Part shown: one piece after another, positions 1-64,000 of the stretch
How the letters are laid out: each line of letters begins with the position of its first letter
Position numbering within the stretch: position 1 is the first letter of the stretch
From: Jiangellales bacterium
GTDB lineage: Bacteria; Actinomycetota; Actinomycetes; Jiangellales; Jiangellaceae
Reading direction: 5' to 3'
NCBI GenBank assembly: GCA_030447955.1
Contig: JAUJNY010000001.1
Span: 637,485-701,484, forward strand
DNA length: 64,000 nucleotides
Made by a program: the position numbers and the translations under genes
Notes under the pieces: model-generated
Database searches by the model: none
What the model was told of the DNA's origin: nothing
The model's input: the letters and a program-made list of their open reading frames with translations, nothing else

Positions 1-2
1 TC

Positions 3-701
3 GCCGCTGGCGTCGACGCGCACAGCGACTTCCGTGCCCAGTCCCTGCAGCGGCTGACCGCGACGCTGGACGTGACGCTGACGCTCACCTTCGGGGACAG
101 CCAGCAGGCGGCCGTGGCGGTTGCGGGCGTACGCCACCAGCACGACCGGGTGAGGGGCGTGACCGCCGACGCCACCAGACCCTTCCCCGCCGGGACGCCG
201 TACGCGGCGACCGATCCGGAACTGCTGTTGTGGGTGCACACGACGCTTGTCTGGACCGCCCTGGAGGTCCATGACCTCTTCGTGGGTCGGCTGACCTGGG
301 ATCAGCGGGCTCGATACCACCGGGAGATGACGGCGTACGCGCGGCAGCTGGGCGTACCCGCCGCGATCGTGCCAGCCGACTATGCCGACCTCCAACGGTT
401 CTTCACCCGGACGGTCCAGGAGTCTCTGTACGTCGGCTCGACGGCCCAACGGCTGGCGGCGGCCGTCCTCGACGGCCTCCCGCCTCCTTCACCACTGCGC
501 CATCTCGGCAGCGCGGTGACGGCGCGGCTGTTGCCGCCGTCGTTGCGCCAGGCCTACCGACTGCCTTTGGGGCCGCGCGACGAGGTCCTGCTCCACTGCG
601 TCCAGCGCCTGAGCCGCGCCAGCACGCCGCTGTTGCCGCCCACGCTGCGGTTCTGGCCGCACTACCGCAGCGCCGTCGTCCGCGTTGGGGCCATCCGCTG
701 A
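3..701 (+). CDS. MpaB-like oxygenase (DUF2236), 5' end cut by the window edge
   Basis: The frame is open from base 3, so the true start lies outside the window; 232 residues are visible. The fragment has HSDFRA near its start, HQHDRVRG about 45 residues later and LLLWVHTTLVW after that. This His-rich order is typical of the latex-clearing-protein/MpaB family (DUF2236), a family of haem-b oxygenases or oxygenase-like proteins. The C-terminal part (PLRHLG, LLPPSLRQAY) also fits that family. The substrate cannot be inferred. The next gene runs toward it and ends 4 nt away. Confidence 0.8.
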   Translation, partial: AAGVDAHSDFRAQSLQRLTATLDVTLTLTFGDSQQAAVAVAGVRHQHDRVRGVTADATRPFPAGTPYAATDPELLLWVHTTLVWTALEVHDLFVGRLTWDQRARYHREMTAYARQLGVPAAIVPADYADLQRFFTRTVQESLYVGSTAQRLAAAVLDGLPPPSPLRHLGSAVTARLLPPSLRQAYRLPLGPRDEVLLHCVQRLSRASTPLLPPTLRFWPHYRSAVVRVGAIR

Positions 702-705
702 CCCG

Positions 706-1506
706 CTAGGGACCGAGGTCCCAGAGCAGCCGGTAGTACCGGGTCCGGTTGGGATCTGGCCTGGCGCCGTACGCGTCGAGGAGCAGGCCATCCCACCCCG
801 GCCCGTAGTTCCACTCTGTGCTCCACGTGGCGATCGACAAGTCGGCCCACTTGTCGGCGACGCCCAGCGCGCCCAGGTCGACGTGCCCAGACCAACGGCC
901 GTCGTCGGTGAGCAGGGTGTTCGGTGCGCAGGCGTCCCCGTGGCAGACGACCAGCTGGTCGACCGGTGGGACGTCGGCGAGTAGGTCGAGCGCCCGCTCT
1001 ATCCCCAGCGAGTGGTGGATCGGATGCCACTGCGCGGGGTCGATCTCACCGTTGCTCGCCCGGTTGCGGGCATCGGTGAGTCGGTCTCCGGCCGTCCACG
1101 AGAACGGGCAGGCAGGTGCTGGAAGCGCCTCGTGCATCGCGCGCAGGCCCTCGCCGATGGCCGCCACCGCCGCCTTCGGTGCGGCCTTCCACCTCTCTGC
1201 GACGGCGCTCTTCCCGGGCATCGCGGCGGTGACCATCCAGGAGCCCTCATCGTCGGCACCGTGGTCGAGCAGCCGCGGCACCGGCGTGAAGGTCACCGCC
1301 CATGACAGGCGGACGGCCTCCTCGGCCAGGCTGATTCCACTACCCGCCGGAGCCCACTTCACGAAGCGCCGATCAGGGTCCACGCCGACTTCGAACGTGA
1401 GCCCACCCAGCTCGTTCTCCCACACCGCACGCACCGGCTGGCCGGCCGCTACGGCCTGGACCTGCGCGGGCACCGCCACGTCCAGCCGGGGAGGTCCGGC
1501 AATCAT
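706..1506 (-). CDS. Aminoglycoside 3'-phosphotransferase-like kinase
   Basis: With the ATG at 1506 the product is 266 residues, the usual size of APH(3') enzymes. The family transfers the ATP gamma-phosphate to a hydroxyl of a small molecule. VKW near residue 50 supplies the nucleotide-binding lysine, HGDACAPN near 189-196 is the Brenner catalytic loop (catalytic Asp 191), and HVDLGALGVADKWADL near 208 holds the Mg-binding Asp. An in-frame TTG at 1557 would add 17 residues and overlap the small gene upstream by 4 nt; I prefer the ATG because AGGG lies about 9 nt before it. As a chromosomal copy in an actinobacterium it may act on an unknown alcohol rather than a drug. Confidence 0.82.
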   Translation of the reverse strand: MIAGPPRLDVAVPAQVQAVAAGQPVRAVWENELGGLTFEVGVDPDRRFVKWAPAGSGISLAEEAVRLSWAVTFTPVPRLLDHGADDEGSWMVTAAMPGKSAVAERWKAAPKAAVAAIGEGLRAMHEALPAPACPFSWTAGDRLTDARNRASNGEIDPAQWHPIHHSLGIERALDLLADVPPVDQLVVCHGDACAPNTLLTDDGRWSGHVDLGALGVADKWADLSIATWSTEWNYGPGWDGLLLDAYGARPDPNRTRYYRLLWDLGP

Positions 1507-1553
1507 CTGGGCACCCTGCTGCGCTGCGGGTGCGTCTAGGGCGCTGCCGAGAT

Positions 1554-1688
1554 TCAAGCCCTCTTGCTGGGCGGCACGATCTCGATCTTGTTCTTTGCGT
1601 CCGCCTTGGCGTTTTTCTCGGCGCGTTTCTCCTTGAGAGACTTGCCTGCCTTCTTGGACATCGTTTGTCGTGGCGACTTGTCAGCCAT
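1554..1688 (-). CDS. Small lysine-rich basic protein (44 aa)
   Basis: ATG at 1688, TGA at 1554-1556. The product starts MADKSPRQTMSKKAGKSLKE and stays highly charged (KEKRAEKNAKADAK) before ending VPPSKRA. It resembles the short MADKSPR..SKK-type basic proteins common in actinobacteria, whose function is unknown. There is no membrane segment or cysteine. A strong purine-rich site (GGAGGGCAGCC before ATG) supports translation. It lies directly upstream of the kinase gene on the same strand and may be cotranscribed with it. Confidence 0.65.
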   Translation of the reverse strand: MADKSPRQTMSKKAGKSLKEKRAEKNAKADAKNKIEIVPPSKRA

Positions 1689-1798
1689 GGCTGCCCTCCC
1701 TTGTGGGGCCGGGTTGGCTCCGCAGCTGCGACAGTACGCCTCCGGAGCTTTGCCGCAGCGCCGTGTCGCTGCCTCACGGACGGGCGCTCGACCCGGGG

Positions 1799-2341
1799 CT
1801 AAGCCTGCGCCGTGCGGTCGTGGACGTCGTAGACCAGCAGGCCGCCCGCCAGCCGAGCCCCCGCGGCGACACGGTGGTCAGCGAGGCGGCCATCGTGGGC
1901 CAGGTGGGACACCCGGATACCGCGGGCGACCATGACGAAGTCGGCGATCAGCCGCCGATGACAGCGCCACCACAGGCTCTCGCTGCACATCACGGCCGTG
2001 GTCGACGCCCCCAACGCGGCCAGCACGCCCGCGATGGCGTCGAGGAACTCCACGCTGCGCATGTGGGCGGCGTACGCCCGGAACGCCTCCACCTGCCACC
2101 AGACGTCGGGTGAGTCCGGGAGCAGCCGACGCCGGCCCCCGAGCCGTTCCTCCCACCGGTAGTCGATGCCGGTCGCCGGGAGCCATTCGGCGAGCGCCGC
2201 GCGCTGTACGTGGGGATGCGTGCGGCTGCCAGGATGTCGGCGTACGTCGACCAGCCGGGTCACCCCGGCGCCGCGGAGGAGCTCGCCGAGCTCGGCTTGG
2301 CTGGCAGTGCCGTGTCCCACGGTGAGGAGGGGAGCCGCCAT
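1799..2341 (-). CDS. DUF488 domain-containing protein
   Basis: The 180-residue product begins [12 protein letters not shown] and contains DVRRHPGSRTHPHV, YRWEERLGGRRR and, near the C-terminus, MCSESLWWRCHRRLIAD. These are the conserved blocks of DUF488, a family of unknown biochemical role with a conserved Cys and Arg/His cluster. The reading frame stays open 95 codons further upstream, but that extension is low-complexity and antisense to the next gene, so the ATG at 2341 is taken. This ATG overlaps the ATG of the divergent gene in a single CATG. Confidence 0.8.
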   Translation of the reverse strand: MAAPLLTVGHGTASQAELGELLRGAGVTRLVDVRRHPGSRTHPHVQRAALAEWLPATGIDYRWEERLGGRRRLLPDSPDVWWQVEAFRAYAAHMRSVEFLDAIAGVLAALGASTTAVMCSESLWWRCHRRLIADFVMVARGIRVSHLAHDGRLADHRVAAGARLAGGLLVYDVHDRTAQA

Positions 2342-2717
2342 GACCGATCCATACCTACCGCACGAGAGCGCGCAGGAGACCCCCGAGGCGGCAGCCGGTG
2401 AGCTGATGGTGCCCGACCGGCGGGCGCATGCCGTCCCCACGCGACGGTGGGCGCCCGCCGTCGCTGCGCTGCGCAGCCGACTGCCGGAGCTCGCCCGCAA
2501 CCCCGCAGTGGTCGCGACCGCCACGCTCGGCACGGGGCTGGCGGCGACCGTCGTACGGGAGGCGCTGCGCAGCCGCGCGCTCCCGGCGCAGAGCGCACCG
2601 GCGCCGATCGCCGTCAGCGGGTTCATCGTCCACCACGTGCATGTCGTCCACCACGTCGTGCAACAGGTCAGCGTCGTTCACCACGTCGGCCGCCCCATGT
2701 TGCCCCCGCAGACCTGA
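2340..2717 (+). CDS. Hypothetical protein with a Val/His-rich tail
   Basis: ATG at 2340 follows a clear ribosome-binding site (GAGGAGGGGAGCC). The 125-residue product has an acidic N-terminus ([16 protein letters not shown]), a basic middle, an alanine-rich helix ([17 protein letters not shown]) that could be a weak membrane segment, and a C-terminal tail of repeated HHV units ([17 protein letters not shown]). Similar proteins with a helix and HHV tails occur in actinobacteria without assigned function. A metal-binding role is only a guess from the histidines. It is divergent from DUF488 and upstream of the aldo/keto reductase. Confidence 0.5.
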
Positions 2718-2731
2718 GACGGGACGGGTCC

Positions 2732-3739
2732 ATGACCGGACACAGCACGCGCACCCTCGGCCAGGACGGCCTCGTCGTCTCGGCACAGGGCCTGGGGTGC
2801 ATGGGGATGTCGCAGTCGTACGGGCTCGCGGACGAGGCCGAGTCAATCGCGACGATCCACCGCGCCCTGGACCTCGGGGTGAGCCTGCTCGACACCGCCG
2901 ACGTCTACGGGGACGGGCACAACGAGGAGCTCGTGGGTCGCGCCATCACTGGCCGCCGCGACGATGTCGTGCTGGCCACCAAGTTCGCCCTCAGCCGCGG
3001 CCCGGACGGGATGCGCATCGATGGACGGCCGGAGTACGTACGGGCGTGCATCGACGCGAGCCTGCGGCGGCTGGACACCGATCGCATCGACCTGTACTAC
3101 CAACACCGCGTGGATCCAACCGTGCCCATCGAGGACACCGTGGGCGCCATGGCTGAGCTTGTGCAGGCGGGCAAGGTGCGTCACCTCGGGCTGTCCGAGG
3201 CGAGCGCCAGGAGCTTGGAGCGGGCGGCGGCCGTGCATCCCATCACCGCGGTGCAGAGCGAGTGGTCGCTGTGGACCCGTGACGTCGAGGCCGAGGTTGC
3301 GCCGACCGCCCGCCGGCTGGGCATCGGTCTCGTGCCGTTCAGCCCGCTGGGACGCGGCTTCCTTACCGGTGCCATCACCTCGCCGGACGACTTCGGTCCC
3401 GACGACTTCCGCCGCGGTAACCCCCGCTTTCAGGGCGACAACTTCGACCGCAACCTGCGTCTCGTCGACGCGGTGCGCAGCCTCGCTGTGAGCAAGGGCT
3501 GTACGACGGGCCAGCTCGCGCTGGCCTGGGTGTTGGCGCAGGGCGACGACGTCGTCCCGATCCCAGGGACCAAGCGCCGCACCTACCTGGAGGAAAATCT
3601 CGGCGCGACCGACGTCGACCTCTCGGCCGAGGACCTGGAGCGGCTCGCCGCGATAGCGCCGCCGGGTGTCGCCGCTGGTGAGCGTTACGCGCAGGCGGCG
3701 TACGCCTACGGCGACAGTCCCGAGCGAGGCGCCGCCTGA
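2732..3739 (+). CDS. Aldo/keto reductase
   Basis: The 335-residue product starts [10 protein letters not shown]. It carries the catalytic tetrad of NADPH-dependent aldo/keto reductases: Asp and Tyr in [13 protein letters not shown], Lys in VVLATKF, and His in YYQHRVD. The NADP-binding end is seen as [28 protein letters not shown] near the N-terminus and [11 protein letters not shown] are typical of the AKR13/YajO-type subfamily that reduces aldehydes and ketones in the cytoplasm. The start is 14 nt after the His-rich gene and the two could be cotranscribed. Confidence 0.9.
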
Positions 3740-3776
3740 GGCGAGCCGCCGACGCCTCCTCCGCCGCCGCGCACGG

Positions 3777-4817
3777 TCAGAAGGCGGTGATCACCGCCAT
3801 CCCGGGTCGTTGACCGACGTTGCTGAGTGCCTCACCGGCTGCGTCGAGGGTCAGCTGGCTGGTGACGAGCAGCTCGGGGCGCAGCCGACCGACGGCGATG
3901 AGCCCGAGCAGCTCCGGGTAGCCGTGCGCGGCCATGCCGTGGCTGCCCAGCAGCTGCAGTTCCAGCGCGATCACCCGCTCCATCGGAATGAGCGGTCGGC
4001 CCTGGGCCGCGGGGAGCAGCCCCACCTGCACATGCCGCCCGCGCGGACGAAGGCTGCTGAGCGAGCCGACGCAGGTGACGGGGTGGCCGAGCGTGTCCAG
4101 GGAGACGTGAGCACCGCCGCCGGTCAGGTCCACGATCGCGGCGGCTACGCCGGCGTCTCCAACCTCACGGGCGTCGATGAGGGTCTCCGCGCCGAGGTCG
4201 GCCGCCAGCTCGAGGGCTCCCGCCGAGATGTCGAGCGCGACAACTCGGCCACCTGCGGCCACCGCCACCTGCACCGCCGAGAGGCCCACGCCGCCGCAGC
4301 CGTGCACCGCCACCCACTCGCCCGGGCGGACCCGACCGTGGTGCACGACGGCCCGGAAGGCGGTGCTGTACCGACAGCCCAAACTGGCCGCGGTCGAAAA
4401 GGACATGTCCTCCGGCAGCGCCACCGCGTTGACGTCGGCACCGTGGACGATGACGAACTCGGCGAACGATCCCCAGTGGGTGAAGCCCGGCTGAGTCTGC
4501 CTGGTGCAGACCTGGTGCTCCCCGGCTGCACACGCTCGGCAGCGACCACACGCGCAGACGAACGGCACCGTGACCCGGTCGCCCGGACGCCACCGCCGTA
4601 CGTCGTCACCGACGGACTCCACCGTGCCGGCCAGCTCGTGGCCTGGTACGTGCGGCAGGCGGATGTCCGGGTCGTGGCCCTGCCAGCCGTGCCAGTCACT
4701 GCGGCAGATGCCGCTCGCCCCCACCCGTACGATCACACCCTCGGGTGTTGGGTCCGGCGAGGGGACGTCACGGATCGTCAGGGGTCCGGCGAAGCGGTCG
4801 AACGTCAGGGCCCTCAT
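3777..4817 (-). CDS. Zinc-dependent alcohol dehydrogenase (MDR superfamily)
   Basis: 346 residues. GICRSDWHGW and PHVPGHELAGTV hold the catalytic zinc ligands. CACGRCRACAAGEHQVC is the four-cysteine structural zinc lobe. GCGGVGLSAVQVA is the nucleotide-binding glycine motif, and ALDISAGALELA, which begins with the acidic residue after it, suggests NAD. Family members oxidise alcohols or reduce aldehydes; the substrate is not deducible. It converges on the aldo/keto reductase with a 37-nt gap. Confidence 0.9.
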   Translation of the reverse strand: MRALTFDRFAGPLTIRDVPSPDPTPEGVIVRVGASGICRSDWHGWQGHDPDIRLPHVPGHELAGTVESVGDDVRRWRPGDRVTVPFVCACGRCRACAAGEHQVCTRQTQPGFTHWGSFAEFVIVHGADVNAVALPEDMSFSTAASLGCRYSTAFRAVVHHGRVRPGEWVAVHGCGGVGLSAVQVAVAAGGRVVALDISAGALELAADLGAETLIDAREVGDAGVAAAIVDLTGGGAHVSLDTLGHPVTCVGSLSSLRPRGRHVQVGLLPAAQGRPLIPMERVIALELQLLGSHGMAAHGYPELLGLIAVGRLRPELLVTSQLTLDAAGEALSNVGQRPGMAVITAF

Positions 4818-4891
4818 GGCACGGCATCCTGTCCCGCGCTGGTCACCCGGGGCTCCCGGTCAGGGCTTGTCAGGGTGCGGGCACGCCGGCG

Positions 4892-5314
4892 TCAGGGACC
4901 CGCCAGGCGGGGGAGCTCGATCGCGGGGCAGCGGTCCATGACCATGTCGATCCCGGCTTCGCGGACCCGCCGGTAGGCCGCCTCGTCGACCACGTCGAGC
5001 TGGAACCACACCGCCCGGGCACCGATGCTCACCGCCTCGTCGGCCACGGCGCCGGCCGCGTCGCTACGCCGGAACACGTCAACGCAGTCCACCAGGAACG
5101 GGATCTCCGCCAGTGAACGGTACCCCGGCTCGCCGTGGACGGTCTCCGCACGCGGATGCACCGGCACGATGCGTTTGCCGGCACGTTGCAGGGTCCGGGC
5201 GACGCCGTACGCCGCCCGTCCGGGGTTGTCCGCCAGCCCCACGATGGCCCAGGTGTCGCAGGAGGTGAGCACGCGCCGGATCACCTCGGGGTCGCCCCAC
5301 GGTGCGACGGTCAT
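4892..5314 (-). CDS. CoA-binding domain protein (YccU type)
   Basis: A 140-residue single-domain protein with a Rossmann start (TWAIVGLADNPGRAAYGVARTLQ), VPVHPRAETVHGEPGY in the middle and the DMVMDRCPAIELPRL ending typical of CoA_binding_2/YccU proteins. These resemble the CoA-binding domain of succinyl-CoA synthetase, but their role is unknown. Its ATG overlaps the stop of the UDP-glucose dehydrogenase gene by 4 nt (ATGA), which suggests translational coupling. Confidence 0.85.
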   Translation of the reverse strand: MTVAPWGDPEVIRRVLTSCDTWAIVGLADNPGRAAYGVARTLQRAGKRIVPVHPRAETVHGEPGYRSLAEIPFLVDCVDVFRRSDAAGAVADEAVSIGARAVWFQLDVVDEAAYRRVREAGIDMVMDRCPAIELPRLAGP

Positions 5315-6630
5315 GGACGGCCCAGCCCGCGGTAGGTCCAGCCCGCCGCCCGCCAGGCATCAGCGTCGAGGCAGTTGCGCCCGTCGAGGAGGACCCGACG
5401 ATCGACCATGGCGCCGAGGGCGACCGGGTCTATCTCGCGGAACTCCGACCACTCGGTGAGGTGCAGCACGAGGTGCGCTCCCTGGCAGGCCTGCGCGACC
5501 GACTCGGCGTAGTCGAGGGTGGGGAACAGCCGCCGCGCGTTGGCCATGGCCTTGGGGTCGTAGACGCACACTTGGGCGCCCTGCAGCTGGATCTGACCGG
5601 CGACCTCCAGCGCCGGGGAGTCGCGGATGTCGTCGGAGTCCGGCTTGAACGCCGCCCCGAGCACGGCCACCCGGCAGCCCAGCAGGTCACCGCCCTTCAG
5701 CTCACGGGCCAGCTCCACGACGCGCTGGCGGCGACGTACGTTGATCGCGTCGACCTCCTGCAGGAGCGAGAGCACCTGCCCGGCACCCAGCTCACCAGCG
5801 CGGGCCATGAAGGCGCGGATGTCCTTGGGCAGGCAGCCGCCGCCGAAGCCCAGCCCGGCGTTGAGGAACCGGCGGCCGATGCGGACGTCGTAGCCCATCG
5901 CGTCAGCCAGCCGGGTGACGTCCGCACCGCTGGCCTCACACACGTCGGAGACGGCATTGATGAAAGAGATCTTGGTGGCCAGGAACGCGTTGGCGCTGAC
6001 CTTGACCAGCTCAGCAGTCGGCAGGTCGGTGACCACCACCGGCACGCCGTCCGCGATGAGCGACGAGTACACCTCGCGCAGAACTACTTCGGCGTGTCCG
6101 GTGGTGACGCCGAGGACGATCCGGTCCGGGCGCAGCGTGTCCTCGACGGCGAAGCCCTCGCGGAGGAACTCGGGGTTCCACGCCAGCTCGACCTCCGGCC
6201 CGGCCGGAGCGAGCTCGGCCAGCCGGGCAGCGACGCACGCCGCGGTGCCGACGGGCACCGTCGACTTGCCGACCACCAGGCAAGGGCGCCGCAGGTGGGG
6301 GCCGAGCCCCTCGACGACCGCCTCGACCTGGGACAGGTCGGCCGCCAGGCCGTCGACCCGCTGCGGCGTCCCCACGCAGAGGAAGTGAACGTCGCCGAAG
6401 TCGGCCGCCTCCGCGTAGGAGGTGGTGAAGCGCAGCCGTCCGGATTCGACGTGCTTGCGCAGGAGCGGCTCGAGCTCCGGCTCGTAGAACGGCAGCGCCG
6501 CCTCCCGGAGCCGGGCGACCTTGCCGGCGTCGACGTCCATGCCGAGCACCTCATGGCCGAGCTCGGCCATGCACGCGGCATGCGTGACGCCGAGATAACC
6601 GGTGCCGAGCACCGTCAGGCGAGAGGTCAC
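5311..6630 (-). CDS. UDP-glucose/GDP-mannose 6-dehydrogenase
   Basis: From the GTG at 6630 the product is 439 residues, the normal family length. LTVLGTGYLGVTHAA at the N-terminus is the NAD-binding fold and GFGGGCLPKDIRAF carries the catalytic cysteine. LGAAFKPDSDDIRDSPAL marks the start of the C-terminal UDP-binding domain. The enzyme oxidises a nucleotide hexose (UDP-glucose most likely) twice to the uronic acid, a precursor for wall or capsule polysaccharide. The open frame extends 72 codons upstream over the acyl-CoA dehydrogenase start, without homology. It lies beside the wall polysaccharide cluster. Confidence 0.92.
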   Translation of the reverse strand: MTSRLTVLGTGYLGVTHAACMAELGHEVLGMDVDAGKVARLREAALPFYEPELEPLLRKHVESGRLRFTTSYAEAADFGDVHFLCVGTPQRVDGLAADLSQVEAVVEGLGPHLRRPCLVVGKSTVPVGTAACVAARLAELAPAGPEVELAWNPEFLREGFAVEDTLRPDRIVLGVTTGHAEVVLREVYSSLIADGVPVVVTDLPTAELVKVSANAFLATKISFINAVSDVCEASGADVTRLADAMGYDVRIGRRFLNAGLGFGGGCLPKDIRAFMARAGELGAGQVLSLLQEVDAINVRRRQRVVELARELKGGDLLGCRVAVLGAAFKPDSDDIRDSPALEVAGQIQLQGAQVCVYDPKAMANARRLFPTLDYAESVAQACQGAHLVLHLTEWSEFREIDPVALGAMVDRRVLLDGRNCLDADAWRAAGWTYRGLGRP

Positions 6631-6671
6631 AGGCCGGATGCTAGCCAGCACCGTCACTACGATCGTCAAAC

Positions 6672-7829
6672 GTGGAACCCGACTTCTCGGCGTACCGGCT
6701 CTCAGCCGAGCATGAGGCGGTCCGCGAGGCCGTGCGCGCGGTGTGCGCGGACAAGGTGGCGCCGTACGCCGCGGACGTCGACGCGAGCGCGCAGTTCCCG
6801 CAGGCGTCGTACGAGGCGCTGCGCGCCGCCGACTTCCACGCCCCACACGTACCGGAGGAGTACGGCGGCGCCGGCGCCGACGCGCTTGCCACCTGCCTGG
6901 TGATCGAGGAGGTGGCGCGGGTGTGTGCCTCGACGGCGCTGGTGCCCGCGGTCAACAAGCTGGGGACGTTGCCGTTGCTGCTCGCCGGATCCGAGAGTCT
7001 GAAGCGGCGCTACCTGCCGGCGGTGGCGACTGGAGACGCGTTGTTCTCCTTCGCGCTCTCCGAGCCGGAGGCAGGCAGCGACCCGATGAGCATGCGTACG
7101 CGCGCCGGCGCGGACGGGGACGGCTGGGTGCTCACCGGCGTCAAGCGCTGGGTGACCCACGCGGGGGTGTCCGCCTACTACACGGTCATGGCGGTCACCG
7201 ACGCTGCCGCCGGCGCCGACGGCATCTCGGCCTTTGTCGTCGAGCGGGACGACCCCGGGGTGTCCTTCGGCGCGCCCGAGCGCAAGCTGGGCATCAAGGG
7301 CTCCCCGACGCGCGAGGTCTACCTCGACTCCGTACGGCTGCCCGCCGAGCGCCTCGTGGGGGAGCCCGGCACGGGGCTGCGTACGGCGCTGCGCACCCTC
7401 GACCACACCCGGATCACGATCGCCGCCCAGGCGGTGGGTATCGGGCAGGGGGCGCTGGAGCACGCGACGGCGTACGTGAAGGAGCGCCGCCAGTTCGGCC
7501 GTCCGGTCGCCGACTTCCAGGGCGTGCAGTTCATGCTCGCCGACATGGCCATGAAGCTGGAGGCGGCCCGCCAGCTCACCTATCGAGCGGCGGCCGCCAG
7601 CGAGCGGGACGAGCCGGGGCTGCCGTTCTTAGGTGCGGCGGCCAAGTGCTACGCCTCCGACGTGGCGATGGAGGTCACGACCGACGCTCTGCAGCTGCTC
7701 GGCGGGTACGGCTACGTCAAGGACCATCCCGTCGAGCGGATGATGCGCGACGCCAAGGTCACCCAGATCTACGAGGGCACCAACCAGATCCAGCGCGTGG
7801 TCATGGCTCGCCAGCTGCTGCGCGGGTGA
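6672..7829 (+). CDS. fadE25: Acyl-CoA dehydrogenase (FadE25-like)
   Basis: GTG start, 385 residues. FALSEPEAGSDP is signature 1 (FAD/substrate contact). QLLGGYGYVKDHPVER is signature 2. YEGTNQIQR near the C-terminus carries the catalytic glutamate. The length and motifs are those of short/medium-chain acyl-CoA dehydrogenases, FAD-dependent cytoplasmic enzymes that form trans-2-enoyl-CoA. The neighbourhood (LCP protein, TIGR03089, F420 genes, whiB2 further along) is that of mycobacterial fadE25, hence the symbol; it rests on synteny as much as sequence. It is divergent from the UDP-glucose dehydrogenase gene. Confidence 0.9.
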   Translation: MEPDFSAYRLSAEHEAVREAVRAVCADKVAPYAADVDASAQFPQASYEALRAADFHAPHVPEEYGGAGADALATCLVIEEVARVCASTALVPAVNKLGTLPLLLAGSESLKRRYLPAVATGDALFSFALSEPEAGSDPMSMRTRAGADGDGWVLTGVKRWVTHAGVSAYYTVMAVTDAAAGADGISAFVVERDDPGVSFGAPERKLGIKGSPTREVYLDSVRLPAERLVGEPGTGLRTALRTLDHTRITIAAQAVGIGQGALEHATAYVKERRQFGRPVADFQGVQFMLADMAMKLEAARQLTYRAAAASERDEPGLPFLGAAAKCYASDVAMEVTTDALQLLGGYGYVKDHPVERMMRDAKVTQIYEGTNQIQRVVMARQLLRG

Positions 7830-7838
7830 CGACCAGGC

Positions 7839-8900
7839 TCAGGTGCCGGCCTGGGCGCGGGCAGCCGCGAGGACGTCGGGCGGGACCTCGTCGCCCTCCT
7901 GCAGCGCCGCGAACAACTGGGCGGAGAGCTCGGGGTCCCAGGTGACGGTGTTGCCGATCGAGGCGAGCGGGACGGTCAGCGTGTCACCGCCGCCACCGGT
8001 GACCGAGCGCAGCCCGAGAGCGAAGCGGGCGAGGTCGATCGGACCGGTGTCCTCGTCCAGGACGAGCGCATCGCCGCCGGCGAGGGTGGTACGGGCCAGG
8101 GTGAGTGGGTTGAGCAGGGTGGCCGGGCTGGTGGCCTTGTCGGCGATTGCGCCGAGGAACTCCCGCTGCCGCTGCACCCGGCCCAGGTCGGCGGTCGCGG
8201 TGTAGCGGGTGCGCGCGTAGCCAAGCGCGTCGGGACCGGCGAGCTCCTGGCAACCGGCGGGGAGGTCGAGACCGGCCTTGGGGTCCTGGATCGGCTCGTC
8301 GAGGCAGACCTGCACCCCGCCCAGGCCGTCGACGATGCTCGCGAACCCGCCGAAACCGATCTCCACGTAGTCGTCGACGCGGACCCCGGTGGCTGACTCG
8401 ACGGTCTCGACGAGCAGCGGCGCACCGCCGAAGGCGTACGCGGCGTTGATGCGCTCCTCCCCGTAGCCCGGGATCTCGACCAGCGAGTCCCGCGGCAGGC
8501 TCACCAGCGCCGGCCGGCCGCTCTCGGGCAGGTGCAGCAGCATGATCGTGTCGGTGCGTTGCCCGGAGACGTTGCCGGTCGCGAGCTCACCGCGTTCCTC
8601 CTCGTCCAGCCCCTCACGGCTGTCAGACCCGACCAGGAGGTAGATCTGGCCGGCTGACTGGGCGGCCCGTGCGTCGTCGTCCGGGATCGCCGCGACCTTG
8701 TCGATGCGCGACCAGGCCAGCCATCCGAGCAGCAGGAGGAGCGCCAGCAGCAGCGCGACAACGAACAGCAAGGCCCGCCCGAAGCCGAAGCGGCGCCGAC
8801 GTGTTCGTCCTCCGCCGGGTCCAACCGGGCTGGCGCCGACAGCCGCCGGTACGGGGAGGACCCGCGTGCGGTCGTCCGGCGCCGGGTGGTGGCTCGCCAT
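7839..8900 (-). CDS. LytR-CpsA-Psr (LCP) family wall polymer ligase
   Basis: 353 residues from the ATG at 8900. An Arg-rich cytoplasmic tail precedes one membrane helix (FVVALLLALLLLLGWLAW). The extracellular LCP domain follows with YLLVGSDSREG, RTDTIMLLHLP, LPRDSLVEIPGYG, INAAYAFGG and YARTRYTATADLGRVQRQ; these Asp/Arg residues bind the pyrophosphate of lipid-linked substrate in the family. LCP enzymes attach polysaccharide from a polyprenyl carrier to peptidoglycan. Syntenic with mycobacterial CpsA (Rv3267). Its stop is 9 nt past the stop of the convergent acyl-CoA dehydrogenase gene. Confidence 0.9.
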   Translation of the reverse strand: MASHHPAPDDRTRVLPVPAAVGASPVGPGGGRTRRRRFGFGRALLFVVALLLALLLLLGWLAWSRIDKVAAIPDDDARAAQSAGQIYLLVGSDSREGLDEEERGELATGNVSGQRTDTIMLLHLPESGRPALVSLPRDSLVEIPGYGEERINAAYAFGGAPLLVETVESATGVRVDDYVEIGFGGFASIVDGLGGVQVCLDEPIQDPKAGLDLPAGCQELAGPDALGYARTRYTATADLGRVQRQREFLGAIADKATSPATLLNPLTLARTTLAGGDALVLDEDTGPIDLARFALGLRSVTGGGGDTLTVPLASIGNTVTWDPELSAQLFAALQEGDEVPPDVLAAARAQAGT

Positions 8901-8982
8901 GGACGGGACGCTACGCCGGGCGCGGCTGAGGCGTGGGACGCACGCCGCGGCTGTGGCGGACGCACGTCGTAGCGTTGACCGC

Positions 8983-9516
8983 GTGCAACCCAGCGAGCTC
9001 GCCCGCCAGCCGGGCCGACCGACGTCGGCAGCGCGGACCTCGCTGTCGCGGATCATGACCGCGCTCGACACCAACCTGCTCGGGACCGTGCACGGTGGCG
9101 TCGTCATGAAGCTGGTCGACGAGGTCGCCGGGGCCGTGGCGCAGCGCCACTCCGGCGGGTCTGCGGTCACGGCCTCCATGGACGAGATGGACTTCCTCGA
9201 GCCGGTACGGGTGGGTGACCTGGTCCATGCCCACGCGCAGGTCAACTGGGCCGGGCGCACCTCCATGGAGGTGGGCGTACAGGTCCTCTCCGAACCGTGG
9301 AACGAGGCCGGCGTCCCGCGCGCGCGGGTGGCGACCGCGTACCTGGTGTTCGTCGCGGTCGACGCCGACGGGCGGCCCCGGGTGGTCCCGCCGGTGCTTC
9401 CCGAGACGGAGGAGGACCGGCGCCGCTTCGCCGAGGCTGGGATCCGGCGCACGCACCGGCTCGCTCGCCGTGAAGCGATCCGCGCCTCCCGGCGCGCGGA
9501 CGCCGCCGCCACCTGA
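8983..9516 (+). CDS. Acyl-CoA thioesterase, hotdog fold
   Basis: The GTG at 8983 gives 177 residues. TNLLGTVHGGVVMKLVDEVAG is the hotdog helix block with the HGG..M.L.DE pattern of acyl-CoA hydrolases of the YciA/ACOT type. It is followed by VTASMDEMDFLEPV and VGDLVHAHAQVNW. The enzyme is expected to release CoA from acyl-CoA in the cytoplasm. It is divergent from the first LCP gene by 82 nt. The open frame extends upstream antisense to that gene and is not counted. Confidence 0.85.
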   Translation: MQPSELARQPGRPTSAARTSLSRIMTALDTNLLGTVHGGVVMKLVDEVAGAVAQRHSGGSAVTASMDEMDFLEPVRVGDLVHAHAQVNWAGRTSMEVGVQVLSEPWNEAGVPRARVATAYLVFVAVDADGRPRVVPPVLPETEEDRRRFAEAGIRRTHRLARREAIRASRRADAAAT

Positions 9517-9662
9517 TCGCCCTCGCCCGGCGCGGCGACGACCCCTCCGGCGCCGGGCCGTGGCGATACTGGGCGCCGAAACCCGCCGGGTGCCGTGGCG
9601 ACCTCGCGCCGCGCACGTGGCGCCGTGGCGGCTGTGGCCGCCGGCCCGGATGTGGAGCCAAC

Positions 9663-11138
9663 ATGCTGGCGCAACAGCCCTCCGAGCGTGTCGGCGGCGC
9701 CCGCGTAGCGAGCCCGCTCGACGCCGGACGCGCCCGCTACCGGCGGGCGCTCACCCTGCTCCTGCTCACCCTCGTACTCCCCGGCTCCGCCCAGGTGCTC
9801 ACCGGCCACCGGCGGCTCGGCCGGGTGGCGCTCGGCATCGCCGCGACGGTGGCCGGCACCGCCCTCGCGCTCGCGGTCGTCGGGCTGCTCCGGCCGCAGG
9901 TCATGCTCGAGGTGCTCACCCATACCCTCGCGCTGGACGTCTTGCAAAGTCTGCTAGCCGTGCTGGCCCTGGGGTGGCTGGTGCTGTTCGCCGACGCCTG
10001 GCGGCTTGGGCGCCCGCTGGCCCTGGAGCGGACCCAGCGGCTCACCGTCTTTTCCGTCACCAGCGTCCTCGCGATCGCCGTGGCCGGTGCGCTGCTGGTC
10101 GCCTCCCACCTCGTCGGTGTGCAGCGCGACCTGGTCGCCGGCCTTTTCGCCGACGGGGCGGCTGCCGGCGCCATCGACGGCCGCTACAACATCCTGCTGC
10201 TCGGCGGGGACGCTGGGCCGGACCGGGTGGGCCTGCGCCCGGACAGCATCACGCTCGTCAGCGTCGACGCCGTCACCGGTCGCACGGTGATGTTCGGCCT
10301 GCCGCGCAACATGGAGGACGTGCCGTTCCCGACCGGCACGGTCATGCACCAGCGATTCCCCAACGGCTTCAAGTGCACCGACTGCCTGCTCAACGCGGTG
10401 TACACGTGGGCCGACAACCACCGCCGGCTCTTTCCCGGCGTGGCCGAGCCCGGCATCGAGGCGACCAAGGACGCGGTCGAGGGCGTCACCGGCCTGGAGG
10501 TCGGCTACACGGTCCTGGTTGACCTGGGTGGCTTCCAGGATCTCATCGACGCGCTCGGCGGCATCCGTGTCGACATCGGCAACCGGGTGCCGATTGGCGG
10601 CGGTTCGGCCCCGATCAGCGGCTACATCGAGCCGGGGGTGCAGCGCCTCGACGGGTTCCACGCCCTGTGGTTCTCCCGGTCCCGGGAGGGCACGAGCGAC
10701 TATGACCGCATGGCCCGGCAGAAGTGTGTGCTCGCCGCGATGGCCAACCAGCTCGACCCCGCGCAGGTGATGTCACGCTTCCAGCAGATCGCCGCCGCCT
10801 CGCAAAAGATCGTCGATACGGACATCCCGCGAGCCGACGTCGCCGACCTGCTGGAGGCCGCCCGCCGGGCGAGTGGCCAGCCGCTCACCCAGGTGTCCTT
10901 GATGCCGCCGCTGGTCGAGCCGTGGGACGCCGACTACGAGGAGGTGCATGAGATCGTGGCGCGGGTGATCGCGGGCGGACCGGCGGTGCAGCGGCCGGCG
11001 CGCGGCGCGGGAGCGCAGCGGCCGGGAGAGCGCCCGACCTCCGCCGGACGCCCGACGCCCGACTCCACACCCCCGGGGCCACGGGCGGGCGTGCCGGCCG
11101 CGGAGGCCGGCATCGTCTGCCGCGCGGTCGAGGGCTGA
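9663..11138 (+). CDS. LCP family protein with multi-helix N-terminus
   Basis: 491 residues, ATG preceded by GTGGAG. Unlike the LCP gene at 7839-8900, it has three or four hydrophobic segments in the first about 160 residues (LTLLLLTLVLPGSAQVL, GIAATVAGTALALAVVGLL, LLAVLALGWLVLFA, VLAIAVAGALLVASH). The LCP domain follows: YNILLLGGDAG, RPDSITLVSVD, FGLPRNMEDVPFP, FSRSREGTSDYDRMARQ. The last about 60 residues are Pro/Arg-rich and disordered. It heads the run with the galactan glycosyltransferases, so it may attach galactan-type polymer. The downstream gene starts 2 nt after its stop. Confidence 0.9.
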   Translation: MLAQQPSERVGGARVASPLDAGRARYRRALTLLLLTLVLPGSAQVLTGHRRLGRVALGIAATVAGTALALAVVGLLRPQVMLEVLTHTLALDVLQSLLAVLALGWLVLFADAWRLGRPLALERTQRLTVFSVTSVLAIAVAGALLVASHLVGVQRDLVAGLFADGAAAGAIDGRYNILLLGGDAGPDRVGLRPDSITLVSVDAVTGRTVMFGLPRNMEDVPFPTGTVMHQRFPNGFKCTDCLLNAVYTWADNHRRLFPGVAEPGIEATKDAVEGVTGLEVGYTVLVDLGGFQDLIDALGGIRVDIGNRVPIGGGSAPISGYIEPGVQRLDGFHALWFSRSREGTSDYDRMARQKCVLAAMANQLDPAQVMSRFQQIAAASQKIVDTDIPRADVADLLEAARRASGQPLTQVSLMPPLVEPWDADYEEVHEIVARVIAGGPAVQRPARGAGAQRPGERPTSAGRPTPDSTPPGPRAGVPAAEAGIVCRAVEG

Positions 11139-11140
11139 GG

Positions 11141-16219
<5,079 letters not shown>

Positions 16220-16223
16220 CCAG

Positions 16224-17120
16224 TTGTCCGCGACCCTGCTGCCGGCAAAACAGCCAGTCGACGCTTCGGCCCTGACCGACCCTGGGCGGGGCCAAGGGCT
16301 GGTCGACGTCTTCCGGCGCCGCTACCTGCTCCGGTTGCTCGTCCGCAAGGAGTTGCGGGTCCGCTACCGGGGCTCGGTGGTCGGCCTCGGCTGGACGCTG
16401 CTCAAGCCGCTCGTGCAGTTCTGCGTCTACTACTTCGTCATCGGCCTGGTCCTCAACGGCCGGGAGGCGATCCCGGACTTCCCGACCTATCTCTTCTGCG
16501 GGATCATGTTCGTGCACTTCTTCAACGAGGGTTTCGGGGCGTCGACCCGGTCGATCGTGACCAACTCCGCGCTCGTCCGCAAGATCCTCTTGCCGCGGGA
16601 GATGTTCCCGGTCGCTTCCGTGATCGTGGCCGGGGTGCACCTCATCCCGCAGACGCTGATCCTCCTGGTCGGCGCGGTCTTGCTGGGCTGGTCGCCAGAC
16701 CCGCTCGGCCTGCTGGCTGGGCTGCTTGGGCTGCTCATCGTCGGCACCCTTGTCACGGGTGCGGGGCTGCTGGCGTCGACGGCCAACGTGTACTTCCGGG
16801 ACACGCGCAACCTCGTCGACCTGATGAGCCTCATCGTCTTTTGGTCGTCCCCGACGATCTACTCCTGGACGCAGGTCCGTGACTCGGCGGCGCTGCAGGA
16901 CTACCCATGGCTCGTCAACATCTACCTGGCCAACCCCGTGACGATCGCCATCAGCCTGCTGCGGCGCGCGTTCTGGTACGAGGGCACCGACGGCAGCCTG
17001 CCGCTTCCACCGGACCTGTGGCTGCGTGGGGGCATCGCACTGCTCGTCGCCCTTGTCGTTCTCGCGATCGGCCAGCTGGTCTTCCGGCGGTTCGAAGGCC
17101 GCTTCGCGCAGGAGTTGTGA
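16224..17120 (+). CDS. ABC-2 type polysaccharide exporter, membrane subunit (Wzm/TagG type)
   Basis: 298 residues from a TTG 4 nt after the glycosyltransferase stop, with GAGG 9 nt upstream. VRKELRVRYRGSVVGLGW and LLKPLVQFCVYYFVIG are typical of the ABC-2 permeases of O-antigen/teichoic acid exporters. Six hydrophobic segments can be seen, including LIPQTLILLVGAVLLGW and IALLVALVVLAIGQLVF. The conserved NVYFRDTRNLVDL loop is present. It should move lipid-linked polysaccharide (galactan by context) across the membrane together with the ATPase encoded next. Confidence 0.92.
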   Translation: MSATLLPAKQPVDASALTDPGRGQGLVDVFRRRYLLRLLVRKELRVRYRGSVVGLGWTLLKPLVQFCVYYFVIGLVLNGREAIPDFPTYLFCGIMFVHFFNEGFGASTRSIVTNSALVRKILLPREMFPVASVIVAGVHLIPQTLILLVGAVLLGWSPDPLGLLAGLLGLLIVGTLVTGAGLLASTANVYFRDTRNLVDLMSLIVFWSSPTIYSWTQVRDSAALQDYPWLVNIYLANPVTIAISLLRRAFWYEGTDGSLPLPPDLWLRGGIALLVALVVLAIGQLVFRRFEGRFAQEL

Positions 17121-17122
17121 GC

Positions 17123-17869
17123 ATGGCCGGTCGCGCTCCGGCCGTCGTCATCGACGGGGTCAGCAAGGGCTTCACGTTGCGGCACAACCGCTCGCTCAAG
17201 GGCCTCGCGGTCTCGGCGGTGCGCGGAAAGGACCTCTCCAACAACTTCCTTGCCCTCGACGACATCTCCGCCCGAGTCGAGCAGGGCGAAACCGTGGGGC
17301 TGCTCGGGCTCAACGGGTCGGGCAAGAGCACCCTGCTCAAGCTCATCTCCGGCGTGCTGCGCCCCGACACCGGCAGCGTCCGGGTGCGAGGCAGCATCGC
17401 CGGGCTGATCGAGGTCGGAGCAGGCCTGCACCCGGAGCTGACCGGCCGGGAGAACATCTTCCTCAACGGCGCCATCCTCGGCATGGGCGAGAGCGAAATC
17501 TCCCGTCGATTCGACGAGATCGTCGAGTTTTCCGAGATCGAGAAGTTCCTCGACACGGAGGTGAAGTTCTACTCCTCCGGCATGCACATGCGGCTGGGGT
17601 TCTCGGTCGCCGTACACACCGACCCGGAGATCTTCCTCATCGACGAGATCTTCGCCGTAGGGGACCGGCCCTTCAAGAAGAAGTGCATGCGCCGCATCCG
17701 GGAGCTGCGAGACAGCGGCCGCACCCTTGTCGTCGTGAGCCACAACGCCCGCACGATCACCCGGCTCTGCTCACGGGGCCTGGTGCTCCACGAAGGCCGC
17801 CTCGTGTACGACGGTCCCGCCCGCACCGCGGTGAAGTACCTGGACGACAGCGAGGAGAGCGAGGAGTAG
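17123..17869 (+). CDS. ABC polysaccharide exporter, ATPase subunit (Wzt/TagH type)
   Basis: 248 residues. ATG at 17123 has AGGAG 8 nt upstream; a GTG at 17117 overlapping the permease stop is the alternative. GLNGSGKSTLLKLISG is Walker A, YSSGMHMRLGFSVA is the ABC signature and FLIDEIFAVGD is Walker B. VVSHN provides the switch His. There is no C-terminal carbohydrate-binding domain, so export is probably not capped-chain dependent. Partner of the permease gene before it. The polysaccharide cluster ends here. Confidence 0.93.
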   Translation: MAGRAPAVVIDGVSKGFTLRHNRSLKGLAVSAVRGKDLSNNFLALDDISARVEQGETVGLLGLNGSGKSTLLKLISGVLRPDTGSVRVRGSIAGLIEVGAGLHPELTGRENIFLNGAILGMGESEISRRFDEIVEFSEIEKFLDTEVKFYSSGMHMRLGFSVAVHTDPEIFLIDEIFAVGDRPFKKKCMRRIRELRDSGRTLVVVSHNARTITRLCSRGLVLHEGRLVYDGPARTAVKYLDDSEESEE

Positions 17870-17906
17870 TCCTGAGCCCCGGCTTTGTCAGACGCCAGCA
17901 TTAGGA

Positions 17907-17922
17907 TCGAACGAATGTTCGA
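17907..17922. promoter_or_regulatory. LexA-type SOS box
   Basis: TCGAACGAATGTTCGA is a 6+4+6 palindrome (TCGAAC-N4-GTTCGA) and matches the known actinobacterial LexA operator consensus. The ATG inside it opens a frame reading MFEIPGG. In many actinobacteria the DUF222/HNH endonuclease genes begin inside such a box. No intact gene follows on the + strand. Confidence 0.7.
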
Positions 17923-18031
17923 GATACCGGGCGGGAAGGCGTCGGCCACTACGTCGGCGTCGGCCGGCGGGGTGTTGCCGGCTGACCCGAACACCGAGGA
18001 GCAGAACGATGGTGGCGACTCGCCCGCGCCG
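17915..18031 (+). pseudogene. Possible 5' remnant of a DUF222/HNH (13E12-type) gene
   Basis: From the ATG embedded in the SOS box the frame reads MFEIPGGKASATTSASAGG and continues with a low-complexity acidic stretch until the convergent methyltransferase gene begins at 18032. The MFE start within a LexA box and the Ala/Gly/Ser-rich opening resemble the first 30-40 residues of DUF222-HNH proteins. The DUF222 core and the HNH motif are absent, so at most this is a truncated relic. It could also be a chance frame beside a genuine operator. Confidence 0.3.
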
Positions 18032-18724
18032 TCATGGACGGCGTGTGACGAAGACATACTCACTGCTGTTATCGTCGAACTGAACTCCGTCGAATCCGCC
18101 GTAGAGAGCCTCGATCTCGAGACCCGCAGTATCAATGAGCCCCAACCACTCGTTCTTAGTCGCCCACCAAAGGGAGCTCGTACTGCCGTCGTCAAGAACA
18201 AGGTCGATCCGGTTTGTCCCCACGGCGTACCGGGGGGTGTGAGGCGGCATCGGTCCGTCGACCTGACGTTGTCCGTCCAGGCTTGCCGCGAGTTGGTGGT
18301 CGAAGGCGAAAGCGTTCCATGCGAATCGCCCGCCCGGCCGGAGCGTCGCGGCGACACGCTCAAAGGTCCGGCGCCGGTCGACCCAGCTGGGCAGGTGGAG
18401 GAGCGAGCGAGCGGGACAGTAGATCAGCGCGGCGGGCTCTTCCAGCTCAAGGTCGCGCATGTCGCCAAGGTGCAGATCGAGTTCTACGCCTGCCTCGGTG
18501 GCACGTACCCGCGCCTGCTCAAGCATCGCTGGCGATGAATCGATCCCGATGACGCGGCGGCCCGTCTCGCGTGCAACCGGGATGGCGACACGACCGTTCC
18601 CGACCGCAAGCTCGACGAGCAGACCGTCGGCTTCCGCGGCGAGCCCAACGTAGAACGGCACATCGTCGGCTATCTCGGCCGTCCAGTCCGAATACCCGAC
18701 CGCGAACGCCTCCGGCCAGCTCAT
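18032..18724 (-). CDS. Class I SAM-dependent methyltransferase
   Basis: 230 residues, ATG at 18724. The family motifs are degenerate but present: VELAVGNGRVAIPVAR (motif I, with A where D/G is usual), VIGIDSSPAMLEQAR (motif II), LGDMRDLELEEPAALI and VAATLRPGGRFAWNAFAFD. The substrate is unknown. No neighbour shares its direction closely. It sits alone between the exporter and galE, next to the SOS-box relic, which suggests an accessory gene. Confidence 0.82.
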   Translation of the reverse strand: MSWPEAFAVGYSDWTAEIADDVPFYVGLAAEADGLLVELAVGNGRVAIPVARETGRRVIGIDSSPAMLEQARVRATEAGVELDLHLGDMRDLELEEPAALIYCPARSLLHLPSWVDRRRTFERVAATLRPGGRFAWNAFAFDHQLAASLDGQRQVDGPMPPHTPRYAVGTNRIDLVLDDGSTSSLWWATKNEWLGLIDTAGLEIEALYGGFDGVQFDDNSSEYVFVTRRP

Positions 18725-18957
18725 CTATCGATGCTATGGCCACCTAGCCCACTTGGAGCCCTCGGCTGGCTCGACGGTGAGCTGGTTCCCAAAACTGACC
18801 CACTACCCCCTGGACGGGGTCGCCGCACCGCCCGCCGCGACCCTCGCCCCACCACGACCAGACCACATCACACGACTACGCCCACCACGCGCGGCCTGAG
18901 TCTCGGCTTAGCGCTTCGCTGGGGCCAAGCGCGGCGCACGGCTCCGGCGATTGCGGA

Positions 18958-19923
18958 TCAGCGGCGTGGCCAGGCCGCCCAGGCGGACGCCACGATCGCG
19001 GGCAGGTCGTGGCCGGCGGTCCACCCGAGGGTGTCCCGGATGCGGCTGACGTCGGCGACCAGCGTCGGTGGGTCGCCGGCCCGGCGAGCGACGACCTCCG
19101 GTGACACGTCGAGGCCGGTCGCGCGGGCCACCTCGCGCAGCACCTCCTGCACCGAGGCGCCGCGCCCGGTGCCGATGTTGAACGTGTCATAGGGCCGCTG
19201 CTCGCGGTCGAGGTAGTCCATCGCCGCCAGGTGCGCGTCGGCCAGGTCGAGGACGTGCACGTAGTCGCGGATGCAGGTGCCGTCCGGGGTGGAGTAGTCG
19301 TTCCCGAACACCTGCGGCTGCTCGCCCCGGGTCAGCCGGTCCAGCGCGATCGGCACCAGGTTGAAGATGCCCTGATCGCCCAGGTCGGGCCAGCCGGCCC
19401 CGGCCACGTTGAAGTAGCGCAAGCTGACCGCCCTCAGTCGTGCGCGCGCGTACGGCGTCCCGGACAAGCCACTCACAGGCCAGCTTGGTCTCGCCGTACG
19501 GGTTGATCGGCCTTGGTGTCACGTCCTCGGTGATGGACGCGGTGTCCGGCATGCCGTAGGTCGCCGCGGACGATGAGAAGACAAGCCGGCCCACCCCAGC
19601 GCGGTCCATCGCCTCCAGCAGGTGAGCTGTTCCGGCGATGTTCTGCGCGTAGTACCAGGCGGGCGGGCAACCGACTCGCCCACCTGTTTGCGGGCGGCGA
19701 AGTGCACGACGGCGTCCACCGCGGCGTCCTTCATCACCTCGGCGAGCCGGTCAGGGGCGTAGTCGGCCGCCAGGTCGAGCGTCTCCAGCCGCGCGCCGCC
19801 GATCCGTTCGGCGCTGCCGGCGGACAGGTCGTCCACGACGACCACATCACCGCCGCGCTGCTGCAGCAACCGGACGACATGGGCGCCGATGTAGCCGGCG
19901 CCGCCGGTCACGAGAACAGTCAT
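18958..19923 (-). pseudogene. galE: UDP-glucose 4-epimerase, two compensating frameshifts
   Basis: Read from ATG 19923, the first frame gives MTVLVTGGAGYIGAHVV, DDLSAGSAERIGG and HFAARKQVGESVARP, then fails near 19675. A second frame continues the family with WYYAQNIAGTAHLLEAM, VFSSSAATYGMPD and INPYGETKLACEW (Ser/Tyr/Lys catalytic residues intact), then fails near 19455. The first frame resumes with LRAVSLRYFNVAGA, DGTCIRDYVHVLDLADAH and FNIGTGRGASVQEVL to TGA at 18958. The total, 966 nt, is the normal GalE length, so one base was gained and one lost. GalE converts UDP-glucose to UDP-galactose, the precursor for glf. It is either a recent pseudogene or two sequencing errors. Confidence 0.85.
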
Positions 19924-19949
19924 ACGCCGCAGGTTATCCGGGGCAGCAG

Positions 19950-21192
19950 TCAGCGCCGACGCGCCACGACCGCGAGCACCCGGTCGTTGCCGCCGCCGTT
20001 GGAGGTGGTGACGTACAGCACGTTGCGGGGGCCGAGCTGGGCGGTGCGCAGCCGGCCGTACGTCCCGTCGAGCTCCGGCACGAGCCGCACGCCGAGCAGG
20101 TCGCCGGAGCGGTCGAAGCGCATGAGCCGCAGGGCTGAGTCCTTGAGTGCCGCCACCGCCAGCCGGCCGCGCCAGCTGCCCCACCGTTTGCCGGCCAGCC
20201 AGCCCGCGCCGCTGGTGGCGACGGTGGGACAGCCCGAGCTCCAGCGCGCCCCACGCTGCCGCCCGGGCAACGAGAAGTCGGTCATCGCCACCGACTCGTC
20301 GTAGTAGGGCTCCGGGTCCCAGCCGTAGTCGGCGCCGCGCACCAGCCGGTTGACCTCGTCGTCACACGCGGGTCCGTGCTCGACCGACCACAGCTGCCGC
20401 CGCGCTGCGCGGTGCGCGGTCGCAGGGCGAGACCCTGCACGTTGCGGTGCCCGTGCGTCCAGACCTTGCGCTTGTTGACGTATTCGCTGCGGTAGTACGG
20501 GTTGCCCGGCAGCGCGTTGCCGGTGTCGGGGTCGACGCGCAAGACCTTGCCGCCGAGCGAGCGCAGGTTCTGGGGGTTGCGGTAGTAGGCGGCGTCGCCG
20601 GTCGAGACGTACAACGCGCCGCCGGGGCCAAAGCGCAGTCGGCAACCGCCGTGCTGCCCGTCGGTCGCCGGGATGCCGGTCACCAGTGCCTCGACTCGGC
20701 GGGCGTCGCGCAGCGCCTTGTCGATGCGCCACGCGGCGACCCGGACGTCCGTGGTCGTGGCGTCCTCGTAGCCGTGACAGGTGTAGAACCGCCGGTTCTG
20801 CCGGAAGCGCGGGTCGGCGACGATGCCCATCAGTCCGGTCTCACCGGAACTCCACACGCCGGCCAGGTTGGCGGCGACGACGCGGCGCTTGCCGCCGGCC
20901 GTCTTGACCAGGATGCGCTCGCGATCCCGCTCGGTGACGAGCATCGCGCCGCTGGGCAGGAAGGTGACGTCCCACGGCATGTCCAGGTCGCGCATCACCG
21001 TGCGCACCCGGACGTCCGGCTCAGGTCCGCGCGCCGCGCTGCTTGCGGTCGACGATGCAGCCGTGACCAGCGCGGACGCTGGTGCTGCTGGAACGCCGTA
21101 CGAAGTGACCTCGTCAGCCCGGGGTCGTGACCACTGCCGGTCGCGACGACGGTTGCGGCGGCCCACCCTCCGCGGGTTGCAGTGGCGGTCAT
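19950..21192 (-). pseudogene. PQQ-type glucose/sorbosone dehydrogenase, frameshifted
   Basis: A secreted beta-propeller dehydrogenase of the GSDH family. The 5' part encodes MRDLDMPWDVTFLPSG, LVTERDRERILV, GETGLMGIVADPRF, YVSTGDAAYYRNPQ and GKVLRVDPDTG. After GLALRPRT (about 20410) the frame changes, and the remainder is LWSVEHGPACDDEVNRL, GADYGWDPEPYYDES and GPRNVLYVTTSNGGGNDR. Around the start there may be another break: ATG 21192 (MTATATRGGW) is in a different frame from the mature part, and no convincing signal peptide is seen in one frame. It is 26 nt upstream of galE on the same strand. Confidence 0.78.
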
Positions 21193-21230
21193 CGGCAGGT
21201 CCTTCGCGCTCGTTGCGATGGACGTTACGT

Positions 21231-21926
21231 TCAGCATCGCCCGTCGCCACCGGTTGCACTGCGCGACACCGGAATGGCCATGACCGCGGGCTCGGCCGGC
21301 ACCTGCAGCGGCACCCCGGTCTTGTCCCGTACCTCGTCCACCGAGACGCCCGGGGCGAGCTCGCGCAGCACGAGGCCGTCGGGGGCGACGTCGAGCACGG
21401 CGAGGTCGGTGATCACGCGTTGAACCACGCCGGTACCGGTCAGCGGGAGAGTGCACTCCTCGACGATCTTGTGCGAGCCGTCCCGCGCGACGTGCTCCAT
21501 GAGCACGATGACCTTCTTGGCTCCGTGCACCAGGTCCATGGCCCCGCCCATGCCCTTGACCATCTTGCCGGGGATCATCCAGTTGGCGAGGTCGCCTTGG
21601 CCGGAGACCTGCATCGCGCCGAGGATCGCCGCGTCGATGTGGCCGCCGCGGATCATCCCGAACGACAGCGAGGAGTCGAAGTACGCGGCACCAGGGTTGA
21701 CCGTCACCGTCTCCTTGCCGGCGTTGATGAGGTCGGGGTCCTCCTCGCCCTCCACCGGGTACGGCCCGACGCCGAGGATGCCGTTCTCGCTCTGCAGGAC
21801 GACCGTGACGTCGTCGGGGATGTAGTTGGGCACCAGCGTTGGGAGGCCGATCCCGAGGTTGACGTACGCGCCGTCCTCGATCTCGCCAGCCGCCCGCGCC
21901 GCCATCTGCTCCCGGGTGAGCGCCAT
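21231..21926 (-). CDS. scoB: 3-oxoacid CoA-transferase subunit B
   Basis: 231 residues. [18 protein letters not shown] begins the domain and [14 protein letters not shown] contains the catalytic glutamate (SENG). Downstream are [15 protein letters not shown] and [16 protein letters not shown]. These are diagnostic for the beta subunit of class I CoA-transferases (succinyl-CoA:3-ketoacid or 3-oxoadipate). The start codon shares one base with the stop of subunit A (TGATG), so the two are coupled. They should activate acetoacetate or a related 3-oxoacid by CoA exchange; the exact acid is not resolved. Confidence 0.93.
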
Positions 21927-22732
21927 CAGGACCCGACCTCCTCACCGGCGGCGGCCGCCGCGGCGTCGTCGACGGGCACCGAACGGGGCCGTACGGTGCG
22001 CCGCTCGATCCGCTTCTCCACAGCCGTGCCCACGTGCACCACCCGTTGGACGAAGATCCCCGGCAGGTGCACCCGGTCGGGGTCGATCTCGCCCGGCTCG
22101 ACCAGCTCCTCGACCTCGGCGACGGTGAGCCCCCCGGCCATCGCGCACAGCGGGTTGAAGTTGCGCGCGGACTCCGCGAAGACGAGGTTGCCGTGGCGGT
22201 CCCCGAGCCGGGCGTGCACGAGCGCGAAGTCGCAGCTGATCGACTCCTCGAGGGCGTACGTGCGTCCGCCGAACTCGCGGGTCTCCTTGGCCGCGGACGC
22301 CTGGGCGACCCCGCCCGAGCCGTCGTAGCGCTGTGGCAGGCCGCCCACGGCGACCTGCGTCCCCACGCCGGTGACCGTGTAAAAGGCCGGGATGCCGCAG
22401 CCACCGGCGCGCAGCTTCTCGGCCAGCGTGCCCTGCGGGGTCAGCTCCACCTCGAGCTCGCCGGAGAGGAACTGCCGCTCGAACTCCTTGTTCTCTCCCA
22501 CGTAGGACGAGGTCATCTTGGCGATCCGCTTGTCCCGCAGCAGGATACCGAGGCCCCAGTCGTCGACCCCACAGTTGTTGGAGACCACGCGCAGGTCGGT
22601 GACGCCGGCGTCATGCAGGGCGCGAATGAGCTCCATAGGGTTGCCGCACAGCCCGAAGCCCCCGACGGCGAGGCTCGCGCCGTCGCCGATGTCGGCGACC
22701 GCCGCGGCCGCGGTGGGGACCACCTTGTCCAT
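21926..22732 (-). CDS. scoA: 3-oxoacid CoA-transferase subunit A
   Basis: 268 residues from ATG 22732 ([18 protein letters not shown]), with the ATG next to a modest AGG site. [16 protein letters not shown] is the glycine-rich oxyanion motif of subunit [32 protein letters not shown] and [15 protein letters not shown] are family blocks. The C-terminal 25 residues are Ala/Val-rich and longer than usual. The frame extends 63 codons upstream without similarity. Confidence 0.93.
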
Positions 22733-22847
22733 CTGAGCCTCGCCTTCCGTGCGCGCTGGCCACCCGCGGGCGGGCGCGGCCCTCACTGTAATGAACCGGC
22801 CCGTACGACCCCGTGGGCGCTGTTGCGCCGGCGCCGACTCGTTGGGG

Positions 22848-23591
22848 TCAGGCCAGCACGGTGCTGACCCGCTCCTCATCCAGTCGCCGCGCCTGACGAG
22901 CCGGGTCGGGGTTGCGGACAAGAACGACCGAGCCGCCCAGCACCAGCGGCAACAGCAGCGTGGCCAGCGCGCCAGCGTAGGTCGCCGGCGATGCCGTGCT
23001 CAGCAGCCGCTCGCCCGCAGCCAGTCCCAGCCGGTCGGCTCGCGAATGTGCGGCCGCGACCAGGTCGGCAAGGTTGGCGGAGCTGCCGCCCTCAACCCAG
23101 CCCACGGTGTGCGGTCCGACGGGCGCGTACGGGGCAAACCGGTCGCCCTGGGCGGGCACCTCGACCGCGTAGTCGAGGACCCGGCGGGGCAGCGGGTCGA
23201 TGAACCTGCCACCCAGCGGGCGCAGCGACAGGGCGACCACCTCGCCGGCGGTCGACTCCTCCGCCTTGCGCACCTGATCCGGCGCGACCACGGCCACGGC
23301 CACGTCGTCCCACCTGCCGGGGAGCACGGCCGCGCCGACCGCCCAGCAGGCGCACACCCACACCGCCGCCTGCCAGTGCGCCGGCAGGCTGACCCCCACG
23401 CGGTCGCCTGGACCGACTCCAAGGTCGCCCTGCAGCAGGTTGGCGGTCTTGGCGACCCAGTTGTCGAACGTCGCCACGGACAGCTCGACCCGCTCGCCGG
23501 TCCCGTCGTCGTAGAACGTCAGCAACGGACGTGCGCCATCGGCGCGCAGCAGCCCCGCGAGTAGCACGGCCGGCGTGTCCGGGCTCGCCAC
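22848..23591 (-). CDS. TIGR03089 family protein (adenylation-domain-like)
   Basis: 247 residues from the GTG at 23591. It resembles the N-terminal half of AMP-forming acyl-CoA ligases: [35 protein letters not shown] and [19 protein letters not shown] align with that fold, but the ATP-binding and C-terminal lid regions are missing. This short form is TIGR03089 (mycobacterial Rv3268), of unknown function and restricted to actinobacteria. In mycobacteria it also lies beside an LCP gene, so a wall-related role is possible. Confidence 0.85.
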
Positions 23592-23664
23592 GAGACGCGA
23601 GCGTACGGCCGGCGAAAACCATCTCGGTTGCGCCGCCCGCCCTCGGCGTGCTCGATTGCTGCCC

Positions 23665-24444
23665 GTGGACCGGGAAGCCGCGCTCGCGGCGTTCGACGCG
23701 CAGGTACGGCGGAGCACGACGGCCGACGGCTCCGGTGCGCGGGTCGAGCAGGTCGGCCAGGTCCAGCGCTACGTCGCCGCGGACGTCGGGGGCTGGTCGG
23801 CGGTGGTGTGGTCGGACCTCGACGAGTCGACCGCCGACGCGGCGATCGCCGAGCAGGTGCGCTACTTCGCTGAGCTGGGCCGGACGTTCGAGTGGAAGCA
23901 CTACGCGTACGACCGTCCGGTGGACCTGCCAGGGCGGCTGCGGGCGGCTGGATTCGAGCCGGAGGCAGAAGAGACGCTGATGCTCGCGGAGATCGCCGAC
24001 CTGAGTACCGATGACCCGCTGCCGCCAGGCGTGCGCCTAGTCCAGGTCAGCGACGCGCCGGGCATCGACCTGCTCGTGCGGGTGCACGAGAAGGTCTTCG
24101 GCATGGACCATGCCTGGCTCGGGCAGGCGCTGCGTGCCCAGCTGGCGGATGCCCCCGACAGCCTGGCTGCCGTTGTCGCGCTGGCCGGTGATGAGCCGGT
24201 GTGCGCGGGGCGGGTGGAATTCCACCAGGGCGCGGACTTCGCGAGCCTTTGGGGCGGCGGCACGCTGCCCCGGTGGAGAGGGCGAGGCATCTTCCGGGCA
24301 TTGGTGGCTCACCGGGCCCGGCTGGCCGCCGAGCGGGGGTCCCGTTACCTCCTCGTCGACGCCTCGGCGCAGAGCCTGCCCATCCTCGAACGGCTGGGCT
24401 TCGTGCCCCTGACGACGACCACGCCGTACGTGCGTCGCCAGTGA
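23665..24444 (+). CDS. GNAT family N-acetyltransferase
   Basis: 259 residues from the GTG at 23665; there is no clear ribosome-binding site, so the start is approximate. The C-terminal half carries the GNAT acetyl-CoA loop (LPRWRGRGIFRALVAH, the R-x2-G-x-G/A type), followed by YLLVDASAQSLPILERLGF. The N-terminal half (RTFEWKHYAYDRPVDLP, LRAAGFEPE) is a degenerate GNAT-like lobe, giving a two-lobed architecture. The substrate is unknown. It is divergent from TIGR03089. Confidence 0.85.
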   Translation: MDREAALAAFDAQVRRSTTADGSGARVEQVGQVQRYVAADVGGWSAVVWSDLDESTADAAIAEQVRYFAELGRTFEWKHYAYDRPVDLPGRLRAAGFEPEAEETLMLAEIADLSTDDPLPPGVRLVQVSDAPGIDLLVRVHEKVFGMDHAWLGQALRAQLADAPDSLAAVVALAGDEPVCAGRVEFHQGADFASLWGGGTLPRWRGRGIFRALVAHRARLAAERGSRYLLVDASAQSLPILERLGFVPLTTTTPYVRRQ

Positions 24445-24468
24445 CGCGCTGGGCTAGCGTTGCGCCAC

Positions 24469-26511
24469 ATGCCTGGGGCTAGGTCGAAGGCTCACGCCGG
24501 TATCACTCCGAGGGGGTCGGACGCGCCTCCCGCGGCCCAGCAGGCAACCCCGGGCAGCACCGCTGCGGGCCGGGTGCTGCTGGTGCTCGGCGTGCTGCCG
24601 GCGCTCGCGGTGGCAGCCTGGCTGGCGGTCGCGTTCGGGTTGTTGCTGGTCGACGCCTACCGCCCACTGCCCGCCCTGCTGCTCGGGCTGCCGGCCGCGG
24701 GGCTGGCGGCAACGGCGGCCGCCCGGGGGCTGCGTCCGGTGCCGGTGCCGTGGTGGGTCGCGGCCTCGGTGCTCGCAGTGGGCGCCGCAGTGACCGCGCT
24801 GTCGGTGTACGCCCACGCCGAGTTTGTGGTGCTGCGCGACGCACCGAAGTACGCGCTCGCGGGTCACTGGTACGGCACCCAGGGGTCGCTGCCCATCCCG
24901 GTGGACCCGGCGGCGTTCGGCGACTCGCTGGCAGGCCTGCGTCTGGACAACCCCGGCACGTTCGCCGTCGAGGGCGGGGTGGTGCCGGAGTTCATGACCG
25001 GCCACCCGCTGCTGCTCGCCGTCGGGTGGTGGCTGGGCGGCTGGACCGGCCTGTTGATCGTCCCGGCCGTGGTGGGCGGGCTCGGCGTCGTCGCGCTGGC
25101 CGGCGTGGCCGTACGACTCGTCGGGGCCAGCTGGGCGCCGCTCGTTGCGCTCGCGGTGGCCTGCAGCTACCCGTTCCTGCTCGTGGCGCGGGCGACGTAC
25201 TCCGAACCGCTGGCACTGCTGCTGCTCGCCGCCGCCCTGGTGGTGCTCCTCGACGTCGCGGCCGGCCGCGCCGCACCACTCGCGGCGGCGGCCGGGGGGT
25301 TCGCGCTCGGCGTGCTGCTGCTCGTCCGCATCGACGCACTGCGTGAGTGGGCGTTCGTGGCCATCGGCGTCGCGTTGCTCGCCCGCCGCGGTACTCCGGT
25401 GCGTTGGTACGTGCTCGGCTGGATCGCCGGCGCCGCGTTCGGGCTGCTCGACGGACTCACGCTGGCGCTGCCCTACCTCGAGCGCAACGGCCCCTCCGTG
25501 CTGGGCGCTGCCGTGCTGTGCGTCGCCGCGGTTGCCGTGTCGGTAGGGGTCGCCACCGGCAGGCCACGATGGGTGCACGCCATGCGGGGAAGCCAGGCCA
25601 CCCGGCTCGCCCCCGCTCTGGCCGCCGGCGCGGTGGTGCTGGTGGCGCTGTTCCTGCTCAGCCGGCCGCTGTGGCTGGTGGACCGGATGGGGCGCAACAC
25701 CTTCACCGAGGCCGTGCAGTACGAGGAGGGGCTGCCCATCGACGGCACCCGCTCCTACGACGAGCGCTCGGTGGAGTGGCTGGCGTGGTGGGTGGGCTGG
25801 CCGACGCTGGCGCTCGCCGCCGTCGGGGCGGCTCTCCTCGCGTACCGCGTGGTCCAGGGCGGCGGGCACCCGTGGCTGCCGCTGCTCCCGCTGCTGCTCG
25901 GATCGCCGGCGCTGACCCTTTGGCGGCCAGCGATTACCCCCGACCACCCGTGGTGGACCCGCAGGTTCGCCGAGGTAGCGATTCCTGCGCTCGCGCTGCT
26001 CGCGACCTGGGCCGTCCGCGAGGCCGTACGGCGCTGCCCGCCCGGCACCCTCCGCGCGGCGGCTGCGGGCGCCGGCGTCCTCGCTCTGGTCGTCCCACCC
26101 GCCCTCGCGACCGCCCCGCTGGCCACCACGGCAACCGAGCGCGGATCGATCGCGGCGGTGGAGCGGGCCTGCGCGGCCTTCCGTCCTGGAGACACCGCGA
26201 TCGTGCTCGACGAGCTCACCTGGGTGCGCTGGCTGCCGGTCCTCCGCGACCCGTGCGGCGTCCCAGTTGCCTACCTGGAGCTGTACGACCGCCGCCGCCT
26301 CGCGGAGGTCGTCGACCAGGTGCGCGCCGCCGGTCGTACGCCGGTGCTCGTCGCGGCCAGTTCGCCGGGGCGGATCACCGACCTCCCCGCGGCCGGCCCA
26401 CCGGTGCACGTGCTGACGCTGGAGACCACCGAGGACGCGCGCACGATCGTGGCCCGACCGAGCGCACCTCGCCCGCTCGTGCTCGACCTCTGGGTAGCCC
26501 GGGTCCGCTAG
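24469..26511 (+). CDS. Polytopic membrane protein, possible GT-C type mannosyl/arabinosyl-transferase
   Basis: 680 residues with about 12 hydrophobic segments starting at GRVLLVLGVLPALAVAAWLA. The first extracellular loop has FVVLRDAPKYALAGHWYG, a place where GT-C enzymes keep an acidic motif, and later VPEFMTGHPLLLAVGWW. The C-terminal 150 residues (AAVERACAAFRPGDTAIV) form a soluble domain. Architecture and position upstream of a dolichol-phosphate-type GT2 gene suggest a polyprenyl-phosphate-sugar-dependent transferase acting outside the membrane. I cannot match it to a named family with confidence. Confidence 0.65.
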   Translation: MPGARSKAHAGITPRGSDAPPAAQQATPGSTAAGRVLLVLGVLPALAVAAWLAVAFGLLLVDAYRPLPALLLGLPAAGLAATAAARGLRPVPVPWWVAASVLAVGAAVTALSVYAHAEFVVLRDAPKYALAGHWYGTQGSLPIPVDPAAFGDSLAGLRLDNPGTFAVEGGVVPEFMTGHPLLLAVGWWLGGWTGLLIVPAVVGGLGVVALAGVAVRLVGASWAPLVALAVACSYPFLLVARATYSEPLALLLLAAALVVLLDVAAGRAAPLAAAAGGFALGVLLLVRIDALREWAFVAIGVALLARRGTPVRWYVLGWIAGAAFGLLDGLTLALPYLERNGPSVLGAAVLCVAAVAVSVGVATGRPRWVHAMRGSQATRLAPALAAGAVVLVALFLLSRPLWLVDRMGRNTFTEAVQYEEGLPIDGTRSYDERSVEWLAWWVGWPTLALAAVGAALLAYRVVQGGGHPWLPLLPLLLGSPALTLWRPAITPDHPWWTRRFAEVAIPALALLATWAVREAVRRCPPGTLRAAAAGAGVLALVVPPALATAPLATTATERGSIAAVERACAAFRPGDTAIVLDELTWVRWLPVLRDPCGVPVAYLELYDRRRLAEVVDQVRAAGRTPVLVAASSPGRITDLPAAGPPVHVLTLETTEDARTIVARPSAPRPLVLDLWVARVR

Positions 26512-26521
26512 CGTCGAACGC

Positions 26522-27418
26522 GTGAGCGCCGGTCCGTACGTGACGATCGTGCTGCCCTGCTACAACGAGGAGCGCAACGTCGTCGCCGAGGTCGAGCGCA
26601 TCTGCGCGGCCATGGACGGGTCCGGCTACAGCTATGAGCTGGTGGCCATCGACGACTCCTCCACCGACTCGACGCTGGCACGGCTGCGCGAGCTCGAGCC
26701 GCGTTTCCCCGCCCTCCATGTCGTTGCGTTCCCGCACAACGGCGGCTCCGGCACGGCCCGGCGGATTGGCACCCAGCAGGCCCGCGGCGAGGTCGTGGTG
26801 TGGACCGACGCCGACCTGACCTACCCGAACGACCGGATCCCCGAGCTGGTCAAGCTGCTCGACGCCGACCCGTACGTCGACCAGGTGGTCGGCGCGCGCA
26901 CCTCCGAGCAGGGCACGCTCAAGGTTGTGCGGGTGCCCGCGAAGTGGCTCATCCGCAAGATCGCTGAGCGGCTCACCAACACGGCCATCCCCGACCTCAA
27001 CTCGGGCCTGCGGGCCTTTCGCCGCGACGTCGCCCGCCCGTACCTGCGGCTGCTGCCCCCGGGGTTCTCTTGCGTCACCACGCTCACGCTGGCGTTCCTG
27101 TCCAACCAGCACCCGGTCGCCTACCTGCCGATCGAGTACGCCAAGCGCTCCGGCGCCAGCAAGTTCCACCCGCTGCGCGACGCCTACCGCTACCTGCTGC
27201 AGGTGTTCCGGATGGTCATGTACTTCAACCCGCTCAAGGTGCTCATGCCGGTCGCGCTGTGGCTGGTGGCGGTGGGCCTGCTCAAGGGCGGCTACGACAT
27301 GGTGGTGCATCCGTTCTACTTCCCGACCAACACCGTGCTGCTCTTTCTCACCGGGCTGATCGTCGGAGCCATCGCGCTCCTCGCCGACCTCATCGTGCGT
27401 TCGCGCAGCGACGGGTGA
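26522..27418 (+). CDS. GT2 glycosyltransferase, polyprenyl-phosphate sugar synthase type
   Basis: 298 residues, GTG start. VTIVLPCYNEERNVVAEV, VAIDDSSTDSTL, HNGGSGTARRIGTQ and WTDADLTYPND are the GT2 nucleotide-sugar and metal-binding motifs of the DPMS/GtrB family. SGLRAFRRDVARPYL and KRSGASKFHPLRDAY follow. Two C-terminal hydrophobic segments (VLMPVALWLVAVGLL, LLFLTGLIVGAIALL) anchor it to the membrane. It should charge polyprenyl phosphate with a sugar at the cytoplasmic face. The next gene starts inside its stop (GTGA). Confidence 0.88.
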   Translation: MSAGPYVTIVLPCYNEERNVVAEVERICAAMDGSGYSYELVAIDDSSTDSTLARLRELEPRFPALHVVAFPHNGGSGTARRIGTQQARGEVVVWTDADLTYPNDRIPELVKLLDADPYVDQVVGARTSEQGTLKVVRVPAKWLIRKIAERLTNTAIPDLNSGLRAFRRDVARPYLRLLPPGFSCVTTLTLAFLSNQHPVAYLPIEYAKRSGASKFHPLRDAYRYLLQVFRMVMYFNPLKVLMPVALWLVAVGLLKGGYDMVVHPFYFPTNTVLLFLTGLIVGAIALLADLIVRSRSDG

Positions 27419-28704
27419 GCGGACCGGGCGCGCTGCGGGTGGCGCTGGTCGGCCCGACGCACCCGTGGAAGGGCGGGGTCGCCCAGCACACCGAGCAGCT
27501 GGGGCTGCGGCTGGGGGCGCGGGGGCACGCCGCCGCGGTGGTGTCGTGGTCGGCGCAGTACCCACGCTGGCTCTACCCGGGGGAGGCCCGGCTGCCGGCC
27601 GGCTCCGCGGTCGAGCCTGATGCTCGCGGCGTGCCGACGACGTACCCCTTGTCCTGGGCGCGGCCGGTGTCGTGGTGGCGCACCGGACGTGAGCTGGCAT
27701 CGCGCGAGGGGGTGGTGCTGGTGCTGGTGACCCCGCTCCAGGTGCCCGCCTATCTGGGGCTGCTCGCCGGCCTGCGATCCCGGCGGTTCTCCCGGCGGTT
27801 GCAGCGGGCGGGGGACGGCTGCGGCCCACGGGTCGTGAGTCCCCGCGTGGTGGCGCTGTGCCACAACGTCGTCCCGCACGAGCGCCGGCCCGGCGACCGG
27901 GCGCTGGTCGCCCGGCTGCTCCGCTCCGTCGACGCGGCGCTGGTCCACACCGACGAGCAGGCCGCCGCGGCCCGGGCCCTCGCGCCCGAGGTCCCAGTGG
28001 CGGTAGCCGTGCTGCCCGCGCACTTCACCTCACCCTCCACGCTGGGGCGCCGGGTTGAGCAGGCGTCACCGGATCAACCGCCCGCCGCGGCATCCGCCGA
28101 CGGCCCCCGCCGGTTGCTCTTCTTCGGGCTCGTCCGCCCCTACAAGGGCCTCGATGTGCTGCTCGCCGCGTTGCGTGGCGTGCCGCATCTACGGCTGACC
28201 GTGGCGGGGGAGTTTTGGGGGGATGCGCTGTCCGCCGCGCGACGGAGCGGCCACGAGCTCGGCGAGCGGCTGGAGCTGCGGCCCGGCTTCGTCTCCGATG
28301 AGGCGGTGCCCGGCCTGTTCGCGGAACACGACGCCGTTGTCCTGCCCTACCGCAGCGCCACGGCATCGCAGAACGCCAGGCTGGCGCACGCGTACGGCCT
28401 GCCGGTGGTCGCGACCCGGGTCGGTTCCTTCGTCGACGACGTCAGGGACGGCGTGGACGGGATGCTCGTGCCGCCGGGCAATACCGAGGCTTTGGCCGCC
28501 GCCCTGCGCTCGCTCGCCGACCCCGACTGCTGGGAGCGGCTGCGCGACGGAGCGCGGCGGCGGGCCGGCGAGGTCACCGCTGCCCGCCAGGTTGAGTGGG
28601 AGCGCTACTGCGCCGAGCTCGAGCAGCTGCTAGCCGCCTCATCGCCGGCGGCCGTCAGCACCGGTGAGGGGCGCCCACGAGCCCGGAACGGCCCGCGGCG
28701 GTGA
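27415..28704 (+). CDS. GT4 family glycosyltransferase
   Basis: 429 residues, GTG overlapping the preceding stop. The N-terminal Rossmann domain has VALVGPTHPWKGGVAQHTE, the usual G-G-V acceptor-side loop. The C-terminal domain has RRLLFFGLVRPYKGLDVLL (R..YKG) and LPYRSATASQNARLAHAYGLPVV, the nucleotide-sugar binding block with the second E replaced by S-Q-N. The donor sugar is unknown. Being in one coupled run with a GT2 and a methyltransferase, it likely builds a modified glycan or glycolipid. Confidence 0.85.
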   Translation: MSGPGALRVALVGPTHPWKGGVAQHTEQLGLRLGARGHAAAVVSWSAQYPRWLYPGEARLPAGSAVEPDARGVPTTYPLSWARPVSWWRTGRELASREGVVLVLVTPLQVPAYLGLLAGLRSRRFSRRLQRAGDGCGPRVVSPRVVALCHNVVPHERRPGDRALVARLLRSVDAALVHTDEQAAAARALAPEVPVAVAVLPAHFTSPSTLGRRVEQASPDQPPAAASADGPRRLLFFGLVRPYKGLDVLLAALRGVPHLRLTVAGEFWGDALSAARRSGHELGERLELRPGFVSDEAVPGLFAEHDAVVLPYRSATASQNARLAHAYGLPVVATRVGSFVDDVRDGVDGMLVPPGNTEALAAALRSLADPDCWERLRDGARRRAGEVTAARQVEWERYCAELEQLLAASSPAAVSTGEGRPRARNGPRR

Positions 28705-29513
28705 GCCGGGACCGCACAGCGGCGGCCACAGCGGCCACGGCGGCACGCGAGGCCGCGAAGCTGGTCGCCGATCGGGTGCTGTGGGGCCGGGTGGCGGTGC
28801 AACGCCGCGTCGAAGGCCCGGGCCGGGTCGCCGCCCGGCCGGTCCCGGTGAGCGTCGCGCCGACCGGCGTGCTCGGCTTGCGCCGGGAGTGGGAGCGCGC
28901 AGTTGCGGAGGCTCGCCGGCTGCGGCTGCCGCTGCACCCCGACCGGCCGAAGAACTGGGACGCCGTCGGAGCGGTGCGCACCGTGCTCGAGCACACCGGC
29001 CGGGACGCCCGCGTCCTCGACGCCGGCAGCTCGCGTTACTCCCCGGTGCTGGCGTGGCTGCGGCTGTACGGGCTGCGCGAGCTGCTGGGGATCAACCTGG
29101 AGTTCGGCCGGGCGTTCCGCCGCGACGGCGTGACCTACCGCCACGGTGACGTCACCGCCACCGGCCTGCCGGACGCCAACCTCGACGCCATGACCTGCCT
29201 GAGCGTCATCGAGCACGGCGTGGCGCTGCGGCCTTTCTTCACCGAAGCGGCTCGCGTGCTGCGCCCCGGTGGCGTGCTGAGCGTGTCCACCGACTACGCC
29301 AGCGACCCACCCGACACGAGCGGACTGCGCGCGTACGGCGTCCCGGTGCGGGTCTTCGGTCCAGCGAACCTGCACGCGATGCTGGAGATCGCGGACGAGG
29401 TCGGGTTCGACCTCATCGGCGAGTTCAACCCGGCGCACCGGGAGAGCCCGGTGCACTGGCGGCGGATGGGGCTGCGCTTCACCTTCGCGCTGCTCGGCCT
29501 GCGGCGGAGGTAG
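28701..29513 (+). CDS. SAM-dependent methyltransferase
   Basis: 270 residues, GTG overlapping the glycosyltransferase stop by 4 nt. RVLDAGSSRYSPVLAWLR is motif I, LGINLEFGRAFRRDG motif II, and AMTCLSVIEHGVALRPFF plus ARVLRPGGVLSVSTDY are motifs III/IV. The last section (FDLIGEFNPAHRESPVHW) may form the acceptor pocket. By context it could O-methylate a sugar laid down by the neighbouring transferases. Confidence 0.85.
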   Translation: MSRDRTAAATAATAAREAAKLVADRVLWGRVAVQRRVEGPGRVAARPVPVSVAPTGVLGLRREWERAVAEARRLRLPLHPDRPKNWDAVGAVRTVLEHTGRDARVLDAGSSRYSPVLAWLRLYGLRELLGINLEFGRAFRRDGVTYRHGDVTATGLPDANLDAMTCLSVIEHGVALRPFFTEAARVLRPGGVLSVSTDYASDPPDTSGLRAYGVPVRVFGPANLHAMLEIADEVGFDLIGEFNPAHRESPVHWRRMGLRFTFALLGLRRR

Positions 29514-29518
29514 CCGGC

Positions 29519-30481
29519 GTGCGTGCGGCGAGCCTGCGCCGGCTGTCGGAGGTGGCTGCCAGCCGACCGGTCCGCGTCGGCTTCCTGGCGGTCGCCCTCA
29601 CGCTGGCCGCGATCGCCGTCGCCCAGCAGTGGAGTGAGGTCCGCGACGCCGTGGTCTCGCTGCGGCTGCGCTATCTGCTCGCCTCCACGCTTGCCGCGCT
29701 CGCTTGCGTGTGGACGGCGATGCTGACCTGGCGGTCGGTGCTCGCCGACCTGGGATCCCCGCTGCCGGTCCGAGCCGCTGCTCGGGTGTTCTGCGTCGGG
29801 CAGCTCGGGAAGTACCTGCCGGGCTCGGTGTGGCAACTGGTGGCCCAGGCCGAGCTCGGCCGCGAGCTCGGCGTCCCCCGCGGGCGTACCGGGGCAGCCG
29901 TCGTGGTGCAGTCCGTGGTGTCGGTCGGCACCGCGTTGGGGGTCGCCGCCGTCGCGTTGCCCCTCACCGGCGAGGGACTGTCCCGCCGTTTCGGCCCGGT
30001 GGCGCTCGTCGGCTTGCTCGCCTGCGCGGTGTTCCTCTACCCGCCGGTGCTCAACTGGCTGCGCGCACGGGTGCAGCGGGTGCTGCGATCGGAGGCCGAG
30101 GGCCGCCCGTCGACCGGGCGCGGAGTAGTTGGCGCGGTCGGGTGGTCACTGCTCAGCTGGGCGTCGGCCGGCACCCACGTGTGGCTGCTCGTCCTCGCCG
30201 TCGGCGGTGAGGAGGCGGCGAGCTGGCGGGCCGTGGTGCTGGCCGCCGGCGGCTACGCCCTGGCCTGGACGATCGGTTTCGTCGCCTTCATCGCGCCAGC
30301 CGGCGCGGGAGTGCGGGAGGCGGTTCTCGTCGCCATGCTGCTGCCCGTCCTCGGCCACGGCGAGGCGCTGGTGGTGGCGCTGGTCTCCCGGCTGCTGTTC
30401 ACCGCCTCCGACGTCGCGGTGGCCCTGCTCTCCATGCTGGCGGTCCGGGCGCGCGCACGAGAATGGCATCCCAGCGGCTGA
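29519..30481 (+). CDS. Lysylphosphatidylglycerol synthase TM region-like membrane protein (UPF0104)
   Basis: 320 residues, eight predicted hydrophobic stretches. VFCVGQLGKYLPGSVWQL is the highly conserved K-Y-(I/L)-P-G-x-(V/I)-W motif of this flippase-like family. WTIGFVAFIAPAGAGVREAVL is its second signature (PxGxGxRE). The soluble MprF synthetase domain is absent. Such proteins are thought to move or sense lipids; here, in an operon with sugar transferases, it may flip a lipid-linked sugar. Starts 5 nt after the methyltransferase. Confidence 0.88.
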   Translation: MRAASLRRLSEVAASRPVRVGFLAVALTLAAIAVAQQWSEVRDAVVSLRLRYLLASTLAALACVWTAMLTWRSVLADLGSPLPVRAAARVFCVGQLGKYLPGSVWQLVAQAELGRELGVPRGRTGAAVVVQSVVSVGTALGVAAVALPLTGEGLSRRFGPVALVGLLACAVFLYPPVLNWLRARVQRVLRSEAEGRPSTGRGVVGAVGWSLLSWASAGTHVWLLVLAVGGEEAASWRAVVLAAGGYALAWTIGFVAFIAPAGAGVREAVLVAMLLPVLGHGEALVVALVSRLLFTASDVAVALLSMLAVRARAREWHPSG

Positions 30482-30520
30482 CGTGTGACACCGCCGCGAC
30501 CACGCGACAGGAGGACTGCG

Positions 30521-31588
30521 GTGGAGGCGATCCTGCTCGTGGGCGGGCTCGGCACCCGGCTGCGGCCGCTGACCGACCGGGTGCCCAAGCCGCTGCTGCC
30601 CGTGGCGGGCACGCCGTTCATCGCTCACCAGGTCGCCCGGCTGGCGGCTGCCGGCGTTGACCACGTCGTGCTCGCCACGTCCTACCGCGCCGAGGCCTTC
30701 GCCGCGGGGCTGGGGGACGGCTCGGCACTCGGCGTGGACCTCGAATACGTCAGCGAGGCGGAGCCGCTCGGCACCGGGGGAGCCGTCCGCAACGCTGCCT
30801 CCCGGCTGCGAGCCGCCGCTGAAGACGCCGTCCTCGTCGCCAACGGCGACATCCTCGACGGGCACGATGTGCGCGCCCAGCTCGAGCTGCATGCCACGCA
30901 CCGCGCCGATGTAACGCTGTACCTCACCCGGGTCGAGGACCCGCGCGCGTACGGCTGCGTCCCGACCGACGCGTCCGGGCGGGTTACCGCCTTCATGGAG
31001 AAGACCCCCGACCCGCCGACCTCTCAGGTCAACGCCGGGTGCTACGTGTTCCGCCGAGCGGCGCTCGAGGAGATCCCGCCCGGCCGGGTCGTGTCGGTGG
31101 AGCGGGAGACCTTCCCCGGGATGCTCGCCGCTGGACGCCATGTCCTCGGGTACGTCGACGACGCGTACTGGCTCGACCTCGGCACGCCGGCGGCGTACGT
31201 ACGCGGCTCGACCGACTTGGTGCTGGGCCGGGTCGACTCCCCGGCCCGGCCTGGCCCCGCGGGGGAGGCGCTGGTGCTGCCCGGAGCCCAGGTCTCGCCC
31301 GACGCCGTGGTGAGCGGCGGTACGACGGTGGGTCCCGCGGCGGTCGTGCACGCCGGGGCGCGGGTCGAGGGCAGCGTCCTGCTCGACGGCGCCGTCGTCG
31401 GTGAGGGCAGCACCGTGCGCCGGTCGGTCCTCGGCCGGGAGGCTGCGCTCGGGGCCGGCTGCGACCTGGACGACGCGGTGCTCGGGGACGGGGCCCGGGT
31501 CGGCGAGCGAAACGAGCTGTGCCGCGGGGTCCGGGTGTGGACCGACGCTGTCATCCCCGCCGGCGGCGTCCGCTTCTCCGGAGGGTGA
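30521..31588 (+). CDS. Mannose-1-phosphate guanylyltransferase (ManC/ManB type)
   Basis: 355 residues. GTG at 30521 has AGGAGG about 7 nt upstream. ILLVGGLGTRLRPLTDRVPK is the nucleotidyltransferase signature with the catalytic Arg/Lys. LVANGDILDG binds metal, AFMEKTPDPPTSQVNAGCYV follows, and ERETFPGML is shared with NTP_transferase proteins. The last 110 residues form hexapeptide repeats (left-handed beta helix). In the syntenic mycobacterial locus (Rv3264c) the enzyme makes GDP-mannose from mannose-1-phosphate. With manA and manB in the same window the whole fructose-6-P to GDP-mannose route is present. Confidence 0.88.
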   Translation: MEAILLVGGLGTRLRPLTDRVPKPLLPVAGTPFIAHQVARLAAAGVDHVVLATSYRAEAFAAGLGDGSALGVDLEYVSEAEPLGTGGAVRNAASRLRAAAEDAVLVANGDILDGHDVRAQLELHATHRADVTLYLTRVEDPRAYGCVPTDASGRVTAFMEKTPDPPTSQVNAGCYVFRRAALEEIPPGRVVSVERETFPGMLAAGRHVLGYVDDAYWLDLGTPAAYVRGSTDLVLGRVDSPARPGPAGEALVLPGAQVSPDAVVSGGTTVGPAAVVHAGARVEGSVLLDGAVVGEGSTVRRSVLGREAALGAGCDLDDAVLGDGARVGERNELCRGVRVWTDAVIPAGGVRFSGG

Positions 31589-31649
31589 GGTTGCCGGCGA
31601 CTATCCCGTACGCGGTATTGGCCTGCTGCCGTAGCGCCCGGCGCCCACC

Positions 31650-32375
31650 TCAGGCGCCCGGCTCAGGCGCATCGGTGAAGGGGTAGGCCGTGACGAAGTC
31701 GCGGACGACCTCGCCGGAGAGCTGGCCGCAGTACTGCCGGTGTGCCTCCTCGGCGCCCCAGTGCGTGAGCGCGAACGACATGCCTTCGGGGAAGTCTCCG
31801 CGCCCGTCGTCCCACGCCGCGGCGATGAACCGACCGGAGACGGCGTCCGCGACGTCCTCGCTGGTGGTGACCTTGTCCGCCACCTCCTCGACGGCCGCCA
31901 GGGACGCGTCGTCCACGTCGGGGTCGTACCAGAGGATGGTGAAACCGTGCTCCAGGTTGTGGACGAGCTGCTCGACCTGGGGCGTGTCCGCGGGGGTGTA
32001 GAAATCGCGGTTGTACGGCGCCGGGACGTCGTAATGGGGCCCGTACGCCGGTGGTGAACTGTCGTACTCGACGGGCTCGCCGGGCTGGCGGTGGTCGTTG
32101 TTTCCGCTTGCCGACTCGTCGATGACCGGGTCGCAGGAGGCGGCGGCGGCGGGGACCCCAAAGTCTGCCCAGTCCCTGCGCGCCGGGTCGTTCATCGTCT
32201 CCCGGAACAGCGCGAAGCCCGCCGCGCCGATGATCACCAGCCCGACGAGCACCGCCCCGGCGACGTACATGATGGTGCGGCGGCGGTCCTGCGCCTGCTG
32301 TTGGCGGCGCAGCGCCTCCACCTTGGCCCGACGGCTCTCGCGCGTCTCACTCGACTGTTTGGGCTTGTTGGCCAC
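31650..32375 (-). CDS. DUF3105 membrane-anchored protein
   Basis: 241 residues from the GTG at 32375 (MANKPKQSSETRESRR). A Lys/Arg-rich cytoplasmic start is followed by one helix (IMYVAGAVLVGLVIIGAAGFAL). The extracytoplasmic DUF3105 domain follows: PPAYGPHYDVPAP and QLVHNLEHGFTILWYDPD, with conserved His residues. HWGAEEAHRQYCGQ lies near the end. The function is unknown; the histidines suggest metal binding. The frame extends far upstream over unrelated sequence, which is ignored. Confidence 0.88.
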   Translation of the reverse strand: MANKPKQSSETRESRRAKVEALRRQQQAQDRRRTIMYVAGAVLVGLVIIGAAGFALFRETMNDPARRDWADFGVPAAAASCDPVIDESASGNNDHRQPGEPVEYDSSPPAYGPHYDVPAPYNRDFYTPADTPQVEQLVHNLEHGFTILWYDPDVDDASLAAVEEVADKVTTSEDVADAVSGRFIAAAWDDGRGDFPEGMSFALTHWGAEEAHRQYCGQLSGEVVRDFVTAYPFTDAPEPGA

Positions 32376-32510
32376 GGGTCTCTCTTCGCGGTCGTAGGGC
32401 GGTGGGCGGGGCGCCGCGGCGAGCGCGCTCTCGCCGGAGTCTACGGATCGAGGGTTCCCGCGGTTCCCCTCCGGCCGGTCGCCGTCGCCGGCGGGCGGCA
32501 CACTGCGCGA

Positions 32511-33434
32511 GTGCGCGAGCAACGACGGGAGTGGGCGCCCGGGCGACCGGTCGACGCGCACGTCACGCTGTCGGTGCACCGGCGGGGGGCCGGCGACCCG
32601 GCGTACCGTCGCACACCCGACGGCGCGATCTGGCGAACCGCACGGACGCCGGAGGGACCCGGCACCGTGCGCGTCGGCGTGCGCAGGGGTGAGGGGGTCA
32701 TTGAGGCCTCCGCCTGGGGCCCCGGCGCTGGCTGGCTGCTCGCCGCGCTGCCGGCGTGGCTGGGCGAGGGCGACGACCCGTCGGGGTTCCAGCCCGGTCA
32801 TCCGCTGCTGCGGGAGATGTACGGGCGGTTGCCCGGCTGGCGGGTGGGCCGCAGCGGCCTCGTCCTGGAGGCGCTGGTGCCCGCGGTGCTCGAGCAGCAG
32901 GTCACCGGCAGCGAGGCGCGCCGCTCGTGGCGGGAGCTGCTGAGCCGCTTTGGCGCGCCGGCGCCCGGTCCCGCCTGCGGGGCGCCCGCGGGGATGCGCG
33001 TCGTCCCTGAGCCCGCCGGGTGGGCGTCCGTACCGAGCTGGGAGTGGCACCGCGCCGGGGTCTGCGCGCGCCGGTCCCGCACGATCGTCCGCGCGGCGCT
33101 GGCGGCACCTCGGCTGGAGCACACCCTGACGCTGGGCCGGGCGGAGGCCGAGCGCGCACTACGCAGCCTGCCGGGCGTCGGCGTCTGGACCGCGGCAGAG
33201 GTGCTGCAGCGCGCGCACGGGGACCCCGACGCGGTCTCCGTCGGCGACTTCCATCTTGCCCGCCGGGTGGGCTGGGCGCTGACCGGTCGGGTGCTCGACG
33301 ACGCCGGCATGCTCGCCTGCCTCGAGCGCTGGCGTGGCCACCGCTACCGCGTCACCCGGCTGGTGGAGATGTCCGGGCTGGCGCCGCCGCGGCGCGGCCC
33401 CCGCTTCGCGCCGCGCGACTACCGGACGCTGTGA
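32511..33434 (+). CDS. DNA-3-methyladenine glycosylase II-like (HhH-GPD)
   Basis: 307 residues from the GTG at 32511. VLEQQVTGSEARRSWREL is the N-terminal AlkA-type helix pair and LRSLPGVGVWTAAEVLQ is the helix-hairpin-helix. SVGDFHLARRVGWALTG contains the catalytic aspartate (D of VGDFHL). The C-terminal RWRGHRYRVTRLVEM is also family-like. The enzyme removes alkylated bases in base-excision repair. It is divergent from DUF3105. No SOS box is visible upstream. Confidence 0.88.
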   Translation: MREQRREWAPGRPVDAHVTLSVHRRGAGDPAYRRTPDGAIWRTARTPEGPGTVRVGVRRGEGVIEASAWGPGAGWLLAALPAWLGEGDDPSGFQPGHPLLREMYGRLPGWRVGRSGLVLEALVPAVLEQQVTGSEARRSWRELLSRFGAPAPGPACGAPAGMRVVPEPAGWASVPSWEWHRAGVCARRSRTIVRAALAAPRLEHTLTLGRAEAERALRSLPGVGVWTAAEVLQRAHGDPDAVSVGDFHLARRVGWALTGRVLDDAGMLACLERWRGHRYRVTRLVEMSGLAPPRRGPRFAPRDYRTL

Positions 33435-33484
33435 GCCGCGCGGCCCTCGACTGGCGCCGCCGCCGCGAGCGCATAGGGCCGGGG

Positions 33485-34492
33485 TCAGCGGGACAGCAAC
33501 ACCTGCAGTAGTGCGACCACCCGAGCCTGCGCCGCCACGGCACCGCCCACCTCGAGGGCCGCGGTCCCGTCGCTGTGCGAGCGGACATCGATACGGGCAG
33601 CGCCAGCGCTCTCCGCCAGCAGCGCCACCGCGGCCCGTGCCGCGGCCTCGTCGACCCGGGTCAGGTCGGGGGGTGAGATCGTGGCAGCGCGGACGGCGGC
33701 AGCGACCGCCTCGCGAGTGCCCAGGGCGAACCGGTCGTCCGCGCGCCGGCGTACCAGGGCCGCGGCGCCCGGGCCGTCCTCAGCCGTGACCAGGTGGGCC
33801 AGCCCGCGCACCAGCGCCACCGGCACACCGGCGAGCTTGCCGCGGACGAGCTCGCTGGCCGCCGCCACCTCGTCGGCCACCGCCACCACCGTGACGTCGA
33901 GGACGTGACCGTAGGGGTCGGTACGGCCGCGCAGGTCGTCGAGCACCCGAAGCCCGGCCGCACCGATGGCCAGGTCGACCAGCCCTTCCCGCCAAGGTCG
34001 TCCGGCGGTGTCGGTCACGATCACGCCGACGTTCACCCCCAGGCGCTCCCGCAGCCCCCGCCGCAGCGCTCGCGCGGAGCCGTCGGGGTCTTCGGGGAGC
34101 AGCGCCACGGTGCCGGCCTCGACGTTGGAGGCGTCCACTCCGGCAGCGGCGAGCACCAGGCCGTGCCGGGTGCGAGCCACCCGGGTCCGTCCCTGCGCGG
34201 TGTGCCACTCGGCGACCACCTCGACGGTCTCCGCGTCCACGGCGTCGTCCCGCTCCACTGCGCGCAGCAGCCGTCCCTCGGCCTTGCTGACGACCTTGCT
34301 GGTGACCACGACCACGTCACCGTCGCGCACCGACAGACCGCTGCCTGCCGGGTCCGCGCGGGCGTCGGCGCCGGCGACTGCGGCGCTAGAGAGCGCGGTG
34401 CCGCCGAGTGCCGTTGCGACGAGCGCGGTGAGGTCATCGCCGGGACGCACCTCGGGGATGCCCGGAACTCCCCACACCTCGAGCGTGCTCAC
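33485..34492 (-). CDS. fbiB: Coenzyme F420-0:L-glutamate ligase, lacking the nitroreductase domain
   Basis: 335 residues, GTG at 34492 overlapping the cofD stop (GTGA). The CofE domain (1-245) is complete: [68 protein letters not shown] and VRGLAHLVT. In most actinobacteria FbiB continues with a nitroreductase-fold domain of about 200 residues that reduces dehydro-F420-0. Here the linker ([18 protein letters not shown]) is kept but is followed by only about 70 residues ([20 protein letters not shown]). The protein should still add glutamates to F420-0. Confidence 0.9.
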
Positions 34493-35466
34493 CGCCGCAG
34501 GCCGCTCGCCAGGTCGACGGCGTCCCGGGCGAGTGCCGCCGCTGTGGCGACATCGGTCATGAGCAGGGGTACGGCACGGCAGGTGATCCCGGCGTCCCGA
34601 ACTGCTGCGACCTGGGCATCGTCTCGGGTGTCGACCAGCCACCCGTCGAGCAGCCCGCCGTGTTCGCGGGCGCCGTAGTGCACCGCCACGGCCGCCGCGC
34701 TCGACTCGACCCCGATCGCGGCGAGCACCTTGTCGGCGTACCCGCGCACCGGAGCACCCGCGACAATCGGTGAGACGCCGACAACAGGGGCGGCAGCCTC
34801 GCGCAGCGCCGCCGCGATGCCGGGGACCGCGAGGATCGTGCCGATGGAGACCACGGGGTTGGACGGGGGCAGCAGCACGACGTCGGCGCTGGTCAGCGCC
34901 TCCACCACGCCCGGCGCGGGCCGGGATTGCTCGGCGCCCACCGCCACGATGGCGTACGCGCTTGGCTGGGCGTGCATCCGTACCCAGTACTCCTGGAAGT
35001 GCACCGCCCGCCGCCCGCCTTCGGCGTCGGGGTCGTCGACCACGACGTGCGTCTCGACCCGCTCGTCGCTCATCGGGAGCAGCCGCACCCCGGGCTTCCA
35101 GCGCGCGCATAACGCCTCGGTCACCGCGGAGAGCGGGTAGCCGGCGTCCAGCATCTGGGTGCGCACCACGTGGGTGGCGATGTCGCGGTCGCCGAGCCGA
35201 AACCACTGCGGCTGCACGGCGTAGGCCGCCAGCTCCTCCTGGACGGCGAACGTCTCGTCCGCCCGGCCCCAACCCTGGTCCTCGTGCACGCCGCCGCCGA
35301 GGGTGTACATCACCGTGTCTAGGTCGGGGCAGACGCGTAGCCCGTACAAGGTGATGTCGTCGGCGGTGTTGCCGATGACGCTCACCTCGGCCGCCGGGAA
35401 GGCCTCCCGCAGCCCGCGCAGGAACCGCGCGCCCCCCACACCGCCGGCCAGCACGGCGATTCGCAT
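34489..35466 (-). CDS. fbiA: 2-phospho-L-lactate/PEP transferase, F420 biosynthesis
   Basis: 325 residues from ATG 35466 ([19 protein letters not shown]), the CofD glycine-rich start. [32 protein letters not shown] and [19 protein letters not shown] are diagnostic. In actinobacteria the enzyme joins Fo to the enolpyruvyl-phosphate (or lactyl-phosphate) guanylyl moiety to give dehydro-F420-0. It is translationally coupled to fbiB. The LLM-class oxidoreductase at 36870 is a likely user of the cofactor. Confidence 0.95.
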
Positions 35467-35559
35467 GCGCGGCAGTCTCCCAGCCGGCCTGCGCAGCACC
35501 CGCAGCCGACATGAGCAGCGGCCTTACAGCCGGAACCGACCCGCTTGCCGACACCGGCC

Positions 35560-35622
35560 GTGAAGATCGTCGGGTAACAGGACCTGGCACCGCTCCCGAG
35601 CCTTCCACCCGACAATCTTCAC
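35560..35622. repeat. Inverted pair of a 16-bp motif upstream of the DUF559 gene
   Basis: GTGAAGATCGTCGGGT at 35560-35575 and ACCCGACAATCTTCAC at 35607-35622 (one mismatch) face each other across 31 nt. They could form a stem-loop. They belong to the same family as the copies found on the other side of the next gene. The stretch between fbiA and the DUF559 gene (35467-35730) holds nothing else that I can recognise. Confidence 0.8.
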
Positions 35623-35730
35623 GACTTGCTGACAGGGACCTTGTCCACAGGAGGGAGGACCGCGAACGGTCGTCCACCCCACTCCCGGGAGGAGCCTGCC
35701 TCGGCGCAACGCTGCGTTCACCGTGGGCGC

Positions 35731-36651
35731 ATGCTCCTCGACGACGACCTGGCCACGCTTGCGCAGCGGCAGGCGGGCTGCTTCCACCGTGACCAAGCCC
35801 TGCAGGTGGGGTTCTCGCGCGCCGCCGTCGAGTCCCGGCTGGCCCGCAGGCTATGGGTGCCGGTGCATCCGCGGGTCTACCGAGCCGCCACCACAAGCGT
35901 CACGCCTGCCACCAAAGGCTTCAGCGCGGGGCTCTACGTCGGCGAGCCTTACGCCTTTGCCTCCGTTACGGGGGCACGGCTGAGGGGCATGGACTCTCTT
36001 CTCGTCGACTCGCGGACGTGGGTAGCGGTACCGCACGAGCGCGTGGTCGCCGGCCGGCCGTCGCTTCGAGTGTGCCGCACCCGGCACTTCTGGCCATGGG
36101 TGCTGGAGGACCGCCACCGCCTGCCTGTCTTCAGTGAGGCGAGGTTGGTCGTCGACCTCGCCCAACTGCTGGACCCTGCCGAGCTGCGTCGACTTGTCTA
36201 CGACCTCATCCGTCGTGACCGGTGCACGCCCGAGGAGATCCTTGCGGCCGCCGAAGGCATGGGGGGACGCGCCGGCCTGGCTGACCTGAGACAGGTCATG
36301 GGCGACTTCGACCCGCTGGCCGAGTCGGCCGCCGAGCAGGAGGCCGACGAGAGGCTTCAGCACGGCGGCATATTCCTCGACCGGCAGGTCGAGTTGTGGG
36401 GTGACTTCGGTCTCGTTGCGCGCTTCGACTTCGCTGACACGACGCTGAAGCTCGCTGTCGAAATCGACGGCGATCGGGACCACTCCAGCGCCCGTCGCGT
36501 GCACCACGACAAGCAACGCGACCGTGCTACGGCTCGTCTCGGGTGGCAGGTCGTGCGCTTCCCGGTGACCTTCGTTCGCCGGCACCCGAGGCAGTTCGTC
36601 CGCGAGGTGCGAGACCTGCTGGACTCCCGCCATCCGCTCCCCGCCGCTTGA
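35731..36651 (+). CDS. DUF559/Vsr-like nuclease-fold protein with AbiEi-like N-terminus
   Basis: 306 residues from ATG 35731. The N-terminal about 60 residues ([30 protein letters not shown]) are the winged-helix-like region seen in AbiEi-type antitoxin/regulator proteins. The middle ([32 protein letters not shown]) is the usual linking domain. The C-terminus has [18 protein letters not shown] and [14 protein letters not shown], the PD-(D/E)xK-like core of DUF559, related to Vsr mismatch endonucleases. The acidic residues D and E-I-D are kept, so catalysis is possible. The substrate is unknown. The gene is flanked on both sides by a repeated 16-bp motif. Confidence 0.8.
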
Positions 36652-36697
36652 CCGACGGCCGTACGCGTTCCAGTTCAGGGCTGGTGCTTTTGGGGTT

Positions 36698-36822
36698 GTG
36701 AAGATCGTCGGGTAGCCCGACCGGCCATCGTCCGGTCGTGAAGATCGTCGGGTAGCGTCGGCCGCCGAGGAGCCACCGCCGTCGGGCGTCGGCCGCCGAG
36801 GAGTCCACCCGACGATCTTCAC
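36698..36822. repeat. Two direct and one inverted copy of the 16-bp motif downstream of the DUF559 gene
   Basis: GTGAAGATCGTCGGGT occurs at 36698-36713 and 36738-36753, and its perfect inverse ACCCGACGATCTTCAC at 36807-36822. The last two form a 16-bp perfect inverted pair. Between them GTCGGCCGCCGAGGAG is itself repeated (36757-36772 and 36789-36804). The region from the DUF559 stop to the next gene (36652-36869) otherwise shows no gene. Confidence 0.8.
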
Positions 36823-36869
36823 GCGGACGGCACCCGCGCCCCACGGTGCGCGGACCGTACGGTTGCGGC

Positions 36870-37871
36870 ATGGCAGCGGGCCTGGTCGGGTACGCGGCGA
36901 TGCTCGAGCAGTTCGGCCCCGGCGAGGTGGTGGGGTACGCCGAGCACGCCGAGCGGCACGGCTTTTCCGGGGTGATGGCCGCCGACCACTTCCAGCCCTG
37001 GGTGCCGCAGCAGGGCCAGGCGCCGTTCGTGTGGAACGTGCTCACCGCGATCGGCGAGCGCACCGCCGGCGACCTCGGTCCCGGCGTGACCTGCCCGTCG
37101 TTCCGGCTGCACCCGGCCGTGGTGGCGCAGGCCTCGGCGACGCTCGCGGCGATGTACCCCGGGCGGCACTGGCTCGGGCTCGGCTCGGGGGAGGCGCTCA
37201 ACGAGCACGTGGTCGGTGGCTACTGGCCGGAGGCCCCGGAGCGCATCCGCATGCTCTTCGAGGCCATCGAGGTGATCCAGGCGCTGTTCGCCGCGTCCGT
37301 GGAGGGCAGGGACGTCAAGCACGACGGGCGCTACTTCCGGCTGGAGAGCTGCCGGCTGTGGACCATGCCGTCGGCGCCACCACCGGTGTACGTCGCCACC
37401 GCGGGGCCGGTCACGGCCCGACGCACCGGGCGTACCTGCGACGGCATCATCACCGTCGGAGCCGCGCCGGACAAGGTCGCGGGCACCCTCGAGGCGTTCG
37501 CCGCCGGCGCCCGCGAGGCGGGCAAGGACCCGGCGGCGATGCCCAAGATCCTCCAGCTGCACCTGTCGTGGGCGGCGACCGACGAGCAGGCGGGCGCCAA
37601 CGCGCTGCGCGAGTGGCCCAACGGCGGCATGAAGTTTCCCAAGCAGGACATTCGCTCACCTGCGGACTTCGCGGCGCTGGCCGGCCTGGTCCGCCTCGAG
37701 GACTTCACCGGCAGGATGCTGATCTCCGCCGACCCCGACGCGCACCGCGCCGAGATCCAGCGCTTCCTCGACCTCGGCGTCGACCGGATCTACCTGCACA
37801 ACGTGGGACGCAACCAAACCGAGTGGATCGAGGTCTTCGGCCGCGACGTCCTGCCCAAGCTCACCCGCTGA
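36870..37871 (+). CDS. LLM-class F420-dependent oxidoreductase (TIGR03557 type)
   Basis: 333 residues from ATG 36870 (MAAGLVGYAAMLEQFGPGE). ADHFQPWVPQQGQAPFVW, GVTCPSFRLHPAVVAQA and LGLGSGEALNEHVVGG are hallmarks of the luciferase-like F420 enzymes close to F420-dependent glucose-6-phosphate dehydrogenase. VYVATAGPVTARRTGRTCDG is the later barrel strand. The cofactor pocket is conserved, but the substrate is not assigned. It lies near fbiA/fbiB. Its stop shares a base with the next start. Confidence 0.9.
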   Translation: MAAGLVGYAAMLEQFGPGEVVGYAEHAERHGFSGVMAADHFQPWVPQQGQAPFVWNVLTAIGERTAGDLGPGVTCPSFRLHPAVVAQASATLAAMYPGRHWLGLGSGEALNEHVVGGYWPEAPERIRMLFEAIEVIQALFAASVEGRDVKHDGRYFRLESCRLWTMPSAPPPVYVATAGPVTARRTGRTCDGIITVGAAPDKVAGTLEAFAAGAREAGKDPAAMPKILQLHLSWAATDEQAGANALREWPNGGMKFPKQDIRSPADFAALAGLVRLEDFTGRMLISADPDAHRAEIQRFLDLGVDRIYLHNVGRNQTEWIEVFGRDVLPKLTR

Positions 37872-38914
37872 TGCGGGTCCTCGTCACCGGCGGGCGCGGA
37901 TTCGTCGGGTCCCACGTCGTCGAGGCGCTCACCGCGGCCGGTCACGAGCCGGTGGTCCTGGACCGCGCCGACGCCGAGGCGCCGGGTGACGTCCGCGATC
38001 CGGCGGCGGTGGCGGAAGCGCTGCGCGGGGTCGACGCGGTGAGCCATCAGGCCGCCAAGGTCGGCCTCGGCGTCGACGTCTCCGACCTGCCCGACTACGC
38101 CTCGGTCAACGACCTGGGCACCGCCGTGCTGCTCGCCGCCATGGCCCGCGCGGGCGTACGCCGGCTGGTCCTCGCCTCGTCGATGGTGGTGTACGGGGAG
38201 GGGGCGTACCGGTGTCCCAAGGACGGAGCCGTCCGCCCCGGCGTGCGTCGCACCGCCGACCTCGACGCCGGGCGCTTCGAGCCGCCCTGCCCCGTGTGCG
38301 GCGCGTCGCTGCAGCCCGGCCTGGTCGGCGAGAACGCCCCGCTCGAACCACGCAACGCCTACGCGGCCTCCAAGGTCGCCCAGGAGCACTACGCAGCGGC
38401 CTGGGCAGCTGCCACCGGGGGCAGCGTGGCGGCGCTGCGCTACCACAACGTGTACGGGCCGCGGATGCCGCGGGACACGCCGTACGCCGGCGTCGCCGCG
38501 GTCTTCCGCTCGGCGCTGGCCCGCGGCGAGCCGCCCCGGGTGCACGAGGACGGCGGGCAACGGCGCGATTTCGTGCACGTGCGCGACGTGGCTGCCGCCA
38601 ACGTAGCGGCGCTCACCGCACTGACCGGGTCGCCCCGCAGCGCTCCGCCGGGCGGCTCGCTGCGCGCCTACAACGTGGGCAGCGGTGACCCGCGGACGGT
38701 GGGTGATCTTGCCGCGGCACTGGCCGACGCCCTGGGCGGGCCCGACCCGGTGCTCAGCGGCGACTACCGGGCGGGCGACGTCCGGCACGTCACGGCGTCC
38801 TCGGCGCGGGCGCAGCGTGAGCTGGGCTGGCGGGCGTCGGTCGGCTTCGCGGACGGCATCGCCGACCTTGCCCAGCAGAGTGCGCGCGGCCGGCCGGGCG
38901 CCGCGAAGCGCTAG
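37871..38914 (+). CDS. NAD-dependent sugar epimerase/dehydratase with a zinc-knuckle-like insertion
   Basis: 347 residues, ATG overlapping the previous stop by one base. VLVTGGRGFVGSHVVEAL is the NAD motif, LASSMVVYGEG the catalytic Ser, YAASKVAQEHY the YxxxK pair and RYHNVYGPRMPRD the typical extended-SDR block. Between the Ser and Tyr segments lies an insertion of about 45 residues with YRCPKDG and PPCPVCGASL, which looks like a small zinc-binding loop. The family acts on nucleotide sugars; the exact substrate is unknown. It converges on, and overlaps by 4 nt, the histidine kinase gene. Confidence 0.88.
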   Translation: MRVLVTGGRGFVGSHVVEALTAAGHEPVVLDRADAEAPGDVRDPAAVAEALRGVDAVSHQAAKVGLGVDVSDLPDYASVNDLGTAVLLAAMARAGVRRLVLASSMVVYGEGAYRCPKDGAVRPGVRRTADLDAGRFEPPCPVCGASLQPGLVGENAPLEPRNAYAASKVAQEHYAAAWAAATGGSVAALRYHNVYGPRMPRDTPYAGVAAVFRSALARGEPPRVHEDGGQRRDFVHVRDVAAANVAALTALTGSPRSAPPGGSLRAYNVGSGDPRTVGDLAAALADALGGPDPVLSGDYRAGDVRHVTASSARAQRELGWRASVGFADGIADLAQQSARGRPGAAKR

Positions 38915-40038
38915 GGCGTCGGGAGGGCGATCGGCAACCGCACCTCGAACCGGCAGCCGCTCCCTGCGTTGGCGACGTGCACGCTGCCGCGGTGGGCCTC
39001 GACGATGCCGCGCACGATGGCAAGGCCCAGCCCGGCGCCGGCCTGCGGCCCAGGGGTCCGGGCGTCGGTGCCGCGCCAGCCCACGTCGAACACCCGGCTG
39101 AGGTCGGCGTCTGCGATGCCGCCGCAGGCGTCGGTCACCGCCAGGACCGCCGCGTCGCCGTTGCGCTCCGCGACGACGTCGACCGCCCGGTCACCGGGTG
39201 TGTGCCGAATAGCGTTGACGACGAGGTTGGTCAGCGCCCGGGACAGCTCTCCGGCATCGGCGTTCACCGGCAACCCCCGGTCGGCCCGTCCGCGCAGCCG
39301 GACTCCGCGCGCCTGCGCCAGCGCATCCGCACCGCTGAGCGCGTCGCTGACGACGTCCTCGAGCGAGACCGGCTCGAGGCTCATGTTCAGTGTGCCCGCG
39401 TGGATGCGGGAGAGCTCGAACAGGTCGTCGACCATCCCGGCGAGCCGGTCGACCTCCAGCCGCATCTGCGCGTGGTAGCGGGCCGGGCTGGCCGCCACGC
39501 CGTCCTCCAGCGCCTCGGCCATCGCTCGCAGCCCCGCCAGCGGCGTACGCAGGTCGTGCGAGACCCAGGCGACGAGCTCGCGGCGGGAGGCCTCCAGCGC
39601 CTCCTCGCGGGCGCGCGACTCCTGCAGGCGGCGGGTGGCCTGCTCCAGCTCGTCGGCCATCATCGCCAGCTCGGCGGTCGGCGGGCGGGCCGTAAGGTGG
39701 AACGTGCCGTGCTCACCGAGGCCCTTGGCCGCTTCCGTCAGGGCGCGGGTGCCGGCCAGGAACTGACCGGCGAGGACGAGGGCGAGCCCGATCCCTACCA
39801 GCCCAGCGACCGCACAGACGAGCAGCGCCACCTGGTAGTCGTGCGGGGAGAAGAACATCGCCTGGGCCGTGCCGACGACGCCGGCCACAGTGGCCAGGAC
39901 CGAGACCACCGCGACTGCGGGCACCAACGAGGTGAGCGAGCCGTGCTGCAACCGGCGCAGCAGCAGCAGCCCGACCACCCCCACCGCCCCGGACCAGACG
40001 GCGGCGATGCCGGCCACGACGGCAAGGTCACGCCACAT
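38911..40038 (-). CDS. Sensor histidine kinase
   Basis: 375 residues. Three or four hydrophobic stretches in the first 95 residues (VAGIAAVWSGAVGVVGLLLL, VAVVSVLATVAGVVGTA, ALLVCAVAGLVGIGLALVL) form the sensor, with almost no periplasmic loop. A HAMP-like linker precedes WVSHDLRTPLAGLRAMAEAL (phospho-acceptor His), NLVVNAIRHTPGD (N box) and GAGLGLAIVRGIVEAHRG (G2 box). Its start overlaps the regulator stop by 11 nt. The signal is unknown; a membrane-embedded sensor suggests cell-envelope stress. Confidence 0.92.
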   Translation of the reverse strand: MWRDLAVVAGIAAVWSGAVGVVGLLLLRRLQHGSLTSLVPAVAVVSVLATVAGVVGTAQAMFFSPHDYQVALLVCAVAGLVGIGLALVLAGQFLAGTRALTEAAKGLGEHGTFHLTARPPTAELAMMADELEQATRRLQESRAREEALEASRRELVAWVSHDLRTPLAGLRAMAEALEDGVAASPARYHAQMRLEVDRLAGMVDDLFELSRIHAGTLNMSLEPVSLEDVVSDALSGADALAQARGVRLRGRADRGLPVNADAGELSRALTNLVVNAIRHTPGDRAVDVVAERNGDAAVLAVTDACGGIADADLSRVFDVGWRGTDARTPGPQAGAGLGLAIVRGIVEAHRGSVHVANAGSGCRFEVRLPIALPTP

Positions 40039-40762
40039 CGAGTATCTCGGCGGGATCCCAGCGGTAGCCCACGCCCCACACCGTCACCAGCCGTACGGGC
40101 GCTGCGGGGTCGGCTTCCACCTTCTCGCGCAGCCTCCGGACGTGGACCGTGACAGTCGAGTGGTCGCCGAAGCTCCACCCCCACACCCGCTCCAGCAGCT
40201 GCGCCCGGGAGAACGCCTGGCCGGGGTTGTCGACGAGAAACGCCAGCAGGTCGAACTCCCGGCCGGTCAGCATGAGGACGCGGCCGGCGCGTACGGCCTG
40301 GTGCGCGTTCAGGTCGATGCTGAGATCGCCGTCGCGCAGCACTGGGGGACGGCCCGCCACCGCACTGCCTCCTGCCTCGGCCGGACCGACCGAGCGGCGC
40401 AGCACCGAGCGCACCCGCAGGACCAGCTCGCGGGGGCTGAAGGGCTTGGTGAGGTAGTCGTCCGCCCCCATCTCCAGGCCCAGCAGGCGGTCGTTCTCGG
40501 CACCCAGCGCGGTCAGCATGATCACCGGGGTATCGCCCGCATGCGGCCCGATGCTGCGTAGCCTGCGGCACACCTCCAGGCCGTTCATCCCGGGGAGCAT
40601 GAGGTCGAGCACCACCAGGTCGGGGGTGGACTCCCCGGCCATGCGCAGGGCGCTGACGCCGTCGCGGGCGCGGCTGACGTCGTAGCCGGCGTTGCGGAGG
40701 TAGCTGACGACGACCTCCCCCACGGTCTCGTCGTCCTCGACCACCAGTACGCGCGCGGTCAC
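40028..40762 (-). CDS. OmpR/PhoB family response regulator
   Basis: 244 residues from the GTG at 40762. RVLVVEDDETVGEVVVSYL starts the receiver, LVVLDLMLPGMNGLEV has the phospho-Asp and YLTKPFSPRELVLRV has the conserved Lys. The C-terminal winged helix (LTGREFDLLAFLVDNPGQ, VHVRRLREKVEADP) binds DNA. It is encoded ahead of its kinase in one operon. The target genes cannot be read from the window. Confidence 0.93.
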   Translation of the reverse strand: MTARVLVVEDDETVGEVVVSYLRNAGYDVSRARDGVSALRMAGESTPDLVVLDLMLPGMNGLEVCRRLRSIGPHAGDTPVIMLTALGAENDRLLGLEMGADDYLTKPFSPRELVLRVRSVLRRSVGPAEAGGSAVAGRPPVLRDGDLSIDLNAHQAVRAGRVLMLTGREFDLLAFLVDNPGQAFSRAQLLERVWGWSFGDHSTVTVHVRRLREKVEADPAAPVRLVTVWGVGYRWDPAEILDVA

Positions 40763-40886
40763 CTGGCGAGCATAGGAGGACTGCACGGAGGCTGCCGGCT
40801 GGCGGCTGGCGGCAAGTGCAGGCGTCACGCTTCTGTAAGCGGCTCCGGCCTCGTCGCCGGACGGATCAACCGTAGCCTCGGCCGAC

Positions 40887-41597
40887 GTGCACCCCCGCCG
40901 AAACGTCGGGCGGCGTCGGGCGTCCGTGGACGTCGTCCTGCCCTGCCTCGACGAGGCGGCCGCCCTGCCGCGGGTGCTCGCCGGTCTGCCACCGGGCTAC
41001 CGCGCCTTGGTCGTCGACAACGGGTCCTCCGACGGCTCCGCCGAAGTGGCCCGGGCGCTGGGCGCCCTCGTCGTCGACGAGCCGCGGCGGGGCTTCGGGG
41101 CCGCCTGCCACACCGGGCTGCTGGCGGCCACCGCCGACCTGGTGGCGTTCTGCGACGCGGACGCCTCCCTCGACCTCCGCCAGCTCCCCCGGGTGATCGA
41201 GCCGGTACGCGCGGGCGAGGCCGAGCTGGTGCTAGGCCGGCGGCGACCGGTGCGCCGGGATGCGTGGCCGGTGCATGCCCAGGTCGCCAACGCCGTCCTC
41301 GCCGCCCACCTGCGCCGCAGCTCCGGCCTCGCGCTGCGCGACCTGGGGCCGATGCGTGCCGCCGCTCGCCTCCCCCTGCTCGCGCTGGGCGTCGTCGACC
41401 GCGGCTTCGGCTACCCGCTGGAGACGGTGCTGCGGGCCGCCAGGGCGGGCTGGCGGGTCGCCGAGGTGGACGTGGACTACCTGCCCCGGACCGGCAGCTC
41501 CAAGGTGACCGGCACGGCCCGCGGGACGCTGCGGGCGGTACGCGACATGCGCGCGGTGCTGGCGGCTCCTACCGGTCCAGCGGCGGGGCACGGGTGA
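40887..41597 (+). CDS. GT2 family glycosyltransferase, short form
   Basis: 236 residues, GTG start. VDVVLPCLDEAAALPRVL, LVVDNGSSDGSAEVAR, GFGAACHTGLLAATAD and FCDADASLDL are the GT2 donor and metal motifs. DRGFGYPLETVLRAARAG is the usual acceptor end. There is no membrane helix, unlike the DPMS-type gene at 26522. It forms a coupled three-gene operon with a DUF2064 protein and a methyltransferase. The function of this trio is not known to me. Confidence 0.85.
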   Translation: MHPRRNVGRRRASVDVVLPCLDEAAALPRVLAGLPPGYRALVVDNGSSDGSAEVARALGALVVDEPRRGFGAACHTGLLAATADLVAFCDADASLDLRQLPRVIEPVRAGEAELVLGRRRPVRRDAWPVHAQVANAVLAAHLRRSSGLALRDLGPMRAAARLPLLALGVVDRGFGYPLETVLRAARAGWRVAEVDVDYLPRTGSSKVTGTARGTLRAVRDMRAVLAAPTGPAAGHG

Positions 41598-42226
41598 GGA
41601 CCCTGGTCGTGCTGGCCAAGGCGCCGACGCCGGGGCTGGTGAAGACCAGGCTGGTGCCCCCGTACACGTTCCAGCAGGCCGCCGACCTCGCCGAGGCGGC
41701 GCTGTGCGACACCCTCGCCGCTGTGCTGGCTGCGCCGGCCTGCCGCCGCGTGCTGGCGCTGGACGGCGCGCCGGGGGCATGGGTCCCACCGGGATTCGAC
41801 GTCGTCCCGCAGCGCAGCGGTGGGCTGGACGCGCGCATCGCCGCGGCCCTGGGCTCAGCCTCCGGGCCGGCACTGCTGGTGGGCATGGACACCCCGCAGC
41901 TGACACCGCGGCTTCTCGACGTCGGCTCAGCGGGCGCGGACGCGTGGTTCGGCCCCGCCGCGGACGGCGGCTTCTGGGCCCTGGGTCTGCGCCACCCTGA
42001 CCCGGGCCTGCTCGACCGGTTGCTGCTGGGGGTGCCCATGTCGCAAGCCGGTACGGGGGAGGCGTTGCTCGCCCGGCTGGCCACGGCGGGGATGAGCGTC
42101 GCGACGTTGCCACGGCTGCGCGACGTGGACACCGGTGCCGACGCGGCGGCGGTCGCAGCCCAGGCACCCGGTACGCGCTTCGCGCGTACCGTCATCCGGC
42201 TGCGCGCGAACGGCACCCCGCGGTGA
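41594..42226 (+). CDS. DUF2064/TIGR04282 glycosyltransferase-like protein
   Basis: 210 residues, GTG overlapping the preceding stop. LVVLAKAPTPGLVKTRLVPP is the nucleotide-binding start of this NTP-transferase-fold family. VGMDTPQLTPRLL and WFGPAADGGFWALGLR contain the metal-binding DTPQ and the DGG..ALG block. The family often stands next to short GT2 genes, as here. Its reaction is not established. Confidence 0.88.
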   Translation: MRTLVVLAKAPTPGLVKTRLVPPYTFQQAADLAEAALCDTLAAVLAAPACRRVLALDGAPGAWVPPGFDVVPQRSGGLDARIAAALGSASGPALLVGMDTPQLTPRLLDVGSAGADAWFGPAADGGFWALGLRHPDPGLLDRLLLGVPMSQAGTGEALLARLATAGMSVATLPRLRDVDTGADAAAVAAQAPGTRFARTVIRLRANGTPR

Positions 42227-42921
42227 GCGGCAGCAATGGGTGGACGAGCCGCGGCGACGGTGCCGCCTTCGTCGACCCGGGCTACGCCCGGGTGCTCGCC
42301 GTCGGCGGGCGGCTGCGCGTCGTCGCCGGCTGCGACACGGCGCGCGATCATGACGCCGCCCGCTGGACCGGCCCGGCCGACACGGTCGACCGCAGCGCCC
42401 TGGCCCGCTGCGCCGGCCCCACGCTCGACGTCGGGTGCGGGCCGGGGCGCGTCGTCGGCGCGCTCGCCCGCCGCGGCGTCCCCGCGCTCGGCATCGACGT
42501 GGCGCCGGTGGCGGTCCGGCTCGCCCGTCGGTCCGGGGGTGCCGCGCTGCTGCGCTCGGTGTTCGACCGGGTCCCCGGCGAGGAACGCTGGCGGCACCTG
42601 CTGCTGCTCGACGGCAACGTCGGCATTGGCGGCGCCCCGGACGCCCTGCTGGCGCGGGCGCGTGAGCTGCTGGTCGCCGGGGGCGAGGCGGTTGTCGAGG
42701 CCGACGCGGAGGACCACGTCGACGCGCGGGGGACCGCCCGGCTGGAGGACCTTGCCGGAGTGGCCGGGCCGGCCCAGCCGTGGGCGGTGGTCGGCCGGGA
42801 GGCGCTGGACGACTATGCCCGGCGGGCGGGGCTCACGTTGACGGCCGGTTGGACGGTCCAGGGCCGGAGCTTTGCTGCGTATCGCGCCGCCGCGCTGCCC
42901 CGGCCCGCATCCGCGCCCTGA
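42223..42921 (+). CDS. SAM-dependent methyltransferase
   Basis: 232 residues, GTG overlapping the DUF2064 stop. PTLDVGCGPGRVVGALARRG is a clear motif I, LGIDVAPVAVRLARRSG motif II and LLLLDGNVGIGGAPDAL motif III. Substrate unknown; it could methylate a product of the two coupled genes. The last 89 nt overlap the 3' end of the convergent membrane protein gene. Confidence 0.85.
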   Translation: MSGSNGWTSRGDGAAFVDPGYARVLAVGGRLRVVAGCDTARDHDAARWTGPADTVDRSALARCAGPTLDVGCGPGRVVGALARRGVPALGIDVAPVAVRLARRSGGAALLRSVFDRVPGEERWRHLLLLDGNVGIGGAPDALLARARELLVAGGEAVVEADAEDHVDARGTARLEDLAGVAGPAQPWAVVGREALDDYARRAGLTLTAGWTVQGRSFAAYRAAALPRPASAP

Positions 42922-43294
42922 CGACCGCGAGCGCCGTGCCAGCGGCGACCAACCCCAGCAGCACGCCCAGCCTCCCGGTGTCGAGTCCGACGTTGGTCGG
43001 GTTGACCTGGGGAGCCGGTGTGGCCACCAGCGGCCACGCCAGCAGCGCCACCACGCCGATGACGAACAGCCCGCCCTGCACCGGCGGGCGTACCTCCGCC
43101 GGGAGCAGGCGGGTGAGCAGCCAGCCCACCGCACACACCAGTGGGGCCAGCAGGAAGTCGTGCGCCACCAGGGCGCCGGCCAGCCAGGTCAGCGTGCCGA
43201 TCGGCGCTGTCAACTCGGCGTCGACGAGCATGCCGCGCATGCCCCAAGCCATCAGGACCAGCCCGGCCGCGCCGAGCAGCACGCGCCCCTTCAC
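42833..43294 (-). CDS. Small four-helix membrane protein
   Basis: 153 residues from the GTG at 43294, which overlaps the oxidoreductase stop (GTGA). Four hydrophobic segments: VLLGAAGLVLMAWGMRGML, WLAGALVAHDFLLAPLVCA, GLFVIGVVALLAWPLVA and GVLLGLVAAGTALAVV. The tail is Arg/Ser-rich. No family is recognised. Coupling to the molybdopterin enzyme suggests it is an accessory membrane component. The 3' end runs 89 nt into the opposite methyltransferase gene. Confidence 0.7.
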   Translation of the reverse strand: MKGRVLLGAAGLVLMAWGMRGMLVDAELTAPIGTLTWLAGALVAHDFLLAPLVCAVGWLLTRLLPAEVRPPVQGGLFVIGVVALLAWPLVATPAPQVNPTNVGLDTGRLGVLLGLVAAGTALAVVRARMRAGAARRRDTQQSSGPGPSNRPST

Positions 43295-44454
43295 GCCAGC
43301 ACCTCCAGCCGGGTGACCCACTTGGTCTGCAGCACACCCGGCCGGTTGGGCGCGATGAGCCGGCAGGGAAAACCGTGGTCGAGGGCCAGCGGCTCGCCGT
43401 TCAGGTCGAGAGCCAGCAGCGTCAGCGGGTCGCGGGCATGGTCCGCACCGACCTCGCTGTCGTTGTAGATGCCGCTCTGCTCGAGCGAGACGACCCGTGC
43501 GCTGGCGTCCGGCGGCGCGCCAGCGGCATCCAGCAGGTCGGACAGACGTACCCCTCCCCAGCGTGCTGAGGCGCTCCAGCCCTCGACGCAGGTGATGGGC
43601 AGCTCGGACTCGTGCTGCGGCATGGCCCGCAGCTCGGCCAGCGAGAGGGTGTACGGCTTGGGACCGCGCACCTCCAACCGGAAGGCTTCGGCGTTGGCCC
43701 GCTCGACACCGGCCGCGGCCGCGGTGCGGTTGACCGGCAGCCCCTGCGGCCCAAGGTCGGGACGCCGCGGGGTCAGCACGGCAAGGTGGCGCAGCGGCCA
43801 CACCGTGTGCCCCGCCGTGGTGAGGGTGACCACGCCGACGGCGGCGCCGACTGCGGTCATGAACCCGCGGCGCGACATCCCGTCCCCCGCTGGTTCGGCC
43901 GCGCGGGGTCGGCGCAACGCGTCGAGGATGACCGGAGCCTTCGTCGCGACATGCACCAGCAGCGCCCCCACGGTGATCCAGCCCAGCCACAGGTGCATCG
44001 TCGGGAAGAAGAACGGCCACGGATACCACTGCGCGACGTTGGCGACGCCGGTGGCCACCTCGAGCAGGGCGCTGGGGACGAGCACCAGCAGGGACAGCCG
44101 TTCGAGCGCGCACAGCAGCGAGGTCGCCGGGGGCCAGGCGAACAACCTCGGGTAGACCGTCCACAGCTTGGCCAGCAACAGCGGGACGGCGGCCAGGCCG
44201 GTGGTGACGTGGATGCCCTGCGAGAGCCGATAACCCCACACCGGCCGGCTGGGCAGGACGAGCCAGCTCGGCGGGTACTGCAGCAGGTGGCTGATCAACC
44301 CGGTGACGAAGCAGGTCAAAAAGGCGATGCCGAGCCAGCGGCCGACCATTGCGGTGACGACCGGGTCGTGCAGCCGGCTGGAGAACGCCCCCGCGCGGAA
44401 TGGCCCGCGGCGCAGCACGTCGGGGGGCGGCGGCAGCGGAAGGTCGAGCCTCAC
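43291..44454 (-). CDS. Membrane-anchored molybdopterin oxidoreductase (sulfite oxidase/YedY fold)
   Basis: 387 residues from the GTG at 44454 (VRLDLPLPPPPD, the usual start of this family). The N-terminal half has about four helices (LGIAFLTCFVTGLISHLL, LSLLVLVPSALLEVATG, LWLGWITVGALLVHVAT) with histidines placed like a cytochrome b561-type domain. After MSRRGFMTAVG comes a further helix and the Mo domain: LPITCVEGWSASARWGGV holds the Mo-ligating Cys, and HARDPLTLLALDLNGEPLALDHGFPCRLIAP lies near the end as separate blocks. The substrate is unknown. Confidence 0.88.
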   Translation of the reverse strand: MRLDLPLPPPPDVLRRGPFRAGAFSSRLHDPVVTAMVGRWLGIAFLTCFVTGLISHLLQYPPSWLVLPSRPVWGYRLSQGIHVTTGLAAVPLLLAKLWTVYPRLFAWPPATSLLCALERLSLLVLVPSALLEVATGVANVAQWYPWPFFFPTMHLWLGWITVGALLVHVATKAPVILDALRRPRAAEPAGDGMSRRGFMTAVGAAVGVVTLTTAGHTVWPLRHLAVLTPRRPDLGPQGLPVNRTAAAAGVERANAEAFRLEVRGPKPYTLSLAELRAMPQHESELPITCVEGWSASARWGGVRLSDLLDAAGAPPDASARVVSLEQSGIYNDSEVGADHARDPLTLLALDLNGEPLALDHGFPCRLIAPNRPGVLQTKWVTRLEVLA

Positions 44455-44573
44455 GGATTGCGAGGCTAGGGCGGCAGGTCCCACGCCTGCCAGCGACTTC
44501 GCCTTACGGATCGCGAACGTCCCGCCCGCCCCCGCGTGCTGGGGCGGCCGTCGGCGCGGCAGGCTTGAGCGCC

Positions 44574-46043
44574 GTGGAGCGCCGTACGACCGTCGGGGCG
44601 AGCACGCTGGCCACCGCCCGGGCGTTGCCGGTCCTCCCGTTGCTGCCGGCGTTCGGTGCGCTGGCCGCCCTCGCCGGCCTGGCCGGTTGTCTGGCCGGCG
44701 CGATCCATCCGTCGCTGCGGGACTCCGTCGGCGTCTCGCTGCCCGTCGTGCTCGCCGTCACCTGGGGGCTCTTCGCCCTGGGGGCAGCGTTGCTGTTGCG
44801 GGTGCCCGTGCGGGCGGCGGTGCCGCTCCTGCTGGTGGGAGGGCTGGCGCTGCAGGTGGTCGCGCTCAGCGCTCCGCCGGCCAGCACCAGCGACATCTAC
44901 CGCTACGTCTGGGACGGGCGGGTGCAGGCAGCCGGGATCGACCCGTACGCCTATCCGCCGGTAGCACCCGAGCTGGCCGAGCTGCGTGAGCCGTGGCTGT
45001 TCCCGCCGGGGCGGCGTTGCGACGGTGTCGTCGGCGACTGCCCGGTGATCAACAGGGCGGACGAGCCGACTGCGTACCCTCCGGTTGCCCAGGCGGCGTT
45101 CCTGGCCGTGCACCTGCTCGCCCCTGATGCCCGGCAGTTCCCGTTCCAGCTGCTCGGGGCCGGGAGTGCCCTGCTCGTCGCGGCGCTGCTCATCTCGCTG
45201 CTGCGCCGAGGTGGGCGCGACCCGCGGCTGGCCGTGCTGTGGGCGTGGTGCCCGCTGGTGCCGTACGAGGCGGGGAACGCGGCCCACGTCGACGCGCTCG
45301 CCACGCTGCTGGCGCTTGCCGCGGTGGCGGCGGCGGCACAGGACCGGGCCTCCGGCCCGTGGAAGGCCGGCGCCTGGCTCGGGGCGGCGACCGGCACCAA
45401 GCTGGTGCCGCTCCTACTGGCACCGGTCCTGCTGCGCGGGACCGGCGTGCGGCGGGCCCTGGCGGTAGCCGGCGGGCTCGGGGCCGTCCTCGCCCTGGTG
45501 TACGTGCCCCACGTCGTCGCCGTGGGTGGGCGGGCGCTGGGGTTCCTGCCCGGCTACCTGCGCGAGGAGGGCTACGTCGACGGCGGCGGGCGGTTCGTCC
45601 TGCTGGGGTTGGTGCTGCCGGACGCGGTGGCGCCCGTGGCGGCTGTCGTGGTGGTGGGAGCGGCGGCGGTGGCCGCGGCCCGGGTGACGCGGCGCGCGCC
45701 GCCGGACGGCGACGCGGCGGCGTCGGCAGGTCCGGGCGTTGTCGTGCTGGGGGTCGCGCTGCTGGCGGCGACCCCCACCTACCCCTGGTACGGCCTGCTG
45801 CTGGCGGCGCTTGTCCCGTTGAGCGGGCGACCCGAGTGGCTGGCCGTGGCGGCGGCCGGCTACCCCGCCTACCTCGCTCCGGTGCTCGGTATCAGCCTCG
45901 ACACGGGCAAGGTCGTCGGGTATGCAGCAGCGCTGGCCGTAGTGACGGGCGCCACGCTCGCCCGGTCCGCAGCCGGCACGGCCCGCCCGGCGTCGCTCCG
46001 GCCAGCGGCCCAGCCCGGCACGCCGCCCCGTACCCGGCAATAG
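44574..46043 (+). CDS. GT87/DUF2029-like membrane mannosyltransferase
   Basis: 489 residues from the GTG at 44574 (TTG 44565 also possible). About ten hydrophobic segments. The first outer loop has STSDIYRYVWDGRVQAAGID, the acidic S-D-x-Y-R-Y-x-W-D-G motif of GT-C enzymes that use polyprenyl-phosphate sugars. DEPTAYPPVAQAAFLA and KLVPLLLAPVLL further support it. The homologous actinobacterial enzymes use polyprenyl-phosphomannose. Divergent from the molybdopterin oxidoreductase. Confidence 0.8.
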   Translation: MERRTTVGASTLATARALPVLPLLPAFGALAALAGLAGCLAGAIHPSLRDSVGVSLPVVLAVTWGLFALGAALLLRVPVRAAVPLLLVGGLALQVVALSAPPASTSDIYRYVWDGRVQAAGIDPYAYPPVAPELAELREPWLFPPGRRCDGVVGDCPVINRADEPTAYPPVAQAAFLAVHLLAPDARQFPFQLLGAGSALLVAALLISLLRRGGRDPRLAVLWAWCPLVPYEAGNAAHVDALATLLALAAVAAAAQDRASGPWKAGAWLGAATGTKLVPLLLAPVLLRGTGVRRALAVAGGLGAVLALVYVPHVVAVGGRALGFLPGYLREEGYVDGGGRFVLLGLVLPDAVAPVAAVVVVGAAAVAAARVTRRAPPDGDAAASAGPGVVVLGVALLAATPTYPWYGLLLAALVPLSGRPEWLAVAAAGYPAYLAPVLGISLDTGKVVGYAAALAVVTGATLARSAAGTARPASLRPAAQPGTPPRTRQ

Positions 46044-46064
46044 CCCCCATCCCAACTCAGGCAC

Positions 46065-46094
46065 TTGACGTGCGGCTGGTATCAGGCATGTAAT
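46065..46094 (+). promoter_or_regulatory. Sigma-70-type promoter for whiB2
   Basis: TTGACG (46065-46070) and TGTAAT (46089-46094) are separated by 18 nt, close to the consensus of the housekeeping sigma factor. It stands 87 nt upstream of the whiB2 start, within the non-coding stretch 46044-46180. Confidence 0.5.
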
Positions 46095-46180
46095 TCCACC
46101 CATGTCGTTCCGGCCCCCGGACCGCGACCGGGTGCTATGGACCGGGAACGGCAGCGCCCCAGGGGTCGAGGAGGCCGACG

Positions 46181-46459
46181 ATGGAGCACTGGCCGACGGC
46201 TGAGGAGTGGCCGCAGCTGCTCAGCGACGACGAGGAGCAGGTGCTCGGGTGGCAGGAGCGCGCGCTGTGCGCGCAGACCGACCCGGAGGCGTTTTTTCCT
46301 GAGAAGGGCGGCTCGACCCGGGAGGCCAAGCGGGTCTGCCTGTCCTGCGACGTCCGCGCGGAGTGCCTGGAGTACGCGCTGGCGCACGACGAGCGCTTCG
46401 GCATCTGGGGCGGGCTATCCGAGCGGGAGCGGCGCCGGCTCAAGAAGCGCGCGGTCTGA
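46181..46459 (+). CDS. whiB2: WhiB family iron-sulfur regulator
   Basis: 92 residues. Four cysteines at 30, 53, 56 and 62 (C-x22-C-x2-C-x5-C) bind a 4Fe-4S cluster. FGIWGGLSERERRRLKKR is the tryptophan beta-turn and basic DNA-binding tail. WhiB2/WhmD is needed for septation in mycobacteria and WhiB for sporulation septation in Streptomyces. The position beside fbiA, DUF3499 and manB supports whiB2 over other paralogues. Confidence 0.93.
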   Translation: MEHWPTAEEWPQLLSDDEEQVLGWQERALCAQTDPEAFFPEKGGSTREAKRVCLSCDVRAECLEYALAHDERFGIWGGLSERERRRLKKRAV

Positions 46460-46468
46460 TCGACGCGA

Positions 46469-46909
46469 CTAATCCCGCCCGTAGTCAGGGTCGATGTCTT
46501 CGGGCTGGCGGCCCAGCAGGTCGGCGACCTCCTCCACAACGACGTCGTGAACCAGGAGCCGAAGCTCGCGCTCGCCCTGCACGCGGGTCTCGATCGGCCG
46601 GCGGTAGACCACGACTCGGGGCGGCCGCGCGCCCGCGCCGGTGAAGCTGCGCCCGAGCGGCACCCAGTCGCGGTCCCAGTCTCCGAGGCCCGGCACCTCC
46701 TCGACGGCGAACTCGATGCCGGACAGCTCGTCGCCCAGCCGGCGCTCCAGTCGCTCGACCGCGTCGAGGACCAGGTCGTCGAAGCGCTGTGAGCGCGAGC
46801 GGGGCAGTGGCACCTCCGGGGGCGCCAGCGGGCCGCGCAGCCCACGGCCGTGGCGGTCGCGCCGCCGGGCCCGGCCGGCCGAACCGCGCGCCGGCGACGA
46901 CGGGGGCAC
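46469..46909 (-). CDS. Metallopeptidase-like protein (zincin-like fold, PF06262 type)
   Basis: About 146 residues from a GTG at 46909; the frame is open to 46996 and the start is uncertain. After an Arg-rich start come FDDLVLDAVERLERRLGDEL, GIEFAVEEVPGLGDWD and PPRVVVYRRPIETR. The helix LLVHDVVVEEVADLLGR stands where the HExxH-type zinc helix of the family is expected, but the pattern is H-D-x3-E-E, so a classic peptidase motif is missing. It ends PEDIDPDYGRD like other actinobacterial members. Convergent with whiB2, as in mycobacteria (Rv3259). Confidence 0.75.
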   Translation of the reverse strand: MPPSSPARGSAGRARRRDRHGRGLRGPLAPPEVPLPRSRSQRFDDLVLDAVERLERRLGDELSGIEFAVEEVPGLGDWDRDWVPLGRSFTGAGARPPRVVVYRRPIETRVQGERELRLLVHDVVVEEVADLLGRQPEDIDPDYGRD

Positions 46910-46971
46910 AGCCGGCGAGGCTACCCCCGCGCCGCCGCCCAGCCGACCGGAGGCGGGGGTAACGTGCGCTC

Positions 46972-47340
46972 GTGAGGCCGGTCCGACGCTGCACACGCAG
47001 CGCCTGTCCTCGCCCCGCCGTGGCGACGCTGACCTACGTCTATGCGGACTCCACCGCGGTCCTCGGACCGCTGGCGACGTACGCAGAGCCGCACTGCTAT
47101 GACCTCTGCGCCGAGCACTCCGAGCGCCTGACGGTGCCCCGGGGCTGGGAGGTCATCCGGCTGGCCCCCGACCCCTCCCAGCTGGGGCCGAGCAGCGACG
47201 ACCTCTTGGCGCTGGCCGACGCGGTACGGGAGGCGGCCCGGCCGTCACCGGTCCCTGCGGCTGTCCCGGCCGCCGTGGGCAGACGCGGGCACCTGCGGGT
47301 GCTCAAGGCGCCCGATGCCCTGGGCAGCGGCGAGCGCTGA
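46972..47340 (+). CDS. DUF3499 family protein
   Basis: 122 residues, GTG start. RPVRRCTRSACPRPAVATLT and HCYDLCAEHSERLTVPRGW carry four Cys and two His placed like a zinc ribbon. This is the DUF3499 family, actinobacteria-specific and of unknown function, always near whiB2/manB (Rv3258c). The C-terminal part is Ala/Pro-rich. Confidence 0.9.
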   Translation: MRPVRRCTRSACPRPAVATLTYVYADSTAVLGPLATYAEPHCYDLCAEHSERLTVPRGWEVIRLAPDPSQLGPSSDDLLALADAVREAARPSPVPAAVPAAVGRRGHLRVLKAPDALGSGER

Positions 47341-47878
47341 GCGCTTGAGGTCTGCCGAGTCGGCGAACGGGGTGCCGCGCGACCTGCCCGTCATCGAGCG
47401 GAGCGTCGTCCGGGTCGTGGTCCTCGACAAGGCCGACCGGCTGCTGCTCTTCCACACCCGCGACCCGCAGCATCGCGACTTCGGCACCTGGTGGGAGCTC
47501 CCCGGTGGTGGCATCGAGCCAGGGGAGACCTACCTCGATGCGGCGGTCCGGGAGCTGCGCGAGGAGACCGGCATCGTCGTCGGGACGGACCAGGTGGGAG
47601 CACCGACGTGGCGTCGGCTGGCGACATTCATCTATCGGGACGGTCGCCGGCTCCAGCACGAGGTGATCGTGCCGGTACGGCTGGATGGCGCCGGTCCACC
47701 GGTCGACGAGTCCGGTCGACAGGACTACGAAAAGGAGGACTACTTCGACTTTCGGTGGTGGCCGGTGCCCGAGATCGTCGGCAGCACGCAGCGGTTCTAT
47801 CCCGGCCGTCTTCCCGAGCTGCTGCCGGCGTTCCTTTCTGGTGAGGAGATCGACGAGCCGCTCGAGGTGTGGTCCTGA
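47315..47878 (+). CDS. NUDIX hydrolase
   Basis: 187 residues from the ATG at 47315, which overlaps DUF3499 by 26 nt; TTG 47345 and GTG 47372 are alternatives. The Nudix box is complete: GGGIEPGETYLDAAVRELRE followed by ETGIVV. WWELPGG precedes it. The family hydrolyses nucleoside diphosphates linked to other groups; the substrate is not deducible. No equivalent gene is expected at this position in mycobacteria, so it may be an insertion in the core order. Confidence 0.88.
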   Translation: MPWAAASAERLRSAESANGVPRDLPVIERSVVRVVVLDKADRLLLFHTRDPQHRDFGTWWELPGGGIEPGETYLDAAVRELREETGIVVGTDQVGAPTWRRLATFIYRDGRRLQHEVIVPVRLDGAGPPVDESGRQDYEKEDYFDFRWWPVPEIVGSTQRFYPGRLPELLPAFLSGEEIDEPLEVWS

Positions 47879-47915
47879 CCGCTGGCGTCGGCCAGGGTCG
47901 CACTAGTGTCCGGGA

Positions 47916-49346
47916 GTGCACACCACGGCCGGACACGGGGGAGGGGCAGGCGCCGAGCGTGACCTCTCCTCGATAGTCAAGGCCTATGACATCCGCGGCG
48001 TCGTCCCGGACCAGCTGGACGAGGACGTGGCGCGGCGTATCGGTGCGGCCGTGGTCCACGCCCTCGGCGTCCTCGACGGGCCGGGCGCGGTCGTCGTCGG
48101 CCGCGACATGCGCGCCTCCTCCCCGTCCCTGGTAGCCGCCTTCACTGACGGCGTCACCGGTCAGGGGGCCGACGTCGTCGACATCGGCCTCGCCGCCACC
48201 GACCAGCTCTACTACGCCTCCGGGCGGTGGGGGCTGCCCGGCGCGATGGTCACGGCGAGCCACAACCCCGCCCGCTACAACGGCATCAAGCTGTGCCGCT
48301 CCTTCGCCGCTCCCGTCGGCCAGGACAGCGGACTCGCCGAGGTGCGTGCGCTCGCCGAGGCCGGGCAGCTCCCTCCCGCCGCGAGACGCGGATCGGTGCG
48401 CCACGAGGACGTGCTGGGCTCGTACGCGGAGCACCTGCGCTCCTTCGTCGATTTCTCGAGCGGTCGGCGCCTGCGGGTCGTCGTCGACGCCGGCAACGGG
48501 ATGGCGGGGCACACCGCACCGGCGGTGCTCGCCGGCTTGCCGCTGGACGTAGAGCCGCTGTACTTCGAGCTCGACGGCACCTTCCCCCACCACGAGCCCA
48601 ACCCCATCGATCCGGCGACGTTGAGCGACCTGCAGGAGGCGGTCCAGCGCGGCGGCGCCGACCTCGGCCTGGCCTTCGACGGCGACGCCGACCGCTGTTT
48701 CCTCGTCGACGAGCGCGGCCGTGCCGTGAGCCCGTCCGCCCTCACCGCGCTGATTGCCGAGCGCGAGCTGCGCCGGCACCCGGGCGGGAAGGTGGTCCAC
48801 AACCTCATCACCTCACGTGCCGTGCCGGAGATCGTCCGCGAGCACGGCGGCACGCCCGTACGGACGCGAGTCGGGCACTCGTTCATCAAGGCGACGATGG
48901 CGGAATCCGGTGCCGTGTTCGGCGGGGAGCACTCCGGCCACTTTTACTTCCGCGACTTCTGGTGTGCCGACTCGGGGATGCTCGCGGCGCTGCACGCCCT
49001 CGCCGCGCTGGGCGACGCGGCACCCGGCACCACCGCATCGGCGCTCTTCGGCGGGTACGTGCGGTACGCCTCCTCCGGTGAGCTCAACTCCACGGTGGCC
49101 GACCCGTCCGCCACCCTCGACGCGGTCCGCGCGGTGTACGGCACCCGGCCGGGGCTCATCCTCGACGACCTCGACGGGCTGACGGTGGAGCACCGGGACT
49201 GGTGGTTCAACCTGCGCCCGTCCAACACCGAGCCGCTGCTCCGGCTCAACGTGGAAGGCTCCACCCCGGCGGTCATGACGGCGGTCCGCGACGAGGTGCT
49301 GAGCCTCGTCCGCGGTGCCGACGTGACGTCGGGCATCCCCGGCTGA
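47916..49346 (+). CDS. manB: Phosphomannomutase/phosphoglucomutase
   Basis: 476 residues, GTG start. VKAYDIRGVVPDQLDEDV opens domain 1, VTASHNPARYNGIKL is the phosphoserine loop, AFDGDADRCFLVDERG the Mg-binding loop, and FGGEHSGHFYFRDFW the sugar-binding loop. LRPSNTEPLLRLNVE is the phosphate-binding end. It converts mannose-6-phosphate to mannose-1-phosphate, between ManA and the guanylyltransferase at 30521. Confidence 0.95.
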   Translation: MHTTAGHGGGAGAERDLSSIVKAYDIRGVVPDQLDEDVARRIGAAVVHALGVLDGPGAVVVGRDMRASSPSLVAAFTDGVTGQGADVVDIGLAATDQLYYASGRWGLPGAMVTASHNPARYNGIKLCRSFAAPVGQDSGLAEVRALAEAGQLPPAARRGSVRHEDVLGSYAEHLRSFVDFSSGRRLRVVVDAGNGMAGHTAPAVLAGLPLDVEPLYFELDGTFPHHEPNPIDPATLSDLQEAVQRGGADLGLAFDGDADRCFLVDERGRAVSPSALTALIAERELRRHPGGKVVHNLITSRAVPEIVREHGGTPVRTRVGHSFIKATMAESGAVFGGEHSGHFYFRDFWCADSGMLAALHALAALGDAAPGTTASALFGGYVRYASSGELNSTVADPSATLDAVRAVYGTRPGLILDDLDGLTVEHRDWWFNLRPSNTEPLLRLNVEGSTPAVMTAVRDEVLSLVRGADVTSGIPG

Positions 49347-49373
49347 CCGCCGGTTCACAAGGGAGGGCGTGGC

Positions 49374-49562
49374 GTGGACATCGACCCGCAGGTACGGGAC
49401 ATCTTGCGCTGCCCGGCGTGCCGCTCGACGCTGCGCGACGCTGTGGGGCCGGACGGCGGAGCAGAGCTGGTGTGCACGTCACCCGCCTGCGGGCGCGCCT
49501 ACCCGATCCGGGACGGCATCCCCGTCCTGCTCGTGGACGAGGCTCGCCGTCCGGGCGGATGA
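49374..49562 (+). CDS. Trm112-like zinc-ribbon protein
   Basis: 62 residues, GTG start. ILRCPACRSTLRD and LVCTSPACGRAYPIRDGIPV give two Cys pairs for a zinc ribbon, followed by the conserved IRDGIPVLL. Bacterial UPF0434/Trm112 proteins of this size often sit between manB and the SIS gene in actinobacteria. The role is unknown; eukaryotic Trm112 activates methyltransferases. Confidence 0.9.
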   Translation: MDIDPQVRDILRCPACRSTLRDAVGPDGGAELVCTSPACGRAYPIRDGIPVLLVDEARRPGG

Positions 49563-49575
49563 CCGAGCGCCCACC

Positions 49576-50667
49576 GTGTTCGACGACACCCGGCTCGACG
49601 ACGCCGCCGCGCTCGCCGGCGCCGACGTGTTCCTGCGCGGCGTGGCCTCCTGGGGCGCGGAGGTCCGCAAGGCCCACCAGGCCGCCCTGCCCGTCCTAGC
49701 AGGCCTCCATCCCGGGGACCGGCCGCGCGCGGTCGTCGCCGCGGGGGCCAACGGCCGGCTCTTCCGCGCCGTGCTCGAGCCGATCTGCCCGGTGCCGTTC
49801 GTGGCGTGGCCGCGGGCGGGACTTCCCGGCTGGGCGGGTCCCCTCGATCTGGTCGTGCTCGTCTCGCACTCCGGCGATGACGCCACCGGTGCCACGGTCG
49901 CCGGCGAGGCCCGGCGGCGCGGTTGCGAGCTGTTGGTGGCCTGTCCGACCGGCTCCTCGGTGGCCGGGCTGGCCGCGGCGCGCTCAACCACCATCCTGCC
50001 TGCCGGCTCCCGCGACCCGCTGGCACTGTCGGTCCCCGTGCTGGCGGCACTGCACCTGCTCGGTCTCGGCCCGGAGGTGGCCGCCGAGCCGGTCGCTGCG
50101 GCCCTGGACGGGGTGGCGCTGCGCTGTGCGCCGTCCCGGCCGATGGGGCAGAACCCGGCCAAGGACCTGGCCACTGTTCTTGCCGACGCGGTGCCCGTGG
50201 TGTGGGGAGGTTCCGTACTGGCGGCGCGCGCCGCCCGGCGGGTCGCGGAGGCGCTGCGCCCGGCCAGTGGGCGCCCCGCGGTGGCCGGCGAGGCGGCGCA
50301 GCTGGTCCCGCTGCTGGAGCACGCTCGGGAGCGCGACGTGTTCGCCGACCCCTTCGCTGACCCCGCCGGCCAGCTCGCCGGCGCAGCCATGGGTCCGGGT
50401 GACGACCTGGCGGGCGGTCCCGCCGCCGCCCGGCCCGCCCTCCTGGTGCTCGACGACGGCTCCGACGACGCAGCGGTGAGCGCCGACCGCGACCGGCTGC
50501 TCGCCGCGGCGGACTCGCGCCGGGTCGCCACCCACGTCGTGGACGCAGTCGACGTCTCCGCGGCGCAAGCACCGCTGTCGCCAATCGGCACCTTCGCCGC
50601 GTTGCAGGCCGCAGGTCGCTTCACGGCCGCCTACCTGGCGGTGGGGCTGTCCCGGTCCCCGGACTGA
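49576..50667 (+). CDS. SIS-domain/phosphoglucose-isomerase-like protein
   Basis: 363 residues from the GTG at 49576 (FDDTRLDDAAALAGAD). VFLRGVASWGAEVRKAH starts a bi-lobed isomerase-like fold. LVVLVSHSGDDATGATVAG is the SIS sugar-phosphate loop (S-x-S-G), and PLSPIGTFAALQAAGRFTAAYLA ends the protein in two conserved blocks. It is the Rv3256c-type protein found between manB and manA throughout actinobacteria. The biochemical activity is unproven. Confidence 0.85.
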   Translation: MFDDTRLDDAAALAGADVFLRGVASWGAEVRKAHQAALPVLAGLHPGDRPRAVVAAGANGRLFRAVLEPICPVPFVAWPRAGLPGWAGPLDLVVLVSHSGDDATGATVAGEARRRGCELLVACPTGSSVAGLAAARSTTILPAGSRDPLALSVPVLAALHLLGLGPEVAAEPVAAALDGVALRCAPSRPMGQNPAKDLATVLADAVPVVWGGSVLAARAARRVAEALRPASGRPAVAGEAAQLVPLLEHARERDVFADPFADPAGQLAGAAMGPGDDLAGGPAAARPALLVLDDGSDDAAVSADRDRLLAAADSRRVATHVVDAVDVSAAQAPLSPIGTFAALQAAGRFTAAYLAVGLSRSPD

Positions 50668-50715
50668 CGCGCCGACCCGGCCGGTCGTACGCCGGCCGTT
50701 AGGCTCGCGGCCGCC

Positions 50716-51424
50716 ATGGACGTCCTGCGCAACCCGGTGCGCCGCTACGCCTGGGGGTCGCACACCCAGATCGCGGAGCTGCTCGGTGTGCCTCCCGACG
50801 GGGTCCGCAGGCGGAGCTCTGGCTCGGTGCCCACCCCTCCGCCCCGTCCCGGATCACCCGCGACGGGTGGAGCCGCAACCTCGACGCCGTGGTGGCCGCC
50901 GACCCCGAGCGCGAGCTGGGCGCGGCGGTCACAGCTGCCTTCGGCGACCGGCTGCCGTACCTGTTCAAGGTGCTGGCCGTTGCCGCGCCGCTCTCGCTGC
51001 AGGCCCACCCCGGCTGCGCCCAGGCCGAGGCGGGGTACGCCGCCGAGGAGGAGCGCGGCGTGCCGCTCGACGCCGCCGAGCGCAGCTACCCGGACCCCCA
51101 CCACAAGCCGGAGCTGGTGGTGGCTCTCACCCGCTTCGAGGCGCTCGTCGGCTTCCGTCCGGCGGAGCAGACCCTCGATCTGCTCGCCGATCTGCGCTGC
51201 GCGGGTTGGCCTGGCTCGGCGAGGCGCTGTGCGCGCGCGCCGACGCGGCAGGCCTACGGGAGGCGGTGACCCGCCTGCTCACCCTGCCCGAGCCGCTGCG
51301 CGGGCCGCTGGTGGACGAGATCGCCGCCGCCTGCGCTCACCGGCTCGCGGCCGGGACGCCGTACGCCGTACGCCGCCGAGCTGGCCACCGTGGACCGGCT
51401 CGCGGCCGCCTATCCCGGGGACTT
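50716..51424 (+). pseudogene. manA: manA partial copy (5' two thirds), frameshifted
   Basis: Starts MDVLRNPVRRYAWGSHTQIA and is almost identical in DNA to 54901-55596. Frame breaks occur near 50805 (GVPPDG then off-frame), near 51205 (LRCAG) and at 51357-51370, where GTACGCC is duplicated (7 bp) relative to the other copy. In between, FKVLAVAAPLSLQAHPG and DPHHKPELVVAL are readable. Similarity stops after the codons for AAAYPG. The rest of manA (LHIPAG.LHAY) is absent, so this copy cannot be functional. Confidence 0.85.
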
Positions 51425-51716
51425 CGGTGGGCGCGGCCGGAGCGAACCGCCGGCTGTTCCGTGCGGTCCTCGAGCCGGTGTGTCCGGTGCCCTTCGTGGC
51501 ATGGCCGCGGGCCGGCCTGCCCGGGTGGGCGCCGCCGGCCCCACTGGACCTGGTGGTGATCTCACCTCTTCGGATGCCGACGAGGACGCCGTGATCACCG
51601 CCTCAGAAGCGGTCCGGCGCGGTGCCGAGCTGTTGCCGGTCGTTGCCACCGACCGTCGGCACGCCGAGGCGCTTGAACGATTCGACGCTTCCGCTGCTAG
51701 ACGAGACTCGACGTAG
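51425..51716 (+). pseudogene. Fragment related to the upstream SIS-domain gene
   Basis: Directly after the manA break the sequence encodes GAAGANRRLFRAVLEPVCP and PFVAWPRAGLPGWA, closely matching GANGRLFRAVLEPICP and PFVAWPRAGLPGWAGP of the intact SIS gene. A frame change follows LDLVV, then DAVITASEAVRRGAELLPVV runs to a stop at 51716. The DNA differs from the upstream gene at many positions, so it is a diverged paralogue and not a fresh copy. Confidence 0.65.
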
Positions 51717-51873
51717 CACCTTGTCTTGCCGGTCCAAGCGCCGTAGCCTCAAACCATGGGCGACGCGGGCCCACTTCCAAGCCTGACAGGGTCAACGCTA
51801 CTCGGCTGCGCGAGTCGGCCGGGGTCGGTGGGGCAAGCTCCTGCTCCGGTGTAGTGCGGCGCCCTCGATAGGC

Positions 51874-52117
51874 GTGGTCCTTTCCGTGACGAACGCACTC
51901 GTCGCCATGGCTGGCTGTGCCGACGGCCCTGACCGAGGTAGCGGTACCCAGGCACTGTCGACGGTCACCAATGGGGGTCTTCAAGGTCATTATGGGTCAG
52001 CCGCGTGGGACAGTAGTACGAGGGAATTAGACATCTCCCAGGCCACGGCCAAGTTGGACGGCGATGGAAAGTGCGTGGACACGTGGTTCGATTGGGCCGT
52101 GCAGGAGGGACATTACG
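51874..52117 (+). pseudogene. 5' part of a small putative lipoprotein gene, split by the IS element
   Basis: A GTG at 51874 opens LSVTNALVAMAGCADG, a short hydrophobic stretch with a lipobox-like M-A-G-C, followed by GHYGSAAWDSSTRELDIS and WFDWAVQEGHY. The IS element enters after the codons for HY. Removing the element and one copy of the 8-bp duplication joins it in frame to 53567-53862, giving 179 residues. There is no strong positive n-region before the hydrophobic stretch, so the signal peptide is tentative. No family recognised. Confidence 0.7.
52110..52117. repeat. Target-site duplication, left copy
   Basis: ACATTACG directly before the left end of the ISL3 element, identical to 53559-53566. 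Confidence 0.9.
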
Positions 52118-53558
52118 GGCTCTACGCCACGATGCGTGGGCGGCGGGTTCTGATCCGTGCCGTGCGCTCACTGTGCCAGTTCAGGCCGCAGGCGAGGAGT
52201 AGTCGCAGCCTGTAGTTGGCGAAGTTCCTGAAGCCGTGAGCGTCGCGGCGGTGCTTCTCGATGAGCAGGTTGATCGCCTCGGTGGGTCCGTTGCTGGCTC
52301 CGGCGGTGTCGAAGTAGGCGAGGAACTCGGGCCGCCAGGCGCGCAGCGTGCGGCCGAGCCGGGCGACCTCCGGGATCGGGCAGCTGTGCAGGGTTGCGAG
52401 CGCGACCTGGGCTCGCCGACGTCCTTCCTCCTCGGTCGGTGCGTGGTAGACCTCGCGCAGCTGCTGGGCGCAGCACCAAGCGATGGTGACCTCCCAGTCG
52501 GGGTCGCCCGCTTCGAGCGCCGCTTCGATGCGGGCCATGGCGTGTCGGGACAGGTTCTCTCGGCCACGGCGGAGCAGCCGGCGGACTGCGTAAAGCGGGT
52601 CGTGCTTGTGGCCGCGGTGGCCGAGTTGCTCCTGCTGCACGCGGCGGCGGACCTGGTCGACCATGTCGTTGCCGAGCTTGACGACATGGAAGGCGTCGAG
52701 GACCCGAACCGCGTCGGGCAGGGTCGTGCTCAGCGCGGTGGCGTAGCCACGAAACGGGTCGAGAGCCGCCAGCCGAATGCCGTCCCGCCACATCTGGCTC
52801 TGCCGCTTGAGCCAACCTGAGTAGGCGTTACCGCTCCGGCCGGGCACGACGTCGAGCAGCCGCGGCGCTCGCCCGGGAGTGAGGTCGACGATGCCGGTGG
52901 CGAACCCGGTGCGCCGGCGCGGGCCGGCGTGCGCCCACACGTGCTCATCGACACCGAGGCCGCTGACGGCGGCGAGGCGGTTGGGGTCCTCGACCAACGG
53001 CTGCCCGTAGTCGCGGACTGCGCGCATCACGGTGTGCCAGCCGACGCCGAGCTGGCGGGCGACACCGGCGACGGTCTCGGCGTGCGCCCCAACCCGCAGC
53101 ATCGCCCAGCGCCGCGCCCGCTCGGTCAGGATCGACCGCGGCCTGATCTCCTTGCTGCGCTCGGACCAGGTGCGCTGCTGGCACAGCGGCTCGTTGCAGC
53201 GCCACAGCCGCTTCGACCACACCAGTACCGTCGGCCGGCCCGCGATCGGCAGATCCCGCACACTCACCGGCCGCCGCCCGTGCGGCTCGGCGATGACGCC
53301 GCAGCGCGGACAGCCGGTCACCGTCTCAGTCGTCTCGATCAGCAGTTCCACCTCACCGGCCAACTCCGCAGCGGCAAGCACGACGAACTCCTGCAAGCCC
53401 AACAGCGTCACTGCGGGCGCGCGGCTACCTTGTCCCTTCACCGGGGTCTCCTCGATCCGTTGACTTGGTCGTCACAGATCGTGAGACCCCGGGCCTCACA
53501 TCAGCCCCAAGCCGACGAGCGTGTCGTCACCCACCCCCACCGTTCGAGACGAAGAGCC
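52118..53558 (-). mobile_element. ISL3-family insertion sequence, complete
   Basis: 1441 bp. The left end reads GGCTCTACGCCACGATGCG and the right end, reverse-complemented, GGCTCTTCGTCTCGAACGG: imperfect terminal inverted repeats starting with the GGCTCTT-type end known for ISL3. Identical 8-bp duplications (ACATTACG) flank it, the length typical of the family. One intact transposase gene fills it. Both ends and the duplication are intact, which points to a recent, single insertion. Confidence 0.95.
52122..53441 (-). CDS. ISL3 family transposase
   Basis: 439 residues, GTG at 53441, stop inside the left inverted repeat. The N-terminal zinc finger is CPRCGVIAEPHG with RLWRCNEPLC. A helix-turn-helix (VARQLGVGWHTVMRAV) follows. 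The DDE catalytic residues are in SGLGVDEHVWAH, AALDPFRGYATAL and ASNGPTEAINLLIEKHRRDA. It is full length without frame breaks and so probably active. Confidence 0.96.
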   Translation of the reverse strand: MKGQGSRAPAVTLLGLQEFVVLAAAELAGEVELLIETTETVTGCPRCGVIAEPHGRRPVSVRDLPIAGRPTVLVWSKRLWRCNEPLCQQRTWSERSKEIRPRSILTERARRWAMLRVGAHAETVAGVARQLGVGWHTVMRAVRDYGQPLVEDPNRLAAVSGLGVDEHVWAHAGPRRRTGFATGIVDLTPGRAPRLLDVVPGRSGNAYSGWLKRQSQMWRDGIRLAALDPFRGYATALSTTLPDAVRVLDAFHVVKLGNDMVDQVRRRVQQEQLGHRGHKHDPLYAVRRLLRRGRENLSRHAMARIEAALEAGDPDWEVTIAWCCAQQLREVYHAPTEEEGRRRAQVALATLHSCPIPEVARLGRTLRAWRPEFLAYFDTAGASNGPTEAINLLIEKHRRDAHGFRNFANYRLRLLLACGLNWHSERTARIRTRRPRIVA

Positions 53559-53566
53559 ACATTACG
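53559..53566. repeat. Target-site duplication, right copy
   Basis: ACATTACG directly after the right end of the ISL3 element, identical to 52110-52117. Confidence 0.9.
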
Positions 53567-53862
53567 ACTTGCGTGCCGCTCGAGTGTGTCGGGATGATGC
53601 GTATCGGAGTAATGGTGATCGATTTCAAGAGTATGGGTTAGATAGAGTCTTCACAGGCATGCAGAAGTTTGTGGTCTGCCAGTTCAATCAGGACACTGAG
53701 TCCCTATCTCCTTGCAACTGGTATCATCTAGTTCGGGAAGAGTGCAAGGACAAGCCGCAGAACCCTGTCATGGGAAACTTCGGGGTGCGCATATGGAAGC
53801 GCCTCCCGAGTGGAGAAACCGAGTACTGGGATGGCGGCATCCCCACAAGCTTCTATACGTGA
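53559..53862 (+). pseudogene. 3' part of the split putative lipoprotein gene
   Basis: Continues the frame with HYDLRAARVCRDDAYRSNGD, GLDRVFTGMQKFVVCQFNQ, PCNWYHLVREECKDKP and ends TEYWDGGIPTSFYT. Five cysteines follow the junction. The bases are clearly less GC-rich than the chromosomal genes around it, as expected of acquired DNA. It may be read from a false upstream start in the IS end (ATG-like at 53521), but that would be an artefact. Confidence 0.7.
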
Positions 53863-53904
53863 CATGAAATCCGGACTAGTGCCCGAAAGGACTACCTAAG
53901 CCCC

Positions 53905-54826
53905 ATGACATCGACGATGGCCCGGGTTAAGCGGTGGGGCCGGCTATCGGCCTTGGCCGCGTGTCTTGTCGTGGCCTCCGCATGCGCGAGCGGGCCAACG
54001 CCAACGGCAGCTGAGGTGCAGACCGCGCAGCAAAGGCTGGACGAGGTGCTCGTGTCGATCAAAGGTACAGAGGCTCAACGCAGCGCTGGGTACCTGGTGC
54101 AGTACCGGCTGCTCCAGGACGCGGTGACGGACTGCATGGCCGTGCAGGGCTTCGAATACCAGGCGCCGGGCTTCTACGATGGTGCGCAAGCGATGCCGCA
54201 GGTGGGCCTGAACAGCGAGTGGCTCATGCCACTGCCGACGATCTCGACTGTCACGTCGGTAGCTCGGGAGAGCGCCGCGCTGCGCGCCGCAGCTCGCTCG
54301 GGAGGAGAACGCCCTTTGAAGAGCTGGACAAGGATGCGCAAGAGGCTTACCAACAGGCGCTGAACGGCTGTGACAACCCGAAGAACGGATATGAGCACGC
54401 ATCATTTCCGCCCGCCTTTTACCTGGTGCAGGGGAGCTCAACGAGCTGACGTATGACGTCGAGCGGGAGCTGTCCACCTTCTTCGACGACTACGCCTCCT
54501 GCGTGGCCGCCCTCGGAGTCGAGGGCAAGACGCCGTACGAGCTGTACTCGGCGGTCGAGGGGCGGCTGCCGCCGCGGAGCGACATACCGCTGCCCGGCGA
54601 GCCGGCGACCCCGCAGTGGGCTGCCAGCGTCGGCTTCGGGCAACGGATGGCCTCGGCCGACCAGACCTGCCGCGAAGTGGTCTACCAGACCGGCGTGGTC
54701 CTGGTCGCGGAGCGTCTCGATGAGTTCGAGCAAGAGCATGCGGCTGCGCTGCAGCGGCTGCAGGAGCAGTGGCAGCAGCTGGAAGCGCAGGCGGCGTCGT
54801 ACCGGCAGGAGACCGCGAGCCTGTAG
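53905..54826 (+). pseudogene. Putative lipoprotein with coiled-coil end, two frameshifts
   Basis: ATG 53905 gives a signal peptide (RVKRWGRLSALAACLVVASAC) with a lipobox-like A-S-A-C, then AEVQTAQQRLDEVLVSIKG and DAVTDCMAVQGFEYQAPGF. The frame changes near 54310 (FEELDKDAQEAYQQALNGC) and again near 54435 (ELNELTYDVERELSTFFDDY, SCVAALGVEGKTPYELY). A Glu/Gln-rich helix (LDEFEQEHAAALQRLQEQWQ) ends it. Proteins with this Cys pattern (CMA..GFEY, CVA..G) are secreted actinobacterial proteins of unknown role. It is the second lipoprotein-like gene in the insert. Confidence 0.7.
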
Positions 54827-54900
54827 CCCACCGCTGCGACAGCCCGACGATGTTGCCACGGCGGTCGAAAGCCCCCCGGCCACTAGGCTCCACACAGCCA

Positions 54901-56108
54901 TGGACGTCCTGCGCAACCCGGTGCGCCGCTACGCCTGGGGGTCGCACACCCAGATCGCGGAGCTGCTCGGTGTGCCTCCCGACGGGAACCCGCAGGCGGA
55001 GCTCTGGCTCGGTGCCCACGCCTCCGCCCCGTCCCGGATCACCCGCGACGGGTGGAGCCGCAACCTCGACGCCGTGGTGGCCGCCGACCCCGAGCGCGAG
55101 CTGGGCGCGGCGGTCACAGCTGCCTTCGGCGACCGGCTGCCGTACCTGTTCAAGGTGCTGGCCGTTGCCGCGCCGCTCTCGCTGCAGGCCCACCCCGGCT
55201 GCGCCCAGGCCGAGGCGGGGTACGCCGCCGAGGAGGGCGCGGCGTGCCGCTCGACGCCGCCGAGCGCAGCTACCCGGACCCCCACCACAAGCCGGAGCTG
55301 GTGGTGGCTCTCACCCGCTTCGAGGCGCTCGTCGGCTTCCGTCCGGCGGAGCAGACCCTCGATCTGCTCGCCGATCTGCGCTGCGCGGGGTTGGCCTGGC
55401 TCGGCGAGGCGCTGTGCGCGCGCGCCGACGCGGCAGGCCTACGGGAGGCGGTGACCCGCCTGCTCACCCTGCCCGAGCCGCTGCGCGGGCCGCTGGTGGA
55501 CGAGATCGCCGCCGCCTGCGCTCACCGGCTCGCGGCCGGGACGCCGTACGCCGCCGAGCTGGCCACCGTGGACCGGCTCGCGGCTGCATATCCCGGGACG
55601 TGGGCGTGGCCGCCGCCCTGCTGCTCGACCCGGTGGTTCTGGAGCCCGGCGAGGCGCTGCACATCCCCGCTGGGGTGTTGCACGCCTATCAGCACGGGAT
55701 GGCGATCGAGGTGATGCCCAGCTCCGACAACGTGCTGCGCGGTGGCCTCACGTCCAAGCACGTGGACGTGCCCGAGCTGTTGCGGGCGCTCGACTCCGCC
55801 ACCCGCGGTCCATCCCGAGTGCATCCGCGGCCGGGGGTCGACGGGGAGGTGCACTACCCGACCCCGATCGCGGAGTTCGCCCTCTCGCGCATCGACCCGG
55901 CCGGGACCGAGGTGGGCGAGGTGGTCGTGGCCTCGACCGGACCGCAGATCCTGCTGGCCACGCAGGGGTCGCCCTGCGGGTCCGCACCGAGCGGGACGAC
56001 CTGCCGCTGCTCCGGGGTGGCTCGCTCTACCTGCCGGCGGCCGACGGTCCGGCCACGCTGACCGGTGCGGGCGAGGTCTGGCGGGTGACGACCGGCCTCG
56101 AGCGCTGA
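54901..56108 (+). pseudogene. manA: Mannose-6-phosphate isomerase, full length but with three frameshifts
   Basis: Type I PMI. MDVLRNPVRRYAWGSHTQIA, LSLQAHPGCAQAEAGYAAEE (Zn-binding Q and H), DPHHKPELVV (Zn-binding E), EALHIPAGVLHAYQ (Zn-binding H) and [19 protein letters not shown] are all present but in three frames: breaks near 55235, 55598 and 55972. The stop after TTGLER at 56108 fits a complete gene of about 400 codons. At the first break the partial copy at 50716 is intact (EEERGVPLDAAERS). ManA links fructose-6-phosphate to mannose-6-phosphate. Sequencing error is likely, since this is the only complete copy here. Confidence 0.88.
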
Positions 56109-56159
56109 GCGACCTGCGAGGATGCCTGCGCACACCGGTGGACGTACGACGGGAGGGCC

Positions 56160-57161
56160 ATGAGCGCCAGCGGCGGCAAGAAGGCGGTGGTGGCCGCCCT
56201 CCTGGCCAACCTCGGCATCGCGGTCACGAAGTTCATCGCCTGGCTGCTGACCCGCTCCTCGTCCATGCTCGCCGAGTCGATCCACTCGGTGGCCGACGCC
56301 AGCAACCAGGCGCTGCTGCTCTTCGGCGGGCGCAGTGCCCGGCGCGAGGCGACCCCCGAGCATCCCTTCGGCTACGGCCGCGCTCGCTACCTGTACGCGT
56401 TCGTCGTCGCGGTCGTGCTGTTCAGCGTCGGCGGGCTCTTCGCGTTGTACGAGGCGTTCCACAAGTACGAGGAAGTCCACGCCGGCGAGCCGAACGAGCT
56501 GCTGGAGAGCCGCTGGTGGTGGGTGCCGCTGGTTGTGCTCGGCGCGGCCATCGTCATGGAGTCGCTGTCCTTCCGCACCGCGATCGTGGAGTCCAACCAC
56601 GTCCGCGGCCGGGAGTCGTGGGTCGACTTCATCCGGCACGCCAAGGCGCCGGAGCTGCCGGTGATCCTGCTCGAGGACCTCGGCGCGCTGCTCGGCCTGA
56701 TCCTCGCGCTGGTGGGGGTCGGGATGACGCTGCTCACGGACAACGGCTACTGGGACGTCGCCGGCACCGCGGCGATCGGCGTGCTGCTCGTCGTGATCGC
56801 GGTCATCCTCGCCATCGAGACCAAGAGCCTGCTCCTCGGCGAGGGCGCCTCCCCGCAGGACGTACGGCGCATCGAGGCCGCTCTGGACGCCGAGCCGCGG
56901 GTCGAGCGCGTCGTGCACCTGCGCACGCTCTACCTGGGGCCGGACGAGCTGCTCGTCGCCGCCAAGATCGGTGTGCGCCACGACGACACCGCCGGCGAGG
57001 TCGCCGCAGGAATCGACGCCGCCGAGCTGCGGATCCGCGAGGCTGTCCCGGTTGCGCGGGTGATCTACCTCGAGCCCGACATCCCCCGCGCCGACGGGCA
57101 CGCCGACGGTCACCCCGACGGTCAGAGCACCCGGGAAGGCCTCGATCAGCGTCGTCGTTAG
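56160..57161 (+). CDS. Cation diffusion facilitator family transporter
   Basis: 333 residues, ATG preceded by [29 protein letters not shown] is TM1 and [20 protein letters not shown] is TM2 with the metal-binding H-x3-[21 protein letters not shown] is TM3. Three more hydrophobic segments and a C-terminal cytoplasmic domain ([19 protein letters not shown]) follow. The [10 protein letters not shown] tail near the end is His/Asp-rich. It exports divalent cations such as Zn. Located between manA and sahH as in related actinobacteria. Confidence 0.92.
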
Positions 57162-57185
57162 CGTCAGTGACGCACGATCGCCGCA

Positions 57186-57224
57186 TACACCACCGCCGTA
57201 CACCACCGCCGTACACCACCGGGG
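57186..57224. repeat. Three tandem 13-bp units before sahH
   Basis: TACACCACCGCCG twice and TACACCACCGGGG once, head to tail, ending in the GGGAGG ribosome-binding site of sahH. The gap 57162-57235 contains nothing else recognisable. Confidence 0.8.
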
Positions 57225-57235
57225 AGGACACCCGC

Positions 57236-58681
<1,446 letters not shown>

Positions 58682-58773
58682 AGGCTTGATCGCCGTCAGC
58701 GGTCAGCGGGACGAGTTGACTGCATCCGGCGACCGGAAACAGCGATCATGGGGGTTCAGCCGGGGCCAGCCTG

Positions 58774-60018
58774 TTAGCTCGGGCCCGAGCCCGCCGGCCC
58801 ACCTACCGCGTCGCTGCGGCCGGGAATCGTGACACCGGCCGCCCGCGCGAGCTCGATGTCCAGCCCTTCCCGGCGGATGCGGCGGTCGACATAGAACAGC
58901 ACCATCACCGCGGCGGTGAACGGGGCGGTGATGGTCGTGACGAGCACGCCGCCCAGCGCGTCGAGCAACAGTCGCGGCAGGCTCGTCGGCTCGAGCACAT
59001 CCGCAGCCTCCAGGGCTGAGCCGACGAGTGCCCATAGCGCGGTGAGGACGCCAGCGAGCACGGCGGTGAGGATGCCGGTGAGCAGCAGGATCCCGAAGGT
59101 GCGCCACCACGCCCCATCGACGAGGGTCCACGACCGGCGCAGGGCCTCGCGCACCCCGGTACGTCGGCCGCCCGCACCGGCCGCGGCGCCGCTCGACCCG
59201 CTGCTGGACGTCTCCAGCATGAGGGCAGGCGTCGCTAAGGCCAGGCGCACCCACAGCCAGGCCGCGACCGGCAGCGCAAGGAGCGCCCCCAGCGCGGCCA
59301 GCCCGATACCCGCCTCCTCGGCGCCCGCGGCGGCGACGAGCACGCCGGGCAGCGCCAGCACGGCGAAGGGTAGGGACAGGGTCAGGGCCACCAGCAGCGT
59401 GAGGCCGAGCAGCCGGGGCAGCTGCGGTAGCGCGGTCCGCCAGGCCGCGCCTGCACTGACGCGCTGGCCGAGCACCGCCCGGCTCACCACGACGGTGAGC
59501 ATCCCGGTCAGCAGCGTGGTGGCGAGGTAGCCGATGATCATCACGAGCGCCAGCCCGGTAAGGCTGTCGGCCAGGCCGCGCAGCAACTGGCTGACGTCTG
59601 TCGCATCCTCGATGCGGGCCGCGTCGCGCAGCAACAGCCACTCAGCCCCGACCTGGAGGCACCCTGACACGGCCGCGACGGCTGCGGACAGCCCGAGCGT
59701 CGCGGCCGGGTTCTTCCGCATGGTCGTGATCGCGCCCTCAAGGAGGTCGCCGAGCCCGAGCGGACGCAGCGGGACGACGCCGGGCTTGACCTCCGGCGCT
59801 GGCGGAGCCCAGCCCCCACGCGGCGGGTGCGGGCCCGACCCGGCCGGTGGAGGCTGTTGATACGGCCAGCCGGGTAGGGGCTGTTGAGCCGACCAGTTGG
59901 ATGGAGGCTGTTGGGCCGACCAGGCCGGTGGAGGCTGCTGAGTCGACCACTGACTCGACGGGCGTGGCGGGTCCCCGGGACGGTCCCCGGCTCCCGGCCA
60001 CCCAGGCGGCTCGCTCAC
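58774..60018 (-). CDS. Proline-rich multi-helix membrane protein (DUF7847-like)
   Basis: 414 residues, GTG at 60018. The first 80 residues contain repeated W-S-A-Q-Q-P-P units (WSTQQPPPAWSAQQPPSNW). LGDLLEGAITTMRKNPAATL is the conserved start of the membrane part, which has six hydrophobic stretches (LALVMIIGYLATTLLTGML, LLGLTLLVALTLSLPFAVLA, FGILLLTGILTAVLAGVLTAL). The family resembles the glycerophosphodiesterase membrane domain/DUF7544-7847 group without enzyme motifs. It is divergent from mtrA, as in many actinobacteria. Role unknown. Confidence 0.8.
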   Translation of the reverse strand: MSEPPGWPGAGDRPGDPPRPSSQWSTQQPPPAWSAQQPPSNWSAQQPLPGWPYQQPPPAGSGPHPPRGGWAPPAPEVKPGVVPLRPLGLGDLLEGAITTMRKNPAATLGLSAAVAAVSGCLQVGAEWLLLRDAARIEDATDVSQLLRGLADSLTGLALVMIIGYLATTLLTGMLTVVVSRAVLGQRVSAGAAWRTALPQLPRLLGLTLLVALTLSLPFAVLALPGVLVAAAGAEEAGIGLAALGALLALPVAAWLWVRLALATPALMLETSSSGSSGAAAGAGGRRTGVREALRRSWTLVDGAWWRTFGILLLTGILTAVLAGVLTALWALVGSALEAADVLEPTSLPRLLLDALGGVLVTTITAPFTAAVMVLFYVDRRIRREGLDIELARAAGVTIPGRSDAVGGPAGSGPS

Positions 60019-60138
60019 GCCGCGCCCTCCATGCTCGCGCCACCGACGCTCGAGCCCTGATGTCCAGTCCCCTCGGCCCGCTCATGGTGTCACGCCGCGG
60101 GGGGCGCTTCGTGGGGCCGGAGGTGTCACGATGGACCC

Positions 60139-60816
60139 ATGAGAGGGCGCGTCCTCATCGTGGACGACGACATCGCGCTCGCCGAGATGTTGGGGATCGT
60201 CCTGCGCAGCGAGGGCTATGAGTCGTCGGTGGTCACCCGCGGCGACGAGGTGCTGTCCGCCTTCCGTGAGGTCCAGCCGGACCTCGTCCTGCTCGACCTG
60301 ATGCTGCCAGGGATCGGTGGCATCGACGTCTGCAGGGAGATCCGCCAGGAGTCGGGGGTCCCCATCGTCATGCTGACCGCCAAGAGCGACACCGTCGACA
60401 TCGTGGTCGGCCTCGAGTCGGGGGCCGATGACTATGTCGTCAAGCCGTTCAAGCCCAAGGAACTTGTCGCGCGGGTACGGGCCAGGCTGCGGCGCAGCGA
60501 CGAACCCAAGCCGGAGATCCTGGGCCTGGGGGACCTCACGGTCGACGTCGCCGGGCACTCGGTCAAGCGAGCCGGCAAGGTCATCCAGCTGACTCCGCTG
60601 GAGTTCGACCTGCTGGCCTGCCTGGCGCGCCGGCCGTGGCAGGTCTTCAGCCGTGAGGAGCTGCTCGAGAAGGTCTGGGGATACCGCCATCCCGCCGATA
60701 CCCGGCTGGTCAACGTCCACGTGCAGCGGCTGCGGTCCAAGATCGAGCACGACCCGGATCACCCGGAGCTCGTACTGACGATCCGCGGGATCGGCTACAA
60801 GGCCGGTTCCGGCTAG
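60139..60816 (+). CDS. mtrA: Response regulator MtrA
   Basis: 225 residues, the standard MtrA length. RVLIVDDDIALAEMLGIVLR, DLVLLDLMLPGIGGIDV (phospho-Asp) and DDYVVKPFKPKELVARV (Lys) form the receiver. VIQLTPLEFDLLACLARRPW and RLVNVHVQRLRSKIEHDPD are the winged helix. MtrA controls division, wall hydrolases and, with MtrB and LpqB, envelope homeostasis. It is the first gene of the operon. Confidence 0.97.
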   Translation: MRGRVLIVDDDIALAEMLGIVLRSEGYESSVVTRGDEVLSAFREVQPDLVLLDLMLPGIGGIDVCREIRQESGVPIVMLTAKSDTVDIVVGLESGADDYVVKPFKPKELVARVRARLRRSDEPKPEILGLGDLTVDVAGHSVKRAGKVIQLTPLEFDLLACLARRPWQVFSREELLEKVWGYRHPADTRLVNVHVQRLRSKIEHDPDHPELVLTIRGIGYKAGSG

Positions 60817-60832
60817 GTATGCCAGGACACCG

Positions 60833-62568
60833 ATGAGCGCGATGCAGGCCACCCGTCCAGCCCCGGCTGCGGCACGCCGTCGGCTGCTCCGCCCGTTCTC
60901 CGTACTGGGCGCTGCCTGGCGGCGCTCGATCCAGCTCCGCGTCGTCACCTACACCCTGGTCCTGTCCGTGCTCGTCGTCGTCCTGCTGGGCGCGACGCTG
61001 CTGCAGCAGGTGACCGACGGGTTGTTGCGCGCCAAGGAGGCGACCGCTGTCGCCGACGCCTCGGCCGGTCTCACCTCCGCCCAGGACCAGCTCGACGCGA
61101 TCGACGATGTCGAACCGAACAACGCCGGGGAGCTGCTCACCGACCTCGTGGAGCAACTGGCCAACCGGGCGGGGCCGGCGGGCCTGTACGAGGTGGTGCT
61201 GCTCAGTCCGGAGTCCCCGAACGCCACCGTGACCGCGCGCTCTCCTCGGGTGACCCGAGGGGTCATACCGGACAGCGTGCCCAAGCAGCTGCGCCACCAG
61301 GTCGTCGCCACCCCGTCGGTGTGGCGCACCTACACCGACATCCGCTACGACGACGGCGGCAGCGAACCGGGCCTCGTCGTCGGCGGACAGCTGACGGTGC
61401 CCGGAGCCGGAATCTACGAGCTGTACTACCTCTTCCCGCTCAGCCAGCAGCAGCAGACCCTCACCCTCGTCCAGCAGGCGCTCGCCACCGCCGGCGCCGT
61501 GCTCGTCGTGCTGCTCGGCGCCGTCGCCTGGCTCGTCGTCCGCCAGGCTGTCACCCCGGTCCGCATGGCCGCCCGAATCGCCGAACGGCTCTCCGCCGGC
61601 CGGCTGGAGGAGCGGATGACCGTTCGCGGCGAGGACGACCTCGCCCGGCTGGCGGTGAGCTTCAACGAGATGGCGTCCGGCCTGCAGCGCCAGATCCGCC
61701 AGCTCGAGGACCTGTCCCGGGTGCAGCGACGGTTCGTCTCGGACGTGTCCCACGAGCTGCGGACCCCACTGACCACCGTACGGATGGCGGCCGACCTCCT
61801 CCACGAGTCCCGGGACCATTTCGACCCGGCGGTACGGCGCTCGGCGGAGCTGCTGCAGACCCAGCTCGACCGCTTCGAGGAGCTGCTCAGCGACCTGCTC
61901 GAGATCAGCCGCTTCGACGCCGGTGCCGCCGTGCTGGACCTCGACGCGGTCGACGTGCGCACGATCGTGCAGCGCGTCCTCGACAGCCTGGCGCCGCTGG
62001 CCCAGCGCTCGGGGAGCGAGCTCGTGCTCGTGCCCTCCGCGGAGCCCTGCGTGGCCGAGGTCGATCAGCGGCGCATCGAGCGCATCCTGCGCAACCTGGT
62101 CGTCAACGCGATCGAGCACGGGGAGGGCCGCGAGGTTGTGGTGCAGGTGGCGGTGGACGCCCGTGCCGTGGCGGTGACCGTCCGCGACCACGGCATCGGG
62201 TTGCGGCCGGGAGAGACCGCGCTGGTGTTCAACCGCTTCTGGCGGGCCGACCCGGCCCGCGCCCGGACCACCGGGGGCACCGGGCTGGGGCTCGCCATTG
62301 CCTTGGAGGACGCCCGGCTGCACCACGGATGGCTGCAGGCCTGGGGGAGCCCGGCGCCGGCTCGCAGTTCCGGCTGACGCTGCCCCGCCGGGCCGGGGAC
62401 GAGGTCAGCGCGTCGCCGTTGCCGCTCGTCCCGCCGGACGCCGGCAGCGAGACGGTCCTCGCCGCCGTCGGTGCGCCGTACCGGCGCTCGGGTCCTGAGC
62501 CGGCGGGCCTGGGCGCCGCGCCCGACACCGCCGCCACCGCAACGGAGGAGGATGTCCGTGCCGGCTGA
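60833..62568 (+). CDS. mtrB: Sensor histidine kinase MtrB, one frameshift near the 3' end
   Basis: ATG 60833. A first helix (LRVVTYTLVLSVLVVVLLGA), an extracellular domain of about 150 residues, a second helix (ATAGAVLVVLLGAVAWLVV), HAMP (RMAARIAERLSAGRLEERM), HisKA (FVSDVSHELRTPLTTVRM) and ATPase boxes (NLVVNAIEHGEGREV, GGTGLGLAIALEDARLHHG) are in one frame. At about 62344 one base is missing (GGGG-GAGC). In the next frame the conserved end GAGSQFRLTLPRRAG continues to 62568. Read as given, the product would stop at 62377 with its last strand lost. Its end overlaps lpqB by 17 nt. Confidence 0.93.
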
Positions 62569-64000
62569 CCGGTACACCCGCGCCCGCGGGGCGGTGCTCA
62601 CCGTCCTGGCGCTGCTCCTCGCCGTCCTGGCCGGGTGCGCGCAGATCCCCACGTCCGGCCCCGTCGAGGAGGGCGAGCCGGTCCGCCTCGAGGACCCCGC
62701 CCCGTACGTCCGCGTGGTAGCGGTTCCTCCGCAGCGGGGTGACAGCCGGCTCGAGATCGTCCGTGGCTTCTTCGAGGCGATGGCCTCCTACTCTCCCGAC
62801 TACCAGACCGCCCGGCTTTTCCTGGCCCCCCGAGTGCGCGACGCCTGGCGACCGCAGGCCGGTGTCACGGTGTACGACGGGTCGGCCGGGTCTGCCCGTC
62901 GTCCGCACCGGCCGCCGGCACGTGCGGGTCTCCCGCCACAGGTCGCCACGATCCGACCGGGTGGTGCCTACGAGCGTGCCGAGCTCGGCAGCCGCATGCG
63001 GCTGGAGCTGACCTTGGCCAAGTTCAGGGGGAGTGGCGCATCACCATCCCCAAGGGCCTGGTGATGTCCGCGTACGACGTCAGCCGGGAGTACGTCGGCT
63101 ACAACCTCTACTTCTTCGACCCCTCGTACGAGGTGGTGGTCCCTGACCGGGTCTACCTCCCCGTCAACGCCAACACCGCGACGCTGCTGGTCCAGTCGTT
63201 GCTGGACGGCCCAAGCCGTTGGCTCGCCCCCGCCGTACGCACCGCGTTCCCCGACGGAACCCGACTGCAGGTCTCGAGCGCTCCGGTCGTGGACGGCCTG
63301 GTGCAGGTGCCGCTGTCCGCCGAGGCCGCCGGATCGACCGCGGCGGAGCGGGACGCGATGTCGGCGCAGCTGGTGTGGACGCTGCGACAGGTACCGGGGG
63401 TGACGGCCGTGCGGGTGAGCATCGACGGCGTACCGCTGCTGCGCTCGGGCGACGACAGCGGCGTGGTGACGGTCGACTCCTGGCAGCGCTATGACTCCGA
63501 ACTCCTGGGCGGCGATGCGCCGCCGTACGCGGTCCAGAAGGGCAGGGTCGGCAGGCTGACGAAGGGCGCCGTGGCCGCGGTGGAGGGCCCGCTCGGTGAC
63601 CGCTCGCCTCCACTGCGCTCAGTAGGCGCTGGCCTGGGGGGCGATGCGCCGCTGGCCGCGGTCAGCGCGGACGGGACCAAGGGTTGGCTCGCCGAGGCGG
63701 TGCCGCAGGCCCGGGCGCGCGTCGTCGTGAAGGGGAGGGACCTCGCCGCGCCGTCTTGGGACCGCACCGGGCTCGTCTGGTTCGTCGACCGCGGCGCCCG
63801 GCACCCGCTGCGAGTGTTCGCGGCCGGCGACCCGGGCGGCGGGCGCCGGGAGCGGATCCGCCGGTGGCCGATCCGGGTCCCCGACGGGCTGGCCGGCGCG
63901 GACGTGCGTGCGCTGCGGGTCTCACGGGATGGGGTGCGCGTGGCGATCGTCGTCTCCGCGGGCGGCACCGACCGGCTGCTCCTCGCAGCGGTGGTGCGAG
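62552..64000 (+). CDS. lpqB: Lipoprotein LpqB, frameshifted and cut by the window end
   Basis: ATG 62552 has a perfect GGAGGAGG site. The signal peptide has a lipobox (LLAVLAGCAQIPTSGPV). FFEAMASYSPDYQTARLFL is the conserved N-terminal block. The frame changes near 62885, back near 62930 (QVATIRPGGAYERAELGS), and again near 63028. The third frame then runs to the window edge with EWRITIPKGLVMSAYDVSRE, YNLYFFDPSYEVVVPDRVYL and VQSLLDGPSRWLAPAVRTAF, the GerMN domain, then beta-propeller sequence. LpqB modulates MtrAB signalling at the outer membrane face of the plasma membrane. The breaks probably reflect base-calling errors. Confidence 0.9.

Follow-up and report, generated by a model that had tools for sequence, protein, structure and literature searches.

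A nuclease-like AbiEi-DUF559 gene and its bracketing palindromes as probable parts of one selfish-repeat system

Why is a gene for a nuclease-like protein bracketed by copies of one short motif in both orientations? The question is raised by an AbiEi-DUF559 gene found in the window, that is, the whole stretch of 64,000 nucleotides analysed here. DUF559 proteins occur widely among Actinobacteria, where, to our knowledge, no role has been established for them. We conclude, with a probability of roughly 0.6, that the gene and the palindromes built from the motif, which are REPIN-like, belong together in a single selfish-repeat system whose protein is probably the mobiliser. The components of this reading carry different weights: the partnership of gene and palindromes is very probably real, and mobilisation of the palindromes by the protein, argued from sequence, has slightly better than an even chance.

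The locus, its repeated unit and the predicted protein

The features of the locus, in the coordinates of the window, are the following.

35560..35575, + strand: left arm of the upstream palindromic unit (GTGAAGATCGTCGGGT), an exact match to the motif; the extended arm is CGTGAAGATCGTCGGGT
35607..35622, - strand: right arm of the upstream unit (GTGAAGATTGTCGGGT), with C-to-T at position 9, 47 bp from the left arm start-to-start
35731 (ATG)..36651 (stop), + strand: AbiEi-DUF559 gene, 306 aa, candidate partner nuclease (Pfam, PADLOC, five orthologues)
35731..35892, + strand: N-terminal winged helix, residues 1-54, AbiEi_4-like, candidate DNA reader (Pfam; AlphaFold model)
36313..36630, + strand: C-terminal nuclease domain, residues 195-300, predicted Vsr / EDxHD homing-endonuclease fold (Foldseek; conserved E/D/H/R residues)
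36698..36713, + strand: direct arm 1 of the downstream cluster, motif match
36738..36753, + strand: direct arm 2 of the downstream cluster, motif match, 40 bp after arm 1
36807..36822, - strand: inverted arm of the downstream cluster, motif match

A preliminary description had placed five copies of the 16-mer at 35560 (+), 35607 (-, one mismatch), 36698 (+), 36738 (+) and 36807 (-), and these positions were confirmed, as was the layout, with an inverted pair upstream of the gene and two direct arms plus one inverted arm downstream. It had seen the motif nowhere else in the window; in fact, just three further matches are present there, each with 3 mismatches (8 matches at up to 3 mismatches, against 0.67 in shuffled sequence, with a maximum of 3 in 100 shuffles), but the motif is not private to the locus, since its own genome (G000; 2.27 Mb searched, 82% complete) has the motif 21 times with one mismatch or fewer, the reversed control giving 0. 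Its nearest orthologues, from Phytoactinopolyspora, and tallies by family place this genome in the Jiangellaceae. The actual unit is an inverted pair, GGTCGTGAAGATCGTCGGGTAGC-N~25-CACCCGACAATCTTCACGACC, whose arms are 47-49 bp apart start-to-start and whose loop is variable. The 21 arms form about ten units, with two clusters bracketing the AbiEi-DUF559 gene; all nine units examined in this genome are intergenic, some of them between convergent genes. In the genome search, motif matches in other families of the class were at background level.

Two minor features of arms and spacers were also seen. Within the downstream cluster, the final spacer (36755-36803) contains an 18-bp direct repeat, GCGTCGGCCGCCGAGGAG, with copies 31 bp apart. 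At position 9 of the motif one arm reads CGTC and the other TGTC, always C/T, in 6 of 9 units of G000, so that a single-strand hairpin would have a G-T pair there. A preference for T:G mismatches between the arms, as in Vsr, was considered and rejected, because 46 units from Jiangella (here and below the inferred name for genus g3 of Jiangellaceae) are not enriched in transitions (80 transitions, 155 transversions); the C/T difference is left as a local feature of the units of this genome.

An AbiEi-like winged-helix start and a Vsr/DUF559-fold end had been predicted for the protein, and the profiles, the AlphaFold model and Foldseek agree with this, the putative active-site residues being kept. 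The DUF559 profile (PF04480) gives 28.6 bits, above its curated cut-off of 20.6; for REase_MTES_1575 the protein stays below the cut-off (31.9 against 38.2) and the G005 orthologue reaches 45.8. The match to AbiEi_4 is weak (E 0.01), that to PADLOC AbiEi, in the N-terminal part, has an E of 6.6e-11, and the model has helices and a wing at residues 2-52 with pLDDT 70-81. Its mean pLDDT is 63.5, and trust is therefore limited to the domains. The best Foldseek match of the C-terminal domain is 3r3p, I-Bth0305I (probability 1.00, TM 0.77 of target, E 0.019), followed by 3hrl and 1vsr (E. coli Vsr); no Foldseek match of the model had an E below 0.001. The putative active-site positions that hold acidic residues or histidine (about D233, E244, D246, H251 and D260) are invariant in six orthologues and, in an alignment read by eye, mostly recognisable in distant homologues. 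Residues 152-189 contain a stretch like a single TALE repeat; TALE homology was rejected after a sequence search of solved structures, in which single repeats scored at most 6 bits and the E-value sums over many copies.

The F420 context that had been described was also found, the neighbours being cofE/cofD and a TIGR03557 F420-dependent LLM oxidoreductase. The AbiEi-DUF559 gene is a free-standing ORF between cofD and the oxidoreductase, not in an intron or intein, and its immediate neighbours at the locus include no AbiEii nucleotidyltransferase toxin or other defence gene. No defence-system model spanning the whole protein was matched. Three DUF559 matches occur in the genome, and within their fetched surroundings the motif is present only around the window gene.

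Palindromes beside DUF559 genes in other genomes

Enrichment near DUF559 genes, on which the preliminary description had made its proposal depend, is seen in unrelated genomes against matched controls. A repeat common to both flanks was found at 28 of 40 diverse actinobacterial DUF559 loci, spread over 22 of 29 genomes, compared with 24 of 1000 geometry-matched positions (Fisher 2.6e-31), and was absent at 12 of the 40. This comparison used 19.5-kb regions around the 40 genes, a shared repeat score of at least 16 and control positions arranged identically within those regions. Against the other called genes of these regions the count is 23 of 40 versus 10 of 544, which underestimates the association because gene starts were taken from partial matches, the matched geometry giving the 28 of 40. 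Many loci of a first set of 30 had a long flank repeat whose sequence was private to that genome. A TGATC(A) core is frequent in otherwise unrelated palindromes near distant DUF559 genes from different families (flanks of L128, L141, L142, L154, L155 and L123).

Orthologues of the window protein occur in five relatives at 40-44% identity. Each of their genes has flanking arrays of its own, made of related repeats that contain GTCGTG and lie densely on one side or both. In G005, exact arms CGGTCGTGAAGATCGTCG lie across many contigs (at least 50 among the matches listed), and no exact arm was found in its congener G008, which has no orthologue; at up to 3 mismatches there are 279 matches in G005 and 121 in G008. 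At 20 sampled sites plus the gene locus of G005, all 22 inverted pairs have a distance of exactly 52 bp and tandem arms recur every 40-42 bp, and the 40-bp step between the downstream direct arms of the window is the period of these tandem arrays. In G004 (L179-L194) most arms are in direct orientation, at distances that are 52 and 70 bp in turn (a period of 122), in contrast to the 40/52 pattern seen in G005.

Counts of dispersal across whole genomes cover a few repeat families; for G010, G012 and G014 the observations cover the flanking arrays. In G099, of the Mycobacteriaceae (an inferred name for family f4), the palindrome that flanks the gene, CGAGCAGACGCARAA, occurs as 185 arms, most of them in pairs at 43 bp, with 0-1 in the control; there are 9 to 34 arms in three congeners and none in other genera. 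For the Jiangella palindrome GATCATGGAGAAGGTC, the species G006, G015 and G016 have 92, 98 and 59 arms respectively, with a pairing distance of 39 bp and a control count of 0; several other species of the genus have few arms or none.

Matching of palindromes with proteins, and changes at orthologous sites

With one Jiangella protein as query two clades were recovered, the sister clade at 44-47% identity. Genes of the L141 clade adjoin TTGATCATGGAG palindromes and sister-clade genes adjoin TTGATCTTGGAG, even within one genome. Co-variation of motif and protein, as proposed beforehand, is present overall (Mantel r 0.49, p 0.001) but not within clade A (p 0.17), the signal being due to the split between the two clades; moreover, gene and flanks are inherited together, so that a correlation of protein and arm distances is support rather than proof. 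Copy number was compared for the family-B arms of Jiangella: species with the B gene have 57-207 arms in six of seven cases and 6 in the seventh (G011), and the five species without it have 113, 33, 28, 3 and 0. The medians are 113 with the gene and 28 without, G015 being the exception, with 98 and 113 arms of two families and no close gene; about 30 family-B arms are also present in each of G006 and G020, which lack a B gene. The many arms without a gene in these three species imply that copies persist after loss of the gene or move in its absence.

Orthologous loci with and without the gene, whose comparison the preliminary description had also put forward, differ between Jiangella species by inversion and loss of the gene cassette. 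The cassette, composed of gene and palindromes, is found at several loci in the genus and in both orientations, and at the locus of the G006 gene it is inverted relative to the flanks in G002 compared with G006. At this locus G015 has no gene and half an arm left, which reads as gene loss with repeats surviving, and in G019 the gene is replaced by a palindrome from the other family. A second intergenic site was compared by alignment of nine species and by reading the sequence of three more; here a full palindrome is present in 1 of 12 Jiangella (G013), beyond an ordinary terminator; the other species are without the full unit, the closest relative in the set (G020) having a short remnant, and those without the palindrome keep the ordinary terminator. 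These site comparisons indicate that palindromes are gained or lost singly and that the cassette with the gene can be turned round or disappear. A target-site duplication was seen neither at the units of the own genome nor at the G013 site.

Known systems and rival explanations

The locus had been likened to the REP/RAYT arrangement with a different enzyme, and the likeness holds for the flank association, the dispersal, the clade-specific palindromes, the lack of a Y1 transposase, and site gain and loss. As in REPIN/RAYT systems, there are intergenic inverted doublets of fixed spacing and variable loop in many copies, and the gene is bracketed by its own repeats (PMC3116915, PMC2817692, PMC3733652); clade-specific repeats, lone survivors after gene loss and IS insertions in the repeat are also shared. 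REPIN doublet geometry recurs, at 47-49 bp here, 52 bp in G005, 39 bp in Jiangella and 43 bp in G099, and the repeats are, like REPs, dispersed, extragenic and palindromic. In the place of the partner, however, stands an AbiEi-DUF559 protein from the Vsr/PD-(D/E)XK group, whereas RAYT is an HUH tyrosine transposase, and single arms are not small hairpins themselves as REPs are. No match to the Y1 HUH transposase (RAYT, PF01797) was found in the own genome and 22 relatives, while control genomes do match. The GTAG/CGTC tag at the foot of the stem-loop is absent in the Jiangella and G099 arms as read by eye; the G000 arm contains GTAG and CGTC strings, not at the foot of the stem. The system would thus fall outside REP/RAYT on its enzyme and appears to behave like REP/RAYT in what was checked.

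Other systems share single traits with the locus. CGTC-tagged REPs, which are reported to be without a dedicated transposase (PMC3733652), are likewise dispersed palindromes lacking a RAYT, but they are described mainly from alphaproteobacteria, are tagged small hairpins and have no known partner gene. The EDxHD homing endonuclease I-Bth0305I and Vsr resemble the C-terminal domain in predicted fold; unlike EDxHD homing endonucleases, the gene described here has no group I intron or intein, has an AbiEi-type winged helix in front and is linked to palindromes rather than to the insertion site of an intron. The AbiE type IV toxin-antitoxin system shares the N-terminal AbiEi-like domain, but here the AbiEii toxin partner is missing and a nuclease domain follows the winged helix. 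As to features of IS elements and MITEs, there is one gene copy in the own genome and the cassette is at several Jiangella loci. A DUF559 Vsr-like protein of Caulobacter has been described, with palindromes unmentioned (PMC12907096). The literature searched, whose coverage is incomplete, yielded no report linking DUF559 proteins with palindromic repeats or mobile elements, and a search with the motif sequences found no relevant paper.

In the reading that we prefer, the palindromes would be short, non-autonomous intergenic elements that form a REPIN-like population, and the AbiEi-DUF559 protein would be their dedicated, usually single-copy partner, its own gene bracketed by copies. The winged helix most likely reads the arm sequence, the Vsr/homing-endonuclease-like domain would nick or cut the palindrome, either as duplex or as extruded hairpin, and host repair or replication restarts would then copy the element to new intergenic sites, possibly by a hairpin nick or cut followed by repair synthesis or strand transfer. 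We infer palindrome binding, cleavage by the protein and the driving of copying by this cleavage. Bracketed Vsr-like genes in many Actinobacteria, with their repeats scattered through each of the genomes counted, suggest a kind of selfish repeat system that has gone unrecognised. It is an even bet that AbiEi-DUF559 proteins form a second, independently evolved repeat-mobilising class, of Vsr/homing-endonuclease type and Actinomycetota-wide, perhaps including the partners of RAYT-less REPs. If so, a large gene family of 'unknown function' and a large class of intergenic repeats would be explained together, partnerships of the REPIN/RAYT type would have more than one origin, with enzymes that are unrelated, and the spread of RAYT-less REPs would become a testable question.

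The same winged helix could instead belong to a regulator or chromosome organiser that binds the palindromes as operators or nucleoid sites, the flanking copies serving autoregulation and the repeats having spread otherwise. AbiEi antitoxins bind inverted repeats in their own promoters, and the upstream palindrome is near the gene start both in the window and at Jiangella loci; yet repeats also lie directly downstream of the stop, where an operator does not need them, the putative active-site residues of the nuclease domain are kept across distant homologues, and the origin of tens of copies is left unexplained, for which reasons we consider this alternative unlikely. A defence nuclease, AbiE- or restriction-like, with the palindromes as self-recognition sites, decoys or regulatory sites, would fit the PADLOC AbiEi profiles matching the N-terminal part and the occurrence of Vsr-fold nucleases in defence systems. 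It is quite improbable, since F420 genes rather than an AbiEii toxin or defence gene adjoin the locus, no defence model covers the whole protein, and intergenic dispersal of fixed-length units is not expected of it.

Mobility of a more classical sort, namely an IS-like transposon with the palindromes as ends and the dispersed copies as solo ends or MITEs, would account for a gene bracketed by whole palindromes, for the Jiangella cassette at several loci in both orientations and for the G019 site without the gene. We judge it improbable: the own genome has one gene copy against ten or more palindrome units, palindromes far outnumber genes in G099 and Jiangella, and the arm pairs are of fixed length, with no gene remnants and no target-site duplication seen. 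Rare movement of the cassette and a REPIN-like life are compatible. That the palindromes are terminators or intergenic insertion hot spots where DUF559 genes merely land is hardly credible; the units are indeed intergenic, some of them convergent, and IS elements do insert in palindrome loops, but other genes of the same regions are bracketed in just 10 of 544, each protein clade has its own palindrome, and empty-site species keep an ordinary terminator without one.

The IS elements inside palindrome loops carry IS110 and ISL3 transposases in G099 and an rve (IS30-like) transposase in Jiangella, at the following sites.

L305, G099:C1:900627-902329: IS-in-loop site
L306, G099:C1:2924349-2926042: IS-in-loop site
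L230, G017:C3:671996-673199: IS-in-loop site

REPs are known targets of IS110, and these palindromes may therefore be targets too. Several more arm pairs about 1.68 kb apart are present in G099.
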